Below, one piece after another: positions 1-64,000 of a DNA stretch of 64,000 nt. The translations under genes and the position numbers were made by a program. Positions within the stretch are counted from its first letter, which is position 1. Each line of letters starts with the position of its first letter. The stretch lies in the NCBI GenBank assembly GCA_013298775.1, contig JAAFIV010000005.1, positions 1 to 64,000 on the forward strand. Reading direction: 5' to 3'. This stretch comes from Ignavibacteria bacterium (lineage in GTDB: Bacteria > Bacteroidota > Ignavibacteria > Kapaibacteriales > UBA4661). The notes under the pieces were generated by a model. That model saw nothing but the letters and a program-made list of their open reading frames with translations. It did not search any database and was not told where the DNA came from.

Positions 1-265
1 TGCCGCTTCCCTGCTTGTTTCCAGAGCCGTCATTGCTAGAGCCGCTCCCTTGCTTGTTCCCTGAGCCATCATTCCCAGAGCCACTTCCTTGCTTGTCCCC
101 TGAGCCGTCATTGCCAGAGCCGCTCCCTTGCTTGTTCCCTGAGCCGTCATTGCCAGAGCCGCTCCCTTGCTTGTTTCCAGAGCCGTCATTGCCAGAGCCG
201 CTTCCTTGCTTGTTTCCAGAGCCGTCATTGCCAGAGCCGCTTCCTTGCTTGTTTCCAGAGCCGTT
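1..265 (-). repeat. 39-bp tandem repeat coding a GSGSGNDGSGNKQ-type tail
   Basis: About six to seven contiguous 39-bp units, 13 codons each, encode Gly/Ser/Asn/Asp repeats at the end of the VWA protein. Units differ by a few bases, and the array continues past the left edge. There are no spacers, so it is not a CRISPR array. Confidence 0.9.
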
Positions 266-1642
266 TCCTTTGTTTTTACCATCGCCGCCGTCGCCGAGCA
301 AACCGCCACGCCCGCGACGACCGCTTCCATCATCCGTATTACCCAACGCAAGCGAGCCGCGCCCGTGTTGTCCGCTCGTATCGCGTCCGTCGCCAGTGAG
401 CGAGCCGCGTCCGCGTCGTCCGTTTGCATCGCTGGTATCGGAATTGGTGTTTTTGTTCAGATTATTTCCATCCAAATTGCCTGAACCGCCTTTGCCACGC
501 GGGTCGAGCGCGATAATTCCTTCACGGCGACCATTGAAATCGGTGGGAATATAGGTGATTTGATAATAATTCCGAAGGCTCTCGTAAATATCACGGAAAA
601 CCTTCGCAAACTCGTCCTTCGAGCGCACACGGTAGTATTTGCCGCCAGTAGCGCGGGCAAGCGCGTTCAGCGTCGTATCATTCGCATAACCAAAAGCGAC
701 AGGGAAAATGCGGATTTTTTCCTTCTTCGCAAACGCATACACATCGGCTTCGTTAGCTTTGGAGTGATTATCCTCGCCGTCGGAGAAGACAATCATTGCG
801 CGTGGCGTAGTTGCTTGTGTCTTGGCGAGTTGTTGCGCCGTTGTGAGCATCGCATCGTACAAGGCAGTGTACAATCCGTAGCCTTTTAGGGGTGATATAG
901 GCTTAAAACCAATTGGCGTTGAATTATCGTACAAGGCAGTGTACAAGCCATAGCCTTTTAGATTCTTGTGTTGAAGAGCCTTGCGAAGGTCGGATACGTC
1001 GGCGGTGAGCGGGGTTTCGATTTTTGTTTTGCTATCAAACTTCGCAATCGTAATGCGGTCGTTGGGAAATTTCATCCCAACAAACATCCGTGCTGCTTCT
1101 TGCAAATAGCCCACTGCGCCCGCCATTGAGCCTCCATGGTCGAGCGTCAAGCCAAGCGCGAAGCTCGTTGCGGAGTCTTTGTCGCTAAACTCCTGCACCG
1201 TAAAATCCTTGATGCGCACCGTATCGCCTTCCAAAATCTCGGTAATCCCCGTCCAATATTTGCGGTAATCGTTCGTGCCATATGGCGGAGCCATATTGGT
1301 AATGAAATTGCCCGATGAGTCCAGAACCCGCGCAAAGACACGCATTTCCTTCGGATAATCTTCATCTTCAACTTTCCACACGTCGAGCAAAAGTTGGTTG
1401 GGATCGGCTTCAGTGATGGACTTTTTGCCTGTAACGTAGATGGGACGCGGTGTTTGGGCATGATGCGCTTCGACTTGCGGAGCGAAATCGCGCACACGCG
1501 CACTCACGCAGGATTCGAGCGCGAACACGGCACACACAGCAACGCCACACAGCAAGATTTGATGCGCCTTTTGAGCAATATTCTTCGTGGCATTATGAAC
1601 GAAATCGAAATATTGCACAGAACAAAACAAACGTGTCATCAT
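1..1642 (-). CDS. VWA-domain lipoprotein, partial (C-terminus beyond left edge)
   Basis: The reading frame is open from an ATG at 1642 (a second ATG follows at 1639) to the left edge, about 547 codons. A hydrophobic segment ends in a lipobox-like L-E-S-C with Cys45, after an unusually long n-region, so a membrane-anchored surface or periplasmic lipoprotein is likely. A von Willebrand factor A domain spans roughly residues 140-360; visible motifs are LTLDHGGSMAG, YTALYDAML and AMIVFSDGEDNHS. The metal-site motif DxSxS reads D168-H-G-S-context with Gly170 where the first Ser is expected. A 24-codon in-frame duplication (copies at 854 and 926) repeats the YTALYD segment. After the domain comes a Gly/Asn/Ser-rich tail that turns into perfect-looking 13-residue repeats. 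The VWA assignment is firm; the ligand is unknown. Confidence 0.85.
   Translation of the reverse strand, partial: MMTRLFCSVQYFDFVHNATKNIAQKAHQILLCGVAVCAVFALESCVSARVRDFAPQVEAHHAQTPRPIYVTGKKSITEADPNQLLLDVWKVEDEDYPKEMRVFARVLDSSGNFITNMAPPYGTNDYRKYWTGITEILEGDTVRIKDFTVQEFSDKDSATSFALGLTLDHGGSMAGAVGYLQEAARMFVGMKFPNDRITIAKFDSKTKIETPLTADVSDLRKALQHKNLKGYGLYTALYDNSTPIGFKPISPLKGYGLYTALYDAMLTTAQQLAKTQATTPRAMIVFSDGEDNHSKANEADVYAFAKKEKIRIFPVAFGYANDTTLNALARATGGKYYRVRSKDEFAKVFRDIYESLRNYYQITYIPTDFNGRREGIIALDPRGKGGSGNLDGNNLNKNTNSDTSDANGRRGRGSLTGDGRDTSGQHGRGSLALGNTDDGSGRRGRGGLLGDGGDGKNKGNGSGNKQGSGSGNDGSGNKQGSGSGNDGSGNKQGSGSGNDGSGNKQGSGSGNDGSGDKQGSGSGNDGSGNKQGSGSSNDGSGNKQGSG
854..962 (-). repeat. 72-bp in-frame duplication inside the VWA domain
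   Basis: The segment starting at 854 recurs at 926 with only small differences, an offset of 72 bp (24 codons), so the reading frame is kept. Both copies encode KGYGLYTALYD, the region that normally supplies the MIDAS threonine. Confidence 0.85.
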
Positions 1643-1774
1643 GGATGTGATGATTCGTTGAACAATAGTTGGGGAAATACAAGCGGCGCAGAGGGGTCAG
1701 AGGCGTGAGAACTTGGGTGGGGGAGGTTTTCGTTTTTGAGAAATGAAATAGAGACTACTAAACTTACCAGCGTA

Positions 1775-1875
1775 CCCTCATCCCCCGCCTTCTCCCACAG
1801 GGAGAAGGAGCTAAGACAAAGAGAGCAAATAACTTCTGAAGCCCTCTCCCTCTGGGAGAGGGTTGGGTGAGGGGC
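1775..1875. repeat. Family A palindromic element, copy 1
   Basis: Imperfect inverted repeat of about 100 bp with CCCTCA...CTCCC on the left and GGGAGAGGGTTGGGTGAGGG on the right. It lies between the VWA and M48 genes. Related copies are at 23960, 26418 and, inside polA, 52867. Confidence 0.85.
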
Positions 1876-1912
1876 TTTGTACAAGGTAAATTATCTCAGC
1901 ACAAATCTACAA

Positions 1913-2965
1913 CTATTTTTCCAAACGACGACGAAGATTTTCTGCAATCGTTTTGGCAGTATCGGCGGCAGACGAGGCTGCATCAGCGATTTTGCCCACA
2001 AGCGGGTCGTCGGAGTTGAGCAAATCTTCTTTGTATTTGTTCGCGGCAGCTTTCATGTTGTCCACGACGCTTTCTTTTGCGGTGTCGGTGGTGCTGGCGT
2101 AGTGCGGAGCATCCATCGGACGAGCAAACGCGCCGTCTTGCGTGTAACCACCGCTCAGAATGCGAGCGTAATCGCCAGAATCCACCCATTTTTTGAGTTC
2201 TACGAGGCGCAGCACGGGAAATGGGTGCGTTTCGCCAAGCAAATTCAAGACTTTATGCACACTATCCATCATCGTTCCACCAGATTCGTACTCGTATGCT
2301 TGCTGGAAAAATTCGTTGATGTTCATTTCCGAAACGTGTCGTCCGCCCGCGAGCTTCATCTCCACTGTGTAGCAAATTTCAGGGTCTTGCACCACCAGCA
2401 AACCCGCACGGTCGCAGGAAAGTTCGCTTTTGCGATACCATTCCATGAGTGCCATACGCACCGCCATGATAGCCGCGCCGCCAAGCGGAATACTTTGCAA
2501 AATGGGCATGGTAAAATTGGTCAGCATGACAAGCAACGTGGAATACAATAAGTGTCCAGACAAGCAATGACCAAGCTCGTGGGCGATGACCGACAACAAC
2601 TCATCATCCGTGAGCGTATCCAAAAGCGACGAGTTCAACATGATAAATGGTCGTTCTACGCCCACTGCCCGCGCATTCACAAAGGGGCTAGCCGACATAT
2701 ACAGCTCTGGCACTTGCTTCACATCCAACACGTGGCAGGCTTCGGCGAAGAGTTTATGCACCTTCGCAAACTGCCGCTCCGAAACCCGCACCGCCGACGA
2801 CAACGCCACCAAACGCAAAGAACGCTCGGACGTGTTGCCAATCATTTTTTGCAAGAGCGTATCCAAGCCCGGAACCGACTTCAAGGTGGATAACGCCGCT
2901 CGGTCGGCAGGATGCTCCCACGCGCGGGGGCTAATGTTGGGGAAAATTACTTTTTGTCGTGGCAT
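1913..2965 (-). CDS. M48-family zinc metalloprotease
   Basis: A 350-residue protein with the M48 zinc site: H129-E-L-G-H133 within VIAHELGHCLSGH, and a downstream E181-L-S-C-D185 that fits the third ligand. Hydrophobic stretches around residues 141-175, immediately after the HExxH helix, suggest membrane association, as in HtpX/Ste24-type peptidases, though there is no N-terminal transmembrane bundle or signal peptide. The C-terminal about 60 residues are Ala/Lys/Asp-rich and probably helical. Members of the family cleave membrane or misfolded periplasmic proteins; the substrate here is unknown. It stands alone, downstream of a family A palindrome, with direct repeats just upstream of its start. 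Confidence 0.85.
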   Translation of the reverse strand: MPRQKVIFPNISPRAWEHPADRAALSTLKSVPGLDTLLQKMIGNTSERSLRLVALSSAVRVSERQFAKVHKLFAEACHVLDVKQVPELYMSASPFVNARAVGVERPFIMLNSSLLDTLTDDELLSVIAHELGHCLSGHLLYSTLLVMLTNFTMPILQSIPLGGAAIMAVRMALMEWYRKSELSCDRAGLLVVQDPEICYTVEMKLAGGRHVSEMNINEFFQQAYEYESGGTMMDSVHKVLNLLGETHPFPVLRLVELKKWVDSGDYARILSGGYTQDGAFARPMDAPHYASTTDTAKESVVDNMKAAANKYKEDLLNSDDPLVGKIADAASSAADTAKTIAENLRRRLEK

Positions 2966-2985
2966 GAGTTTGGTTGATTAGTGCT

Positions 2986-3056
2986 TGGTCATTGGTACAT
3001 TCGTCATTGGTACATTCGTCTTGGTACATTGGTCATTAGTACATTCGTCATTAGTG
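2986..3056. repeat. Imperfect tandem repeat of a TACATTCGTCATTRG-type unit
   Basis: Several degenerate 13-15 bp direct repeats built on CATTGGTACATTCGT fill the gap upstream of the M48 gene. A partly complementary stretch follows (3070-3105), so the region could fold back on itself. Confidence 0.7.
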
Positions 3057-3110
3057 CGCTTGCATTGTCGTTAGACCAATGTCCAATGCGCTAATGACCA
3101 ATGACTTTTT

Positions 3111-3611
3111 TCATTCCCACGTGATGCGGAAACGCTTCAGAGCCTCAACGTATTCTGCTTTGCCAGCTTTTACGCGCTTTCCCCAGAAGGTTTTCGCGCT
3201 TTCGGAAATATACAAACGCGGTTGATTGCGTTGCACAAAGTAGATATTATCAAGACTTGGCTCGGTTGAGTAGATATTGTCAATGGCAAAGGGAAAACTT
3301 TTGTGGTGCGAAATAATGAAATCATGCAGCTTGTGGGCATAACCTTTGCCTGGCTGCACTGATTTCAAGCCATGTTGTACAAAATCGTTTGCGGTGAAGT
3401 CAGGTATAATCGGCTCAAGCGAGCGCAGGAGCATTCGCGCCACTTCTACGTAGCTGCCGTCCACGCCAGTATTTGCCTCGCGGGCGTGGAGGTGCAGTTC
3501 TACACGCGGCTGCCACTGTACCTCGCTTGCGGCATCATTGCTGGGTTCGCTTTCGCGGATAACCTCGACAAACGTGTATTCGTCGAGGGGATATTCATGC
3601 CGAAAACTCAT
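3111..3611 (-). CDS. Conserved-looking protein of unknown function, 166 aa
   Basis: The start at 3611 is chosen because the mRNA reads GGAGGCACTATG, a strong ribosome-binding site directly before it. The frame is open further upstream, but that part only translates a family B palindrome. The protein is soluble, with no signal peptide or membrane segment, rich in aromatic and charged residues, and ends in FRITWE. I do not recognise a domain. It precedes the kinase block on the same strand. Confidence 0.7.
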   Translation of the reverse strand: MSFRHEYPLDEYTFVEVIRESEPSNDAASEVQWQPRVELHLHAREANTGVDGSYVEVARMLLRSLEPIIPDFTANDFVQHGLKSVQPGKGYAHKLHDFIISHHKSFPFAIDNIYSTEPSLDNIYFVQRNQPRLYISESAKTFWGKRVKAGKAEYVEALKRFRITWE

Positions 3612-3692
3612 AGTGCCTCCACAACAAAAAAGTATTTTCGAGAGTGTTTTCGGTATTACATGATTTGGGTTGCAAAGAATCCTGAACCCAGT

Positions 3693-3770
3693 AGTGGCAC
3701 AGACATTCTTGTCTGTGAGTGTTAGTGAGGGTTTCAGGCGACAAACACAGACAAGAATGTCTGTGCCACT
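3693..3770. repeat. Family B palindromic element, copy 1
   Basis: A 78-bp element with arms TGGCACAGACATTCTTGTCT and its complement around a short centre. It lies between the 166-aa protein gene and the first histidine kinase gene. A 30-bp left flank resembling TTGGAAAGANTCCTTGACCC is also shared with other copies. Confidence 0.9.
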
Positions 3771-3831
3771 ATGATCATTATAGTACCGTGTTTTCTGTGT
3801 TTTTTGGTAACTGTTACGGCGTTGTTTTTCA

Positions 3832-6333
3832 TCACTGCGTGGGCAATTCCACCACAAACGTCGCGCCGTGTCCAAGTTCGGATTCGCACCAAACATTGCC
3901 GCGCATGGCTTCGGCGAGTTTTTTTACAATCGAAAGTCCTAAACCCGTCGAATGCTCGCCGCCCGTGGGCTTTGCTGAAAGACGTTGGAATTTCCCAAAA
4001 AGTTTCTGTTTATCTTCCTCGCTCAAGCCCGGACCTTCATCGCGAACACGACACGCAACGGCATCATTGCCGAGATGCACGCTTACCCAGACGCGTTTGT
4101 CGTGCGGGGAGTATTTTACAGCATTGGAAATGAGATTGTCCAGAATTTCCGATGTCGCGTTGGGGTCTGCCATTGCGATTGCGCTGGATTCTTCGCTGGA
4201 AAAATTGAGCAAAATATTCTTCTCTGTCGCACGCTCGTGGTAATCTTCCACCATTTTCTCAACTGCTTCCGAAAAATTGAACTGCACGGGCGAAAGATTA
4301 AATTTACCTGTTTCGATGGCGTTAATATCCAGCAAATTCGTGATAATTGCTTGCATGCGCTGGCTCGTGTGGCGAATATCCACGAGCTTCTTGCGTTGCT
4401 GCTCGACGGGCATTTTATCGCGATAGCGGTCGAGCATGTCAATTCCGAGCAAGATGCTTGAAAGAGGATTTTTTAAGTCGTGCGCAACGATTCCCAAAAA
4501 CTCATTCTTTTCGTTGTTCAATTCCACCAAACTGCGATTTACATCCATCAAACGGTCGTTTTGCGATTCCAAAAGCTGATACGCCGAGCCGAGTTGGTTC
4601 GTCACCGAATCCAGCGAAGTCATAACCTTTTGCGTGGCTTTGAGCGAGTATTTTGTGAGCCACAATTGCGTTTCGGTGCTTTGATTTTCCGAGCGTTGTG
4701 TACCGTCGTTGATGGCAAGATTATCAACAGAATTGCGCTGAATTTGCGGCAAAAGACGTTTCAGTGATTGCAAGTGTTCATCGGCTTTGGTGAAATGTTG
4801 CAAGGATTGAGCATACAATTGCGCCAAGTGCGAAAGCGTCTTGATTTTGCTGATGTAATCATCTTCGGCAAGCAAACCCACGTATTCCTCATAAAAAGCC
4901 ACCGCTTGTGGGAGGTCGTGCATCAGCTCACTCAGCATTGCACGGCAAATTTTCTGCAACACGCGCCGCGCTGCAAACGAAAGGTATTCCGACCACAAAA
5001 AGAATTTTTCGATATAGCTTGCACACAGTTCAATATCATCATCGGTGGAACGAGTATTGAACGTGGCTTGAGCAGCATAGTAATAACAAAACGCAATATC
5101 GTTCTGCCGAATTGCTGGATGCCGCTCGTAGGTGCTGCGGGCGGCGGCAGCGTTTTCATCTTCGATAAACTCTACCAATTCGTGATAGACCGTCGCCGAG
5201 CGGTCGTATTTTTCCTGCTCCGCCCAATAGTACCCGCGCCCGACGTAGGCGTAGAGCGACTCTTGGCGTTCCATACCTTCAATCAATTCCCGCGCAACAT
5301 CGTAAATGCCAGAATACGAGCAGCGTTGGGCAATGGTGTATTGCAAATAGCTATACCACGAAGCATGCAAACCCAGTGAAATAGCGGACTTCAGGGTTTG
5401 AAGTGCAGCAAACGTCCAGTCAATTTTTTGTCGCACGCTGCCTGTCCAGAAGTCGAAATTGAGCGTGTCTTCTTGGAATAAAATATCGGTGTGCAAGCGC
5501 ACAAAGGGCGATGGATGCTGGAGGCGAAGGCGTTGAAGATAGAATTTTAATTGCTCGGCGGATTCCGATTTTGCCTTGCCAAATTGCCTCAGCAAGACCA
5601 GCAAATGATAGGCTGGAGCGGACATTGCGGGAACATCCATCGTACAGAGATGCACGAATTTTTCGGCGGAATACTCAAAGCGTTCTTCGTCCTTGCGCGA
5701 GGCGTAGCAGCAGGCTTCGCCGTAGGTGAGAATGAGGCGTTCGACGTTGTTGAGGTCGCGCCGCGTGAGGCTTTCGGAAAAGGCTTCGACCGTAGGAAAG
5801 GTGAGGCAATGGCTGAAATACGCAATACGCCGCGCACGGTCAGAAATGTCGGTCAGCTGCTTCAATGCCGCAAGTGCGGGGGATGTGCGGAGGATATTTC
5901 CTGTTGCAGCAATATCCGCCAAAATCACGTTCCAGTTCGCTTCCGCAAGACTGTCGTGCGAGACGGCATTCGCATCGGATAAGGTTGCAAGCTGCGCGGC
6001 AGTGCGCCAATGAAAAACAGATGCCTTCCAAAATGGCGTAAAATCTTGTGCTTCGGTAAATGCGTATATTTCTGCGGGTGAGAGTTCTGCCTCAGAACCA
6101 AGTAATTGCGCTCGTTGCGAAGAGATAGTGTGTCCCGAAAGATGCTCTTGCAACCCTTCGTCCACAGCGCAGATATGAACACGACGTGCAAAAGCAGTAT
6201 CTGGCACAATTCCATGCCGATACGGCTCCGCAAATACGCTCGCTGCCACGTCTGCCGATAACACTTCCGCTACAAGCGTGTGGTCGTCGGGCAATGAAGC
6301 AGGAGGAGTATGAGATGTAGGGAATGAAGCCAT
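3832..6333 (-). CDS. TPR-like sensor histidine kinase, cytoplasmic
   Basis: 833 residues from the ATG at 6333; the frame is open 24 codons further up, but that stretch is Ser/Phe-rich and unlikely to be translated. No membrane segment is seen. The N-terminal about 520 residues are helical and repeat-like, consistent with TPR-type sensor modules, followed by a short coiled linker. HisKA contains the phospho-acceptor His618 in VAHDLKNPLSSI. HATPase motifs are complete: N-box LDNLISNAVKYS, G1 DEGPGLSEEDKQKLF, G2 GGEHSTGLGLSIVKKL. It is the last of three kinases in the same orientation between 3.8 and 13.3 kb, and no response regulator with an output DNA-binding domain is adjacent. The input signal is unknown. 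Confidence 0.9.
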   Translation of the reverse strand: MASFPTSHTPPASLPDDHTLVAEVLSADVAASVFAEPYRHGIVPDTAFARRVHICAVDEGLQEHLSGHTISSQRAQLLGSEAELSPAEIYAFTEAQDFTPFWKASVFHWRTAAQLATLSDANAVSHDSLAEANWNVILADIAATGNILRTSPALAALKQLTDISDRARRIAYFSHCLTFPTVEAFSESLTRRDLNNVERLILTYGEACCYASRKDEERFEYSAEKFVHLCTMDVPAMSAPAYHLLVLLRQFGKAKSESAEQLKFYLQRLRLQHPSPFVRLHTDILFQEDTLNFDFWTGSVRQKIDWTFAALQTLKSAISLGLHASWYSYLQYTIAQRCSYSGIYDVARELIEGMERQESLYAYVGRGYYWAEQEKYDRSATVYHELVEFIEDENAAAARSTYERHPAIRQNDIAFCYYYAAQATFNTRSTDDDIELCASYIEKFFLWSEYLSFAARRVLQKICRAMLSELMHDLPQAVAFYEEYVGLLAEDDYISKIKTLSHLAQLYAQSLQHFTKADEHLQSLKRLLPQIQRNSVDNLAINDGTQRSENQSTETQLWLTKYSLKATQKVMTSLDSVTNQLGSAYQLLESQNDRLMDVNRSLVELNNEKNEFLGIVAHDLKNPLSSILLGIDMLDRYRDKMPVEQQRKKLVDIRHTSQRMQAIITNLLDINAIETGKFNLSPVQFNFSEAVEKMVEDYHERATEKNILLNFSSEESSAIAMADPNATSEILDNLISNAVKYSPHDKRVWVSVHLGNDAVACRVRDEGPGLSEEDKQKLFGKFQRLSAKPTGGEHSTGLGLSIVKKLAEAMRGNVWCESELGHGATFVVELPTQ

Positions 6334-6459
6334 TGACAGAGAAAACGAAACAGAGAAAAATGAATCGAAAGCAATGGTGAGTATTCTACCTGAGGGCTTG
6401 TACAAATAGCGCAGATACTCTTTGTCTGCTCAAAAAAATGTCATTCTGCGAAGGTCGTA

Positions 6460-7308
6460 TCACTCAAAAATATACCGCCAACCTTGCTTTGTCAGCCCAG
6501 CAAAGCCCGTAAAATCGTGCAATTCTTGCTTGTCGGGATAATGCACCAAAAACATTTTTTTCTTCACATCCTCCGACAAGGTGCGCAATTCCGGCAGCGA
6601 CGCATGCACGGGATTCGGCATGAAGGAACAGTCGTGGAACATATATTCCGAGCGCGAAGCGTACATATCAATAAGTTCGGGGTCGAATACCGTATCGCCA
6701 GAGACAAACACGCGGTCGTCAATAAACACGCCGTAGGTTACGAAGCCTTGCTGCCAAGGAAATGGCTGCTTTGGCAAATGGTTTGTGCGGAAAATTTCCA
6801 ATTTAATGCTTCCATGCTGCACTTGCCAAACCTCACGCGGCTCGGTGGTAACAAGGTTTGGACGGATAATTTCAAAGAAATCGGTAAAGCCTAGGCGTTC
6901 ACCCTCGCGATTTACTTCATTCCATTCCATTCCGCCGCGCAGCGTCATCTCCCACAGGGTGCGTTGGTACTGCTCGTTGATAATCATTTTCAATTTCGGG
7001 CGACTGAGCGTCGTCATGCCAATATACCGATTCAGCAACGCTAAATACTCCACTCCGCCAACGTGGTCGAAATGGCTGTGGGTGATAAAAAGCGTTTCTA
7101 CATCGGAGGCAGAGCGATGTGTGGTTGTGGGAAAAGCAACGGGTCCCGTGCCACCGAAATCCACAAGAATATGCTCATTCCCTTTGATAATCAAGAAATT
7201 GGTATGAAAATGTTCCTGCGCAAAGGCTGAACCTGTTCCGATAAAGAAGAGTTCTAGTGCGCCATCATTTTTTAGGGGAAGTTGTCCATCTAAGGGGACG
7301 ATGTTCAT
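6460..7308 (-). CDS. Metallo-beta-lactamase-fold hydrolase (RNase Z / phosphodiesterase-like)
   Basis: 282 residues. The ATG at 7308 is preceded by AAGGAG with 7-base spacing, which fixes the start. The zinc motif is H77-S-H79-F-D81-H82, with further ligand candidates in VSGDTVFD, MFHDCSF and FLVHYPD. An N-terminal GTGSAF and DFGGTG also fit the RNase Z/cyclic-nucleotide phosphodiesterase branch of the fold. It lies directly downstream of the receiver-cyclase gene in the same direction, so hydrolysis of a cyclic nucleotide is an attractive but unproven role. Other small phosphodiesterase or lactonase activities are possible. Confidence 0.85.
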   Translation of the reverse strand: MNIVPLDGQLPLKNDGALELFFIGTGSAFAQEHFHTNFLIIKGNEHILVDFGGTGPVAFPTTTHRSASDVETLFITHSHFDHVGGVEYLALLNRYIGMTTLSRPKLKMIINEQYQRTLWEMTLRGGMEWNEVNREGERLGFTDFFEIIRPNLVTTEPREVWQVQHGSIKLEIFRTNHLPKQPFPWQQGFVTYGVFIDDRVFVSGDTVFDPELIDMYASRSEYMFHDCSFMPNPVHASLPELRTLSEDVKKKMFLVHYPDKQELHDFTGFAGLTKQGWRYIFE

Positions 7309-7406
7309 GGTCAAGCTCCTTCAAACGTCGATACACAATGCGGTCAGTGGTTGGAAAATTTTGTAAAAAAGATACGATGAATCAAGGCGTGGAGTGAATG
7401 TGGCTG

Positions 7407-8564
7407 TTACAATGCACTCGTCAAGAAGTACGTTTTCATGCTTCCTTTGCCCTTTACCTCTACCATACCTCTATCCTCGAAGCGAAATGTATCCTTGAGT
7501 TTGGTATAGATTGCCTCTGAAACGTGAATTTTTCCTGCTTCGCCGTGTGATTCCATCCGCGAGGCAATATTTACCGTATCGCCCCAAAGGTCGTAGATGA
7601 ATTTTTTTACGCCAATCACACCCGCAACAACCGGACCACAATGTAATCCGATACGGATATTGAGCGAATTTCCTGAGTCTTGGTTTAATGCGGTAAGCGA
7701 TTGAAACATTTCCAATGCCATGCGTGCTGAAGCCTCGGCGTGGTCAGGACGCTGGAGTGGTATTCCGCATGCCGCCATGTAGCTATCGCCCATCGTTTTA
7801 ATTTTTTCTACGCCGTACTTGTCCGCAAGTGCGTCGAAGGCAGAAAAGAGGCGGTTCAGCAGCCCAACGATTTCTTCAGCAGAATAGGTTTCGGAGAGCG
7901 GCGTAAAGTTTGTAACGTCAGCAAATATCACCGTTGCATCATCGAAGCGGTCAGCAATTTGGCGTTCACCATTTTGCAAACGGTCGGCGATGGAAGCAGG
8001 AAGAATATTCAGCAAAAGCTGCTCGGCACGGCGTTTTTCGGCATCCAGAAGGTGGTTGTAGCGCACAATCGCATCGCGAGAGCGTTTTAGCTCAAGGTGA
8101 GTATTGATGCGGGCGAGAAGCTCGGGTGCGTGAAAGGGCTTTACAACGTAATCCAGCGCACCAGAGGCAAAACCTTTTATGACCGAGTAGGAATCATTGC
8201 GTCCTGTGAGGAAAATGACGGGAATTTTGGAAGTAGCAGGATTTTCTTTCAAATGCTGACACACTTCGTAGCCATTCATTTTCGGCATCATCACATCCAG
8301 CAAGATGAGGTCGGGCTTTTCGGCTGCAACCGCCTCCAAGGCTTGCTCGCCGTTATTTGCCTTCACGACACGAAAACCGCGTGTTTGCAAAATACTTTCG
8401 AGAGCTTGCAAATTCACTGGCACATCGTCCACGATGAGGATTTGTGCGGCTTCGGTCGGCGTAGCACTAAATTCCGGCATTGTGCTGGGAGTAGGCGAAG
8501 AAATAATGCCCAGAGATGGCTCTGGTGCTGCATTCTTCGGTAAATCTTGTTGGAGTTCAGACAT
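7407..8564 (-). CDS. Receiver-domain class III adenylate cyclase
   Basis: 385 residues. A CheY-like receiver covers about residues 40-160, with the acidic pocket ILIVDD, phospho-acceptor Asp90 in LILLDVMMPKMNG and Lys142 in VKPF. A short helical linker leads into a class III nucleotidyl cyclase domain (about 205-385). Metal ligands are Asp216 (FADVTNFT) and Asp260 (MGDSYM). Lys256 and Asp325 occupy the positions that select adenine, and Asn332/Arg336 the transition-state positions in DTVNIASRM. This predicts ATP to cAMP conversion controlled by phosphorylation. It sits between two sensor kinases and is the only receiver in the block, hence their most likely partner. Its start has a weak GAGGA-like site. 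Confidence 0.93.
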   Translation of the reverse strand: MSELQQDLPKNAAPEPSLGIISSPTPSTMPEFSATPTEAAQILIVDDVPVNLQALESILQTRGFRVVKANNGEQALEAVAAEKPDLILLDVMMPKMNGYEVCQHLKENPATSKIPVIFLTGRNDSYSVIKGFASGALDYVVKPFHAPELLARINTHLELKRSRDAIVRYNHLLDAEKRRAEQLLLNILPASIADRLQNGERQIADRFDDATVIFADVTNFTPLSETYSAEEIVGLLNRLFSAFDALADKYGVEKIKTMGDSYMAACGIPLQRPDHAEASARMALEMFQSLTALNQDSGNSLNIRIGLHCGPVVAGVIGVKKFIYDLWGDTVNIASRMESHGEAGKIHVSEAIYTKLKDTFRFEDRGMVEVKGKGSMKTYFLTSAL

Positions 8565-8843
8565 AATCCTCAATCATCGGCAAGTGGTAAAGACTTGAAT
8601 TCAAGAGAGAAAGACAGAGAATTGTGGCGTCGAATGCTGCGCACGGGATGAATACTTTCGTGGACGCTCCTTCACGCTTCAATATATTCAACGTTCTTCA
8701 AGATACAAAAACTACAAGAAACTAGCAGAGAAATCTCATGGAAATCTTTGTTTTTTTTCAATGAAGGTACACAAGAACGTACACAAAATGTTTTCAGAGG
8801 ACACCGCAGAAGAGCCGCAAAGCCTACACATCCGATTGAACAG

Positions 8844-10265
8844 TCACTTTCTGGGCAATTCAACAACAAACCTTGCTCCCGCGCCATCAATTGATTCATA
8901 CCAAACACGACCATTCATGCCGTGTACGAGCTTTTTCACGATACTCAAACCTAAGCCGGTACTGTGTTCGCCACCCGTTGGCTGTGTGGAGAGGCGTGCA
9001 AATTTGGTAAACAACCGCTCCTGCTCTGCTTCTGGAATACCCGCGCCTTCGTCCTGAACAGCAATGCGCACCGTCTCATGCCCATTCTGAAGCTGCATCG
9101 TAAGTTGCATGGTAATGCTTGTTCCGAGCGGTGAAAATTTAATGGCATTCGAGAGTAAATTGTCCAGAACCTGCGTTAATGCTTGCGTATCAGCATATAC
9201 AAGAATTGCATCATCGCCAAGATTGTGCTGCAGATGCAGACGCTTTGCTTTTGCTGCTTCTTGGTGAAATTGAAGGGAATGCTTCAAAAGCGGCACAATG
9301 TCTTGCTTGGTGATTACATACCCAAAAGCATCCGCTTCCAAGCGATACATATCCAGCACATTATTCACAATGCCAAACATGCGCTCAACGCTGTTGTTTA
9401 CTTGGGCAAGGAGTGTCTGCTGGAACTCCGGCGACAAGGTTTTACCATCATTCCGAAGAATTTCTACCACACCTTTCATTCCAGCAAGCGGATTTTTCAA
9501 ATCATGGGCAACAATTCCCAAAAGCTCATCTTTTTCGGTATTTAGCGCGAAAAGCTCATGGTTCTGCGCTTCCAGCTCGTGATGCTGCTCGTGAATACGC
9601 TGATTGCTTTCCTGCAACGCACGTCCTTTCTCGTAGGTATTGCGCCGCAGCACCGACCAGCCATAGCTAAGGAGGATTGTTACCCCAATCGTGCTGATGA
9701 GGTCTTGCAAACTGTATTGCAACGTGGGTGTATCAAAGTGGACGTTCTGAACGAAGCATAATCCCGTAAACACCAGTAATGACGCGGCTAAACTCAAGTA
9801 CAAGTGAAAAAGCTGCGCGGGCATCGCGCCTAAGACCGTTATCAAGAAGCAATAGCCACCAATATAGCTCGGATGCGCTTTGGAAAGCCCCGTAAGAACT
9901 CCTGTTGCAATGATGAGATAGTATAGCATGCCTATACTGATAAGACGATGCTTGGCAGGATGCGTCCACACACGCCGTGCGATGACGGCTGCGATGCCAA
10001 CGACCGTAAGCCCGATGCGCAATATGGGAAATAATGTCGGCTGATTAGGGACAAGAAGTGGGTCAAGGCTGAGATAGGGAAGCCACGCAACAAAGAACGG
10101 CGCGGCATACAAGGGAAAGAAGATGCGGCACTGTTCGTTCAATTCCTCCAAAAATGTTGGTGGATACACACGATTCCCCAAGACCGCAAAAATGCTTCGT
10201 GCGCGATATGCCGCTCGCAAACGATGAAACAAAGGAGAAAAATATGCTCGAAAATGCAGTCGCAT
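8844..10265 (-). CDS. Membrane sensor histidine kinase
   Basis: 473 residues. The first about 210 residues hold about six hydrophobic segments, for example around ILRIGLTVVGIAAVIA and LISIGMLYYLIIATG, giving a membrane-embedded sensor with no large extracellular loop. A coiled coil (EQHHELEAQNHELFALN) joins it to HisKA with His254 in VAHDLKNPLAGMKG. HATPase motifs: N-box LDNLLSNAIKFSPL, G1 DEGAGIPEAEQERLF, G2 GGEHSTGLGLSIVKKL. The last about 110 residues closely resemble those of the kinases at 3832 and 10476. It lies upstream of the receiver-cyclase in the same direction and could phosphorylate it; the ligand is unknown. Confidence 0.92.
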   Translation of the reverse strand: MRLHFRAYFSPLFHRLRAAYRARSIFAVLGNRVYPPTFLEELNEQCRIFFPLYAAPFFVAWLPYLSLDPLLVPNQPTLFPILRIGLTVVGIAAVIARRVWTHPAKHRLISIGMLYYLIIATGVLTGLSKAHPSYIGGYCFLITVLGAMPAQLFHLYLSLAASLLVFTGLCFVQNVHFDTPTLQYSLQDLISTIGVTILLSYGWSVLRRNTYEKGRALQESNQRIHEQHHELEAQNHELFALNTEKDELLGIVAHDLKNPLAGMKGVVEILRNDGKTLSPEFQQTLLAQVNNSVERMFGIVNNVLDMYRLEADAFGYVITKQDIVPLLKHSLQFHQEAAKAKRLHLQHNLGDDAILVYADTQALTQVLDNLLSNAIKFSPLGTSITMQLTMQLQNGHETVRIAVQDEGAGIPEAEQERLFTKFARLSTQPTGGEHSTGLGLSIVKKLVHGMNGRVWYESIDGAGARFVVELPRK

Positions 10266-10443
10266 GGCGTTGTCCAGCGTTTAATTCTTGATAATTCCAT
10301 CCCCAGAATTAGACAAGACTATTTCGGTTAAGGTTTTGCCGACACTATTATACCAATGTAAGTTAATCATTATGCCTAACCCGCTCTTTGGTAGCGCAGC
10401 CCCTCTTGCCTGCGCACTTCGCATACATTTGACGGACGACTGC

Positions 10444-10482
10444 TATACCAAATTTATACCAAATTTATACCAAATTTACACC
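10444..10482. repeat. 11-bp direct repeat array between two kinase genes
   Basis: TATACCAAATT occurs three times in tandem, followed by a diverged fourth unit that overlaps the stop codon of the kinase at 10476-13256. The spacing is exactly one helical turn. It is 180 bp upstream of the next kinase start and could be a binding site array or a slippage repeat. Confidence 0.75.
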
Positions 10483-13256
10483 AAGGGCTGAAGTGGGAAT
10501 GTAACAACAAACGCGGCTCCCACTTGCCCGTTCTCTGGCGCACTTTCGCAGCGAATATCACCGCCAAGTGCTGTTACAAATTTCTTTACAATGGATAAGC
10601 CCAAACCAGTGGAATGCTCGCCGCCTGTTGGTTTTGCCGAGAGGCGCGTAAACTTTTGGAAGAGTTGTGCGCGGTCTTGCGCATTGATGCCAGGACCTTC
10701 GTCGCGGACAATAAATATTACCGAAGACGCATCATTCGTGAGTTCCAAAAAGACCGACTTTCCGAGCGGCGAAAACTTGATAGCATTGGAAACAAGATTA
10801 TCCATGATTTGCCGCATAATGCGTCCATCGGTTCTAAGACGCGTCGTTGCTGCTGCTGGTGTGCTTGTTTGAATGTGAATATTTTTTGCTTCAGCGCGTT
10901 TGGAAAAGTCGTCTGCAACGATTTGGAGCAAACCGCCGCAATCTAAATCCACTGCGTTGATTTGTAAACGTCCAGTTTCGATAGCATTTAAGTCCAACAT
11001 CTCCGAGATGATAGTATTCATGCGGTCGGAGGTGTCCTCAATGCGCGTTAAGTGCCGCAACATATCTTCGCCAGTAAGCTGCCCGCGATTGTGCAAACGC
11101 TTCAGGAATGCCGCGCCCAGCATAATGGACGAGAGCGGGTTGCGAAGGTCGTGCGCAACAATACCAAGCATATCGTTCTTTTCTTGGTCAATACGCGTCA
11201 GAAGGACGTTTTTCTCTTGCAATTCCGTGTTTGCTTCTTCAATGCGCACGGCTTGTTCTTGGAGCAATTCGTTTTGGCGACGTAATTCTCGGTACACCTC
11301 TGAAAGCTCGGTATTTGCTTGAAGGAGCAACTCGTTTTTGCCTTGCACCTCATCTGCCATAGCCGTAGTGTGGCGAGCTTGTTGCTCTAAAAGCGTGTGC
11401 TGACGCTGGATTTCGCTGTATGCTTGCTGCAATTCTTCATGCGTAAAGCGTAGGGCAGAGTTTTCATCTTTCAAGCTCAGAAGATTGAGCATGGTTTCTT
11501 CGGCACGCTCTTTCAGGAAATTGTTTTGGGTGTTGAGTTGCTTATGCGCGTCAGCGAGGAGCGCATTGACCTCGCCCATAAGATTTTGCTTCTCCGCCAT
11601 TTCCCGATTTGCATTGATAAGCTCTTGCGTCTTACCTTCCAGCAATTGGTTTTGGTGATTGATATACAACAAGGTCTGAGCGGCGGCATCCTGTGCGGTC
11701 TGCAAGGCGAGATTCTTCTCCTGCAAGTCCGTATTGACAAAGAGCAGCTCTTTGTTGAGGTCTTTCAAGCGTTCGCGCTGGCGCATCTTTTCCTGCGCGT
11801 CGAGCGCGATGACCACAAAATTTCCCAAACTGCGCGAGAAAATTTCTTCTTCCAACGTCCAATTCCGCATTCCGCCAATATGCTCTACGCATAGCACGCC
11901 AATCACCACCGAGCCGCTCCGAATCGGCACATCCAGCATAGCATTGATACCGAGTGGTTTCAAGTATTTTTCGGTAAATTCTTGGGTACGTTTATCGGTC
12001 AGCGCGTCGGTTGCATCAATCACATCCATTGTTTCGATTGCCGAGAAATAATGCGGATAGTCCTCTGCACTGAGCCATGCGGTGCTGCTGTGCGTATCGC
12101 CCACTTTATCGTACAAATCCATAAGTTCTAATTCCATCACCGAGGGCTTGCCGATATAGCCTCGTCCGCCTCGCATGAGCCAAATACTCACACGCGCAAC
12201 ATCGAGGTGCAATGCGCCTTGTTCTGTGATATAGTGCATTGCTTCGCTGACGTGACCGTTGTGTAATGCTTCCGAACGGGCGATATTGACGAGTGTATCT
12301 TTCAGGCGCGTGAGTTCTTCAATGCGCAAGAATTCGCGCTGCATGAACTGGCGTAAATCCACGTTGTTTTGCCGTAAGGAAGCATTTGCACGCTCCAAGT
12401 ATTGGGCTTGCACTTCCATAATGCGCTGTTGGCGCACAATTTCTTGATTTTGCGACTGTACTTCTTCGGATTTATGCGTTATGGAATTGACCATACTTTG
12501 ATACGAGCGCACCAGTACCCCGATTTCATCCCGACCTGATTTGGGCAATCTTCCATCGTACACACCATGTTCTGCCTGTTCCATCGCACGACCAAGCTGC
12601 TGCACAGGGCGAGTAATCATGCGCTGCGCAACGAAATGAACACCAAAAATAACTATCAGTACAAACACCACCAAGCCCGCAGCAGAGGCAGTTACGAGCA
12701 TTTGCCGCTCACGCGCTTGTTTGCTCGCATCTGCCGCTAAACGGATATTATGCGAAATAACTTGCTGGAGTAAAGTACGGCATTCATCATACAGACGCGT
12801 TGCTGTGCCAGAAAGAAGCTGACTCGCCTCTTTATTACGGAGATTCCGCGATAATTCCATAAGCTGTTCATGGACAACGAGATATTCCTGCTCGGTACGT
12901 TTGAAGTCTCGAAAAAATTTTGCCTCCACCGAATCAGACACAAGCGGCAAGTATGCTTGCTCGGCAGCAATAAAGCGAGCGCGTTCAGCAGCCAAGAGTG
13001 CCTCAATAGCCGCCATTTCACGCTCGTCGGTAGAGATAACATGACGATATTCATAAATACGATAATCCGCAAAGGTTGAGCGCATCATGGAGAGGTGCTG
13101 CACTGAGGGAATACGGTTCGTATCAAGCACACGCACGGTATCGGTCAGAAACGACAATTGCCGCATCCCACCAACGATAAGCGTTAGCACAGCACAAAAT
13201 ATCAGTCCTGTGAGAAGACCAAATTTGAGAGGTAATGATAAATTCCGAAACCACAT
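10476..13256 (-). CDS. HAMP-GAF sensor histidine kinase with long coiled coil
   Basis: 926 residues. N-terminal membrane helix near residues 12-32, a periplasmic four-helix-bundle-like sensor, and a second membrane helix near 185-207 (AAGLVVFVLIVIFGVHFVA). A HAMP linker follows with RPVQQLGRAMEQAEHG. A GAF-like domain lies at about 320-490, then about 190 residues of Gln/Asn/Glu-rich coiled coil with repeated NTELQEKN-type heptads. HisKA carries His702 in VAHDLRNPLSSI. HATPase has DNLVSNAIKFSPLGK, DEGPGINAQDRAQLF and GGEHSTGLGLSIVKKF. It is the first gene of the signalling block. Periplasmic and cytosolic inputs could be integrated, but ligands are not evident. Confidence 0.92.
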   Translation of the reverse strand: MWFRNLSLPLKFGLLTGLIFCAVLTLIVGGMRQLSFLTDTVRVLDTNRIPSVQHLSMMRSTFADYRIYEYRHVISTDEREMAAIEALLAAERARFIAAEQAYLPLVSDSVEAKFFRDFKRTEQEYLVVHEQLMELSRNLRNKEASQLLSGTATRLYDECRTLLQQVISHNIRLAADASKQARERQMLVTASAAGLVVFVLIVIFGVHFVAQRMITRPVQQLGRAMEQAEHGVYDGRLPKSGRDEIGVLVRSYQSMVNSITHKSEEVQSQNQEIVRQQRIMEVQAQYLERANASLRQNNVDLRQFMQREFLRIEELTRLKDTLVNIARSEALHNGHVSEAMHYITEQGALHLDVARVSIWLMRGGRGYIGKPSVMELELMDLYDKVGDTHSSTAWLSAEDYPHYFSAIETMDVIDATDALTDKRTQEFTEKYLKPLGINAMLDVPIRSGSVVIGVLCVEHIGGMRNWTLEEEIFSRSLGNFVVIALDAQEKMRQRERLKDLNKELLFVNTDLQEKNLALQTAQDAAAQTLLYINHQNQLLEGKTQELINANREMAEKQNLMGEVNALLADAHKQLNTQNNFLKERAEETMLNLLSLKDENSALRFTHEELQQAYSEIQRQHTLLEQQARHTTAMADEVQGKNELLLQANTELSEVYRELRRQNELLQEQAVRIEEANTELQEKNVLLTRIDQEKNDMLGIVAHDLRNPLSSIMLGAAFLKRLHNRGQLTGEDMLRHLTRIEDTSDRMNTIISEMLDLNAIETGRLQINAVDLDCGGLLQIVADDFSKRAEAKNIHIQTSTPAAATTRLRTDGRIMRQIMDNLVSNAIKFSPLGKSVFLELTNDASSVIFIVRDEGPGINAQDRAQLFQKFTRLSAKPTGGEHSTGLGLSIVKKFVTALGGDIRCESAPENGQVGAAFVVTFPLQPLV

Positions 13257-13700
13257 AGTTTAGCTACGGTGAGGGATATGAGGAAGCAATTAAGCACCAA
13301 AGAAAGCCTAATTGAGATGAGTAATAATGCTCGTTGTACTCTTGTTTCATGCCTAGTTCGCGCCTGTTTCACACTTGATTTTACACATAATTTCACACCA
13401 TTGAAACTGTTCTTGCCCCAACCCTACGGATTCAAGCATAGAAGCCACTTCTAACCTTATTTTTACCTTGCAATTCACACCTAAAAATTTTGCCGAGCAT
13501 ACGAGCGACAATTTGCAGAATAATTCCTAACAAAACCAGAAAAATTCACATAATGAGCGATTTTGCACCTGCTCAAGAACAAGGCTATATCGTTGATATA
13601 TCAACTATTATGAAATGATAACTCGGTAAAGTGTAACATTTGAGCGAATTTTGCGTTGATAAATGGTATCACTTTTCCCTCAATCATCGGTAGAATTTGT
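13257..13700. other. Divergent intergenic region (444 bp)
   Basis: This is the control region between the HAMP-GAF kinase (minus) and the TonB-family gene (plus). It holds a 12-bp-spaced triplet TTTCACAC/TTTTACAC/TTTCACAC at 13367-13398 and a perfect 14-bp palindrome at 13592-13605. I see no reading frame worth calling and no RNA gene. Confidence 0.6.
13592..13605. promoter_or_regulatory. Perfect 14-bp palindrome upstream of the TonB-family gene
   Basis: GTTGATATATCAAC is fully self-complementary and lies about 95 bp upstream of the ATG at 13701. Its form fits a dimeric repressor or activator site. There is no direct evidence of binding. Confidence 0.4.
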
Positions 13701-14561
13701 ATGAACACCACACTTGAAAACGAACATCCGAAGACACTTCATCAGCCAACAATCACCCCACTCCACAACGTTATGCTTGAAAATGCCTCAAAGCTCCATC
13801 CATTGCGCAATGGCGAGCTGTTTACTGCTCCACCGCTTGTGTCACCGCATTTATACGGTGCGCGGGAAATAAAAGCATACTTGCCGAAAGCAACCGTGCG
13901 TGGTTTTACGATTGCGCTGACAAGCTCTTTGCTGCTTTTGGGTGGCTACACCGCTTTTCTTGCCAGCACAACATCCTTGAAAAAGCGCGGTCCAGCAATC
14001 AACAAAATGAAGCTCACGACACTACCGCCGCCGCCACAAGCCGCCGAACTCACACCACCACCACCGAGTGTCACGCCTGGACCCGCCGCACGCGCTGGAA
14101 CGCCTGTTCCCGTGCCAGACGCGCTCGTTGCACCAGACGTAAAAGATTTTGCGAATGTTGATGAAATCTCGCGTGCAAGCGTTACTGGCGGCGATGGCGA
14201 CGACCAAGGTTATTTAGGGCTTGCCAGCAGTGTGGACGTGGAAGTGCGCGAGGAAGAACCAAATGCGTATGAATTTATGGCGGTAGATAAAGAACCGTAC
14301 ATTGATATTGCTGACTTACAAAAACGCGTTGTTTATCCCGATATTGCGCGTCGAGCAGGGATTGAAGGCACCGTAAATATCCGTGTTTTGGTGGATAAAA
14401 AAGGTAAACCGAAAAAGTATATCATTGAATCCACCGACTCCGACCTCTTGAATAAAGCTGCGATTGATGCCGTGATGAATTCTACCTTTACACCCGCCAT
14501 TCAAGGCACAACACCGCTTGATTGCTGGGTGAGCATCCCGATGAATTTTCGGATGAAGTAA
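13701..14561 (+). CDS. TonB-family energy transducer
   Basis: 286 residues from the ATG at 13701. One membrane helix (about residues 72-93, with SSLLLLGGYTAFLA) is followed by a Pro-rich periplasmic linker (TLPPPPQAAELTPPPPSV). A TonB C-terminal domain covers about residues 210-286, with VVYPDIARRAGIEGTVNIRV, VDKKGKPKKY and MNFRMK at the end. It would transmit proton-motive force from an inner-membrane ExbB/ExbD pair to outer-membrane receptors. No exbBD or TonB-dependent receptor is present in the window. The N-terminal cytoplasmic part of about 70 residues is longer than in E. coli TonB but common in the FCB group. A strong terminator follows. Confidence 0.92.
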   Translation: MNTTLENEHPKTLHQPTITPLHNVMLENASKLHPLRNGELFTAPPLVSPHLYGAREIKAYLPKATVRGFTIALTSSLLLLGGYTAFLASTTSLKKRGPAINKMKLTTLPPPPQAAELTPPPPSVTPGPAARAGTPVPVPDALVAPDVKDFANVDEISRASVTGGDGDDQGYLGLASSVDVEVREEEPNAYEFMAVDKEPYIDIADLQKRVVYPDIARRAGIEGTVNIRVLVDKKGKPKKYIIESTDSDLLNKAAIDAVMNSTFTPAIQGTTPLDCWVSIPMNFRMK

Positions 14562-14599
14562 TAGACATTATACAGATTAGTTGTTTTTGCTCTTCACAT

Positions 14600-14677
14600 A
14601 GTGGCACAGACATTCTTATCTGTGAGTATTGGTGCAGAGTTCAGGCGACAAACACAGACAAGAATGTCTGTCCCACT
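14600..14677. repeat. Family B palindromic element, copy 2
   Basis: A 78-bp copy with arms AGTGGCACAGACATTCTTAT and ACAAGAATGTCTGTCCCACT. It lies between the convergent TonB-family and adenine deaminase genes, just before the terminator hairpin. Confidence 0.9.
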
Positions 14678-14711
14678 GAAGCCAGACTTTTCTGATTTTT
14701 TTCTTGCTTTG

Positions 14712-14745
14712 GCGACGCAGATACGAGTATCTGCGTCGCTTTTTT
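14712..14745 (+). terminator. Rho-independent terminator of the TonB-family gene
   Basis: A 13-bp perfect stem, GCGACGCAGATAC paired with GTATCTGCGTCGC, is followed by six T residues on the plus strand. It lies 150 bp after the TonB stop, between convergent genes. Confidence 0.85.
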
Positions 14746-14790
14746 GTTTGAGCGAAAAATGATACGCTTCTGAACACACTATCCTCCGAA

Positions 14791-16482
14791 CTACGCCTCC
14801 ACCACAAGCGGCGTAAAGACGAACTTCGCACCGCTAAACAAGCCTTTGTCGCTCAGTTTCAAATCGGGGATTACCAAGAGTGCCATGAAGGAAAGTGTCA
14901 TAAAAGGCGCACCAAGACTGGAGCCGAGAGCTTTTGCTTTTGCATCCAATTGAGAATATGCCTCGCCAACCGTGTAACCATCAGCATTGGTCATAATTCC
15001 TGCAACGGGAAGCGGCAGCACATCTACTTTCGCGTTTGCTTCTGCGGTATTACCATTCACCACACAAATACCACCTTGTGCGGCAATAATCGCATTCACC
15101 GCCTCCGCAAGCGCGTCATCACTTGTTCCAACGGCAATAATGTTGTGGGAATCATGCCCGACGCACGAGGCTATCGCGCCGCGCTTCAAGCCAAAGTTTT
15201 TGATAAAACACACCGCAGGTGGCGTATTTGCGTAGCGATTCACCACCGTCATTTTCAAAATATCGTTTGCAACATCGCTTTCCAATGAACCATTCACAGC
15301 ACGCATTGTATGGTGGATTTCATTCGTAATAAGCTGCCCATCTAATGCCTCAATCACTCGTATTGATGCGCTCTCTGAACTTACAGCAACACGAAAATCT
15401 TCTGCTTTTTTCGGTGCGCAATTGAAATTATTGAGAATGCCAGCTTCTACGCGAGGAATGAGGGTTTTCCCGCCTTCTGCCACGCACACGCCATTGATGT
15501 AGGTTTGTTGTGTTTTGAAATCGCGCAAGTTATCCACCACGATAAAATCTGCCCAATCGCCGCGCCGCAGCAAGCCGATTTCCAAGCCGTAATGCTCCAC
15601 TGGATTCACCGACGCGCAGCGCAGAACATCGAACACATTATGTCCAAGCGCGACGGAGCGGCGGACAAATTCGTCAATATGGCTGACGGCGAGGTCGTTG
15701 GGGTGTTTGTCGTCGCTACAAAACATGGTCATGGTAGGATGGCTGGAAATCAAGCTCTGAAGAGCATTGTAGTTCTTTGCTGCCGAACCTTCGCGGATTA
15801 AAATTTTCATGCCGAACTGCACTTTATCCAGAGCTTCTTCCAGCGTAAAGCATTCGTGGTCGGTGTGGATGCCCGCCTCAATGTAGCTCTGCGCCTTGTC
15901 TGCACGCAATCCAGGCGCATGACCATCCACTGGCTTTTTTAGTTCGTGGGCAATGCGAATTTTCTCCATCACTTCTTCATCGCGGAACAGCACGCCTGGA
16001 AAATTCATCATCTCGCTCAAATATTTCAAGCCATCTTTTTCAAATAATTCTCGAATATCTGCCGCCGTAACGACTGCGCCCGCCGTTTCAAAGCTCGTCG
16101 CGGGAACGCAGGACGGCGCACCGAAATTGAACTTAAACGGCACAAGCGCGGCATTCTCCAGCATATAGCGCACACCCGCCACACCCAGCACATTCGCGAT
16201 TTCATGCGGGTCTGAGACCGTTCCCACCGAACCATGCACCACTGCCATTCGCGCAAATTCCGACGGCACAAGCATAGAGCTTTCCACGTGAACATGCGCA
16301 TCCACGTAGCCAGGCAGCAGATAGCGGTCGTAACCTGAATCGCCGTACTGATGCTCGTTCTCACGAATCTCTGCAATTTTTCCTTGTTCAATAAACAGCT
16401 CCGCGCCACGCACCGTGCGGGTGTGGAGATTGACAAGCATTCCTGTTATGCGAAAAGATTCAGTGTTTGTGCGAGTTTGCAT
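14791..16482 (-). CDS. ade: Adenine deaminase
   Basis: 563 residues, the usual length of the Ade family. It deaminates adenine to hypoxanthine in purine salvage or catabolism. Visible motifs: metal-binding LPGYVDAHVHVESSML, SDPHEIANV, VDGHAPGL, TDHECFTLEE and MFCSDDKHP. The C-terminal part contains GIMTNADGY and FMTLSFMALLVIPDLKL, typical of bacterial adenine deaminases. It fits with the xanthine dehydrogenase subunits encoded at 37.7 and 57.2 kb, which could oxidise the hypoxanthine produced. It is transcribed alone, convergent to the TonB-family gene. Confidence 0.96.
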   Translation of the reverse strand: MQTRTNTESFRITGMLVNLHTRTVRGAELFIEQGKIAEIRENEHQYGDSGYDRYLLPGYVDAHVHVESSMLVPSEFARMAVVHGSVGTVSDPHEIANVLGVAGVRYMLENAALVPFKFNFGAPSCVPATSFETAGAVVTAADIRELFEKDGLKYLSEMMNFPGVLFRDEEVMEKIRIAHELKKPVDGHAPGLRADKAQSYIEAGIHTDHECFTLEEALDKVQFGMKILIREGSAAKNYNALQSLISSHPTMTMFCSDDKHPNDLAVSHIDEFVRRSVALGHNVFDVLRCASVNPVEHYGLEIGLLRRGDWADFIVVDNLRDFKTQQTYINGVCVAEGGKTLIPRVEAGILNNFNCAPKKAEDFRVAVSSESASIRVIEALDGQLITNEIHHTMRAVNGSLESDVANDILKMTVVNRYANTPPAVCFIKNFGLKRGAIASCVGHDSHNIIAVGTSDDALAEAVNAIIAAQGGICVVNGNTAEANAKVDVLPLPVAGIMTNADGYTVGEAYSQLDAKAKALGSSLGAPFMTLSFMALLVIPDLKLSDKGLFSGAKFVFTPLVVEA

Positions 16483-16524
16483 GGGTTTATTGAAAAGAAA
16501 TGGTACAAAAATGGTCGGGGATTA

Positions 16525-16635
16525 TCCCGTCCAAGCGGCTGAGGAGTGCGCAAACAGTGCCGTCTGACGGGTGAGCCGCTTGCACAGCACCCGCCGGACG
16601 GCTACTGTGCTTGTGATAACAGCCGCCCGACGGGA
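16525..16635. repeat. Family C palindromic element, copy 1
   Basis: A 111-bp element with ends CCCGTCCAAGCGGCTG and CAGCCGCCCGACGGG, and an inner GGCTACTGTGCTTGTGATAA block shared with copies at 28807 and 43795. It lies between the acetyltransferase and adenine deaminase genes. Confidence 0.88.
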
Positions 16636-16642
16636 AAAAGGT

Positions 16643-17131
16643 TTACAATGAAAGCGAATAGAAATAATGCTCTGTATCCCGCTTCCAGCCGAGCTTTTCG
16701 TACAGTGCCTGCGCAGAAGCGTTTGTTTGTGCGGTTTCCAGCATAAGGTATGCAGCATCGGTTTGTTTGGCAAAAATACGCGCTTCTTCCATCAATGCCT
16801 CTGCAACGCCCTGTTTGCGGGCTTCTGGGGCGACAAACAAATCGTTCAAGAGCCACGCACGGCGCATACCGACGGACGTAAACACAGGGTACAACTGCGT
16901 AAATCCCAAACCTTCACCATTCACGCCCAGCGCGAGAAAAATTGTTGATTCTTGAGCTATGATGCGGCTTTTAAGGAAGTTTCGTGCGCCTTCGACATCA
17001 GGCTTTTGTTCGTAAAATTGCCGGTAGCCGTCGAACAATGGCGCGAGAACGTCCAAATGCTCTTCTTTTGCGCGGATGATATTGATAGAAGTGGCTTGAT
17101 TGCTTGATTGATTACTCATCTGCTGACTCAT
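16643..17131 (-). CDS. GNAT-family N-acetyltransferase
   Basis: 162 residues. The acetyl-CoA-binding motif A region reads LFVAPEARKQGVAEALM, followed by ALYEKLGWKRD near the C-terminus, both typical of GNAT enzymes. The substrate cannot be read from the sequence. The N-terminal dozen residues are Gln/Asn/Ser-rich, and the true start may be the ATG at 17119. It is 14 bp downstream of the EamA transporter gene, so the two are probably co-transcribed; an exporter next to an acetyltransferase hints at handling of an amine or amino-acid compound. Confidence 0.88.
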   Translation of the reverse strand: MSQQMSNQSSNQATSINIIRAKEEHLDVLAPLFDGYRQFYEQKPDVEGARNFLKSRIIAQESTIFLALGVNGEGLGFTQLYPVFTSVGMRRAWLLNDLFVAPEARKQGVAEALMEEARIFAKQTDAAYLMLETAQTNASAQALYEKLGWKRDTEHYFYSLSL

Positions 17132-17145
17132 GTGATTGCTCCAAT

Positions 17146-18174
17146 TTACGCGCCTTCTTGCGCAAGTTTTTCAGAAAAAGATGTGGCATCGGCGTTTGTA
17201 CTTGATGGTGCGACAACGCGATTGCGGAAGCGGGCAATGATTGCCACACCGCATAAAATCACGACCATTGCAAGCAGCATGAGCGCAGTAACGTGTTCGC
17301 CGCCGAGCGTAACGGCGAGAATCATTGCCACAATCGGGTTTACGAAGGTGTAGGACGAAGCGAGTGCTGCCGAAACATTGCGCAAAAGCCACGAATATGC
17401 GGTAAATGCTGTGATTGAACCAAAAATAATCAGATACACAAAGGCGAGCAAGGATTTTACGCTGAATTGTTCGGGATGCACCGAAGACAATTCGCCGGTG
17501 GCAATGCCCCAGCACAGTGCGACAATCCCGCCAATACAGAGCTGCACGGCAGTATTCATCTGCGAGGAAGTGGGCAAACTCGTATGCCGCGCAAAGATTG
17601 ACCCCACCGCCCAACCGACTGTTCCTGTGAACATCATTGCCAAGCCGAGAAAATCAATATGCACGTCGTTACTGGCGGCAGCAGCATTGGGCAAGAACAC
17701 TTTCCAAGGCTGCACAAGGAGTATAATCCCGCCAAAGCCAATAACCACGCCAAGCAACACGCCTTTGTGCGGGCGAATGCCGTTCGGACGCAGCCAATCC
17801 AGCACGACCATCCAAATTGGGAGCGAGGTGGCGGCGAGCGCACCAATGCTGGAGGGAACGCGCCCCATTGCCAGCGTGAACAGCCCATTGCAGACCGTTA
17901 CCAGCATCAATCCGACAAATCCTGCCGAGCGAATTTGCTTCCACGATGGCATTTCTGCTTTTGCCATCATTGCCCAAATCAACATGATGATTCCTGCAAT
18001 TGTAAAGCGTACACCTGCCATGAGGAGCGGCGGCAGCGTTTCAATCGCAAAACGTACACCGAGATAGGTCGAACCCCAAATCAGGCAAACGGCGGTGTAG
18101 GCGAGAATAAGTTTGATGCGGAAATCGCGCTGCTCTGCCAACGTGCTTTGCGGTGTGGAAGAGGTGTTTGTCAT
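17146..18174 (-). CDS. EamA / drug-metabolite family transporter
   Basis: 342 residues with about ten hydrophobic helices in two EamA repeats. The first begins AVCLIWGSTYLGVRFAIETL with PPLLMAGVRF; the second includes ITAFTAYSWLLRNVSAALAS and FVNPIVAMILA, the hallmark positions of the family. Members export amino acids, nucleosides or drugs across the inner membrane. The gene precedes the GNAT acetyltransferase in a likely two-gene operon. Both termini are cytosolic tails rich in polar residues. Confidence 0.92.
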   Translation of the reverse strand: MTNTSSTPQSTLAEQRDFRIKLILAYTAVCLIWGSTYLGVRFAIETLPPLLMAGVRFTIAGIIMLIWAMMAKAEMPSWKQIRSAGFVGLMLVTVCNGLFTLAMGRVPSSIGALAATSLPIWMVVLDWLRPNGIRPHKGVLLGVVIGFGGIILLVQPWKVFLPNAAAASNDVHIDFLGLAMMFTGTVGWAVGSIFARHTSLPTSSQMNTAVQLCIGGIVALCWGIATGELSSVHPEQFSVKSLLAFVYLIIFGSITAFTAYSWLLRNVSAALASSYTFVNPIVAMILAVTLGGEHVTALMLLAMVVILCGVAIIARFRNRVVAPSSTNADATSFSEKLAQEGA

Positions 18175-18353
18175 AATTACTTCCCTTTCAAAAATTCTGT
18201 TCGATGAATAGTTCGGAGTACGTAAAATCTTCTTTTTCGAGCGTACTCTAAAACTTACACAAAATTTGTACTACAAAACAGATACAGTAATCTTGATTTG
18301 CTATGAGTACAGTTTTCTCTACACTTCATCCCTCAGCCCTCAACATTCATCCT

Positions 18354-20738
18354 TTAAAATGCGTGTCCTAAGCCAATTTGGATATTCGGCAGAAAGTTCG
18401 CTCGCTCGAAGAGCCACTGCTTTGACGCGGGGTCGAAGACGCGCCAGGCGAAATCTACGCGGAAGGGTCCCACCGACGTGTCGTAGCGAATGCCAACACC
18501 TGCTGCCAAGGCAAGATTTTGTACGATGTCGGCAAGGCTCAAGGTGCGCTGCGGCTCTAAATAGCTATTGTACGCATTGCCCCAATCCACAAAGCCGCTT
18601 ATGCCTAAGCGGGAGAATTGGCGTTCAAAGAAATCGCCGTATTCGTTGTACTGCTCGGCGAAGTTATACCGCCATTCTGCGCTGCCTTCCAGCACTGTTC
18701 CACTGCCGACAAATTGCCCAACGAAGCCTAAGCCCTGCGAAACACCTGTTTGCTCTGCGACAGCACTGTAGCGGAGTTCGCGCACATTCCATGCACGGAC
18801 GCTGTTGCTACCGCCAGCAAAAAAATGTCGGTCGAGCGGCACAAATGCTGTTTCAGGACGAAATAAGTACGTGTACCCCGCACGAATCCTCGCTGCAATA
18901 ACCGATTGCTTAGAAAGTGCTTCGTACCACCGCGCTTCGCCCGCAATACGCACAAACTCCGACGCGCCGATGAGTCCTGCGCCATCCAGCGACGCATCCA
19001 CGAAGTAGCCTTTGCGCGGGCTGAAGACGTTATCGCGGTGGTCGCCACGCAGACCAAAACTGATAATCGAACTTGTGAGAAAGGGCGTGGTGGTGAGGCT
19101 GTACAAATTATTTAAAAGTTCGTACTGGAATAATTGCTGACGGACAATCAAGCTGTCCGAAGGCTGACGGGCTTGTTTCAGAGCCTCTTCGCGGGTTTGG
19201 AGGAAGTTGATAGGGCGTTGGCGGTCGAGGTTTATATCGGCAAAGAAACTCGTAAATACGCCGTTTGGCGGTAATTGCATGGGAAAAGAAAGATACAATT
19301 TGAACGTTTCCAGCAGAAGCGGCGATTGCAACGCTAAAAATGCCAAACTTTGCAGCGAATACGAGAGCTGCCCGTTGAAATCCACGCGCCGCCCCAGCAC
19401 TTTTGTAAAGAGCGGGTAGGCAAAGCGTCCACTCAAGAGAAACTCCAAGCGAGTATTCACAGCACGTCCAGCAAAGAGATTATTGATGAACGTGTTAATA
19501 TCAACGACCGTGACTTGCGTTTGCAGATTCAGAATTTGCGCATTGCCAAAAAGATTTTTGTTTTCATAGCGAAAGCTGCCACCCGCTTCCAAGAACGATG
19601 TGCCAGGAATTTGTCCCACAAACAAGCCTGCATCGGTGTTTTGCGTGCGACGTGTGCGTGTGAGAACCCGCATGGCAAGGCTTGTGTCGGTGTGTGGTGT
19701 GATACGCGAGCTGGTATCAACCAGTGCGAGGTCGAACAAACCGAAATTATACAAATTGTTCACCGAGCGCACAATTGCTGCTTCGTTGTACCAATCGCCT
19801 TCCTTAATTTCCACAAACGCAAGTGGCACTGCGGGCGACAAGTACGAATACGACGCGCTGCTGTCCACATAGGAAATTGTGCCAAATCGCTTTCTCGCAC
19901 CTGGCTCGAAAAGAACCGTTACGCTATCGCGGCTTTCGCTGTCGCGGCTGTTTGCGGCTTGTTTGCTGGTGTCGAGGGGGTTCTGGTTGAACGCGTTTTC
20001 ATTTTCAATGAGCGAAAGAATGGGCTTTTTGTAGCGAGCTGTGTAATAGCCGTTATCGCGGAGAGCGGCAAGAATACGCTCGTTTTGGGCGGTGATGTCG
20101 GATTGATTAAAGCGTGTGCCGCGCTGAAGCGTCATACAGCGTTGAATCGTTTCGCGCAGTTCTGGCGCGATATTCTCCAAACCATAGTAGGCAATGGTAT
20201 CAAGCGGCGTTGCAGCATTTTCTTGAATGCGAAAAAGGAGCGTATTTTGGCGGGTTTGCGCGTTGCGGGAGAAATCAAATTCCACATTCACCCGATGAAA
20301 TCCATTGCGACGATAATACGCTGCAAGCAAGGCGGTATCGGCGGCGGCGGCGAGTTTGTCGAAGTAGCGAGCATTATCGCTTGATTCTTTTTGTAGGCGT
20401 TGTATCGCTTGCAGAACGTGTTTGGGTGTGGCGGAATTGCGCCGCAGCTCGGTTGCTAAATACGAAACGAATTGTCGCCCCAGCGTTTTTTCGCTCGGAC
20501 GCGAGGAAACGACGGCAGCTAAAAGGTCGTTTGGAAAGGCAGAATTGCCTGTGAAGCTGATATTATCTATCTCGTAGCGGGCAACCGCACCAACAAAGGA
20601 TTCGCCCGTTACGGCAGCATCGCGTTCAGGTTCGCGGACTTGTGCCGAAAGTGAAAGCACAGCGCAACAACAGGTAGTAACCAGGGTTGTCAGCAACAAC
20701 AGTCGTTTGACAAGTATTGCCTGTGCGTCGCGTGGCAC
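18354..20738 (-). CDS. Omp85-superfamily outer membrane protein (BamA/TamA-like)
   Basis: About 794 residues. The N-terminus has a Sec signal peptide (KRLLLLTTLVTTCCCAVLSL then SAQ). POTRA-like segments fill residues 30-330, for example ISFTGNSAFPNDLLAAVVSS. The second half is a beta-barrel with FFAGGSNSVRAWNVREL, matching the conserved (G/A)G..S.RG loop position, and it ends in the aromatic GLGHAF. The family inserts or exports outer-membrane proteins. There is no ATG immediately before the signal peptide. GTG at 20738 or TTG at 20744 are the plausible starts, both inside a family B palindrome. The ATG at 20876 lies across a terminator and is unlikely. BamA itself versus a TamA-like paralogue is undecided. 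Confidence 0.88.
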   Translation of the reverse strand: MPRDAQAILVKRLLLLTTLVTTCCCAVLSLSAQVREPERDAAVTGESFVGAVARYEIDNISFTGNSAFPNDLLAAVVSSRPSEKTLGRQFVSYLATELRRNSATPKHVLQAIQRLQKESSDNARYFDKLAAAADTALLAAYYRRNGFHRVNVEFDFSRNAQTRQNTLLFRIQENAATPLDTIAYYGLENIAPELRETIQRCMTLQRGTRFNQSDITAQNERILAALRDNGYYTARYKKPILSLIENENAFNQNPLDTSKQAANSRDSESRDSVTVLFEPGARKRFGTISYVDSSASYSYLSPAVPLAFVEIKEGDWYNEAAIVRSVNNLYNFGLFDLALVDTSSRITPHTDTSLAMRVLTRTRRTQNTDAGLFVGQIPGTSFLEAGGSFRYENKNLFGNAQILNLQTQVTVVDINTFINNLFAGRAVNTRLEFLLSGRFAYPLFTKVLGRRVDFNGQLSYSLQSLAFLALQSPLLLETFKLYLSFPMQLPPNGVFTSFFADINLDRQRPINFLQTREEALKQARQPSDSLIVRQQLFQYELLNNLYSLTTTPFLTSSIISFGLRGDHRDNVFSPRKGYFVDASLDGAGLIGASEFVRIAGEARWYEALSKQSVIAARIRAGYTYLFRPETAFVPLDRHFFAGGSNSVRAWNVRELRYSAVAEQTGVSQGLGFVGQFVGSGTVLEGSAEWRYNFAEQYNEYGDFFERQFSRLGISGFVDWGNAYNSYLEPQRTLSLADIVQNLALAAGVGIRYDTSVGPFRVDFAWRVFDPASKQWLFERANFLPNIQIGLGHAF

Positions 20739-20805
20739 AGACAAGAGTGTCTGCGCTACCCCAAAGTACAGGCTTCGGTAGCACAGACACTCTTGTCTGT
20801 GCCAC
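20732..20805. repeat. Family B-related palindrome overlapping a gene start
   Basis: Arms GTGGCACAGACAAGAGTGTC and GACACTCTTGTCTGTGCCAC flank a short centre with a further paired GGTAGC/GCTACC. The element sits exactly over the candidate start codons of the Omp85 gene. Confidence 0.85.
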
Positions 20806-20808
20806 ACA

Positions 20809-20847
20809 GAAAAAAAAAGCCCGACACCTGCAAATGGCGGGTCGGGC
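20809..20847 (-). terminator. Rho-independent terminator between DUF2795 and Omp85 genes
   Basis: On the minus strand, GCCCGAC pairs with GTCGGGC around a short loop, followed by at least eight T residues. It ends the transcript of the small gene at 20952-21188 and argues that the Omp85 gene starts after it. Confidence 0.8.
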
Positions 20848-20951
20848 ATACCTTCAAGTGGTTGTTCATTATACATAAAAGTGGACAGCTTGTTGATGCA
20901 CTATGAATCACTTGTGAGGAGTAGTCATGGAAATTTCTAGGCGAAGGCGTA

Positions 20952-21188
20952 TCAATAATAGCCTTCGTCATCTTCTTCATCATAGTACAAGTCATCGTCT
21001 TGATTGATGAAGTCGGGCCAAATATCTTCCATTCCCTCGTAGAGAGCCTCTTCTTCTTCGAGTTCTTGGAGATTATCAATTACCTGCATAGGCGCACCAC
21101 TGCGCTCCGCGAAGTCAATAAGTTCTTCTTTTGTTGCGGGCCAAGGCGCGTCTTCGAGAAAGGAAGCGAGTTCCGGCGTCCAAATCAT
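20952..21188 (-). CDS. DUF2795-domain small acidic protein
   Basis: 78 residues from the ATG at 21188. The first 50 residues, with LEDAPWPATKEELIDFAERS and PMQVIDNLQELE, match the DUF2795 pattern (a short helical domain found in many bacteria, function unknown). The tail is extremely acidic and Tyr-rich (DDDLYYDEEDDEGYY). The gene has its own terminator about 100 bp downstream, so it is monocistronic. The acidic tail suggests interaction with a basic partner or a nucleic-acid-mimic role, which is inference only. Confidence 0.8.
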   Translation of the reverse strand: MIWTPELASFLEDAPWPATKEELIDFAERSGAPMQVIDNLQELEEEEALYEGMEDIWPDFINQDDDLYYDEEDDEGYY

Positions 21189-21513
21189 ACTGCGTAGCGT
21201 AAATGAAGGTGAAAAAATATCGTGATGGCAGTGGAATACTGAACTGCGATATGCAGCCCAATCGTAAGCGGAATGCAAAAATAGAATTTGAACGAAGCGA
21301 AATCAAGGGAAATTTCTCTGACTGCATTTCACACCATGATATTCCTAGATATCAAAAATTGTACCAGCAAGCATCGGAACAAGGATAGCGGTGAATATCA
21401 CTGGCGGATATTTTTTTTGCATAATACTCCTCAATGGTCGTACAACGTGCTGGTATTTTGTGGTATTATTTCTCATGCAAAAAGATGACTTCGCCGAGCA
21501 AGGAAATACGCCA
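21189..21513. other. Intergenic region (325 bp) with no convincing feature
   Basis: AT-rich spacer upstream of the DUF2795 gene. A 61-codon plus-strand frame (21203-21388) has an odd composition and no good ribosome-binding site. I see no repeat family member or RNA here. Confidence 0.5.
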
Positions 21514-21966
21514 TTAGTTGTCAAAACCTTCGTTCTTTTCTCGCTTGCGTAAGAGCTTTCGTGCGGCTTTGTTCAGTTTTTTCTCATTCGGAAAAAAGGT
21601 GCTAATGGTGTCAATTGTAACGCCCACTCCCCAGCCGAACATTGTTGCGAGCGCCCACGTAAGCCGTCCGTCTTCCTGCATGAGATTTAGCCCCGCAAGC
21701 ATGCTACAAACACCCACATACCACCCTAGATGCCGCCGCCACTGGCTGCGCCGTTTTTCAATAACTTCTTCTTTTGCTTCGTCCAACGCGCCATAGCGCA
21801 TTTCTTCGGCAATCGCAATGGAAAGCTCTTGTTCGCTTAATCCCAGTTCTCGACCAACTTCGATAAGCTGCTCGTGCGAGACATTACCGTCCTGTTTGCG
21901 TTTCGCCAGAGCGCGTTGAAGAATGCGCTCCATTTCGCTGCTGTTATATTTTTCGGGAAGACTCAT
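21514..21966 (-). CDS. 2TM-domain membrane protein
   Basis: 150 residues from the ATG at 21966. The N-terminal half resembles a SHOCT-like or helical hairpin region (ERILQRALAKRKQDGNVSHE, then LSEQELSIAIAEE). Two closely spaced membrane helices follow (LGWYVGVCSMLAGLNLMQ and ALATMFGWGVGVTIDTI), then a basic tail (KAARKLLRKREKNEG). This is the pattern of the 2TM domain that occurs in many Bacteroidota proteins, sometimes fused to histidine kinases. Function is unknown; it may be an accessory membrane anchor. Confidence 0.7.
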   Translation of the reverse strand: MSLPEKYNSSEMERILQRALAKRKQDGNVSHEQLIEVGRELGLSEQELSIAIAEEMRYGALDEAKEEVIEKRRSQWRRHLGWYVGVCSMLAGLNLMQEDGRLTWALATMFGWGVGVTIDTISTFFPNEKKLNKAARKLLRKREKNEGFDN

Positions 21967-22180
21967 AGTTTGGATGAAACTTGGAACAAAAAAATTGCAA
22001 AAAGTGTTTACGAAATACTGACACAATCGTTGAACTATATCTCACTGCAAATATCGAAAGGCATTTGCATCAAACAAAGATATTTTGGTAAAAATTGCCA
22101 GTTTAGTTACATTGCAGGCAAAATTTGGTACGTCCTCTGGCGTACTTTTGTGCCATATTTTAGAATGAGGAGTATTTCTC

Positions 22181-22360
22181 ATGAGCAACGATGCCACCCT
22201 GTTTGAAGAAGCAGGGATGAGCGAGCAACTGAGTGCTTTGTACGAGGAAAAAGAAATACTTGAGCGTGCGCTCGGTACTTCTATTCCTGAGGAAATAATC
22301 GCAATGATGAACAGCATGAGTGAGCAATTAAGCGCACTCTACGCCTCAATCGAAGCCTAA
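22181..22360 (+). CDS. Small 59-aa protein with duplicated MSEQLSALY motif
   Basis: ATG at 22181 is preceded by GAGGAG at 8-base spacing, and the frame stops at 22360. The peptide is acidic, Met/Ser/Leu-rich and probably all helical. MSEQLSALY appears twice (about residues 13-21 and 47-55), giving a pseudo-symmetric helical hairpin. No cysteine, signal peptide or membrane segment is present. It lies 200 bp upstream of the photoactive yellow protein gene in the same direction, so they may share a transcript. I do not recognise a family. Confidence 0.6.
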   Translation: MSNDATLFEEAGMSEQLSALYEEKEILERALGTSIPEEIIAMMNSMSEQLSALYASIEA

Positions 22361-22558
22361 ACAACACTCAGCGCACCAAGGAACGATAAGCAAGTACGGT
22401 TTGAACGCTTCAATACAATTTGGTTAATTGGTCAAGATTTGGCAAAGAGACTTTGACTTTCCTCATACTCAAGAAACTACAAAAGTCTTTATATAAGTCT
22501 TTATATTTTTCGCCATCGTGAGTTTTTCCCACCTTCCCTTCCACGGAGATTTTTGCAG

Positions 22559-22933
22559 ATGAATACGTTTGTTCCAGAAAATATTTTTACCACACTCAGC
22601 ACACTCGACCGCGCCAAAGCAGATGCCGCAGATTTCGGCATTGTGAAAGTAGATGAAGCTGGTGTAGTACAGTTGTACAACAAGTACGAATCCGAACTTG
22701 CTGGTATTGCGCCAAAGGACGCTGAAGGGAAAAACTTTTTTACTCAAGTAGCTCCCTGTACGAATAATCGCCTCTTTTTTGGTCGCTTCAAAGACGGTCT
22801 TGCAAGCGGAAATTTGAATATTTCCCTGCCGTACACTTTTACTTACAAAATGCGCCCAACAAATGTGCAGATTCATTTGTATCACGACACCGCAACGAAG
22901 ACCAACTGGGTGTTTGTGAAAAAACGCGTCTAG
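22559..22933 (+). CDS. pyp: Photoactive yellow protein homologue (PAS blue-light sensor)
   Basis: 124 residues against 125 in Halorhodospira PYP, aligning end to end. Key stretches are GKNFFTQVAPCTNN, GRFKDGLASGNLN, YTFTYKM and the C-terminal NWVFVKKRV. Cys67 matches the cysteine that carries the p-coumaric acid chromophore (Cys69). Tyr40 and Glu44 match the Tyr42/Glu46 pair that hydrogen-bonds it. Two pocket residues differ: Thr50 is Ala48 here and Arg52 is Ile50, so spectral tuning or photocycle may be changed. The start at 22559 has GGAG 10 bases before it. A strong terminator follows. No tyrosine ammonia-lyase is in the window, so chromophore supply is unproven. Confidence 0.93.
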   Translation: MNTFVPENIFTTLSTLDRAKADAADFGIVKVDEAGVVQLYNKYESELAGIAPKDAEGKNFFTQVAPCTNNRLFFGRFKDGLASGNLNISLPYTFTYKMRPTNVQIHLYHDTATKTNWVFVKKRV

Positions 22934-22990
22934 GTTAAATACCGCGTAAAATGAGCTTTACAGCCTCGTGCGCGAAATGACGACATTGAA

Positions 22991-23026
22991 AAAAGGCTTT
23001 CTGGCAGGTTCCCGAAAGCCTTTTTG
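22991..23026 (+). terminator. Rho-independent terminator after pyp
   Basis: AAAGGCTTTC pairs with GAAAGCCTTT around a 12-base loop, with T residues following. It lies about 60 bp after the pyp stop and separates it from pyrH. Confidence 0.85.
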
Positions 23027-23232
23027 CATTTTATTTGGTGCAAAAACCCTCCTACACCATTCTTTTCTCACATTCCTGCGACAATTCCTTGTGCAATGCC
23101 AAAGAAACAAGTATTTTTGCGAGGTTTCCGCCGCTACTTGCGCTGGTAAGGCACGTCGTCGCAGCGTTTGTTGTAAGCTCGGCAAACCACACACCACAAC
23201 ACTTTGTTCCACCCTTTTCGGATATATCCATT

Positions 23233-23949
23233 ATGGAGCCACGGTACAAACGCATTTTGTTGAAATTGAGCGGCGAATCGCTCTTGGGTTCGCAACAATA
23301 CGGCATAGATTCTAACGTTTTAGGCTACGTTGCAGAAGAAGTCAAGGAAGTGCATGAATTGGGCGTGGAAGTCGCGCTGGTGATTGGCGGCGGCAATATC
23401 TATCGCGGTATCAATGCCGAGCATCACGGAATTGACCGCGTTTCGGGGGATTATATGGGAATGCTTGCAACCGTGATAAACTCTATCGCGCTGCAAAATG
23501 CACTTGAATTGCGCAAAGTCCCGACGCGCTTACAAACGGCAATTACGATGGCGCAAGTAGCAGAGCCGTATATCAAGCGGAGAGCCGTGCGGCATTTGGA
23601 GAAAAATCGCGTCGTCATTTTCGGCGCAGGCACAGGAAATCCGTACTTCACCACCGATACCACCGCCGTTTTGCGAGCAACGGAAATTAACGCCAATATC
23701 ATCATCAAAGGAACGCGCGTGGACGGCGTGTACGATGCCGACCCTGAGAAAAATCCGAATGCCAAGCGATTCGATAAAATCACGTTCCGCCATGCGTTGG
23801 AAAATAATTTACGCATCATGGATTTGACCGCCTTCACGCTTGCCGAAGAAAATAATATCCCAATTTTTGTTTATGACATGGGAACAAAAGGCAACTTGAA
23901 AAAGCTCGTTCTTGGCGAGGCGATTGGTACCATTATTAGCAATGCGTGA
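23233..23949 (+). CDS. pyrH: UMP kinase
   Basis: 238 residues, the usual length. It phosphorylates UMP to UDP with ATP in pyrimidine nucleotide synthesis. Motifs of the amino-acid-kinase fold: [81 protein letters not shown] and [16 protein letters not shown]. The ATG at 23233 begins the conserved domain; the frame is open upstream but that part shows no homology. The usual bacterial neighbours (rpsB, tsf, frr) are not adjacent. Confidence 0.97.
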
Positions 23950-23959
23950 TTTTTCAGCT

Positions 23960-24092
23960 CACCTTACGCAGCGTGTACACCGCCCTCACCCCGCTCTTCG
24001 AGCGACCCTCTCCCAAAGGGCGAGGGTGCAGGAAACTAGTTCTGAAGCCCTCGCCCTTTGGGAGAGGGTTGGGTGAGGGGCTGCGCAAGGTG
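23960..24092. repeat. Family A palindromic element, copy 2
   Basis: The outer arms CACCTTACGCAGC and GCTGCGCAAGGTG enclose the CCCTCACCCC...GGGTGAGGGG core, about 133 bp in all. It lies between pyrH and pgi, ending 45 bp before the pgi start. Confidence 0.9.
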
Positions 24093-24136
24093 GCTTCTTC
24101 AATTTGAAATTCCTTCACATCTTTTCATCATTCTCT

Positions 24137-25828
24137 ATGCCTCCCTTAACCGCACTCCCTGAGTGGAAGACGCTTCAAGCACATTTTTCCTCGCTCAAAG
24201 AACGCCATTTGCGCGACCTTTTTGCCAATAATCCCCAACGATTTGAGCAGCTTTCTTTCGTGTTCAAAAATGGGAAAGATGGGAACGGCGAAGAGCAAAT
24301 GATGCTTGTGGATTTCTCAAAAAACCGCATTACCGCAGAAACACTGACCTTGCTGACCCAGCTCGCGCAAGCCTCAGGGCTGGAAGCAAAGCGCGATGCG
24401 ATGTTTGCGGGTGAGAAAATCAATTCCACCGAAGGACGCGCCGTACTGCACACTGCCTTGCGCAACCGTGCAAATACGCCCGTCGTCGTCGAAGGCAAGG
24501 ATGTGATGCCGGACGTAAACGCAGTTTTGAACCGCATGAAAACCTTTACCGACGAGATTCGGCGCGGTGTTCGGCGTGGCTACACGGATTTTCCCTTCAC
24601 CGACGTTGTAAACATCGGTATTGGCGGCTCGGATTTGGGTCCGAAAATGGTAACGGAAGCTCTCAAATTCTACGGTCGCGCACCATTTGGCAATCGCAGC
24701 TTGAAAATGCACTTTGTCTCGAATGTGGATGGAACGCACATTGCCGAAACGCTACGCAATGTGAACCCAGAAACCACGCTGTTTATCATTGCCTCCAAAA
24801 CCTTCACCACGCAAGAAACCATGACGAATGCGCAAACCGCCCGCGAGTGGTTTTTGCGCGAAGGACGCACCGAATACGATATTGCCAAGCACTTTGTGGC
24901 AGTTTCGACGAATGCCGAAGCGGTCAGCAAATTCGGCATTGACACGGCAAATATGTTTGGTTTTTGGGATTGGGTCGGCGGACGTTTCTCGCTCTGGAGC
25001 GCGATTGGAATGCCGATTTGCCTTGCCATTGGCGCAGAAAATTTCGAGGAACTTCTGCACGGTGCATTCGAGATGGACGAACACTTCCGCACCGCACCAT
25101 TGCACGAGAATTTGCCTGTCCTTATGGGTTTGCTGGATGTTTGGTACATCAACTTTTTCGGCGCGGAATCACACGCCGTTTTGCCGTATGACGAGTATTT
25201 ACGCTACTTTGCGGCATATTTACAACAAGGCGAAATGGAAAGCAACGGGAAATCGGTGCAAATCAATGGCGAAGCGGTTTCGTATCAAACGAATGAAATT
25301 ATCTGGGGCGAAGCTGGCACGAATGGACAACACGCTTTCTACCAACTCATCCATCAAGGAACGAAGCTCATTCCGTGCGATTTCCTCGCGCCTGCTGTCT
25401 CGCACAATGCGCTCGGCGACCATCACGCAAAACTCATGTCGAACTTTTTTGCGCAAACCGAAGCACTCGCTTTTGGCAAAACCGCCGATGAAGTTCGCGC
25501 GGAACTGCAAAAAGAAGGCAAACCGCACGACCAAGCCGAGCAGCTTTTGCCGCATAAAGTTTTTGCGGGAAATAAGCCTAGCACCTCGCTTTTGCTCACA
25601 CGCATCACGCCGCGCTCGCTTGGGAGCTTGATTGCGCTCTACGAACAGAAAATTTTCGTCAAAGGTGCAATTTGGAATTTGAACGCCTTCGACCAATGGG
25701 GCGTAGAACTCGGCAAACAGCTTGCAAACCGCATTCTGCCTGAGCTTTCGGACACCGCACCCGTCGAAACGCATGATTCCTCGACGAATGGCTTGATAAA
25801 TTGGTGGAAGCGGCAGCAAAGCAAATAA
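24137..25828 (+). CDS. pgi: Glucose-6-phosphate isomerase
   Basis: 563 residues from the ATG at 24137. It interconverts glucose-6-phosphate and fructose-6-phosphate in glycolysis and gluconeogenesis. Sugar-phosphate-isomerase motifs are clear: [68 protein letters not shown] and the C-terminal signature [13 protein letters not shown]. Length matches the long (E. coli-type) form. It stands alone between a family A element and a different inverted repeat. Confidence 0.97.
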
Positions 25829-25840
25829 ATTCCTACCGTT

Positions 25841-25937
25841 GTGTGAGGGTCTCACTTCCCAGTGAGGCTCTCACTTCGTCATCGCCTCACCATTGCCAAA
25901 GTGAGACCCTGACTAAGAAGTCAGAGCCTCACACTAC
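25841..25937. repeat. Inverted repeat GTGTGAGGGTCTCACTT... downstream of pgi
   Basis: GTGTGAGG on the left pairs with CCTCACAC on the right, with inner GTGAGGCTCTCACTT and AAGTGAGACCCTGAC blocks that can also pair. I found no full second copy in the window. It may help end the pgi transcript. Confidence 0.7.
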
Positions 25938-25973
25938 GTAAACCACATACAACGCCAGATTTTTCTCGCCCAA

Positions 25974-26411
25974 ATGACCACGCTCACACGCAACAACGCC
26001 AGCATCACCAATCGCGCAGAAATACGGGTGCGCTACGCCGAGACCGATAAAATGAAGGTTGTCTATAACGGCAATTACCTCACCTACTTCGAGGTCGGGC
26101 GAACCGAGCTTTTACGCGCTTGCGGACTGCCATATCCAGAATTGGAGCGCACAGGTTTTCTCTTACCTGTCTTGGAAGCGCACGTGAAATACAAAATGTC
26201 GGCGGTGTATGATGATGTCCTCAGTATTTACGCCACCTACACGCTTGAGCGCATTCCAACAATCCGCATTGAGTATCTCATCAAACGCGGCGACGACGAG
26301 ATTGCAAGCGGCTACACGGTGCATCCATTCGTCGCAGCAGACACAATGAAGCCTGTGCGCCCGCCGAAAGTCTTTTTTGAGGCAATAGAACGTACTTTGG
26401 AAAATACTTGA
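25974..26411 (+). CDS. Acyl-CoA thioesterase, hotdog fold (4HBT/YbgC-like)
   Basis: 145 residues. The N-terminal motif VRYAETDKMKVVYNGNYLTYFEVGR fits the YbgC/4-hydroxybenzoyl-CoA thioesterase pattern, with an Asp (ETD) at the usual catalytic position and a following Asn/Tyr pair. TYTLERIPTIRIEYLIKRG covers the central strand of the hotdog fold. It would hydrolyse acyl- or aryl-CoA thioesters in the cytoplasm; no Tol-Pal genes are adjacent. The substrate is unknown. Confidence 0.88.
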   Translation: MTTLTRNNASITNRAEIRVRYAETDKMKVVYNGNYLTYFEVGRTELLRACGLPYPELERTGFLLPVLEAHVKYKMSAVYDDVLSIYATYTLERIPTIRIEYLIKRGDDEIASGYTVHPFVAADTMKPVRPPKVFFEAIERTLENT

Positions 26412-26417
26412 GTAATT

Positions 26418-26555
26418 CACCTTACGCAAACTCTCACGCCGCCCTCACCCCTCGCTACGCGAGACCCTCTCCCAGAGGGCGAGGGTTGATGAAGACTAGC
26501 TCTGAAGACCTCTCCCTCTGGGAGAGGGTTGGGTGAGGGTCTTTTGCGTAAGGTG
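26418..26555. repeat. Family A palindromic element, copy 3
   Basis: 138 bp with the same outer arms CACCTTACGCA / TGCGTAAGGTG as the copy at 23960 and the same GGGAGAGGGTTGGGTGAGGG core. It begins six bases after the thioesterase stop. Confidence 0.9.
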
Positions 26556-26571
26556 AGTGAGTAATTACCTC

Positions 26572-26700
26572 TTCCCGTCCTACCGCTTCTTGGCGGTAGA
26601 ACGGGTTTCACGGAAAATCACACGTCATGGATGTAAACTCATTACCGTGAAACCCGTACTACGGCAGCGTACTTGCACTCTTCAGCCGTAGGACGGGGAG
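26572..26700. repeat. Nested inverted repeat (family E)
   Basis: Outer arms TCCCCGTCCTAC-like / GTAGGACGGGGA and inner arms ACGGGTTTCACGG / CCGTGAAACCCGT form a cruciform-capable element of about 129 bp. Only this copy is seen in the window. With the family A element just before it, it fills the 340-bp gap between the thioesterase and the next gene. Confidence 0.8.
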
Positions 26701-26752
26701 ACCTAAACAATAAAAACACTTCCGCAAATCCCCCCCACTTTCGCTTCTTCCC

Positions 26753-27145
26753 ATGAAAATTCTCCCATTTCTCTTCGCTTTAGCAAGCATTATCGGGCTT
26801 CATCTCACGCTTGGTTGGCAAGCCTCGCTTGTCGCGCCGATTGCCTTTGCATGGTTTTTCCCCGACCGCGCCGTGCGCTGGACAGTCCTCCAAATGGTGC
26901 TTGCGTGGGGCGGAATGATTATCGCCAGTACCATGATTGCCCCCGATGAGACCGCACGAATGCTTGCGGCAGTCTTCGGCATTCTTGCTCGCTTGCCGAT
27001 TGAAACGGGCGACAAACTTACGTGGTTGCTGCCCGTTGCGAGCATCGTTTTTGCGGTGATTTTAGGTGCGCTGTGCGGCTGGTTTGGCGCGTCATTGCGG
27101 CGTTCTTTGCGTCCTGTCGAAGCCGCAGAAACGCTTCCTTCCTGA
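26753..27145 (+). CDS. Small integral membrane protein, unknown function
   Basis: 130 residues with about four hydrophobic helices (for example FALASIIGLHLTLGW, MVLAWGGMIIASTMIA and VASIVFAVILGALCGWFGA), so nearly the whole chain is membrane-embedded. No recognised family motif. The gene is 50 bp upstream of the next open frame in the same direction, suggesting co-transcription. Confidence 0.7.
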   Translation: MKILPFLFALASIIGLHLTLGWQASLVAPIAFAWFFPDRAVRWTVLQMVLAWGGMIIASTMIAPDETARMLAAVFGILARLPIETGDKLTWLLPVASIVFAVILGALCGWFGASLRRSLRPVEAAETLPS

Positions 27146-27195
27146 TGTTGCCCTGATTATTTGCCTGAAGTTTTGTTACTGAAACCTCTGTTGTT

Positions 27196-28776
27196 ATGCC
27201 GCTTTCCCCTCGTCCCACTCGTTTTTTGCGCAAACCGCGTCGCCAGATTGAGATTTATTTTATCTTGTATCTGGTGGCGTTGCTCTTGCTCATACCCGAC
27301 AAGCAAGAAAAGAAGCCAGATTCCGACCCGTCGCTGGTGTATGAAATTCTCAAATCCCGCTTTTTTATTTCTGCCGAAAAACCAACCCTGAACTGCCAAC
27401 TTGTTGCCATTGGCGACACGGTGCGCGTGGTTGCGCTGGATTCGATGAACACCGTCTCCTTTGGCGGCGAGGTGAGCGAGGTGCATTACGAATTTCAAGT
27501 GGAGGATGAATTGCAGGGGCAAATTCTGACAATTTCCTCGCAACGCCCGCAACTCGGCGTGTTCACGATGCGCGAAGACACGAAGCGGGGTATAGCGGAA
27601 TTTTCTTGGCAGCCCGCTCGCAACGAGAAACGCAGCAGAACGCTCAAAGTCCGCGTCATTGCTACGGGAAAGCCGATTTTACCACCGACGATTACGCGAA
27701 AAGATATTCGAGAAAAACTGGAGCGCATTTTGAACGAAGAAGGGCGGCGCGATACCGTCCAAACCGAGTTTGTGATAAACATTTCTTTTGTTGATGGCGG
27801 GCGTAATTTCGCGGTTCTTGGGCAAAATGTCGATAGCCTCGTGAACGCGCTCCAACGCGCCAGCACACTTGCAAACGTTTCGGCGCAACCAACGATTGTC
27901 TTCAACCGCACACCACTCCTGCCGCCAGGCGAATTTGGTCTTGGCGCGGTGAACGAGCGCGTGGATGCTCTGCCGTTTGCGCAATGGGAAAATCAGGTCA
28001 ATGTCTATGGCATGATAAATCTTCGCTCGGAAACCCGCACCCCACCTCGCATTCAGATTATTCGCACCGATAAAAGCGATGGAAGCGGCACGGCAAATAT
28101 TGGCGAAGTGCGGGAAAATATGCTAAAAATTAGCGGCATTGCGCCCTCGTCGGGACTGATGACCGTGCGCTTGTCGGTGGTGCGCTCGGACGGGAAGCAG
28201 CAAATAACAGATTTTACCGTGCGTTCAACGTCGGTTGCGGTACCAGATATTCCCAAGAAAATGTTTGCGGGCGTGAGTTATGAATTCGACCCGCAACTGC
28301 CCTTCATCACGGGACAAGAAATGCGGGCGGTGTTGCTTCTGGGCGGCAAAGAACGCGCCATTGGGCAGCAAGGCGCGAAATTCACTTTCACGCCCGATGA
28401 ATCCGACATTGGCAAAATTTTCACGTTTGAGAGAACCGTTGGCGGGAAGCGTATTGGCGAGGTGTACAGTTTGCGCGTGGAGGAATTTCCACCGCCAGAA
28501 ATTGTTGAAGTTGTTGCGCAGGGAACGCTGGATATCGTGCGCACACGCTCTTACGGCGTGGTCAATGGACGCGAAAACCGCGTAACGCTTGAAGCGAAGG
28601 GCAATCTGACCGCCAGCGAGCGATACGGCGACCGCGAGCGCACCCAACAACAAGAAACCTTCCAACGCTTTGAAGTGCGCCGCACCGAAGCCGACAAGCC
28701 CTTTCAAGGCACACTCCGCGCCATTGACGCGAAGGGACGTGCTTCGATTGCGCGGTTTATTGACCGAAAAGAATAG
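27196..28776 (+). CDS. Single-pass membrane-anchored protein with beta-rich extracytoplasmic domain
   Basis: 526 residues. A basic N-terminus (RPTRFLRKPRRQ) is followed by one membrane helix (EIYFILYLVALLLLIP), then about 490 residues outside the membrane, mostly beta-strand-like with repeated sandwich-type segments (for example FDPQLPFITGQEMRAVLLLG). The plan of one N-terminal helix plus stacked beta domains resembles GldM of the type IX secretion/gliding motor. I see no diagnostic motif, and no other gld genes are adjacent, so this is only a weak suggestion. It ends shortly before a family C repeat. Confidence 0.65.
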   Translation: MPLSPRPTRFLRKPRRQIEIYFILYLVALLLLIPDKQEKKPDSDPSLVYEILKSRFFISAEKPTLNCQLVAIGDTVRVVALDSMNTVSFGGEVSEVHYEFQVEDELQGQILTISSQRPQLGVFTMREDTKRGIAEFSWQPARNEKRSRTLKVRVIATGKPILPPTITRKDIREKLERILNEEGRRDTVQTEFVINISFVDGGRNFAVLGQNVDSLVNALQRASTLANVSAQPTIVFNRTPLLPPGEFGLGAVNERVDALPFAQWENQVNVYGMINLRSETRTPPRIQIIRTDKSDGSGTANIGEVRENMLKISGIAPSSGLMTVRLSVVRSDGKQQITDFTVRSTSVAVPDIPKKMFAGVSYEFDPQLPFITGQEMRAVLLLGGKERAIGQQGAKFTFTPDESDIGKIFTFERTVGGKRIGEVYSLRVEEFPPPEIVEVVAQGTLDIVRTRSYGVVNGRENRVTLEAKGNLTASERYGDRERTQQQETFQRFEVRRTEADKPFQGTLRAIDAKGRASIARFIDRKE

Positions 28777-28806
28777 GTGTATAGTGAGTTCGTAACTCGT
28801 CAGGTA

Positions 28807-28921
28807 TCTTCCCGTCGGGCGGCTGAAGAGTGCGTAAACGCTGCCTTACGGCAGGTGCGTCGCTTGGACAGCACTCGCCGTAAGGCTACTGCTCTTGTGA
28901 TAACAGCCGCCCGACGAGAAG
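28807..28921. repeat. Family C palindromic element, copy 2
   Basis: 115 bp with ends TCTTCCCGTCGGGCGGCTG and CAGCCGCCCGACGAGAAGA, and the inner CTTGTGATAA block. It lies between convergent genes (the membrane-anchored protein and the thiolase). Confidence 0.9.
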
Positions 28922-28943
28922 ACCTGACCAATTACGTGAGTTC

Positions 28944-30170
28944 TTAAACACGCTCAAACACAGCAGCCACGCCCTGTCCAACGCCTACGCACAGCGACGC
29001 AACGCCATATCGCTGGTTCTCACGGTGAAGCGAACGCACGAGCGTTCCCACCAAGCGTGCGCCACTCATACCGAGCGGATGCCCCAGCGCAATTGCCCCG
29101 CCATTGATGTTCACACGCTCAGGATTGATGGCGTGTCCACGCTCTTGAAGTCCGCGAAAACAAGCTATTACCTGCGCTGCAAATGCCTCGTTAATTTCCG
29201 TACAGCCAATTTCTGCCATACTCAAACCCGCACGGTGCAAGGCTTTCGGAATTGCTTCCACTGGACCAATGCCCATGGTACGCGGGTTTACACCTGCTGC
29301 CGCGCCCGACACAAAGCGGGCAAGCGGTTTCAAGTTATATTTTTTTACCGCTTCTTCACTTACCAACAGCATTGCCGCAGCACCATCATTGAGCGAGGAA
29401 GCATTGCCAGCACTGACTGTTCCGCCGTGTCGGAATGCGGGTTTGAGCTTGGCAAGAGCTTCCAAACTAGCATCGGCGCGAGGCTGTTCGTCGTGTTCAA
29501 TGGAAGGTAGCGCGGAAGGCTGCGCCCATGCTGCATTCGCGGGAACGGCAACAATTTCCTCCGCAAATATTCCCGCTTTTTGCGCCCGAATTGAGTGTTC
29601 ATGCGAGCGCAGCGCAAACTCGTCCTGCTCGGCACGAGAAATACTGTATTTTTCGGCAAGGTTTTCTGCCGTTTCGCCCATTGCTTCGAGCGGAAAGAGA
29701 GCTTTCATGCGCTCGTTGGGGAATCGCCATCCGAGCGCGGTATCGAATGCGGTGAGATTGCCAAACTGCGCTTTCCCACTTGCATTTTTCGGTATCACAA
29801 AGGGTGCGCGGCTCATGGACTCAACACCGCCAGCAATCACGCATTCGGCATCACCTGTTTGAATTGACCGCGCCCCGACAATGACTGCTTCCAACGACGA
29901 CGCGCACAAACGATTTATCGTCATTCCTGGTACACTCTCCGGTAATCCCGCCAGCAACAACGCCATTCGTGCAACATTACGATTGTCCTCGCCCGCTTGA
30001 TTTGAGCAGCCTAAAAGCACTTCGTCAATACACTCTGCTGGAATCGCGGTACGCTGAACAAGCGATGAAATCACGTGTGCGGCAAGGTCATCAGGACGGT
30101 GCGCCGCGAGTGCGCCGCCATATTTGCCAATGGGAGTACGAAGCGGTTCGACGATAAAAACGTGGCGCAT
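28944..30170 (-). CDS. Thiolase (acetyl-CoA acetyltransferase / 3-oxoadipyl-CoA type)
   Basis: 408 residues, typical for thiolases. The nucleophile is Cys89 in NRLCASSLEAV. GGAIALGHPLGMSGARL supplies the active-site His, EINEAFAAQ the conserved NEAF block, and CVGVGQGVA the second catalytic Cys. It would either cleave 3-ketoacyl-CoA or condense two acetyl-CoA. The sequence style, RTPIGKYGGALAAHRPDDLA near the start, resembles the PcaF/PaaJ branch, but no aromatic degradation genes are nearby, so fatty-acid oxidation or acetoacetyl-CoA formation is equally likely. Confidence 0.93.
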   Translation of the reverse strand: MRHVFIVEPLRTPIGKYGGALAAHRPDDLAAHVISSLVQRTAIPAECIDEVLLGCSNQAGEDNRNVARMALLLAGLPESVPGMTINRLCASSLEAVIVGARSIQTGDAECVIAGGVESMSRAPFVIPKNASGKAQFGNLTAFDTALGWRFPNERMKALFPLEAMGETAENLAEKYSISRAEQDEFALRSHEHSIRAQKAGIFAEEIVAVPANAAWAQPSALPSIEHDEQPRADASLEALAKLKPAFRHGGTVSAGNASSLNDGAAAMLLVSEEAVKKYNLKPLARFVSGAAAGVNPRTMGIGPVEAIPKALHRAGLSMAEIGCTEINEAFAAQVIACFRGLQERGHAINPERVNINGGAIALGHPLGMSGARLVGTLVRSLHRENQRYGVASLCVGVGQGVAAVFERV

Positions 30171-30254
30171 ACGGGCAAGAGAAAAGATTATTGGAGAGTC
30201 AAAAGGCTACAAAGCTCGTAAATGCTAACTTATGGAATGTCTTTGCACATACAT

Positions 30255-31568
30255 CTACACAATATGCTGCAATAAATCGGGGCGGTCGTTCAGGTATTCA
30301 TACGTAATATTGCGAGCTTTCATGCGCTCTATGAGGGCATCGAAATCGTTGCGATTATCCAATTCTAATCCCACAACTGCTGGACCTCGCTCCCGTGCTG
30401 TTTTCTTGGAGTATTGGAAATAGGTAATATCGTCGGTCGGACCAAGCACATCCGACAAGAACTCGCGAAGTGCGCCCGCGCGTTGCGGGAAACGCACGAT
30501 AAAGTAGTGTTTAAGCCCTTCGTAAAGCATTGAACGTTCTTTGATTTCTTCAGTACGTGTAATATCGTTGTTGCTGCCGCTCACGACGCACACAACTGTT
30601 TTCCCGCGTATTTCTTCGCGGAACTGCTCCATTGCTGCGATTGATAATGCTCCGGCTGGCTCTACAACAATCGCATCTTCATTGTACAAACGCAAAATAC
30701 GAGTACAGATTTGCCCCTCTGGCACAGTAACCACGCCGTCCAGAAGCTCTTTGCAGATGCTAAAGGTGAGGTCGCCAACGCGCTTGACAGCAGCACCGTC
30801 CACAAATTTATCAATCTTTTCCAACGCAGTATTTACGCCCTTCTCAAGGGAGAGCTTCATTGCGGGCGCACCAAGAGGTTCTACACCTATCAGCTTTGCG
30901 TGCGGATGCAGTGTTTTAAAAATACTCGCAACGCCAGAAGCCAAGCCGCCTCCGCCGATTGGAAGAAAGACGTAATCAATTTTTTCGGGGCAATCGTCCA
31001 GAATTTCCAAGCCGACCGTGCCTTGTCCTTCGATAACTTTTACGTCGTCGAAAGGGTGAATAAATGCCATACCATGCCGTGTACAGTCCGCTAATGCTTC
31101 GTTGTATGCGTCGTCGAAGGTGTCGCCAACAAGGATAACCTCAACAAATTCTCGACCAAACATTTTTACCTGACGCACCTTTTGTTGCGGTGTTGGGGCG
31201 GGCATAAAGATTTTCCCATGAATGCGAAGTTTACTGCAGGAAAACGCCACGCCTTGCGCATGATTGCCCGCCGAAGCGCACACCACGCCGCGTTCAAGTT
31301 CTTCTGCCGAAAGGCTGGAGATTTTATTGAATGCACCGCGAATTTTATAGGAACGAACAATTTGCAAATCTTCGCGCTTCAAATACACATTCGCGCTAAA
31401 TTCCTCGGAGAGATTCGCATTCTGCTCCAAAGGCGTGTGCCGCGCTACGCCACGCAACTTTAGTTCAGCAGCTTTCACCGCATGCAAGCCAATAACAATG
31501 CTGCTTTGCAACGATGTCGTTTCTTCGGGACGAAGATTTGTTTTGATAGTTTTAATATTGGTACTCAT
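30255..31568 (-). CDS. ilvA: Threonine ammonia-lyase (threonine deaminase)
   Basis: 437 residues. It converts threonine to 2-oxobutanoate, the first committed step toward isoleucine. PLP-binding Lys75 is in SYKIRGAF; the glycine loop is LPIGGGGLASG, with CASAGNHAQGVAF for cofactor positioning. The C-terminal about 90 residues (HYFIVRFPQRAGALREFL, then FDALIERMKARNITYEYL) form a single ACT-like regulatory domain, as in the shorter B. subtilis/Corynebacterium-type enzymes, rather than the double domain of E. coli IlvA. Isoleucine feedback is therefore likely. No other ilv genes are adjacent. Confidence 0.95.
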   Translation of the reverse strand: MSTNIKTIKTNLRPEETTSLQSSIVIGLHAVKAAELKLRGVARHTPLEQNANLSEEFSANVYLKREDLQIVRSYKIRGAFNKISSLSAEELERGVVCASAGNHAQGVAFSCSKLRIHGKIFMPAPTPQQKVRQVKMFGREFVEVILVGDTFDDAYNEALADCTRHGMAFIHPFDDVKVIEGQGTVGLEILDDCPEKIDYVFLPIGGGGLASGVASIFKTLHPHAKLIGVEPLGAPAMKLSLEKGVNTALEKIDKFVDGAAVKRVGDLTFSICKELLDGVVTVPEGQICTRILRLYNEDAIVVEPAGALSIAAMEQFREEIRGKTVVCVVSGSNNDITRTEEIKERSMLYEGLKHYFIVRFPQRAGALREFLSDVLGPTDDITYFQYSKKTARERGPAVVGLELDNRNDFDALIERMKARNITYEYLNDRPDLLQHIV

Positions 31569-31713
31569 ACGTATTGGTCATAGTCAAGGTGTCGGTAGAA
31601 GAGAGGGTTCTAGCCCACAATCTACGATATTTCTCAGAGTTTTGCGCGGAGAAAATGAAGCAGAGAACACGAAAGAAGCGACATACCAAAAGGCGGGAGA
31701 ATCTCTACACGAA

Positions 31714-31753
31714 ACAAGCCGCTTTTGCCTAGTGAGGAACAAAAGCGGCTTGT
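31714..31753 (-). terminator. Strong hairpin after the 181-aa barrel protein gene
   Basis: A 14-bp perfect stem, ACAAGCCGCTTTTG with CAAAAGCGGCTTGT, and a 12-base loop, 24 bp after the stop of the gene at 31777. Only a short T run follows, so termination may be partial. Confidence 0.65.
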
Positions 31754-31776
31754 TGTTATCTGCGATGAAAAGACGA

Positions 31777-32322
31777 TTAGAGTTTGAAATCTACGCCGAG
31801 ACGCAAATAACCCAATGCCCAATAGCCAAGTTCTAATTTTGCTGCGAGTTTGTCGGAGAAATAGTACCGTGCGCCAAGACGACCGTCCCATGTGAAATAG
31901 CTACCAGTTGAAAAACCCGTGTAAGCTGGGTCTGATGATGTCCATGAAGATACGACATATCCAGCCCCGACACCTACCCATGTATCCAATTTGTTTACTT
32001 TGAGAAGGTCGAAGTGGTAGTTTGCACCAATAATAATTGGAATTTGTGTGTATGTCCAAGTAACATTGGTCAAATAGTTGTAGCTATATCCAAAGAAGCC
32101 AACGCTACCTGTAAGACCAAGGTTGGAAAGTATGCCGTACTCAACATTCACAACTGGACCTAAGCCACCATAGACACCACCACCCAAACCAAAGTGTGCG
32201 CCAACATAGAAATCTCTACCGTTAAAATTGGAATTGCCTCCCGGAAGGAATGATTTTTGAGCAAAAGCTGCGGCACTACTCAAGACAAACCCCAACACAA
32301 CAACTGCGAAAAATTTACGCAT
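31777..32322 (-). CDS. Outer-membrane beta-barrel protein
   Basis: 181 residues. A clear Sec signal peptide (MRKFFAVVVLGFVLSSAAAFA, cut before QKSF) is followed by alternating aromatic/glycine strands typical of small porin-like barrels: YVGAHFGLGGGVYGG, GFFGYSYNYL, TWVGVGAGYVV and ARYYFSDKLAAKLELGYW. Function is unknown; such proteins are often structural or adhesive. It is divergent from the large pseudokinase fusion gene and has its own terminator hairpin. GAGG lies before the ATG. Confidence 0.85.
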   Translation of the reverse strand: MRKFFAVVVLGFVLSSAAAFAQKSFLPGGNSNFNGRDFYVGAHFGLGGGVYGGLGPVVNVEYGILSNLGLTGSVGFFGYSYNYLTNVTWTYTQIPIIIGANYHFDLLKVNKLDTWVGVGAGYVVSSWTSSDPAYTGFSTGSYFTWDGRLGARYYFSDKLAAKLELGYWALGYLRLGVDFKL

Positions 32323-32692
32323 AATACAACCTCACTAAAGAAAGAGAAGTTAAAAAGAAACGTGATTTTGAGAGTGAGAAATTACAAAAGTTTTCCTGAC
32401 TTGCAAACCGATTCTTCCAAGATTACGAAAAAATGTAGTCTTGCCTTGTATCTCTCCGTGAGAAAAGGAATGCAAGAGAAAATGTCATATTGGCAAAAAT
32501 TCATCGTTTTTGCACCATCAGTATTGGTGCGGTGTGTGCGATTTCACCTTGCAGGTGAGTGTGCGGATGAGTAACTTCAGCGTCAATTTATTGCCAATTT
32601 TGACAGTGCAAAAAGGCAACAAAATATTTTTCCTCTTTGCATTGCATCGAACAAGCCGAACACCTCCAAAAACGCCTTCCCAAGCCGCTTCC
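32323..32692. other. Divergent intergenic region (370 bp)
   Basis: This is the control region between the barrel protein gene (minus) and the pseudokinase fusion gene (plus). The plus-strand frame is open for 61 codons before the chosen ATG at 32693, but that part shows no domain. No repeat family member or RNA is recognised. Confidence 0.5.
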
Positions 32693-35600
32693 ATGAACAT
32701 TTTTGCGCATTCTCGCTATTCTGATATTCAGGTACTTTCTACAACAGAACACGCTCATTTGCTCCGCGTATTCGACAATGAACGCACGGAGCAAGTAATG
32801 GTGCGGGTTTTCCGTACCTCGCGTGAGGCAGAGCAGTCGTATATTCTTACTGAAATTGCGTCGCTGGCAAAACTCGCCGCACCGCAAGTAGCTTCCGTGC
32901 TAGATATGGGACTGACCGTGCAAAACGAACCATTTATGGTTTTCGAGCAGATTCCCCACATCCCGCTTGAAAACGTCCCTTCCGAGCAGTTTCATTCGCC
33001 AGAGTTTTTTACTGCTGTTGCGGTGTCTGCCTTGCAAGCACTCGCTCCATTGCACAAGCAATACCGCGCCTTGACCTGCTGTACGCCTCAGTCCTTGCGT
33101 TTGGAAGATATTACCTTGCCAAATGTGCGCATGAGCTTGGAAACATGGGAACCGCCCTACAATGCAGAAGTGATGCGGGTTTTCTACGGTTCGCATAATA
33201 GCTATGCCGCACCAGAACTCACCTCCGGCGTGGTGCTAGATGCCCGTGCAGACTTGTACTCGCTTGGTGTGGTGCTGTACGAAGCTCTCACGGGACAATC
33301 CTTCGCCGACCTCTCTATGGTGGACGCGCCCGGAATGGTGGCGCATTTGGTCGTCAAAAATATTCGCGCTCATGCACCAAATTTGCCCGATGTCCTTGCG
33401 CAATGGCTCTACGGCTTGCTAGAACGCGAGCGGTCTATGCGCTTTTTCTCGGTCAAGGAGGCGTTGGAATATCTTATCACGCATGGACAAGTACGCAACG
33501 ACGCGCTTCAGATGAACAATGAAGCTCTCGAAGAAACACCCATTCACCTTGCCCCAGCTACTGCAATTGGCTTAGAATCTGCGTTTGCGGCGGTTGTGAA
33601 TGTGCAATCGCCGTATTCAGAATCGGCGGTATTAGAAATTTCTGGCGAGCCGGGTGTGGGCAAAACCTTTCTTCTCTCAACGCTCTTGCAATCACGCTTG
33701 CACTCCACCGCACTCTTGCGTCAGCGCATTGAGTACATTCGCCCACGCGATGCCGCAAACCTTGCAGACCGCATCTGCACTGCCCTAGAGCATCAAGAGC
33801 CAACGCTCTTTTTAGTGGACGATGCCGAGCAGATTCCAGAGCGCGTCCGAAAAGCTGCAAAGGAAGCATTGGCGCGGGAAGGCACGTTGCTGATTGGCGT
33901 GCGCGTCGTTGCAACGCACCGTTCACAATTGCCACTCTTAGCAACCAAGCCAACGACTATTACACTCTCACATCTCGCGCCGTCGCATTTGCCATTGTTC
34001 TGCTCAGAAATACTGGGGCGGTGTGCCTTTACGCCAGATTTTACCAAGTATTTGTACACCATCAGCAAAGGGCATCCGCTTTTGCTGGAAACTGTGCTTA
34101 GGCGTTTGGTGAAAAGCGGTACGATTATTCGGCACAATCGCATTTGGACAGAAAATACCTCCGACCTCAATAAACCGAAAAACGATACTCCCCAAACGCT
34201 TCTGCAAATTGTGATTGAAGCCCTGCGTACCTTGCCAGAAGAGCTTTCTACCACACTTGCTGCGCTCGTTGCTCTGAGTAAAGCGGGCGTGCAGAGCGTC
34301 TCGCTGCATACACTGGCAGAGTTGTTGGACTCCTCTACACAAGCAACCATGCGCCTTGTATTGCCATTGTCCTTTGAAGGATTTGTCAAACTGCGTGCGT
34401 CGTATTTGGAATTTGCACACGATATTGTGCTAGAAGCTGCCATGACCGCCTGTTCTGAAGCCAGTATTCAAGCCTTGTTGCTCAAATGGCGCATTGCAAA
34501 AAATAACGAAGAACCCGCGCCCCAGGCGCAAAGTATTCCCGCAGAAAGGGCTGTGCAAAACCCGCCAAAACAGACTTTAGAGCTTGTTCCGCAGGAAACG
34601 CACGCCGTGAGTCCGGTGCAAATATCTCCGCAAATCCCTTCAGAAGCACCTTTACAAGCATCTTCACAAGTACCTTTACAAGCACCTTCAGAAGTACCTT
34701 CGACGCAGACACGAGTGCAGGACAGTACGCCACATCCGCAAACCATAAATTCCGAGCCTCGCTCCACAATGACAATCACGGCTGCCGAGGCATATAGTAC
34801 GGAAACTCGTGATGCGATATTTCCAGAAGAGACCACCATTGATGCGCCTTCTGCGGTAATTTTGCATGGTTCATCCAAGCCCGCGCAGCTTCTTCGCCGC
34901 ACGGTGGAGATTGCCGCTTCGCACCAGCATTTATCCTGTTTGATAGAAGGGACGTTTGGGGCGCAAAAAGAGGAGCTGGCATTTCTCATTCACAGTGCGA
35001 GTGAGCGGCGCAACGCACCATTTCATGCGGTTTCTTGCGCGGATTTTAGTGATGAGGAATTGGAAATCTATCTTTTTGGGAACAACGGAACTCCAACTGG
35101 TCAGGCGGGGTCTGGTCAAGCGGGATTACTGCAAGAATCGCAGGGTGGAACGGTTTTTCTGGATGAGATTGCTGCCGCGCCAAAACAACTCCAAACTCGC
35201 TTGGGACGACTTCTCCAGACGCTTCAGAAACAGCGCACGAGGAATTATGCGGGATATGTGGCAAAATCGCTTCAAGGACAAGAAGTATTGCCCGATGTAC
35301 GGGTAATTGTCGGCTTTACGATTCAAGACGGGCAACGAGCGGAAATCGCCCTTAGGCAAAACCTTTTACAACCAGAATTATTTTTTGCCGTAAGCAGCGT
35401 GCGTGTAACGGTGCCGCTTCTGACCGAGCGCACGGAAGATATTCCTCTTCTGGCACAAGAATACACCAAAGCGATTGCCCGTGAATACGGCATCAGTCCT
35501 GAGCTTCAGCATATTGCCCCCGAACTGTGGCACAGCCTCAGCAGCAAAGAATGGTTTGGCGATATGAGCGAATTGGAAGCAATGATGCGCCGCCTCGCGC

Positions 35601-36013
35601 TTATGCTCGACGCGGGCACAGAAAGTATTTACGATGTGTTTATGGAATTTATCGCGCCACCCGCACCAACGAATGTGTACGCGCTGCCGCTCCAATCCGC
35701 GCCACAGCAAACCATTTCACAGCAAACCATTTCACAGCAAACAATTTCACAGCAAACCATTTCACAACAAACTATTTCACAGCAATCATTGCGGCAGAGT
35801 TCCCCTCTCAGAGCGAGCAATTATGCGGATTTTCAGGAAGATTTCCCGCAAACAACTTCGGATGGATTGCTTTCGATTGATGATGCCCAGAAAGAGCATA
35901 TTCTCCGCGCCCTTGAGCGTACTGGCGGCAATAAAACCAAAGCTGCCGAGATGCTCCGCATCAAGCGTACAACCTTGCTTGCGCGGATGAAAAAGTTTGG
36001 TTTGATGCCGTAA
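32693..36013 (+). CDS. Pseudokinase-AAA-degenerate sigma54-activator-Fis fusion regulator
   Basis: 1106 residues. Residues 1-260 resemble a Ser/Thr kinase fold (YAAPELTSGVVLDARADLYS, LGVVLYEALTGQSF), but the HRD catalytic loop reads YRALTCCTPQSLRLEDI and no DFG is seen, so it is probably a pseudokinase. Residues about 300-520 form an AAA/ORC-like ATPase with Walker A GEPGVGKT and Walker B LFLVDDAE. A low-complexity linker follows. From about 719 a sigma-54-activator-like core begins (LLQESQGGTVFLDEI, SSKEWFGDMSELEAMMRRLA); its Walker A is degraded (EGTFGAQKEEL) and the GAFTGA loop is replaced by GTPTGQ. After a QQTIS repeat, a Fis-type helix-turn-helix ends the protein (TGGNKTKAAEMLRIKRTTLL). 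It is probably a DNA-binding signalling scaffold. Confidence 0.85.
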   Translation: MNIFAHSRYSDIQVLSTTEHAHLLRVFDNERTEQVMVRVFRTSREAEQSYILTEIASLAKLAAPQVASVLDMGLTVQNEPFMVFEQIPHIPLENVPSEQFHSPEFFTAVAVSALQALAPLHKQYRALTCCTPQSLRLEDITLPNVRMSLETWEPPYNAEVMRVFYGSHNSYAAPELTSGVVLDARADLYSLGVVLYEALTGQSFADLSMVDAPGMVAHLVVKNIRAHAPNLPDVLAQWLYGLLERERSMRFFSVKEALEYLITHGQVRNDALQMNNEALEETPIHLAPATAIGLESAFAAVVNVQSPYSESAVLEISGEPGVGKTFLLSTLLQSRLHSTALLRQRIEYIRPRDAANLADRICTALEHQEPTLFLVDDAEQIPERVRKAAKEALAREGTLLIGVRVVATHRSQLPLLATKPTTITLSHLAPSHLPLFCSEILGRCAFTPDFTKYLYTISKGHPLLLETVLRRLVKSGTIIRHNRIWTENTSDLNKPKNDTPQTLLQIVIEALRTLPEELSTTLAALVALSKAGVQSVSLHTLAELLDSSTQATMRLVLPLSFEGFVKLRASYLEFAHDIVLEAAMTACSEASIQALLLKWRIAKNNEEPAPQAQSIPAERAVQNPPKQTLELVPQETHAVSPVQISPQIPSEAPLQASSQVPLQAPSEVPSTQTRVQDSTPHPQTINSEPRSTMTITAAEAYSTETRDAIFPEETTIDAPSAVILHGSSKPAQLLRRTVEIAASHQHLSCLIEGTFGAQKEELAFLIHSASERRNAPFHAVSCADFSDEELEIYLFGNNGTPTGQAGSGQAGLLQESQGGTVFLDEIAAAPKQLQTRLGRLLQTLQKQRTRNYAGYVAKSLQGQEVLPDVRVIVGFTIQDGQRAEIALRQNLLQPELFFAVSSVRVTVPLLTERTEDIPLLAQEYTKAIAREYGISPELQHIAPELWHSLSSKEWFGDMSELEAMMRRLALMLDAGTESIYDVFMEFIAPPAPTNVYALPLQSAPQQTISQQTISQQTISQQTISQQTISQQSLRQSSPLRASNYADFQEDFPQTTSDGLLSIDDAQKEHILRALERTGGNKTKAAEMLRIKRTTLLARMKKFGLMP
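34619..34708 (+). repeat. Degenerate coding repeat (QAPSEVP-type)
   Basis: Imperfect repeats of about 24 bp encode the linker PSEAPLQASSQVPLQAPSEV in the fusion regulator. They lie between its AAA domain and activator-like core. Confidence 0.7.
35705..35793 (+). repeat. 15-bp coding tandem repeat, six units (QQTIS)
   Basis: CAGCAAACCATTTCA occurs about six times in frame and encodes QQTIS repeats between the activator-like core and the Fis helix-turn-helix of the fusion regulator. The units are nearly identical, a sign of recent slippage. Confidence 0.92.
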
Positions 36014-36340
36014 ATGTGATTCTGTGAATTTGATGCTATAAGTGGTTCTAAGTAATTTTAATTGGAAAGAAGCCTTACTCAATTAGTGGCTTGAGACTTC
36101 TTGTCTGTGAGTATTAGTGCGGGGTGCAGGTAGGCAACGCAGACAAGAAGTCTCAAGCCACTATTGATTTTGAACACTTATTTTTTACCGTTTCCTGTGG
36201 CTGATAAAATCTATGTTTTCAAAAGTGCGTTAGAGACAAAAGCTGTGAATGTGCAATGTGTCAGGTCTTCCCATCTTTGCCAGTTATGCACGGACTATTT
36301 TTTCCTTCCACACGATTCATGCTTTCCGTAAATTCCGCGC
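36014..36340. other. Intergenic region (327 bp) holding a family B copy
   Basis: The space between the fusion regulator and the next barrel gene. It contains the family B element at 36085 with its left flank (36058 on). The remainder shows no coding signal. Confidence 0.6.
36085..36162. repeat. Family B palindromic element, copy 4, arm-swapped variant
   Basis: Same layout as the other copies, but an 8-bp block in the arm reads TTGAGACT instead of ACAGACAT. The opposite arm has the matching AGTCTCAA, so pairing is kept. The 27-bp left flank TTAATTGGAAAGAAGCCTTA is shared with the copy at 56941. Confidence 0.9.
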
Positions 36341-37024
36341 ATGAAGCATTGTATCTCACACATTATCGCACAAAATTTTTCAATACCGCGCCGAGGTTGC
36401 ACATGGTTTGTGCGCCTGTCCTTGTGCGTGGTAGCGGCGATGTGGTGGATAGCGTGCGAAAGCCCGACGGTGCTGTTTGCACAACATTATCGTATTGGAT
36501 TGTACCAAGGAATTGCCATTCCGCAGCGCACATTTGCAGAGACCACGCCAACTGTGAATTGGTACCCCTCCATCAACGCGCATTTTTTCGGTAAAAATAA
36601 TCCCATCACGATTGGCGTTTCCACGAGTTTTCAGTATTTCCCCCGCAATGCCGAAGCGCGGCGGGCGCAAGAAAGCTATGAAACCGTCTCGGTGCCACTT
36701 TCTATTTGCTTCCAGTATTTGCTCTTGCCACCGCCCTTTCGCCCGTACTACGGCGTAGAAACTGGTGTTGCATGGTATCGGTATCAATTTTTTGAGGGCG
36801 AACGGGCAACGGAGCGTCTGGATAACACCTCGCTTGTCGTGACACCAAATGCGGGTGTGAAAATTGAGCTTTTTGAAGAAATGGATTTAGAAATCAATGT
36901 GCGCTATCAGTTTATGTTCCATGATATTATCCCCTGGGGCAGCGCAGGAAAGGTCATCAATGGGTATCAGATGCTCGCATTTTCGGTAGGGGTGAATTAT
37001 CAACTTTGGAAGGTCTATCCGTAG
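36341..37024 (+). CDS. Outer-membrane beta-barrel protein, porin-like
   Basis: 227 residues. The hydrophobic segment LSLCVVAAMWWIA lies after an unusually long basic N-terminus, with a probable cut after TVLFA. The rest is barrel-like: YRIGLYQGIAIP, GVSTSFQYFP, RPYYGVETGVAWYRYQFF, LEINVRYQFMFHD and FSVGVNYQLW at the end. A lipobox-like IAC also occurs at the end of the hydrophobic segment, so a lipoprotein form cannot be excluded. Function is unknown. Confidence 0.75.
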   Translation: MKHCISHIIAQNFSIPRRGCTWFVRLSLCVVAAMWWIACESPTVLFAQHYRIGLYQGIAIPQRTFAETTPTVNWYPSINAHFFGKNNPITIGVSTSFQYFPRNAEARRAQESYETVSVPLSICFQYLLLPPPFRPYYGVETGVAWYRYQFFEGERATERLDNTSLVVTPNAGVKIELFEEMDLEINVRYQFMFHDIIPWGSAGKVINGYQMLAFSVGVNYQLWKVYP

Positions 37025-37061
37025 CACAGTTTATCCGTAGCAAAGTTTATCCGTAGCATTC
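37016..37061 (+). repeat. Tandem repeat spanning a stop codon (TTTATCCGTAGCA)
   Basis: Three near-identical units of about 16 bp begin at the last codons of the barrel gene and carry its TAG stop, so the stop context is triplicated downstream. Confidence 0.7.
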
Positions 37062-37124
37062 GCTTGTAATTTTGCCCTTCACTATACCGTTCAAAAGTTT
37101 TGCCAATTCTTTTCAATCTCAGTA

Positions 37125-37598
37125 ATGAAGCCACGTGTAACGATGTACAGCGACGGAGCGTGTAGCGGCAACCCAGGTCCGGGAGGCTATGCGGCTATTT
37201 TAATGGCGGGACAGCATCGGAAGGAGCTTTCGGCGGGCTATCGCAAAACCACGAATAATAGAATGGAACTTCTCGGCGCGATTTCCGGCTTGGAAGCACT
37301 CACCAAGCCGTGTGCAGTACATTTACATACAGATTCTGCGTATATTGTGAATGCTATCAATAAAGGCTGGGCGCGAAAATGGCAAGCACAAGGCTGGATG
37401 CGCAATAAGAAAGACCATGCGGAAAATCCCGACCTCTGGGAACGTCTTCTTTCCTTATGCAATCGCCATGAGATTGAATTTATCTGGGTTCGCGGGCATA
37501 ATGGTAATCCCGAAAATGAACGCGCTGATGAATTGGCAGTAGCTGCCTCGCAAAGCGCATCATTGCTGGTAGATGAGGAATACGAAACTCGCTTGTAA
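37125..37598 (+). CDS. rnhA: Ribonuclease HI
   Basis: 157 residues, close to E. coli RNase HI (155). It cleaves the RNA strand of RNA-DNA hybrids during replication and R-loop removal. All four catalytic acids are in recognisable context: the Asp of MYSDGACSGNPGPGGYA, the Glu of RMELLGAI, the Asp of LHTDSAYIVN and the Asp of ERADELA; the catalytic His is in VRGHNGNPENE. The basic handle region (GWARKWQAQGWMRNKKD) is also present. Confidence 0.96.
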   Translation: MKPRVTMYSDGACSGNPGPGGYAAILMAGQHRKELSAGYRKTTNNRMELLGAISGLEALTKPCAVHLHTDSAYIVNAINKGWARKWQAQGWMRNKKDHAENPDLWERLLSLCNRHEIEFIWVRGHNGNPENERADELAVAASQSASLLVDEEYETRL

Positions 37599-37700
37599 AT
37601 TGGAAAACTTTCCTCAAACCCAGTTATCAAGACATGTTCAGCCCTTTGACGCGACACCTCATATTTCAGACTTCATCCTTTTGCTTTTTCTTACCCCACC

Positions 37701-39332
37701 ATGCACACGTTATTTTTTCTCTTAAATGACCGCCTTATCGAAACCGATGAGCATCATGGCAACACCGCGCTTGAATTTGTGCGGCGCGAAGCCCGTTTGA
37801 CGGGAACAAAAGAAGGCTGTCGCGAGGGAGATTGCGGTGCGTGTACGATATTGCTCGGAGAATATCAAGGAGAATATCAAGGAGAATATCAAGGAGAGTA
37901 TCTGGGGGAATACCTTGCTCCATCATCACATAGCTCGTCAAGCACCTCATCAAACAATGGCACGACACCAGCAACGCCGCGCCCTAATGTCCGTTACACT
38001 GCAGTCAATTCTTGTTTGCTGCCGCTTGGCGCACTTCATGGAAAACACGTGGTAACGGTTGAAGGATTGAATCACAGCAATAATCCTGCAAAGCCAGACC
38101 CCACGCCAATTCAAGCAGCAATGGCGGAAGAAGGCGGGACACAATGCGGCTTTTGTACGCCTGGATTTATTATGTCTATGACAGGCTATACATTGCTAGA
38201 AGGCTCATCAAATCAGGGCTTGGCAGTGCAAAAAACAGCAGTGCAAGAATTGGGAACACAAGAATTTACAAAGGATGGCATGTTGCGGGCGATTGATGGT
38301 AATGTATGCCGTTGCACGGGCTATGCGTCTATCAAGCGAGCGGTGGAGCGCGTTACGAATGAACTCGTGGGTGTGGCGCAGTCTGAAGACCGTATCAACG
38401 CTCTTGTTACGAAGCGCGTTTTGCCGAAGTATTTTCTCGATATTCCGCAGCGTTTGCAAGAATTACACACACGCTTGCACGCAAGCAATGGCAAGGCGTA
38501 CACGGTAGAGCGTCATGCAGAACACCACGACATTATCACGGTTGGCGGTGGGACGGATTTATTTGTACAAAAGCACGAAACCCTTGCCAGAACACAGGTT
38601 CGCATCTTGCCGCCAATTCAAGCCCATGCTGCGATTTGGGAAGAAAACGGATACTGCGTCATGGATGCAAGTGCCTCCGTTGCTGCCTTTGAGCAATCAC
38701 CTATCATTCTCCGTGCATTGCCCGCGATGCCAGAATTTTTGAAAGTCTTTGCTTCTACACCTATTCGCAATCGTGCGACGCTGGCAGGAAATCTGAATAA
38801 CGCGTCACCGATTGGCGATATGACCGCGATTTTACTTGCCTTGGGCGCGGAACTGGAATTGCGCTCGGCTTCTGGCGTGTCGCGTCGTGTGCCATTGCAG
38901 CAGTATTACAAAGGATATAAAACGCTGAATCGTAGTAGTGATGAGCTTGTTACGCATATTCGTTTTCCCTTGCCGCTTCACCATGCGGGCTATGTGTTCA
39001 ATTACGAAAAGGTTTCGCGCCGGACGTATTTGGATATTGCCAGCGTAAACACCGCATTATTGCTCCGTGTTGAGGGTGATGTCATAACGGAAGCGCGAGT
39101 ATCGGCGGGCGGTGTCGCTCCCGTTCCCTTTTTTGCCGCACAAACGTCCGCATTTCTCGTTGGCAAGCCAGTTGAAGAACAGACATTCCGCGAAGCCGCG
39201 CAAATACTTGTTTCGGAAGTATCGCCCATTGCCGATGCACGTGGCAGTGTGGAATACAAACGTCTTCTTTTACAACGCCTCTTCTACGCTCATATTACGC
39301 GCTGTCTGCCGGATTGCGCCTTGGCGATTTGA
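37701..39332 (+). CDS. xdhA: Xanthine dehydrogenase small subunit (2Fe-2S/FAD)
   Basis: 543 residues. The N-terminal ferredoxin domain has Cys40, Cys45 and Cys48 (EGCREGDCGACTILLG) and the fourth ligand Cys105. An insertion of about 35 residues, five GEYQ-like repeats plus a Ser-rich stretch, separates Cys48 from Cys105. The second cluster domain has TQCGFCTPGFIMSM and GNVCRCTGYASI. The FAD-binding half has VGGGTDLFVQ and LAGNLNNASPIGD. Electrons from the molybdenum subunit would pass through these centres to NAD. Its expected partner xdhB is about 18 kb away on the other strand, and no accessory xdhC is visible. Confidence 0.95.
   Translation: MHTLFFLLNDRLIETDEHHGNTALEFVRREARLTGTKEGCREGDCGACTILLGEYQGEYQGEYQGEYLGEYLAPSSHSSSSTSSNNGTTPATPRPNVRYTAVNSCLLPLGALHGKHVVTVEGLNHSNNPAKPDPTPIQAAMAEEGGTQCGFCTPGFIMSMTGYTLLEGSSNQGLAVQKTAVQELGTQEFTKDGMLRAIDGNVCRCTGYASIKRAVERVTNELVGVAQSEDRINALVTKRVLPKYFLDIPQRLQELHTRLHASNGKAYTVERHAEHHDIITVGGGTDLFVQKHETLARTQVRILPPIQAHAAIWEENGYCVMDASASVAAFEQSPIILRALPAMPEFLKVFASTPIRNRATLAGNLNNASPIGDMTAILLALGAELELRSASGVSRRVPLQQYYKGYKTLNRSSDELVTHIRFPLPLHHAGYVFNYEKVSRRTYLDIASVNTALLLRVEGDVITEARVSAGGVAPVPFFAAQTSAFLVGKPVEEQTFREAAQILVSEVSPIADARGSVEYKRLLLQRLFYAHITRCLPDCALAI
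37857..37916 (+). repeat. 12-bp coding tandem repeat in xdhA (GEYQ x5)
   Basis: GGAGAATATCAA is repeated, with drift in the last two of five units, adding residues 53-72 inside the plant-type ferredoxin domain. The insertion follows the third cluster cysteine directly. Confidence 0.93.
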
Positions 39333-39425
39333 GAACAATAGCGTTTTGTTTATTCCATACATTCACACTCCGTACATTCACACTCAATACGTAACCACTT
39401 TTCACAACAACCTACCACTCCGCCC

Positions 39426-39845
39426 ATGATTATCGGTATTGGAACAGATATTGTGCTGGTAGCCCGCATCAATGAAGCGGTTGAGAAATATGGCGAACGC
39501 TTTTTGCGCCGCATCTTTACCGATGGCGAGCGCGAATATTGCGAGGCGCAAAAGAACAAATCCCAGCACTACGCCGCTCGCTTCGCTGCAAAAGAAGCCT
39601 TCAGCAAAGCCATCGGGACAGGGATTGCAGGCGATACGGTCTGGACGCATATCGAAGTGGTGAAGCACGGACGAAGCGGGGAGCCGTTTGTGCGCTTGCA
39701 TGGGAAATTGCAGGAACGCTACGGCACGTGCCGCATTCTCGTGTCGCTCTCGCACACAAGCGAAAGTGCGATTGCGATGGTCGCGGTGGAAACAACGCCC
39801 GATACACCGCCAGAACTAGCGCAGAAGCTGACGCGAAGCGTGTAA
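39426..39845 (+). CDS. acpS: Holo-[acyl-carrier-protein] synthase
   Basis: 139 residues, slightly longer than the usual 120-130. It transfers 4'-phosphopantetheine from CoA to acyl carrier protein. The conserved N-terminal MIIGIGTDIVLVARI holds the metal-binding Asp, and AARFAAKEAFSKAIGTG the second block with its Glu. SLSHTSESAIAMVAVE is the C-terminal motif. The extra C-terminal 15 residues are Pro/Thr-rich. The gene precedes argD by about 60 bp in the same direction. Confidence 0.95.
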   Translation: MIIGIGTDIVLVARINEAVEKYGERFLRRIFTDGEREYCEAQKNKSQHYAARFAAKEAFSKAIGTGIAGDTVWTHIEVVKHGRSGEPFVRLHGKLQERYGTCRILVSLSHTSESAIAMVAVETTPDTPPELAQKLTRSV

Positions 39846-39903
39846 GTTTTTCACAATTCACTGTAAAAAACTTTGTCTATTCTCACATTCCATTCTGAAA
39901 ACT

Positions 39904-41100
39904 ATGAGCGTACACAGCAGCGCATCCTTGATTGAACGCGAGCAACAATCACTGTTTCAGGTATATCGTCGTTTGCCGATAGCCGTTCAACACGCCTCCA
40001 AGTGCCGTATTACGGACGTTGAGGGAAATGAGTATTTGGATTTCCTCAGCGGCATTGCCGTTTCCGCGCTTGGCTACGGGCATCCGCGCCTTGTGGATGC
40101 GATTACCCGTCAAGCGCAAGCATTCATGCACCTTTCCAACGTTTTTTATCAAGAGCCGCAAATTGAAATGGCGGAATTGCTCTTGCAGCGCACAGGCTAC
40201 TCGCGTGTGTTTTTCTCCAATTCTGGTACTGAAGCCATGGAAGGCGCATTAAAGCTGGCGCGGAAGTGGGGAACACTGAACAACAAAACCGAAATTTTTG
40301 CCTTCACGGGCGGCTTCCACGGGCGCAGCTACGGCGCGCTTTCTGTGATGGACAAGCCCCTGTACAAAAGCGGCATGGGACCTTTCCTGCCGAACACACA
40401 AATCCTTCCCTTCAATAACAGCATTGCGCTCAAAAATGCCGTGAACGAGAGTACCTGTGCGGTTGTGCTAGAATTTTTGCAAGGCGAAGGTGGCATTGTT
40501 TTCGCCGAACCAGATTTTGTGAATACGATGCTCGAATTGCAGGAACAATATGATTTCCTCATCATCGCCGACGAAGTGCAAGCAGGCGCGGGGCGCACAG
40601 GCAAGTTTTTCGGCTTCGACCACTTCATGGTAAAGCCCGACATTGTAACAATGGCAAAAGGCATCGGTGGCGGCTTACCGCTCGGCGCGATTCTCGGCAC
40701 AAAGCGCGTAGAATCTGTCTGGGAAAAGGGCAATCACGGCACGACCTTTGGCGGAAATCCTGTTGCGTGTGCGGCAGGAATTGTGGTGATGAAAGAGCTT
40801 GCGGGCGGCGTACAACAAAATGCCCACGACGTAGGCTGTTACTTGCGCGAGAACCTTTCCGTCTTGCAGCAAAATTTCCCTGATATTATCCAAGAAGTGC
40901 GTGGTTGCGGTCTTATGGCGGGTTTGAAACTCTCCACGTCCGCCGCGCCACTTGTCGAAGCATTGCTCAAACGCCGCGTCATTGCGAATGCGACCGCCGA
41001 AACGGTGATTCGTCTTTTGCCGCCGCTTATCGCCACACGCAAAGATGTGGATGAATTTACCGCCGCAATGCAGGATTGCTTGAAGGCACATCGGGGCTGA
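39904..41100 (+). CDS. argD: Acetylornithine aminotransferase
   Basis: 398 residues. PLP-dependent class III aminotransferase of arginine (and possibly lysine) synthesis, converting N-acetylglutamate semialdehyde to N-acetylornithine. The PLP lysine is Lys252 in TMAKGIGGGLPLGAI. Other motifs: YLDFLSGIAVSALGYGHP, FFSNSGTEAMEGALKLARKW, TGGFHGRSYGALSVM, IIADEVQAGAGRTGKFF and HGTTFGGNPVACAAG. Related ornithine or succinylornithine aminotransferases cannot be fully excluded, but the length and the LSGIAVSALGYGHP form favour ArgD. No other arg biosynthetic gene is adjacent; speA at 61 kb uses arginine. Confidence 0.9.
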   Translation: MSVHSSASLIEREQQSLFQVYRRLPIAVQHASKCRITDVEGNEYLDFLSGIAVSALGYGHPRLVDAITRQAQAFMHLSNVFYQEPQIEMAELLLQRTGYSRVFFSNSGTEAMEGALKLARKWGTLNNKTEIFAFTGGFHGRSYGALSVMDKPLYKSGMGPFLPNTQILPFNNSIALKNAVNESTCAVVLEFLQGEGGIVFAEPDFVNTMLELQEQYDFLIIADEVQAGAGRTGKFFGFDHFMVKPDIVTMAKGIGGGLPLGAILGTKRVESVWEKGNHGTTFGGNPVACAAGIVVMKELAGGVQQNAHDVGCYLRENLSVLQQNFPDIIQEVRGCGLMAGLKLSTSAAPLVEALLKRRVIANATAETVIRLLPPLIATRKDVDEFTAAMQDCLKAHRG

Positions 41101-41137
41101 AGAGAAGGATAAAATCTGAAGGTTGAAGGCTGATAAT

Positions 41138-41258
41138 ATCCCGTCGGGCGGCTGTTATCACCAGTACAGTAGCCGTCCGGCGGGTTCACACGCGATGCTC
41201 TTGAGGAAAATCCACCGCCAAAGAACTCGCCAGACGGCGAAGAAGCCGCCCGACGAGA
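41138..41258. repeat. Family C palindromic element, copy 3
   Basis: ATCCCGTCGGGCGGCTGTTA on the left and AAGCCGCCCGACGAGA on the right, with the inner blocks rearranged relative to copies 1 and 2. It lies between argD and the amidohydrolase-like gene. Confidence 0.85.
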
Positions 41259-41293
41259 CATCATTTTCTCGCATTTTTTACGAAACTCATTCT

Positions 41294-42640
41294 ATGAAAA
41301 AAACTTTACACACCGCATGGATGCTTGCTTGCAATAGCCTCGTTGCCGCAGCCGCTTGTACGCAGATTGCCTCCGCGCAGTATAGCGGTCAGTCCGTTCC
41401 AACGCCCGCGAAGGCGCAAGAAAAGACAGTTGTCATCGTTGGTGCGACTGTTCACGTAGGCAATGGGCAGGTGATTGAAAACGGCGCGATTGCCTTCGAC
41501 AAAGGCAAAATTACGCGCATTGGGGCAAATGATGCCTCGTTTGACCGCACGGGCGCGGAAGTCGTAGAAGCCGCAGGAAAGCACGTTTATCCGAGCTTTA
41601 TTGCGGGAAATACGACGCTGGGTTTGGTGGAAATTGAATCCATTCGCCAAATGCAGGACGTGTACGAGGTCGGCGGCATCAATCCTCATGTTCGCTCGCT
41701 TATTGCTTACAATGCGGAATCGCCGATTATTCCCACGATTCGCTTCAATGGCATTCTCCTTGCGATGGTCGCGCCCAAAGGTGGCTTGGTTTCTGGGCGT
41801 TCATCGGTGATGGAATTGGATGCGTGGAGTTGGGAAGATGCGAGTTTGAAATCGGACGTTGGTATTCACGTGAATTTCCCCAACGTCAGTCGTAATGCGG
41901 CTTCCAACGATGCTGACCGCAAAACGCAAGACGACCAAGTAGCAAAGCAGCTTTCAGCATTGTACCAATTTTTCCGCGAAGCAGAAGCGTACAGCAAATC
42001 GGCGCAAGCAAAAGAGAAAAATCTTCGCTTAGAAGCAATGCGCGGGCTGTTCGACGGCACGAAAAAACTCTTTATTCGCATTGATGCAGCAAAGGGAATC
42101 CTTGCGGCAGTGCAGTTTGCAAAGGAGTTTGGGATTACGCCAATTATTGTGGGTGGCGCAGATGCGTGGCTTGTGGCGGATATTCTGAAAGCAAACAATG
42201 TTCCTGTTATGCTCGAAGGCACACACACCTTGCCAGAGCGCACTTCCGACGACATTGAACAACCGTATAAAACGCCCGCCATGCTCCAAAAAGCAGGTGT
42301 GCTTTTTTCGCTCAGTGCAAGTTTGCAGACCTTTAGCTATGGCGCGTTTCAGCAGCGAAATATCTGTTTTGAAGCCGGAACCGCCGTTGCGCACGGACTG
42401 AGCAAAGAAGAAGCTCTGGCGGCAATTAGCGCGAATGTGGCGAAAATACTGGGCGTGAGCGACCGCGTTGGGACGTTGGAAACAGGCAAAGATGCGACGC
42501 TCTTTATCTCCGACGGCGACGCGCTGGATATGCGCACGAACAACCTGCAAGCCGCATACATTCGCGGAAAGAAGCTGCAATTAGTCAATAAGCAGAAGTT
42601 TTTGTATGAGCAATACAAGTCCAAGTATGGGCAGAAGTAA
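41294..42640 (+). CDS. Exported amidohydrolase-like protein
   Basis: 448 residues from the ATG at 41294. A Sec signal peptide ends near ASAQYSG. The fold is that of the amidohydrolase superfamily: VVIVGATVHVGNGQVIENGA at the N-terminal beta domain, KHVYPSFIAGNTTLGL at the barrel entry, AFQQRNICFEAGTAVAHGLS near the end, and VGTLETGKDATLFISDGD at the C-terminal beta domain. The usual metal motif HxH after the first strand is missing (AGNTTLG), and few of the later His/Asp ligands are evident, so a hydrolytic function is doubtful. Similar exported imidazolonepropionase-like proteins are common in Bacteroidota. Confidence 0.85.
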   Translation: MKKTLHTAWMLACNSLVAAAACTQIASAQYSGQSVPTPAKAQEKTVVIVGATVHVGNGQVIENGAIAFDKGKITRIGANDASFDRTGAEVVEAAGKHVYPSFIAGNTTLGLVEIESIRQMQDVYEVGGINPHVRSLIAYNAESPIIPTIRFNGILLAMVAPKGGLVSGRSSVMELDAWSWEDASLKSDVGIHVNFPNVSRNAASNDADRKTQDDQVAKQLSALYQFFREAEAYSKSAQAKEKNLRLEAMRGLFDGTKKLFIRIDAAKGILAAVQFAKEFGITPIIVGGADAWLVADILKANNVPVMLEGTHTLPERTSDDIEQPYKTPAMLQKAGVLFSLSASLQTFSYGAFQQRNICFEAGTAVAHGLSKEEALAAISANVAKILGVSDRVGTLETGKDATLFISDGDALDMRTNNLQAAYIRGKKLQLVNKQKFLYEQYKSKYGQK

Positions 42641-42696
42641 ATCTCGAATTCAAGAATCATAAATGTGAGAACGCTCGTATCTATCGGAGGTCTAGG

Positions 42697-43071
42697 GTGA
42701 TAGCGGAATTTTTAGCCAAAGCCAAAGAAAACTTGGAAGATGCGGAGCAAGCATTGCAGGAAGGTCGGTATAACGCCAGTGCAAATCGAGCCTATTATGC
42801 GGCATTTCAAGCATCAATAGCCGCATTGGCGCAAGAAAGTATTACGCACGAAAAAAATCCTCATTCTTGGGTACAGGCACAATTTTCTGAACGCCTTATC
42901 AAGGCGCGTAAACTTTATCCCTCAAAGTTGGCATCGTATCTTATGGATATGCAGAAAATACGGGATAATGCGGATTACAAGACTTTGATGACCAGCAAAA
43001 AAATTGCTCAAGAACAAGTACGGCAAAGCAAAGAATTTCTCTCCTCTATTTTTTCGAGGCTACAACCATGA
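42697..43071 (+). CDS. HEPN-domain protein
   Basis: 124 residues starting at GTG 42697, with GGAGG just upstream. It is all alpha-helical, with the HEPN signature ANRAYYAAFQASIAAL in helix 1-2 and IRDNADYKTL near the C-terminus (the RxxxADY motif typical of the family). HEPN proteins often act as RNases or toxins paired with a minimal nucleotidyltransferase. Here the next gene overlaps by four bases (ATGA) and is not a classical nucleotidyltransferase. Translational coupling suggests a two-component toxin-antitoxin-like module; activity is inferred only. Confidence 0.85.
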   Translation: MIAEFLAKAKENLEDAEQALQEGRYNASANRAYYAAFQASIAALAQESITHEKNPHSWVQAQFSERLIKARKLYPSKLASYLMDMQKIRDNADYKTLMTSKKIAQEQVRQSKEFLSSIFSRLQP

Positions 43072-43322
43072 AACGCCAAACAAAAGCACTCGCTTTGGAA
43101 TTATTTGAGATAACTCAAAAAAAATTCCCCGAAATTAGATTTCTGAACATTCAAGAACACCCTGAACAAGCTGATAGATACTGGATTAATGTCGTCGGCG
43201 AAATGGATGATGACCGCGAAATGGCAATGAATAAGTTTGTTGCAACCAAAGCAATGAACATACTTATTGAGCATGGATATTCCTTTGCGGTCATGCTTGA
43301 TAATTCGCTTGCAACTGCTTAA
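43068..43322 (+). CDS. Small partner protein of the HEPN gene, unknown family
   Basis: 84 residues, with the start overlapping the HEPN stop (ATGA). The chain alternates helix and strand, with FPEIRFLNIQEHPEQADRYW and EMDDDREMAMNKFVATKAMN. It lacks the GSxxxxxD motif of minimal nucleotidyltransferases, so it is not the usual HEPN partner. It is soluble and acidic. A role as antitoxin or specificity partner is inferred from coupling alone. Confidence 0.7.
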   Translation: MKRQTKALALELFEITQKKFPEIRFLNIQEHPEQADRYWINVVGEMDDDREMAMNKFVATKAMNILIEHGYSFAVMLDNSLATA

Positions 43323-43353
43323 CTCAATATCCTCTAATTATTTCCGAACCACT

Positions 43354-43740
43354 ATGACGGTCCGCATTGGCTTACACGCTCGCAATGTTTTGGGCGAAAC
43401 CTTGCAACCATGCTCGCTCGCGCCCCTGACGGGCTATTATCGAACAGGCTGCTGCGATACAGGCGAGGACGATAGAAGTTCGCACACCGTTTGCGCCGAG
43501 ATGACCGCAGAATTTCTTGCCTTCAGCAAATCTCGCGGGAACGACCTTTCTACGCCCGCTCCGCAGTATGGCTTTCCAGGCTTGAAGGCAGGCGACCGTT
43601 GGTGTTTGTGCGCTTCTCGCTGGAAAGAGGCATGGGAAGCGGGCTGTGCGCCGCGTGTGTTCTTGGCAAGCACTCATGCTGAAACCTTGCGCTTTGTACC
43701 GCTTCATGCTCTGAAACAACACGCTGTGGAAGATGTGTAG
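43354..43740 (+). CDS. DUF2237 family protein
   Basis: 128 residues from the ATG at 43354. The conserved pattern is unmistakable: NVLGETLQPCSLAPLTGYYR, TGCCDTGEDDRSSHTVCAEM, SKSRGNDLSTPAPQYGFPGL and GDRWCLCASRWKEAWEAG. Six or seven cysteines are in conserved positions and may bind metal. The family has no established function. It is 30 bp downstream of the HEPN pair in the same direction, so it may be read from the same transcript. Confidence 0.9.
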   Translation: MTVRIGLHARNVLGETLQPCSLAPLTGYYRTGCCDTGEDDRSSHTVCAEMTAEFLAFSKSRGNDLSTPAPQYGFPGLKAGDRWCLCASRWKEAWEAGCAPRVFLASTHAETLRFVPLHALKQHAVEDV

Positions 43741-43794
43741 TAATTCGTCTGGCAAGGTAGGTGCTTGCGGAACACTCGTAGTTGCTTTCGTATC

Positions 43795-43842
43795 ACTCGC
43801 CGGACGGCTACTGTGCTTGTGATAACAGCCGCCCGACGAGAA
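43795..43842. repeat. Family C element, partial copy 4
   Basis: Only the right half is present: CACTCGCCGGACGGCTACTG, the CTTGTGATAA block and CAGCCGCCCGACGAGA. It lies just upstream of purK. Confidence 0.85.
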
Positions 43843-43898
43843 TTCAGTATGCCTTTCAGACCTTTATCCTTTTGCCTTCATCCTTTTGCCTTTCCTTT

Positions 43899-45068
43899 AT
43901 GCTCGCTTCTGTGTACAATGACGGCGCACCAGTAACCATCGGCATTCTCGGCGGTGGACAATTAGCAAAAATGAGTGCGCTTGCCGCATACCGACTGGGT
44001 TTGCAGGTGGCAATAATTGAACCTGCCGAAGAATCGCCCGCAGGAAATATGACCAAGCACGATTTTACGGAAGGTTGGCTATCCGAGCCAGAGTTGGAGC
44101 GGTTTATTGAGGCGAGCGATATTGTTACGTTGGAAAATGAGTTTATTCCTGTGCCAATTTTAGAGCGTATCGCCGAGCGACGTTTAGTGCTGCCTAGCCC
44201 AGAAACCATGCGCCTTGTACAGGATAAATTTATTCAAAAAGAAACCATGCGGGCATCTGGAATTCCTGTGCCAGAATTTGCGGCAATCAATAGCGTGCAA
44301 GAAGGCTACGACTTCGGAAAAGCGCACGGCTACCCCTTTGTGATGAAAACACGCACACTCGGCTATGATGGCTACGGCAATGCGACCGTTACGCGGGATA
44401 ATCAAACAATGGTAGCATTTACACGCTTCACGAGCGACCCCGATGTGCCACGCCAAATGATGGCAGAAGCATTCGTAACCTTTCAAAAAGAGCTTGCGGT
44501 GATGGTTGCGCGGAATCGGCGGGGCGAACTAGCGGTGTATCCGTGTGTGGAGACGGTGCAGGAAAATCACATTTGCCGCTACGTGCTTGCACCCGCGCCC
44601 GACCTCACAGCGGAAACACGCAAACGCGCACAGGAAATTGCCGTTGCCGCAGTAGAAGCGGTGCAAGGTGTCGGGGTTTTTGGCGTAGAAATGTTTCTGA
44701 CAAATACAGGTGAAATTTTGTACAATGAAATCGCGCCGCGCCCGCACAACTCTGGTCATTACACGATTGAAGGCTCGTACACCTCGCAATTTGAAAACCA
44801 TATCCGCGCTGTGTGCAATTTGCCACTTGGTTCGGGCGACCTCATTGCTCCAGCAGCCGTCATGGCAAATGTGCTTGGAAAGCGCATCGGCTCTGGCACG
44901 CCAGATACCGTTACCGCGCTTTTCCGCCACGACAAAGTAGCCTTCCATCTCTACGGCAAGCGTACAAGCCGTGTTGGGCGGAAAATGGGGCATTTGACGG
45001 TTTTAGGCGCGTCGGTCGAAGAGGCATTGGCGAGCGCGAAAGCGGCGGAAGCAGATTTATTTTGGTGA
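43899..45068 (+). CDS. purK: 5-(carboxyamino)imidazole ribonucleotide synthase
   Basis: 389 residues from the ATG at 43899; the open frame upstream only reads through a family C repeat. An ATP-grasp enzyme of purine synthesis that carboxylates AIR using bicarbonate. Motifs: TIGILGGGQLAKMSALAAYR, VTLENEFIPV, QDKFIQKETMRASGIP, PFVMKTRTLGYDGYGNATV and LYNEIAPRPHNSGHYTIEG. The usual partner purE is not in the window. A small hairpin follows, shared with the convergent MCP gene. Confidence 0.95.
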   Translation: MLASVYNDGAPVTIGILGGGQLAKMSALAAYRLGLQVAIIEPAEESPAGNMTKHDFTEGWLSEPELERFIEASDIVTLENEFIPVPILERIAERRLVLPSPETMRLVQDKFIQKETMRASGIPVPEFAAINSVQEGYDFGKAHGYPFVMKTRTLGYDGYGNATVTRDNQTMVAFTRFTSDPDVPRQMMAEAFVTFQKELAVMVARNRRGELAVYPCVETVQENHICRYVLAPAPDLTAETRKRAQEIAVAAVEAVQGVGVFGVEMFLTNTGEILYNEIAPRPHNSGHYTIEGSYTSQFENHIRAVCNLPLGSGDLIAPAAVMANVLGKRIGSGTPDTVTALFRHDKVAFHLYGKRTSRVGRKMGHLTVLGASVEEALASAKAAEADLFW

Positions 45069-45070
45069 GG

Positions 45071-45099
45071 GTAGCATTGATACATTTCTACAATGCTAC
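45071..45099. terminator. Shared hairpin between convergent purK and MCP genes
   Basis: GTAGCATTG pairs with CAATGCTAC around an 11-base loop in the 27-bp gap and overlaps the MCP stop codon. No long T run is present, so bidirectional termination is plausible but weakly supported. Confidence 0.4.
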
Positions 45100-46961
45100 A
45101 CTCGAAAATGCTCAACCATGCGCCGAAGCTGCTCTGCAAGCTGTCGGATATTGGTAGAAAATTGCGCAATTTGTACGGTATCTTTTGCTGTTTGGCGACC
45201 AATCGCGCTCATTTCGCCAACGCCATTTGCAATCTGCTTCCCACGCGAAAGCTGCTGCTCGTTTGCCTCGGCAACAGAACTGATGCGGTGTGCAACGCTT
45301 TCCGATTGTGCTACAATTTGCTGCAATGCCTCACCTGCTTTGAGTGCCAAACCGCGACCACGCTCAACCTGCGCCGAAGCTGCAATCATGCCTTTATTGG
45401 CAATGTCGGTGTCTTTCTGGATGCGCCGCACAATATCACTCACTTCTTTCGTCGCTTCGCTTGTCCGTTCAGCGAGTTTACGTACTTCATCAGCAACAAC
45501 CGCAAAGCCGCGTCCTTGCTCGCCTGCACGGGCGGCTTCGATAGACGCATTCAATGCAAGAAGATTTGTTTGGTCGGCAATTTCGTGAATCACGCCCACA
45601 ATGTCGTTGATGTTATCGCTATTGCCTTTCAGCACGGTGATTGTTGCGCCGAGCTGCCCCACAATCTCCGTAATACGCTGCATTTCTTCAATCGTGAGCT
45701 GTACCACGCTTCCACCCTGCGCCGCGCTGAAACCCGCTCCCAGAGCCTCTTCTACGGCTTTTGTTGCAAGTACATTATTCGAGGCAATCACATCGGTATT
45801 TTGATGCACCATTTCATCAATACTCACCATTTGCGCCTGTTGCTCTTGGGTTGCTGTGGCAATACTTTCTGCGTATTCGGCAATGTGCGAGCTGGCATCG
45901 GCGGTAGTTTCAATCGCACCCATCAGTTGCGAAATAAGGTCTTGCAGGGTTTGTACAACGCTGTTAAATCCTTCGTACAATTCGCCAATTTCATCGCGGT
46001 TTGCGATTGCCAAGCGTGTACGTAAGTCGCCAAAACTGAATTGCTCCATTGCCTCCAATGCCGTACCAACACTTGCTTGTAAGTATAGTTTTTCCTTTTC
46101 CGAAGTCTCCACCGCAAGACGCACTTTCTCCTCCACGCTTGCTTTTTCAGCGCGAACATCCTCCAAACCTTTGCGAATACTTGCCACCATGGCATTGAAG
46201 GATTGTGCCAAACTGCCCAGCTCGTCTCGCGTCGTAACCCGCACCGTTACTTGTGTTTCGCCCGATGCCACTGCTTTTGCGGCATGGTCGAGATATTGAA
46301 TTGGTCTGCCGATAAGCCGCGCAAGCCACCAACCAAGCGCGATTGCAGCAATAAGTGCAATCACGGTAAATGCAAAAAGCTGTATTTGTAAGGCGCGAAA
46401 CCGCTTCATGCTTGCTTCTTTTGCCTCTTGTGCCGCAAGGAGTTTGGACTTTGTGAAATTATTCAACGCCATAAACATTCCCCGTGAGGCTTTCGCGCCC
46501 GCTCCGAAGCGATAATATTGCAATGCTGCCTCTGAATCGCCGTTCTCAGCGAGGCGCATGACCTCAGAAAATGTTGTTTTGAAAAATGTAACACTATCCT
46601 GCAACATTCGATATTGTGCGGCTTCTGCGTCACTGTCAATAAACTCTTTGTACCGCGCTGTGGACGTATCAAGCATTTTATACATCTGATTATTGACGGC
46701 ATTTCTCATTTTTTCTACTTCTGCCGAATCCTTGATAAGCATGAAATTCAGCGCGTACACTCGTGTTCGCTGATATGCTTCGGTCAAGCGAAAAAGGTAG
46801 GAAAGCGGCATGAATTGACGCTCGTACATGGTTTCTGCATTTTGCGCCATCGTCGAGGTGGCGGTATATCCAATCATACCCGCACCAACAACAAACGACG
46901 ACACCAGCACAAATCCAACAATGAGTTTTGTTTGAATAGAAAGATGGCGAAACCATTCCAT
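45096..46961 (-). CDS. Methyl-accepting chemotaxis protein
   Basis: 621 residues. Membrane helix near residues 12-32 ([20 protein letters not shown]), a periplasmic four-helix-bundle sensor, and a second helix around 190-212 ([20 protein letters not shown]). A HAMP domain follows, with [17 protein letters not shown]. The long cytoplasmic coiled coil has the signalling tip [20 protein letters not shown] followed by [18 protein letters not shown]. It would signal through CheA/CheW to motility or another output; no che genes are nearby. AGAAGGAG precedes the ATG. Confidence 0.95.
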
Positions 46962-47151
46962 AAAGCACGCTCCTTCTGAAGTAGGATTCGGAAAATAAAA
47001 ACCGCGACATGGAAGCCTTATCGTTGTTGCAACAAAGCACCTACAACGCTGAAAATCGTGGCGGAACTACAAATCGTATCGTATGCGACAATGTATTAAG
47101 AAGAATCACATTTTGGAAGGGGAAAGTTTGCGCAGGGCATTTTATGAAAAT

Positions 47152-48711
47152 TTACGGCAGAATTTTTTTTGCCAATAAACCCATCGCACGGCGGTCGGTG
47201 CTGCCTTTGGGCGTGAGCAGCCAGTCGGAAGGAGAAAGGAGAAGAATATGGTCGAAAAAATCAACAGGAACGCCACAAAGCAAGCTACAATCACGTTTCC
47301 AAGTCTGCTCGCTTTGTGTGGTGATTGTATGTATCGGCGTGAGACCAAGAAGAATACTACATGTTTCGCCCGTGTGCGTGAACACCATGCAATACTGCAC
47401 GTCCTCGAAAGCCGCTTGAATACGTGCTTCCCAGTGAACCGCAGGAATAAAACGACCATTGGCAAGTTTGAAATTGTCATCGCTGCGCCCGACAAAGAAA
47501 TATCCGTCCAATGCCGTATCATTACTTGTCTCTGGGCTTACAGCACGAACAATATCCCCCGTGCTGTGCCATCGGTCCATTGGCAATGCTTCAAAGCCGC
47601 GTTCATGCGTCCATTCACCGATACAGGCATTCGCGCCGCGAAATTCCAGCACGGAATCAGCATTCACACGAACATCGCAGCCAAGCGGCTTTGGAAGCGG
47701 TTTTCCGAGATAATGCGCCGCCCACACGCCTGGCGCACCGAGCGTAATTCCGGGCGAGGCTTCCGTTTGCCCATAGCCCACACGGAGTTTGGTTTGGCGC
47801 AGAAGCGGGACAATTTCTTCGTGTACTGGCGCACCGCCAATCACGCCGCCCTGTAAGCCGCACAGAAAGCTGCGTCCGCGTTCTGATTCCGCTAAACGCC
47901 GCACTAAAAGCGGCACCATTGAGCAATGTGTGATAGAATGAGCCTCCGCAAGCGATAAAAGTGCCTCTGTATCGCGTCCACCGTGCGCATCGCGGACAAG
48001 CTCTGCGCCAGCAAAGAATGCAGGTAAAAAATCAATGAGCAAGCCAAAAGCATGATGCAAGGGCAAGACCGACAGAACACGCGCCGCAGGGTACTGTTGG
48101 ACAAAGCTGCTTGAAGATTCTACAAGGTTTGTATGGTCAATCTGAGATGGCGGATGAGCTTGCGAACTAAATTGCTCATGAACTTGCACACTAGATTGCA
48201 CACTAGATTGCACATTAGGCTGCAAGCCAAGTTCGGGTAAATGACTCTCCAATACCGCGAGAATGTTCGTATCAGAAAGTGCGAACCAACGAGGCTGGGA
48301 AGTTGTGCCAGAGCTGGCGAGAAGTAAGCGAATATCAGCGTTTGGTGCTTGCGATGCCACTCGCGGTGTCAATGTACACTCGGTTTCATTTGCGGTGATA
48401 ATTGCACTCACATCAAGCAATGAAGCGGCTTCTAAAGGATCAAGATTTGGTGGACACAGCGCGAGTGAGCAGCGTTCCCACAATCCCGCAAGCAGAACCG
48501 CAACAAAGCTCCGCGAAGGCGGCAACACAACAAGGATGCGGCTTCCAGCAGAGAGATGATGTTGCCGAAAAATATTCACCCATTCTCGCATAGAAAACCA
48601 CAGCGAAGCCGCAGGAAGAATGCCATCCTCAAAAACGAGGAGCGGATAGGCTTGCTGAAACAAACGAGCATAAAGGCGTTCTTGCCAGATATGGCGAGGC
48701 TTTGAGGTCAT
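47152..48711 (-). CDS. AMP-forming acyl/aryl-CoA ligase-like protein
   Basis: 519 residues from the ATG at 48711. Motifs of the acyl-adenylate family: P-loop-like LLLASSGTTSQPRWFALS (with Arg where the conserved Lys usually stands), VGYGQTEASPGITLG and YFVGRSDDNFKLANGRF. The C-terminal subdomain is short and ends TDRRAMGLLAKKILP. The N-terminal part is divergent, and a VQSSVQ repeat lies around residue 170 in a surface loop. It probably adenylates a carboxylic acid, perhaps aromatic or fatty. No tyrosine ammonia-lyase or polyketide genes are adjacent, so the substrate is open. Confidence 0.85.
   Translation of the reverse strand: MTSKPRHIWQERLYARLFQQAYPLLVFEDGILPAASLWFSMREWVNIFRQHHLSAGSRILVVLPPSRSFVAVLLAGLWERCSLALCPPNLDPLEAASLLDVSAIITANETECTLTPRVASQAPNADIRLLLASSGTTSQPRWFALSDTNILAVLESHLPELGLQPNVQSSVQSSVQVHEQFSSQAHPPSQIDHTNLVESSSSFVQQYPAARVLSVLPLHHAFGLLIDFLPAFFAGAELVRDAHGGRDTEALLSLAEAHSITHCSMVPLLVRRLAESERGRSFLCGLQGGVIGGAPVHEEIVPLLRQTKLRVGYGQTEASPGITLGAPGVWAAHYLGKPLPKPLGCDVRVNADSVLEFRGANACIGEWTHERGFEALPMDRWHSTGDIVRAVSPETSNDTALDGYFFVGRSDDNFKLANGRFIPAVHWEARIQAAFEDVQYCMVFTHTGETCSILLGLTPIHTITTQSEQTWKRDCSLLCGVPVDFFDHILLLSPSDWLLTPKGSTDRRAMGLLAKKILP
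48180..48225 (-). repeat. 12-bp coding tandem repeat (QSSV) in the AMP ligase gene
   Basis: Three to four near-identical 12-bp units (GCACACTAGATT on the plus strand) encode the loop QPNVQSSVQSSVQ. They are in frame and close to the nucleotide-binding motif. Confidence 0.85.
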
Positions 48712-48842
48712 TTTTATTATGATGGATAACGCAAGACTTGGCTTGGATATCACGTAGTTTGGGAAGGATTTGGAAACGCTGATTTCTCGGATGTAGAGAT
48801 TCTGAACATGCTTGCAAGCCTTGAATTTACGATAGTTGTACT

Positions 48843-49499
48843 TCAACTTTTCAGCTTTTGTGGTGCATCTAGCCAATAGATCACTCCGCAAATCACGAAG
48901 GGAATACATATCCAATTAACCACGATTGCGGCAGAGTTTGGTGCTTCGGTGCCGAAAAGTTGAGTCTGAATTTGTGCCACTGCAAGAAGCAGCAAGAACC
49001 CGATAACTACAAATTTTTTGAAGGGTTTTGATGATGTTGAAGAGCGCAGATATAGTCCAAGTCCGACTGCAGTAATCAGCATTTCGAGCGTAAGCGCGAG
49101 ATTCATATTTTGCCAAAGTCCCAAGCCAATTTTGGGAGAATCATTGCCCAAAAGCGGGATGATGGGAACGTGAACAAGTGCATCTAAGGCAACATGAGAG
49201 ACAAAAGCAATTCCTAGTAACAGCCCTGTTTGCCGACTTTTGGTGACTTTTGAACTAACGATAAAAATCGCACTTCCCCACACGATGGTCGCCAAAATTC
49301 CATGCGAAAAAGGAAAGAGAAACGTCATAAAATGCACTTCCGCATAGTTGCTCGGCACCTGCACCGACTCAAGACCCAGCATGACAAATATGCCCAAAAG
49401 CATATCAGCAAAAAGCGCGAAAAATACTGTCCACGCAATATTTATCTGTGGCTGAACTCGCTTCAAACCTAGTCCTACGCCGATGTGTCCTACAAACAT
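48843..49499 (-). CDS. Integral membrane protein, possibly YdjM-like
   Basis: 218 residues from the ATG at 49499, with about six hydrophobic helices. Polar residues recur in the first helices: MFVGHIGVGLGLKRV, FFALFADMLLG, FPFSHGILATIVWGS and FVSHVALDALVHVP. This His/Asp spacing resembles the membrane-bound YdjM-type putative metal-dependent hydrolases, but similarity is only in pattern. It is transcribed in the same direction as the AMP ligase, 130 bp upstream. Confidence 0.65.
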   Translation of the reverse strand: MFVGHIGVGLGLKRVQPQINIAWTVFFALFADMLLGIFVMLGLESVQVPSNYAEVHFMTFLFPFSHGILATIVWGSAIFIVSSKVTKSRQTGLLLGIAFVSHVALDALVHVPIIPLLGNDSPKIGLGLWQNMNLALTLEMLITAVGLGLYLRSSTSSKPFKKFVVIGFLLLLAVAQIQTQLFGTEAPNSAAIVVNWICIPFVICGVIYWLDAPQKLKS

Positions 49500-49766
49500 T
49501 TGTCTCTCGCTGTTATTGTTTCCGAATTTGTTGTTGGGAAATTTACGAAAAAATTTGCGCAATACCATTTCCGTATATGCCTTCTGTATATGCCATGGTG
49601 AATGGGAATACAGTAGGCTGCTACGACTTTTTTACGACAACGATTGTAATATCATTCTACGGACGCGCCGCTCATCCTCAAGCCGCACCAATGCTTACAA
49701 GCGCATCGCGCTCAAAGGCAAACACTTTGAGACGACCAATTGAGCGACGTACATACCCGCCACAAA

Positions 49767-50942
49767 TTACTCCTGCCGCAAAATGCGCCGAATATCCAGC
49801 GCGAGCGTGGTAAGTGCCAGAGAAACGCTCACATTGCGCCGCACATGATGAATCGTGCGCTCTATCGCCAGCGCGACAGCATCCAGATTGCCGCTTGTAC
49901 CAAATTTCGCTACAAACTTCTTCAAATCTTCTACTTGGTCAATGTTAATGACGCTGCCTTCATAATCCGATACCGAAAGCGTGTAAGCATCGCGTATCCA
50001 GACGAGTAGTAGAATCAGCATTCGCTCGAGCTTGGAGCGGTCTTTGTCGCCTGAAGCAGCGCGGGAATTGCCAGAAATATTGCTGAGTTCATGCGTAAAT
50101 TTCAGCACAAAACGCGGCGTGAGAATGATGCGGAGTAAATTCACAATATCCACCCGAAGCTGGCGCAAATCCTCGCCCATAAGTTCACAGGCTTTGGAAT
50201 AACTGCCGTCGGCAAGCCGCGCAATGAGGCGGGCTTCCTCCATCGGCACGCTTTCGCGCTCGTGCAGAGCGCGGGCAATATCTTCATCGAAGAGCGCGTC
50301 GCAGCGAATTTGCTGACAGCGTGAAAGAATTGTTGATAAAATCTGCTCTTTGCGCGACGAAGTGAGAATAATCGTCACCTCCGCATTTGGCTCTTCCAGC
50401 GTTTTCAGGAACGCATTGGCGGCTTCTTGGTTCATTGCATCGGCTTCGGAAATAATCACAAAACGTCGCCCGCCTTGCGGAGAACTCATTGCGATTTGCT
50501 TTTTCACTTCCCGAATAGATGCAATGCGTATTTGTGCGGCATTCGGGATGGTGATGTTGTGATACGGATTTTCCGATTTGCGCCGCAACTGCTCTTGAAT
50601 AAGCTGAATTTGGTCATCGGTGAGGCGCAGCAAGGGCGACGTGCCTTTTTCCTCGCTGCTCGTGCTTTTGCCTGCTGGGAGCGAAAAAATAAACTGAATG
50701 TTCGGATGCTGCAAATGCGAGGCTTGCAGGCAACTTTTGCACTCGCCACAGGCTTCGGTGCGCCCTTCGCGCTCTTGCAGATTATCGCAATTCAGCGTCT
50801 TGGCAAATTCCAACGCAAGCGCGTCCTTGCCAATACCTTCCGCGCCCCAAAAGCAGTACGCATGGGCAATGCGCCGCTCGGCGATTGCTCGCTGAAGGAT
50901 ATTTTTTACACGCTCTTGACCAATGATTTCTTGCCATGCCAT
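49767..50942 (-). CDS. holB: DNA polymerase III delta' subunit
   Basis: 391 residues from the ATG at 50942 (upstream open frame is a family B repeat). A clamp-loader ATPase subunit: FWGAEGIGKDALALEFAKTL as Walker A, a zinc module with CGECKSC and an upstream Cys, FVIISEADAMNQEAANAFL (with degenerate Walker B), and TIILTSSRKEQILSTILSRC, the SRC motif of clamp loaders. It helps load the beta clamp at the replication fork. A C-terminal domain of about 150 residues is helical. The neighbouring polA is a second replication gene on the same strand. Confidence 0.9.
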   Translation of the reverse strand: MAWQEIIGQERVKNILQRAIAERRIAHAYCFWGAEGIGKDALALEFAKTLNCDNLQEREGRTEACGECKSCLQASHLQHPNIQFIFSLPAGKSTSSEEKGTSPLLRLTDDQIQLIQEQLRRKSENPYHNITIPNAAQIRIASIREVKKQIAMSSPQGGRRFVIISEADAMNQEAANAFLKTLEEPNAEVTIILTSSRKEQILSTILSRCQQIRCDALFDEDIARALHERESVPMEEARLIARLADGSYSKACELMGEDLRQLRVDIVNLLRIILTPRFVLKFTHELSNISGNSRAASGDKDRSKLERMLILLLVWIRDAYTLSVSDYEGSVINIDQVEDLKKFVAKFGTSGNLDAVALAIERTIHHVRRNVSVSLALTTLALDIRRILRQE

Positions 50943-51017
50943 AGATTTTCTGCGGTTTTGGGGGTGATTTGATTGAGTTTTTGCTCTTATTTCTTCAGTG
51001 CATAAAAATTCTTCAAT

Positions 51018-51095
51018 AGTGGCACAGACATTCTTGTCTGTGAGTGTTGATACGGGATTCAAGCGTAGAACACAGACAGGAATGTCTGTGCCACT
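51018..51095. repeat. Family B palindromic element, copy 5
   Basis: 78 bp, arms AGTGGCACAGACATTCTTGT and its complement with one or two mismatches. It lies between holB and polA. Confidence 0.9.
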
Positions 51096-51176
51096 GAGGT
51101 CAAATTTTCTGAAGCCTCCAAGAATTTAGGATGACATAAAAATTCATCCCTCAGCCCTCAAATTTCATCCTTTCCT

Positions 51177-54131
51177 CTAGTGCGCTTCCGCCCAATTCCG
51201 CCCTGTTCCCATTTCCACGACAACTGGCACAGAACCCAGTTCCAATGCGCCTTCCATGCACCGCTTTACAAGCGGCATGAGCGCGTCTTCTTCGCCCCGT
51301 TCTACTTCAAAAACGAGTTCGTCGTGAATTTGCAAGAGCATTCGAGAACGCACGCCAAGCCGCTTCATTTCTACGTGGACGGCTATCATGGCGCGTTTCA
51401 TCATGTCGGCAGCCGTGCCTTGAATGGGCATATTGATTGCGGCGCGTTCGGCGGCGGTGCGAGCGACGCGGTTCGCGCTGGTGATGTCGGGGAAGTAGCA
51501 TCTGCGCCCTGCGAGCGTGGTCGCAAAGCCCTTTTCCCGCACCGATGCGATTGTTTGGTCAATGTATTCTCGAATGCGCGGATATTTTGCAAAGTAATTG
51601 TCAATAATTGTTTTGCCTTCGCCGCGTGGAATCTTGAGTTGTTGCGCCAGTCCGAACGCGCCTTGTCCGTACATTACGCCAAAATTCACGGTCTTTGCAA
51701 TGCGGCGTTGCTGCTTGTCCACCGCCTTTACGTCCACGCCAAACAGCACTGAAGCCGTTGCCGCGTGTACGTCCAAGCCCTGCTGGAATGCGCTTGTCAG
51801 CGTTTCGTCGCCGCAAATGTGCGCCATGATGCGGAGTTCAATTTGCGAATAATCCGCCGAAAGCAGCACTGTATCTGGTCTGGAGGCAATAAACGCTTTG
51901 CGAATTTCCATACCAAGTTCTGTGCGAATGGGAATATTTTGCAAATTCGGCTCGACGGAGGAAAGCCGTCCTGTGTTCGTGGTGGTTTGGTTGTAGGTCG
52001 TGTGAATGCGCTTCGTTACTGGGTTTACGGCACGTGGTAATGCTTCGACGTAGGTGGATTGGAGCTTGGTTAATTGCCGATATTCCAGCATCAGTTCCGC
52101 AATCGGGTGTTCGGCGGCAAGTTCTTCCAAGACCGATGAATCCGTGCTGTAGCCTGTTTTGGTCTTTTTCACGGCGGGAATTTGCATTTTGTCAAACAAA
52201 ATATCGCCGAGTTGTTTGGGTGAATCCACGTTAAATTCCACGCCCGCCGCTTGCCAGATGGCGGCTTTCAAGCCTTCGGTCTGTGTGCGAATCATGGTGG
52301 AAATTGAACCAAGCGCACCCGTATCAATCGCAATGCCATTGCTTTCCATTGTGGTTAAAACTTCCACAAGCGGAAACTCAACCGTGTCGGCAAAGCCGCG
52401 CAAATGCTCGCGTTCAAGCTGTGGCGCGAGTATGTCCGCCAAACGCAAGGTTACATCTGCATCTTCCGCCGCATACTCCGCAATCCGCTCCAATTCTACC
52501 TCCGCCATAGAACGCTGCTCTTTTTTCTTTTCGCCAATGAGCGAGGAAATAGGAATAGGGCGGTATTGCAGCCAGCGTTCCGCCAGAGCGTCCATGCCGT
52601 GCTGGGTTGCGGGATTCAGCACATAGCTTGCCAGCATTGTATCAAAGCTCACGGGCGCAACATTCACGCCGAACCGCTTCAAGACTAACAAATCAAACTT
52701 CGCATTCTGCCCACACTTAGGAACGGTGGGGCTTTCGAGCAAAGCCTTTAAAGGATGAGGTATGATGGCTGAGGGCTGAGGATTTGTCTGGGAAGGTTCT
52801 TGTTTGCTGGCTTCTGGTGGGGTTTGGTCGAACATATTGGCTTGTGCGCCTGTGTTTGCATTCACACCCTCACCCAGCCCTCTCCCAGAGGGAGAGGGCT
52901 TTGTAGCTGCTTCTTCTTCTTGACTCTCCTTCTCTTGCCCCTCGCCCTCTGGGAGAGGGGTTGGGGTGAGGGTCTGAAACGCACTCATTGGCACATAAAA
53001 TGCTCTTCCCACCGCACCGCACAAGGAAATACCGACCAAATCACACGACATTGTATCCAGCGAGGTTGTTTCTGTGTCGAAAGCAAGGAGTGGTGCGCTT
53101 TGTAGCTCTTGCACCATTGCGGCAACTTTCTCCTCTGTGTCGGCAATGATATATTCATGCGGCACATCGCGCAAGGTTTTGAGCGCAGTTTGGGCGATTG
53201 GCGCAGCGACAGACTCATTGCCCGAAACGCCAGCACTCACGCGCTGTTCGACGCTTTCTTTCACAAACTTCGGGAGCATAGAGCGAAAGCCCAAATCAAG
53301 GAAAAAGGTGCGGAGTTCGTCGGTATTTGGCTCGCGGCGGGCGAAGTCGGTGAGCGCGGTTTCGATAGGAACGTCGGTGTGGATGGTAACAAGTTCGCGG
53401 GAGAGCATTGCCATATCGCGGTCGGCTTCGAGTTTCTTGCGCACGGCTTCTTTACTGATGTTGGCGAGATTTGCATACACATTCTCCACGCTGCCAAACT
53501 CCTGAATAAGCGGCGTTGCGGTCTTCTCGCCAATGCCCTTCACGCCCGGCACGTTGTCGGAGGAATCGCCAATGAGCGCGAGCAGCTCTATTACTTGCTC
53601 CGGCGCGACACCGAATTTTTTGTGAACGCCCTCAATGTCCATCACATCATATTCGCCCATCGAAAAGCCCGGACGTAGCAATTTTACGTGGTCGTTCACG
53701 AGTTGGCAATAATCTTTATCGCTGGTAACGCAGTAAATGTCAAGGTTTGCGCCCGATTTATCGCCCGCAAAACGTTTGGTGAGCGTTCCGACAATATCAT
53801 CCGCCTCGTAGCCCGCAAGTTCGATTTGCGTAATGTTCAGCAATTGTATCATTTCCTTGATGCGGGCAAGCTGTGGTCCGAGTTCGGGCGGAAATTCAGG
53901 GCGGTGCGCTTTGTATTTCTCAAACATTTCATGCCGGAATGTTGGCGCGGCAGTATCGAACGCAATGCAGATAAAATCAGGCTTTTCCTTGTTCAACAAG
54001 GTGGAAAGAATGTTCGCAAAGCCAAAAACTGCGCCCGTGAGTTCGCCGTTTGGAGCTTGCAAGCCCATTTTCGACATGGCGTGGAAGGCGCGGAAAATCA
54101 GGGACATTGCATCAAGAATGAGAAATTTCAT
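51177..54131 (-). CDS. polA: DNA polymerase I with in-frame repeat insertion
   Basis: 984 residues, longer than E. coli PolA (928). Domains in order: 5'-3' exonuclease (about 1-300: LILDAMSLIFRAFHA, AGYEADDIVGTL, LLALIGDSSDNVPGVKGIG); 3'-5' exonuclease with Asp352/Glu354 in LAFDTETTSLD, CGQNAKFDLLVLK and AAEDADVTLRL, so proofreading is probably active; polymerase (DYSQIELRIMAHICGD, TAKVNFGV-like KTVNFGVMYGQ, and HDELVFEVER). Residues about 387-421 are encoded by a family A palindromic element and are absent from ordinary PolA. They sit in a loop of the exonuclease domain, followed by a Pro/Gln-rich stretch before the fold resumes. Confidence 0.96.
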   Translation of the reverse strand: MKFLILDAMSLIFRAFHAMSKMGLQAPNGELTGAVFGFANILSTLLNKEKPDFICIAFDTAAPTFRHEMFEKYKAHRPEFPPELGPQLARIKEMIQLLNITQIELAGYEADDIVGTLTKRFAGDKSGANLDIYCVTSDKDYCQLVNDHVKLLRPGFSMGEYDVMDIEGVHKKFGVAPEQVIELLALIGDSSDNVPGVKGIGEKTATPLIQEFGSVENVYANLANISKEAVRKKLEADRDMAMLSRELVTIHTDVPIETALTDFARREPNTDELRTFFLDLGFRSMLPKFVKESVEQRVSAGVSGNESVAAPIAQTALKTLRDVPHEYIIADTEEKVAAMVQELQSAPLLAFDTETTSLDTMSCDLVGISLCGAVGRAFYVPMSAFQTLTPTPLPEGEGQEKESQEEEAATKPSPSGRGLGEGVNANTGAQANMFDQTPPEASKQEPSQTNPQPSAIIPHPLKALLESPTVPKCGQNAKFDLLVLKRFGVNVAPVSFDTMLASYVLNPATQHGMDALAERWLQYRPIPISSLIGEKKKEQRSMAEVELERIAEYAAEDADVTLRLADILAPQLEREHLRGFADTVEFPLVEVLTTMESNGIAIDTGALGSISTMIRTQTEGLKAAIWQAAGVEFNVDSPKQLGDILFDKMQIPAVKKTKTGYSTDSSVLEELAAEHPIAELMLEYRQLTKLQSTYVEALPRAVNPVTKRIHTTYNQTTTNTGRLSSVEPNLQNIPIRTELGMEIRKAFIASRPDTVLLSADYSQIELRIMAHICGDETLTSAFQQGLDVHAATASVLFGVDVKAVDKQQRRIAKTVNFGVMYGQGAFGLAQQLKIPRGEGKTIIDNYFAKYPRIREYIDQTIASVREKGFATTLAGRRCYFPDITSANRVARTAAERAAINMPIQGTAADMMKRAMIAVHVEMKRLGVRSRMLLQIHDELVFEVERGEEDALMPLVKRCMEGALELGSVPVVVEMGTGRNWAEAH
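52867..52972. repeat. Family A palindromic element inside polA (copy 4)
   Basis: 106 bp with CCCTCACCC at one end, the GGGAGAGGGGTTGGGGTGAG core at the other, and inner CTCTCCC/GGGAGAG blocks. It stays in frame and encodes the stretch from PTPLPEGEG to PSPSGRGLGEG. Confidence 0.92.
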
Positions 54132-54285
54132 AGCGAGAAGTGATTGGGCTGAAGAAACGACGAGAAAGAATTAAAGCGGCATTGCGCCCGCCAAAATACG
54201 ATGAATTCTCCTATTTCAGAACGTCAATGAGCATCATTTTTTTGAGAAGCTCTCTCTCCGCGCCACGTCAGTCATACGTCATAAT

Positions 54286-54323
54286 TTAACATTTTCTTAA
54301 CAGCCTTTAACATCACATTAACA
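54286..54323 (+). promoter_or_regulatory. Four TTAACA hexamers at 11/10/11-bp spacing (Pho-box-like)
   Basis: TTAACA occurs at 54286, 54297, 54307 and 54318, one helical turn apart. OmpR-family phosphate regulators (PhoB/PhoP) bind such direct repeats; B. subtilis PhoP recognises TT(A/T/C)ACA at this period. The array ends about 70 bp upstream of the TlpA-like gene and lies on the far side of the polA start. Confidence 0.6.
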
Positions 54324-54394
54324 CGTGCGTTCAGAACTATTTTTTAGTTTGTACCAATATTTTTTTCACCATTTTTTGAGCGGAGTAAAACACT

Positions 54395-55582
54395 ATGAGA
54401 ACAGGTACAATGAGCAGATATATTCGAGTGCAACAGCGTAGATTCGCGGTAGAGCTGATACGGTCAGTGTTGGTGGCTATTGTGATGATTTTAACAAGCA
54501 TCGTTGCAACACACGCACAAATATCGTCGGAGCCAATCGTTGAGATGTTGCGCCAACGCATGGGCGAAAAATGCACTTTTAAAGCGGAAAACGGAAATGC
54601 GCTTTCCATCGAATCCGTTGCCGATAGAATACTCGAGTCTGCCATGAGCGGACAACGCCTTCGCATGAAACCTCTGAACGTTACCGATGGCGTAAAATAC
54701 GAGATGATGGTCCGCGACCAAAGCGTTCCCAATACGAGCGGACGCAACACCGACGACATTGATTTTACCACGCCAAACCTTGTGTTTATCAAGTCTGATG
54801 GTACAAAGATTCCTTCTGCTGAGGGGAAAGCGATGCTTGAAGCAAATCAAGACCTTCTTGCTGATGCCTACAACGCGAAAAATGGCGTGGTTTCTGAGTA
54901 TAAAATTCTTCCGAAACCCAAGCCAAGTGTCATGCGCGCCAGTAAACAAACAGGCGAAAGCGAAATGATGAATACCAACGACCCAAAAACGCAAGCATTT
55001 CTGGAAAAACGTGGTATTACAACTAGCACAGTAACGGTCTCTAACGACAATTCTGCTCCTTCGGCACGCTCAATGGAAAGCCTTCTTGCGGGTTCATCGG
55101 TCTTGAAAGCAGGAGCCACAATGCCTGATTTCGACGTTACGGACATCGCGGGCAAACGCTGGAAAATGAGCGAATTGCAAACCAAAACTCTCGTTCTCAA
55201 TTTCTGGTTTGTCGAATGCGCACCCTGCGTCGAGGAAATGCCCGCTTTGAACGCCCTTGTGAAGGCATATTCCGCTCATCCCAACGTTGTCTTTTTATCC
55301 TTCGCCAATAGCAGTGCTGCAAAACTCAGCAAATTTCTTTCCTCCAAAGCCTTTGATTATGCGCATATTCCGCAAGAGCAAGCCTCCACGCTACTTGAAA
55401 CATGGGCGGTAAACGCATTTCCAATGAACACGGTCGTGCATAACGGTAAAGTTGTCTCCTCAATGACGGGCGGTATGAAATTTACCGCCGCCGCCGCGAG
55501 TAATGCCAATGCCGACGCAGCAAAAAGCCATCCGATGTATGCGAGAATTGACAAGGCTTTGAAGCAAGTGCTGGGAAATTAA
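54395..55582 (+). CDS. TlpA-like thioredoxin-family protein
   Basis: 395 residues. A hydrophobic N-terminal segment (LIRSVLVAIVMILTSIVATH) ending near AQISSE acts as signal peptide or anchor. Residues about 30-225 are an unrecognised region. A thioredoxin-like AhpC/TlpA domain follows at 228-395: KAGATMPDFDVTDIAGKRW, LNFWFVECAPCVEEMPALN with redox pair Cys275-Ala-Pro-Cys278, VFLSFANSS and AFPMNTVVHNGKVV with the cis-Pro. It probably handles disulfides in the periplasm. A Pho-box-like array is just upstream, so phosphate limitation may control it. The function of the N-terminal part is unknown. Confidence 0.88.
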   Translation: MRTGTMSRYIRVQQRRFAVELIRSVLVAIVMILTSIVATHAQISSEPIVEMLRQRMGEKCTFKAENGNALSIESVADRILESAMSGQRLRMKPLNVTDGVKYEMMVRDQSVPNTSGRNTDDIDFTTPNLVFIKSDGTKIPSAEGKAMLEANQDLLADAYNAKNGVVSEYKILPKPKPSVMRASKQTGESEMMNTNDPKTQAFLEKRGITTSTVTVSNDNSAPSARSMESLLAGSSVLKAGATMPDFDVTDIAGKRWKMSELQTKTLVLNFWFVECAPCVEEMPALNALVKAYSAHPNVVFLSFANSSAAKLSKFLSSKAFDYAHIPQEQASTLLETWAVNAFPMNTVVHNGKVVSSMTGGMKFTAAAASNANADAAKSHPMYARIDKALKQVLGN

Positions 55583-55871
55583 GCTGTTTATCAGATTTTG
55601 AATGGAAGCATTCACGATGAGGACTTTCGCACAATACCAATGTTGCGAACGTCCTTTTCTTTTTGCCCTTTCCCGAGCAAGAATGGCATGATTTTTCCTG
55701 AACAATTTTTCCCAAAAGAAATGTATATTTGTACTCTTGGGCAATGTTGTTAAGCATTTTAGCGTGGTTTTCCGTACATGATTGAGGACGAAGTTTACCA
55801 CGAAATGTTTGTCAATAGAATTTGCCTGTTTTTCCGTGCAACTTTTTGAAGACACAAGCGTAAGAATTGCT
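55583..55871. other. Intergenic region (289 bp)
   Basis: AT-rich spacer before the STAS gene. I see no repeat family member and no coding signal. Confidence 0.45.
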
Positions 55872-56219
55872 ATGAGCAAATTTACTATCGAACAAAAAAC
55901 ACATACCACCGCAGAGGTATTTTATTTGAACGGCTTTCTGGACGCTCACACCGCGCCACAGCTGGAATCTGCTATTGCCGGCGCGATAAGTGAGGGCAAA
56001 CATAAAATCGTAGTGAATTTCAATGACCTTGAATATATCAGCAGTGCAGGTTTAGGTGTTTTCATGGTATTTATTGAAGAAGTGCGTGCTGAGGGTGGTG
56101 ATATTAAACTTACGGCAATGAAGCCGAAAGTCTTCACCGTCTTTGACTTGCTCGGTTTTCCAATGCTGTTCGACATTACCGAAACAGAAGACGAAGCCCT
56201 GACAAAATTTACCGCATAA
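55872..56219 (+). CDS. STAS-domain anti-anti-sigma factor
   Basis: 115 residues from the ATG at 55872. Single STAS domain with FYLNGFLDAHTAPQLESAI, KIVVNFNDLEYISSAGLGVF and KPKVFTVFDLLGFPMLFDI. Ser57/Ser58 occupy the position of the regulatory phosphoserine of SpoIIAA/RsbV. When unphosphorylated it would bind and sequester the anti-sigma kinase. The next gene encodes an RsbW-like kinase, giving a partner-switching pair. No PP2C phosphatase or sigma factor is in the window. Confidence 0.92.
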   Translation: MSKFTIEQKTHTTAEVFYLNGFLDAHTAPQLESAIAGAISEGKHKIVVNFNDLEYISSAGLGVFMVFIEEVRAEGGDIKLTAMKPKVFTVFDLLGFPMLFDITETEDEALTKFTA

Positions 56220-56323
56220 ATTCGCTATTGAGTCCGTACTTCCTTCTTTTGAGAAGCGAGGGCGCAAACACACATACCCACTCACGTACTAGCAATCTTC
56301 CAATCTCAATCTTCCAATCTCCA

Positions 56324-56755
56324 ATGTCCATGCACCCCGAACGACTTGCCGCTATTGGCGATACCACTGAGCTTGAACGAATTCGCCAATTCGTTGAAGT
56401 AAAGGCGCGGTCGTTTGGATTTTCGGAGCAGGGCATACACAAAATTGCGCTGGCGGTGGATGAAGCGTGTTCCAATCTTATTCGGCATTCGTATCAGTCC
56501 GATACGTCGCGGGAATTTTACATTGATATTGCCGAACAAGACCCTAAAGCCTTCGTAATTGAAATTTCTGATACTGGCACTGCCTTCGACCCCCTGACTG
56601 TCCCCGCACCAAACCTCCGTGAATATGCAGCACAACACCGCAAAGGTGGCTTCGGTGTGCATATTATCCGCATGGTGATGGATGCCGTTGAATACCTCCC
56701 CGCCGACCCTGCACACCCCTTCAATCGTTTGAAATTGGTGAAGCATCTTTCCTGA
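56324..56755 (+). CDS. RsbW/SpoIIAB-like anti-sigma ATPase kinase
   Basis: 143 residues. The HATPase N-box reads ALAVDEACSNLIRHSY and the G1 region ISDTGTAFDP, with KGGFGVHIIRMVMDAVEYL as the G2 lid; this is the compact serine-kinase form. It would phosphorylate the STAS protein encoded 100 bp upstream and bind a target (a sigma factor or other regulator) not present in the window. The start is ATG 56324 or 56330. Confidence 0.9.
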   Translation: MSMHPERLAAIGDTTELERIRQFVEVKARSFGFSEQGIHKIALAVDEACSNLIRHSYQSDTSREFYIDIAEQDPKAFVIEISDTGTAFDPLTVPAPNLREYAAQHRKGGFGVHIIRMVMDAVEYLPADPAHPFNRLKLVKHLS

Positions 56756-56775
56756 AAGTGAACGATGAATCCCAA

Positions 56776-56886
56776 ATGATACAAACCTCATCAGGCACAG
56801 CCAAACAACACGTATATCTCTTCAACACCGCTTCCTATCTTGCTTTCTTGATGGGAGCTGTTATTGTATTATTTCATTTTCAATAA
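56776..56886 (+). CDS. Possible 36-aa membrane peptide
   Basis: ATG at 56776 to TAA at 56886, starting 20 bp after the anti-sigma kinase stop. Ends in a single hydrophobic helix (SYLAFLMGAVIVLFHF). No clear ribosome-binding site; it could be a remnant or chance frame. Confidence 0.3.
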   Translation: MIQTSSGTAKQHVYLFNTASYLAFLMGAVIVLFHFQ

Positions 56887-56940
56887 ACATCATTGCACAG
56901 GTACTAAATGATGTTAGTTGGAAAGATTCCTTGACCCATT

Positions 56941-57018
56941 AGTGGCACAGACATTCTTGTCTGTGAGTGTTGGTGCGGGGTTCAGGCGAACAACACAGAC
57001 AAGAATGTCTGTGCCACT
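56941..57018. repeat. Family B palindromic element, copy 6
   Basis: Near-consensus 78-bp copy, preceded by the flank TTAGTTGGAAAGATTCCTTG (56914 on) that is also found at 36058 and, without the palindrome, at 59666. Confidence 0.92.
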
Positions 57019-57107
57019 ATTGCTCTTGACAATAGATATTCTACGGATTAGTCATTGTGATAATGCGAACAGCATGAAAGCCGTACAAAATCTTAATAGT
57101 AAATAGT

Positions 57108-57183
57108 AACACAGACACTCTTGACTGGGCAATATCACCCCCAAAGCCGCTTGAATACTAGTGCAGATAAGAGTATTGCCCAC
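57108..57183. repeat. Degenerate family B relative
   Basis: Contains ACACAGACACTCTTGACTGG and GGGCAATA...TATTGCCC arms; the layout is similar but much changed. Confidence 0.55.
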
Positions 57184-57240
57184 TACCAAAGCTCGTAGAA
57201 CGCTTCATCTGTACAATATCTGATAGTGAAGAAACTGCTA

Positions 57241-59562
57241 TCATAGTACAGATGCGGCTTGAGAAGGGCTTGTAGAAATATGAATAGTCACACCCTCCTC
57301 GCAAAGTGCCATCAATACACGCTCTGGCGACATCGGTGCCTGAATAGTAAAGGGCTTCCCACCGCGATATTCTTTCACCGCATTCATCAGCGCGAAGTAT
57401 GCACCAATGCCGTACATGAAGGGTGGTTCGCCGACGGCTTTCGAGTTCATCAGCCCCATTGGATTGACAGAATTTTCCAGAAAACGAATATCCATTTCTT
57501 TCGGCGCGCCAAAAAGGTCGGGGATTTTGTAGGTGGAAAGCGCGTCGGTAAGCAAGCGTCCATCGGCATTATACAGAACTTCCTCCACTGTCATCCAGCC
57601 AATTCCTTGCGCAATACCGCCTTCTGCTTGTCCTAAATCCACGAGACGATTCAGCGTTTGTCCAAAATCGTGAACGGCGTGAACAGCATCAATTTCGTAC
57701 ACGCCGCGCAAACAGTCCACCGTAGCCTCGATGAATGCTGTGCCGAAGACGTGATACGCAAACGGATGTCCTTTCATCGTGTTTTTGTCGAAATGAATGC
57801 GCGGCGTGGAATACTGCGCCTGTTCGGAGAGTTTGACGCGCTTCCAAAAGGCAGTATTGATGAGCTTTTCCCAGTCCAAGCCAGTATCTGCACCATTGAC
57901 AAAGGTTTTGCCGTTTTTTATGTGAATGTGCGCATCGTCTGCAAGATGCAATTCCTCTCGCGTATGGGCGGTAAGCCGCTCTACGAGTGCGTTGCAGGCA
58001 AGTTCGGTCGCTTTACCGTTCAAGTCCGCACCTGCGCTTGCGGCGGTTGGTGAGGTATTGGCAGCACGTGAGGTATTGGTCGTTTGTACTTTTACACGAT
58101 GCTCTTCCACACCCAGCACCATTGCTGCTGTTTGGGCAATTTTCGTATTCACGCCCTGTCCCATTTCTACCGCACCCGTGCTGACGCTCACACTACCATC
58201 GGAGTAGATATGCACAAGCGCACTTGCTTGATTCATCATCGTATTCGTGAAGGAAATTCCGAAGCAAATCGGCATCGCGGCAATGCCTTTTTTTATGAGC
58301 GGATTCTCAGCGTTAAAGGCTCGTATTTGCTTGCTTCGCTCAGCAAAATTGAACACCGAAACCGCTTCATCCCACGCACGGCGAGCATTACAATTTTCTA
58401 CGACTTGTCCGTAGGGAAACGTATCGCCGTCGCGGAGCAGATTTGCTGCTTGAATCACGCTTGCTTCCACACCTAGTGCCTCGGCAGCCCGATAAATAGC
58501 TGCTTCCACGACAAACATTCCCTGCGGACCGCCAAAACCGCGAAAGGCAGTGTTCGAGGGAAGATTCGTGCGGCAAGAATAGCCCGTTGCGCGGACATTT
58601 GGAATGGCGTAGGAATTGGTGCAATGAAACAAGGTGCGGTCAAGCACTGGCGGCGAAAGGTCGGCACTCGCACCTGCATTTTGGTAGAACGAAAGTTCGA
58701 GCGCGAGAATTGTGCCGTCTTTTTTTAAGCCAATTTTGAAATCCGACGAGTATGGATGCCGCTTTCCCGTCATGCGCATATCTTCTTGGCGCGGCAAAAC
58801 GAGCTTCACAGGGCGTTGCAAACGTAACGCCGCAACTGCAGCAAGCGCAGCCCAAGGCGTGGCTTGGTCTTCTTTGCCACCGAAGCCGCCACCTAAGCGC
58901 AGGACATCTACTTCAATCATATTCATTGGCAAATCCACAACCTTTGCCACAGCGCGTTGTACGGCGGTTGGACCTTGTGTTGAGGAAATAATTTTGATGC
59001 CGCCGCCTTCGGTCGGATAGGCAAATGCGCCCTGTGTTTCTAAATACAAATGCTCCTGTCCGCCAGATTCGGCGCGGTCTTCGACGATAATATCACACAT
59101 TGCCCATGCTTCATCTACATTGCCTGATTCCACGCGGCGCGGCGGGATAATAAGCTCGCCTTGTGCGGCGGCTTCACGCGGGTCGGTGATAACGGGAAGT
59201 GCTTCAAAGCTACATTCTATGAGGCGTAAAGCCTCACGCGCCTTCAATGGCGTTTCCGCAATCACCAGCGCGAGCGGCTGTCCCCAATAGTGAATATCGT
59301 TCTCAGCAAAAAGCGGCTCATCGGGAATAATGCCGCCGATTTGATTTTCTCCCTGCACATCTTTTGCCGTCAGCACCGCCACAACGCCCTTCATTGCCAG
59401 TGCTGGTACTATGTTTAGACTTTTGACGTGTGCGTGCGCTGTTTTCGCGTAGTACACCGCCGCGTACAGTGTGCCATCGGGAACGGTTACATCATCCAGA
59501 AATTGCGACAAACCACTTACGTGGCGGAGCGCGTCAAAATGTTTTGCGGAAGAAGTATTCAT
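57241..59562 (-). CDS. xdhB: Xanthine dehydrogenase molybdopterin-binding subunit
   Basis: 773 residues from the ATG at 59562. Aldehyde oxidase/xanthine dehydrogenase fold: N-terminal HVSGLSQFLDDVTVPDGTLY, RLGGGFGGKEDQATPWAALA, FRGFGGPQGMFVVE, EMGQGVNTKIAQTAAMVLG and SKAVGEPPFMYGIGAYFAL, whose Glu is the catalytic base. It would hydroxylate hypoxanthine and xanthine, passing electrons to XdhA. Its partner gene lies at 37.7 kb on the other strand. No molybdenum-cofactor genes are visible. The gene has no close neighbour on its strand. Confidence 0.95.
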   Translation of the reverse strand: MNTSSAKHFDALRHVSGLSQFLDDVTVPDGTLYAAVYYAKTAHAHVKSLNIVPALAMKGVVAVLTAKDVQGENQIGGIIPDEPLFAENDIHYWGQPLALVIAETPLKAREALRLIECSFEALPVITDPREAAAQGELIIPPRRVESGNVDEAWAMCDIIVEDRAESGGQEHLYLETQGAFAYPTEGGGIKIISSTQGPTAVQRAVAKVVDLPMNMIEVDVLRLGGGFGGKEDQATPWAALAAVAALRLQRPVKLVLPRQEDMRMTGKRHPYSSDFKIGLKKDGTILALELSFYQNAGASADLSPPVLDRTLFHCTNSYAIPNVRATGYSCRTNLPSNTAFRGFGGPQGMFVVEAAIYRAAEALGVEASVIQAANLLRDGDTFPYGQVVENCNARRAWDEAVSVFNFAERSKQIRAFNAENPLIKKGIAAMPICFGISFTNTMMNQASALVHIYSDGSVSVSTGAVEMGQGVNTKIAQTAAMVLGVEEHRVKVQTTNTSRAANTSPTAASAGADLNGKATELACNALVERLTAHTREELHLADDAHIHIKNGKTFVNGADTGLDWEKLINTAFWKRVKLSEQAQYSTPRIHFDKNTMKGHPFAYHVFGTAFIEATVDCLRGVYEIDAVHAVHDFGQTLNRLVDLGQAEGGIAQGIGWMTVEEVLYNADGRLLTDALSTYKIPDLFGAPKEMDIRFLENSVNPMGLMNSKAVGEPPFMYGIGAYFALMNAVKEYRGGKPFTIQAPMSPERVLMALCEEGVTIHISTSPSQAASVL

Positions 59563-59665
59563 GGGCGTTTCAAGGGGAATTCGCAAATTTACGGAAATGG
59601 TAAACAAGAATGGAAAATAGCATCCTTAGCGTAATTGAACAAGAAATTGACGGTGTTTTATGATT

Positions 59666-59692
59666 TTAGTTGGAAAGAGTCTTGAACCTAAT
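59666..59692. repeat. Solo left flank of a family B element
   Basis: TTAGTTGGAAAGAGTCTTGA matches the sequence before the family B copies at 36085 and 56941, but no palindrome follows here. It suggests that the repeat unit is longer than the palindrome, or that the palindrome was lost. Confidence 0.6.
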
Positions 59693-59831
59693 GGTGGGCG
59701 TGGTGGACGACAATGAAATATATGCGCGAATTCTCTCATTGTGGTCAGCCTATTTGAGACAAGAATATGGTAGCATCACCAAAGCCGAAAGAAGTTTATT
59801 CACGTATTTTCTTCCCATTCCTCATACGCCC

Positions 59832-60851
59832 CTACAACGCCCGCAAAAACTCTCCAAGTTGGATAAAATCTTGTGCCGAAAGCTCCTCAGCACGAGCGCG
59901 AAACCACGTAAAACCGCGCTCTTCCGACGCTTTGATGATAATTGCTGGCGAAAGTTCTTTTTCTGGAGAAGGATGCTGTGAATTATGCTGAGAATTATAC
60001 TGAGAATTATACTGAGAATTATGCTGCTCGGCAACACGAGAAAGCGTGTTCCCAAGAGCATTGGAGAGCATTTTACGGCGTTGGTTGAAGGCAGCGCGGA
60101 CGAGTGCTTGCGTTTGCAAAAAGGCTTCTGCATCTTCTGAGCGAGTTTTCATGCGGAATTCCACCACGCTGGAGATAACTTTTGGTGGTGGGAAAAAGCA
60201 TTTTGGCGAAACATTAAAACGCACCTTCGGCGTGGAAACAAGTGCTGAAGCTACGCTCAGGATGCCGTACTCTTTCGTGCGTTGCTTTGCCACAATGCGC
60301 TCGGCAACTTCTTTTTGCATCATTATCACGGCACGCTCTGGAAAGAGTGTTGGTGCGGTGTTGGTGGTATTGTTTGTCTTTTTCAGGTTCTGCGCCCATT
60401 CGCCAAAAAGCCAGAAAAGAATATCGCTTGTGATGTAGTACGGGATATTACCAATGAGCTTTACGCAAGCATTGATGCTGAGTTCAGGTATATTTGCTAA
60501 GAGTTCTGCTGCTGTTGTGCGCAGAATATCGCGGTGGAAAATGCGCACTCTGCCAGACTGAATTTCCTTCTGAAAATGTCGCTCCAGAAAATCTACCGCG
60601 CGGGCATCGAATTCGACGAGAATAAGGCATGAAAGCTCGCTTTGCAGCAAGAGCTTTGTAAGTGCGCCTTCGCCCGGACCAATTTCAATTATCACATCGC
60701 TCGCCTGAATCTCAAGCGTTTGTACGATATTCCGCGCTACATTCGCGTCCTGCAAAAAGTTTTGCCCCAAGTCTTTTCTTGGCGCGAGATGCTCTTTGGG
60801 TGATGATGTTGGGGACGATTGATGGGAAGAATGCGAACGTGAAGAGGACAT
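59832..60851 (-). CDS. rsmA: 16S rRNA dimethyladenosine transferase
   Basis: 339 residues (E. coli KsgA has 273). It dimethylates two adjacent adenines near the 3' end of 16S rRNA with S-adenosylmethionine. Motifs: RKDLGQNFLQDANVARNIV, IIEIGPGEGALTKLLL, FHRDIL and LIGNIPYYITSDILFWL, the NIPY active site. The extra length comes from a Ser/His-rich N-terminus, a Thr/Asn-rich loop after NLKK, and a YNSQ tandem repeat near residues 274-291 in the C-terminal helical domain. It is transcribed alone. Confidence 0.95.
   Translation of the reverse strand: MSSSRSHSSHQSSPTSSPKEHLAPRKDLGQNFLQDANVARNIVQTLEIQASDVIIEIGPGEGALTKLLLQSELSCLILVEFDARAVDFLERHFQKEIQSGRVRIFHRDILRTTAAELLANIPELSINACVKLIGNIPYYITSDILFWLFGEWAQNLKKTNNTTNTAPTLFPERAVIMMQKEVAERIVAKQRTKEYGILSVASALVSTPKVRFNVSPKCFFPPPKVISSVVEFRMKTRSEDAEAFLQTQALVRAAFNQRRKMLSNALGNTLSRVAEQHNSQYNSQYNSQHNSQHPSPEKELSPAIIIKASEERGFTWFRARAEELSAQDFIQLGEFLRAL
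59980..60031 (-). repeat. 12-bp coding tandem repeat in rsmA (YNSQ/HNSQ)
   Basis: Four near-identical 12-bp units (GAATTATACTGA on the plus strand) encode the HNSQYNSQYNSQHNSQ stretch in a C-terminal loop. Confidence 0.93.
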
Positions 60852-61192
60852 AAATACAAGGAGTGGAGGGCAATTTCACTCATTTGCCCCCTTGATAAAG
60901 GGGGAACGGGGGATTTGCCGCGTGAAACACTTGATTTGAAGAGGGGTTGAACCGTTTAATCCCCCGTTCCCCCTTTATCAAGGGGGCGAATTCGACAACA
61001 TTCTCTGTACCTGACCAATTCCACGAAAAGTATTGTCCAATGCACACTATGTCATGTTTTCATAAAAGTTCTGTGTAAATTATCAAAATACTGCGCAAAA
61101 GTGAAATCTAATCGCGTAGTTTTCGCTATTTTTGCGGCGGCTTCATGTAGTAAAGTCCACCACCACTTTTCCCACTTTTTTCTATACAGCCC
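60852..61192. other. Divergent intergenic region (341 bp)
   Basis: Between rsmA (minus) and speA (plus). The first half is the large inverted repeat at 60884-60989; the second half is AT-rich and presumably contains both promoters. I cannot place their elements with confidence. Confidence 0.5.
60884..60989. repeat. Long inverted repeat (family D)
   Basis: Arms of about 32 bp built on GCCCCCTTGATAAAGGGGGA followed by ACGGGGGATT, matching at the right end with one mismatch; 40-bp centre. Each arm itself contains the smaller hairpin CCCCCTTGATAAAGGGGG. MITE-like; single copy in the window. Confidence 0.88.
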
Positions 61193-63094
61193 ATGAGAGC
61201 TTGGTCGCCCGATGATTCCTATGAATTATACAATATGTCTGGCTGGGGTGCAGGATATTTCGGCATTAACGAAGGCGGTAATGTCGTTGTAAAACCGCGC
61301 CGCGACGGCGTTGGCATTGATTTGAAAGAAGTTGTTGATGAACTTGTGTTGAAAGATATTGCCTTGCCGATTCTTGTCCGCTTTTCGGATATTATCGGCG
61401 ACCGTATCGCGCTTATTTCACAGTGTTTTCGTACCGCCGCGCAGGAATATGGCTTCAAAGGGCGATATTACGGCGTGTACCCGATTAAGGTGAATCAGCA
61501 AAAACACGTTGTGGAGGAAATTGTCCGTTACGGGCGCGAATACAACATCGGACTGGAAGCTGGCTCTAAACCTGAGCTTCAGGCGGTGTTAGCAATTATG
61601 GACAATCCCGATAGCATCATTGTTTGCAATGGCTACAAGGACGAAGAATTTATCGAACTCGCGCTTTTGGCGCAGAAAATGGGCAAGCAGATTTTCCTTG
61701 TCGTGGAAAAATTGAACGAACTGAAACTCATCAAAACCGTTGCCGAGCGGAACGGTGTGCGCCCGAATATCGGCATTCGGATTAAGCTCACAAATTCTGG
61801 CGCAGGAAAATGGGAAGAATCCGGCGGCGACCAAAGTAAATTTGGCTTGAATGCGTCGGAATTGCTGGAGGCGATTGAATTTGCCCGCGAAAATAATTTG
61901 CTCGAATGCGTGAACATGATTCACTTCCACTTAGGCAGTCAAATCACAAACATTCGCAGGATTAAAGCGGGGTTGCGCGAGGTTTCACACTTTTACGTGC
62001 AATTGCGCAGTTTGGGCTGCAATATTGAGTTTGTGGATATTGGCGGCGGCTTGGGTGTAGATTACGATGGCTCTGCCTCGCTTGCCTCGAACAGCATGAA
62101 TTATTCCATGCAAGAATACGCCGACGATGCCGTGTATATGCTGGCTGAGGCTTGCACGAAGTACAATTTGCCGCATCCGAACTTGATTACCGAATCCGGA
62201 CGCGCACTCACGGCGCACCATTCCGTGCTGGTTCTGAACGTGCTGGAAGCAACGAGTTTGCCGAATTGGAACGATGAGCATGATACTATCCACGCCGAAG
62301 ACCACCAAATTGTGCAGGATATGTACTCCATGTACAAAAGTCTTTCGCCGCGCAACATGGTCGAAAGCTGGCACGACGCGCAGCAACTGAAGGAAGAAGC
62401 ACTAAATCTCTTTAGTTTAGGTATTCTGGACTTGCCAACCCGCGCAAAAACCGAAAAACTTTTTTGGACAATTGCCCGCGCTGCCCGTAAGCTATCTGTA
62501 AAAATGAAAAACGTTCCCGATGAATTTGAGCAACTCGACAAAGTGCTTGCAGACAAGTATTTTTGCAATTTCTCGCTCTTTCAATCGCTACCCGATGCAT
62601 GGGCGATTGACCAGCTTTTCCCCATCATGCCCATTCACCGCTTGAACGAGCGTCCTACCCAGCAAGCCACGCTGCAAGACGTTACCTGCGACTCGGATGG
62701 GAAAATTGAAAAGTATATCGGGATGTACGATTATCCGTCGTCGCTGCCCGTGCATCCGCTCCGTGAGGGCGACCAATACTGTATTGCAGTCTTTTTGGTC
62801 GGCGCGTATCAGGAAATTTTGGGCGATTTGCACAATCTTTTTGGCGACACGAATGCCGTTCACGTTGTGGCAAAAGGCGATGGCGGCGGCTACGAAATAG
62901 AGCAAATTATCGAAGGCGAGACCGTGGCTGATGTGTTGGAATATGTGCAGTTCAATCCGAAAGATTTGGTACGCACAATGGAAAAATGGGTAAGTACGTC
63001 GGTGAAGGAAGGAAAAATTACGCTTGCGCAGGGCAAGGAATTTTTGGCAATGTACCGCTCTGGCTTGTACGGATACACGTACTTGGAGGAATAA
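61193..63094 (+). CDS. speA: Biosynthetic arginine decarboxylase
   Basis: 633 residues, the usual length of bacterial SpeA. It converts arginine to agmatine for polyamine synthesis. PLP-binding Lys99 is in GVYPIKVNQQKHVVEEI. Others: GLEAGSKPELQAVLAIM, IGIRIKLTNSGAGKWEESGG, MIHFHLGSQITNIRRIKAGL, VDIGGGLGVDYDGS and LITESGRALTAHHSVLV. No speB or aguA is in the window. Arginine may come from the pathway including argD. A strong hairpin follows about 130 bp downstream. Confidence 0.97.
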   Translation: MRAWSPDDSYELYNMSGWGAGYFGINEGGNVVVKPRRDGVGIDLKEVVDELVLKDIALPILVRFSDIIGDRIALISQCFRTAAQEYGFKGRYYGVYPIKVNQQKHVVEEIVRYGREYNIGLEAGSKPELQAVLAIMDNPDSIIVCNGYKDEEFIELALLAQKMGKQIFLVVEKLNELKLIKTVAERNGVRPNIGIRIKLTNSGAGKWEESGGDQSKFGLNASELLEAIEFARENNLLECVNMIHFHLGSQITNIRRIKAGLREVSHFYVQLRSLGCNIEFVDIGGGLGVDYDGSASLASNSMNYSMQEYADDAVYMLAEACTKYNLPHPNLITESGRALTAHHSVLVLNVLEATSLPNWNDEHDTIHAEDHQIVQDMYSMYKSLSPRNMVESWHDAQQLKEEALNLFSLGILDLPTRAKTEKLFWTIARAARKLSVKMKNVPDEFEQLDKVLADKYFCNFSLFQSLPDAWAIDQLFPIMPIHRLNERPTQQATLQDVTCDSDGKIEKYIGMYDYPSSLPVHPLREGDQYCIAVFLVGAYQEILGDLHNLFGDTNAVHVVAKGDGGGYEIEQIIEGETVADVLEYVQFNPKDLVRTMEKWVSTSVKEGKITLAQGKEFLAMYRSGLYGYTYLEE

Positions 63095-63095
63095 C

Positions 63096-63200
63096 ACGAC
63101 GATGGCGCAGACAAGAATGTTACGCGCTACGCAGGACGCTGGTGTAATTAGTCCCCAATATTGGGCTTCTCGGTAGTGCAGGCACTCTTGTCTGCACCTC
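63096..63200. repeat. Degenerate family B-like inverted repeat after speA
   Basis: GCGCAGACAAGAATGTTACG on one side and GTGCAGGCACTCTTGTCTGC on the other are diverged relatives of the family B arms, around a changed centre. Confidence 0.6.
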
Positions 63201-63223
63201 TTCTACGCCTCATTAAGACTCGC

Positions 63224-63254
63224 AAACAAGCTGAGGAGAACCCTCAGCTTGTTT
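63224..63254 (+). terminator. Hairpin downstream of speA
   Basis: A 13-bp stem, AAACAAGCTGAGG with CCTCAGCTTGTTT, and a 5-base loop. Only three T residues end the stem, so it is terminator-like rather than canonical. Confidence 0.5.
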
Positions 63255-63338
63255 CGCTACCAATAGACCCTCACCTACAATGGAGAGCCTCACAAATCCC
63301 ACCAAATCTTGTGTTGCCGCTCTTCCCCTCAAAACCGC

Positions 63339-64000
63339 ATGAATACTGATACCGTCGCCGTCGTCCCAACCTTTATTACCAATCCGCCTTCTTCCACCTT
63401 CGACCCTTCAGATATTCACATTTCTGAGGTGCCGTTTTTGGTGGTGGATGTGGAAACAACGGGACCAAGCGGCAGAGACAACCGTATCACCGAGATTGCG
63501 TGCATTGTCGTACGCGATGGCGAGATTGTGGAGGAATTTTCTTCCCTTGTGAATCCGCGTCAGCATATTCCGGGTTCCATTACGCACATCACGGGCATCA
63601 ACGATGCAATGGTCTTCAATGCGCCCGAAACCCAAGAAGTGATGCGGCGTGTGCGTCCGTTGTTTGCCCAGCCGTATGCGGTGTTTGTGGCGCATAACGT
63701 GGCGTTTGATTGGTCGTTTGTGTCCAATTCTTTTGTGCGCAGCAATCTTCCCATTGCCGATATTCCCCGCCTTTGTACCTACAAAATCAGCAAACGCCTT
63801 TTTCCCAAGCGCACGAAACTGAATCTCGGCGCACTTTCCTCGTACTTCGATATTTCCATCAAAAATCGCCACCGCGCACACGGCGACGCATTCGCTACCG
63901 CGCACGTACTGGTGCGGATGCTGGAGATTTTGCAAGAACAATTCAACGTGCAAACGCTTGAAGAATTGCTGTCCTTCCAAAACAAACGCTTGGAGCAATT
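63339..64000 (+). CDS. DnaQ-type DEDDh 3'-5' exonuclease, partial (cut by right edge)
   Basis: The frame runs from the ATG at 63339 to the window end, about 220 residues visible. The exonuclease domain has Exo I Asp37-Val-Glu39 in VVDVETTG, Exo II AHNVAFDWSFV, and Exo III HRAHGDAFAT with the DEDDh His. TYKISKRLFPKRTKLNLGAL is the usual linker. It may be a PolIII epsilon-like proofreader, or the exonuclease half of a larger DnaQ-UvrC-type fusion; the missing C-terminus would decide. The start ATG lies after a Pro/Ser-rich spacer. Confidence 0.9.
   Translation, partial: MNTDTVAVVPTFITNPPSSTFDPSDIHISEVPFLVVDVETTGPSGRDNRITEIACIVVRDGEIVEEFSSLVNPRQHIPGSITHITGINDAMVFNAPETQEVMRRVRPLFAQPYAVFVAHNVAFDWSFVSNSFVRSNLPIADIPRLCTYKISKRLFPKRTKLNLGALSSYFDISIKNRHRAHGDAFATAHVLVRMLEILQEQFNVQTLEELLSFQNKRLEQ

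Follow-up and report, generated by a model that had tools for sequence, protein, structure and literature searches.

What does a protein do that joins a kinase fold, an ATPase, a sigma-54 activator core and a DNA-binding domain in one chain, when the kinase and the activator core lack most of their catalytic residues? The window analysed here, a 64,000-nucleotide stretch of contig JAAFIV010000005.1 from an Ignavibacteria bacterium whose near relatives are named Candidatus Kapaibacterium, holds such a gene at 32693..36013 (+). It encodes 1106 residues arranged as a pseudokinase, a STAND-like ATPase, a dead bEBP core and a Fis-type HTH. An earlier note made from the sequence alone had given this reading frame correctly, and the ATG at 32693 agrees with the start of the closest orthologue. 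Pfam searches of the 1106-residue protein found Pkinase (2.8e-9), AAA_22 (6e-6, at its cut-off), Sigma54_activat (4e-23) with AAA_lid_14 (7e-10), and HTH_8 (7e-13) in that order, which confirmed the four-part polypeptide (kinase-like, AAA ATPase, bEBP-like core, Fis-type HTH) that the note had proposed, including three of the HMM matches that it had suggested looking for (Pkinase, Sigma54_activat and HTH_8). AlphaFold models, built from the window protein and related loci, were good for both halves, with a pLDDT of 87 for the kinase and ATPase half and 78 for the bEBP half, the latter depressed by one disordered linker, and motifs were called by comparison with intact WOR-3 relatives.

The first 264 residues (32693..33484, +) form a protein-kinase fold, which in the AlphaFold model is matched best by PknA and PknB (Z of about 24-25, rmsd of about 3, about 250 residues aligned), such that Pfam and structure agree on a kinase-like domain, the point on which the earlier note had staked its reading. 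The absence of HRD and DFG that it had described was borne out, and the Gly-loop and the VAIK Lys are missing as well, while APE and a DARADLYSLG segment are kept. Compared with an active Hanks-type Ser/Thr kinase, the fold is present and the VAIK Lys, HRD Asp and DFG Asp are missing. Across the family, a motif alignment revealed that Gly-loop, HRD Asp and DFG are absent from the kinase of every member, with G018 the sole member to have a Lys at the VAIK place.

Behind the kinase lies a P-loop NTPase with a winged-helix-like region (residues 285-600; 33545..34492, +). This part is colinear with the corresponding module of bacterial STPK-AAA_16 kinases: hhalign aligned it over its whole length with the NTPase and winged-helix part of such proteins in other phyla (probability 99.5, 313 columns). 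The region after the ATPase is helical and wing-like in the AlphaFold model. The Walker A GEPGVGKT (residues 318-325; 33644..33667, +) and Walker B LFLVDDAE (residues 372-379; 33806..33829, +), from which an apparently intact ATPase had first been called, are indeed intact and are followed by a GHP motif of the GxP type, and the P-loop is intact in every relative, reading GE.G.GK[TS] with G, G and K invariant in all those aligned. AAA_16 and nSTAND fell below cut-off in the window protein, although AAA_16 is above cut-off in relative L048, and the matches listed for the joint kinase-ATPase model in structure comparison are kinases only. Judged from sequence profiles, the first ATPase is probably of the STAND kind linked to STPK; PknK, with its STPK-STAND architecture, and MalT are classed among STAND proteins (PMC4381067).

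The bEBP core (Sigma54_activat and lid, residues 722-985; 34856..35647, +) has likewise kept its fold, as its AlphaFold model matches FleQ, NtrC1 and NtrX (Z of about 23, rmsd of about 3, about 240 residues aligned) and also VpsR (Z of about 22-23 across the four). Its Walker A is broken (GTFGAQKE, residues 753-760; 34949..34972, +), the Lys being kept and the second Gly gone, and the place of the GAFTGA loop (residues 797-806; 35081..35110, +) reads NNGTPTGQAG, which is unconserved even in comparison with the nearest species. Both arginine fingers are lost at residues 891-901 (LLQPELFFAVS; 35363..35395, +), where FREDLFYR has become LQPELFFAV, and so are the sensor-I Asn (ATN to VGFT) and the sensor-II Arg (GNVREL to GDMSEL), with Walker B intact (FLDEI). 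The losses thus go beyond the broken Walker A and missing GAFTGA noticed at first, and the missing GAFTGA and ATPase motifs support the earlier expectation that the usual route of sigma-54 activation should be closed to this core. Of the features of a sigma-54-dependent bEBP, the core fold, lid and Fis-type HTH are present, whereas GAFTGA, Walker A, arginine fingers and sensors I and II are not; as a bEBP core with HTH and without GAFTGA, the protein belongs with the GAFTGA-less bEBPs.

These losses extend to the family. GAFTGA is absent in all members with the region covered, and the second Walker A is broken in all except G018. G024 is the only member with an arginine finger, the second one; the rest have lost both. 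Relatives with both GAFTGA and Walker A intact would have spoken against the earlier reading: GAFTGA occurs in none, and a normal second Walker A (GTGKE) does occur in G018, which suggests that motif loss in the family was probably stepwise. Most members have retained the acidic residues of Walker B, and some (G000, G005, G008 and G009) the second-core P-loop Lys, so that this core might still be able to bind nucleotide. The same residues, together with the GTGKE and VAIK-type Lys of G018, would suit a broader proposal in which the kinase or second core has an unconventional activity, or in which the pseudo-active sites bind nucleotide and signal thereby, but we consider this improbable given that no member has HRD Asp or DFG and that only G024 retains even one arginine finger.

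Conservation is highest at the C-terminus, where the Fis-type HTH (residues 1057-1106; 35861..36010, +) is nearly invariant in the family and, at 82-100% identity within the genus, the most conserved part of the protein. The Pro/Gln/Ser-rich linker at residues 601-720 (34493..34852, +) evolves fast, and its place is taken by TPR repeats in relatives L047 and L048. The linker before the HTH carries tandem QQTIS repeats (about 35705-35788) that are largely missing from the orthologue of the nearest species. So conserved an HTH could also belong to a constitutive DNA-binding repressor or scaffold that has no nucleotide switch and whose first ATPase is structural only; we regard this as unlikely, since the first ATPase retains its Walker A and B across the family whereas motifs in the second core drift, a pattern that a merely structural part would not be expected to show.

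To place the gene among relatives, an alignment search of 123 genomes of the order was evaluated, in which carriers scored E < 1e-199 and everything else E > 1e-28. The survey of relatives that had been suggested thereby yielded a family with shared catalytic losses that is present in 13 genomes, one copy each, including 10/10 of its own family; the three relatives outside it come from two other families of the order and are longer, with TPR repeats in two. Among 395 sampled genomes of the phylum, a sparse sample, matches at E <= 1e-40 were members of the own genus only, and an initial scan of genome contigs with the single protein gave no matches. A bEBP-core tree (100/99) and a quick kinase tree (99) each recover the family as a single clade, with long branches in both that leave finer placement unsure. 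Values of dN/dS (Nei-Gojobori), read from close pairs only because silent sites are saturated in the more distant ones, were <=0.14 in each folded domain versus 0.16-0.63 in linkers, and for G000 versus G005 they were 0.10 for the kinase, 0.08 for the ATPase, 0.14 for the bEBP core and 0 for the HTH, with 0.16-0.38 for the linkers. Every folded domain is under purifying selection. That the gene is a pseudogene or a recently decayed form of an intact regulator, as the loss of several catalytic motifs and the long branches might suggest, is highly improbable: the frame is open in all 13 genomes, the losses are shared, and the nearly invariant HTH and low dN/dS in folded domains speak against recent decay.

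We also evaluated whether the losses reflect the lineage at large. All seven further bEBPs matched in this genome have retained GTGK and a GAFTGA-type loop, and 60/61 genomes sampled, among them the source genome, encode sigma-54, which rules out a lineage-wide loss of GAFTGA or an absent sigma-54 and makes the motif loss special to this protein. The same seven bEBPs and sigma-54, with the retained bEBP fold and lid, would be compatible with a negative sigma-54 partner that occupies enhancer sites or mixes into active bEBP rings and so blocks them. This alternative is nevertheless unlikely, as the HTH has a sequence different from the HTHs of those seven bEBPs, such that shared enhancer sites would be unexpected, and the arginine fingers of the ring interface are lost.

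The surroundings of the gene vary, with no conserved operon partner and neighbours that differ even within the genus. No shared operator or inverted repeat was seen upstream of the orthologues; a GCACCA-N7-TGGTGC repeat upstream of the gene in the window is not retained in the nearest species. No sigma-54-type site stands out near the gene, and a raised count of weak sigma-54-type matches in the window arises from a dispersed repeat. An outer-membrane beta-barrel-like gene lies divergently at 31777-32322 (-); G005 has a weak homologue (33%) at the corresponding divergent position, where other congeners have none. A role in anti-phage defence was rejected, as the PADLOC matches were confined to the kinase or bEBP domains and the family carries the gene as a fixed single copy.

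The dispersed repeat is an inverted-repeat element of about 76 nt, running from TAGTGGCACAGACATTCTTGTCTGTG to its reverse complement, with copies in the window at 3693-3770, 14600-14678, 51018-51095 and 56941-57018 and a variant-arm copy just 3' of the regulator gene (36084-36163; RNA fold z -9.5). Its 16-base core has 339 exact matches in the genome versus 0 for a reversed control, and the variant-arm form has 82 matches at <=2 mismatches. Among congeners, G005 has the element in abundance (296), while it is less frequent in three and absent from three. The genome has two Y1_Tnp matches, one of which contains a stop.

The domain order itself is shared, contrary to the earlier statement that no named system is known to have it. 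Two WOR-3 proteins, L054 (DSBX01000071.1) and L059 (CP070680.1), read kinase-AAA_16-TPR-GAF-bEBP-HTH (HTH_8) and so have kinase, ATPase, bEBP core and HTH in the same order, which rules out a unique arrangement. Unlike the Kapabacteria protein, they possess TPR and GAF, and their kinases (HCDLKP or HCDVKP, DFG) and bEBP cores (GETGTGKG, GSFTGA, FREDLYYR or FREDLFYR) are intact. A common origin with these fusions was supported by neither the bEBP-core nor the kinase tree; as the WOR-3 proteins are not placed as sisters, the two fusions may be independent. Unfused counterparts, in which a bEBP gene is directly followed by a same-strand STPK-AAA_16 gene, occur in Kapabacteria (G016, L150:2197-7572) and Schekmanbacteria (L108:7685-13111), and this adjacency suggests that kinase-STAND and bEBP modules work together. 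With the WOR-3 fusions, it makes a kinase-STAND module feeding a bEBP appear to be a recurring design, of which the Kapabacteria family is the version with both enzymes dead. The own genome also encodes, on contig C12 (L050:5409-10811), an 1801-residue kinase-AAA_16-GAF-histidine kinase hybrid that matches Pkinase and HATPase strongly.

Anatomy, motif loss, conservation, selection and distribution are established, and the reading that we consider probable is a vertically inherited DNA-binding regulator that no longer uses sigma-54, with the STAND ATPase as its switch and the bEBP core as scaffold. In this regulator the dead kinase fold would serve as a sensor or docking domain, and the STAND-type ATPase would be the only complete nucleotide engine left; by analogy with PknK- and MalT-type STAND proteins, ATP binding or exchange may bring it into an open state that allows assembly of the protein. 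The bEBP core, its fold kept, would form no hydrolysing ring and make no sigma-54 contact, acting instead as an assembly surface and carrier of the Fis-type HTH, whose invariance points to binding of a conserved operator. The outcome would be repression or activation at primary-sigma promoters, as for TyrR, VpsR and Rhodobacter capsulatus NtrC. Of the earlier proposal of a sigma-54-independent regulator driven by the first ATPase, the independence is supported by motif losses, conservation and selection, and the drive is consistent with the invariant P-loop.

Known systems share parts of this arrangement. Several bEBPs without GAFTGA work with sigma-70, namely TyrR, DhaR, HupR, VpsR and the NtrC of R. 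capsulatus and Caulobacter (PMC3162934, PMC10274813), and they likewise combine a bEBP core whose sigma-54-contact loop is altered or deleted with a C-terminal Fis-type HTH. The Kapabacteria protein differs from them in also lacking arginine fingers, sensor I and sensor II and in having a pseudokinase and a separate STAND-like ATPase ahead of the core. Mycobacterium PknK shares the kinase fold followed by a P-loop NTPase and winged-helix-like region, and MalT a STAND ATPase that drives a DNA-binding domain (PMC4381067), whereas here the kinase is dead and a bEBP core with a Fis-type HTH provides the output. No published description of the pseudokinase-STAND-dead bEBP-HTH architecture was found in a search largely outside subscription journals. 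Since GAFTGA-less sigma-70 bEBPs are already known, the family is a conserved new variation on them; more tentatively, it could represent a lineage-specific class of sigma-54-independent transcription factors that have handed ATP control over from the bEBP ring to a preceding STAND switch, with two enzyme domains turned into non-catalytic signalling parts and a DNA target conserved genus-wide.

Automatic domain annotation would name this protein a sigma-54-dependent regulator or a Ser/Thr kinase, both probably wrong. The family offers a natural series of steps by which a sigma-54 activator can be turned into something else, from the intact WOR-3 proteins through Kapabacteria of other families, with TPR and, in a single instance, a normal second Walker A, to the own family, where most catalytic residues are lost although its DNA-binding end stays almost unaltered, and with it the role of a bEBP core that has no ATPase cycle becomes directly testable.
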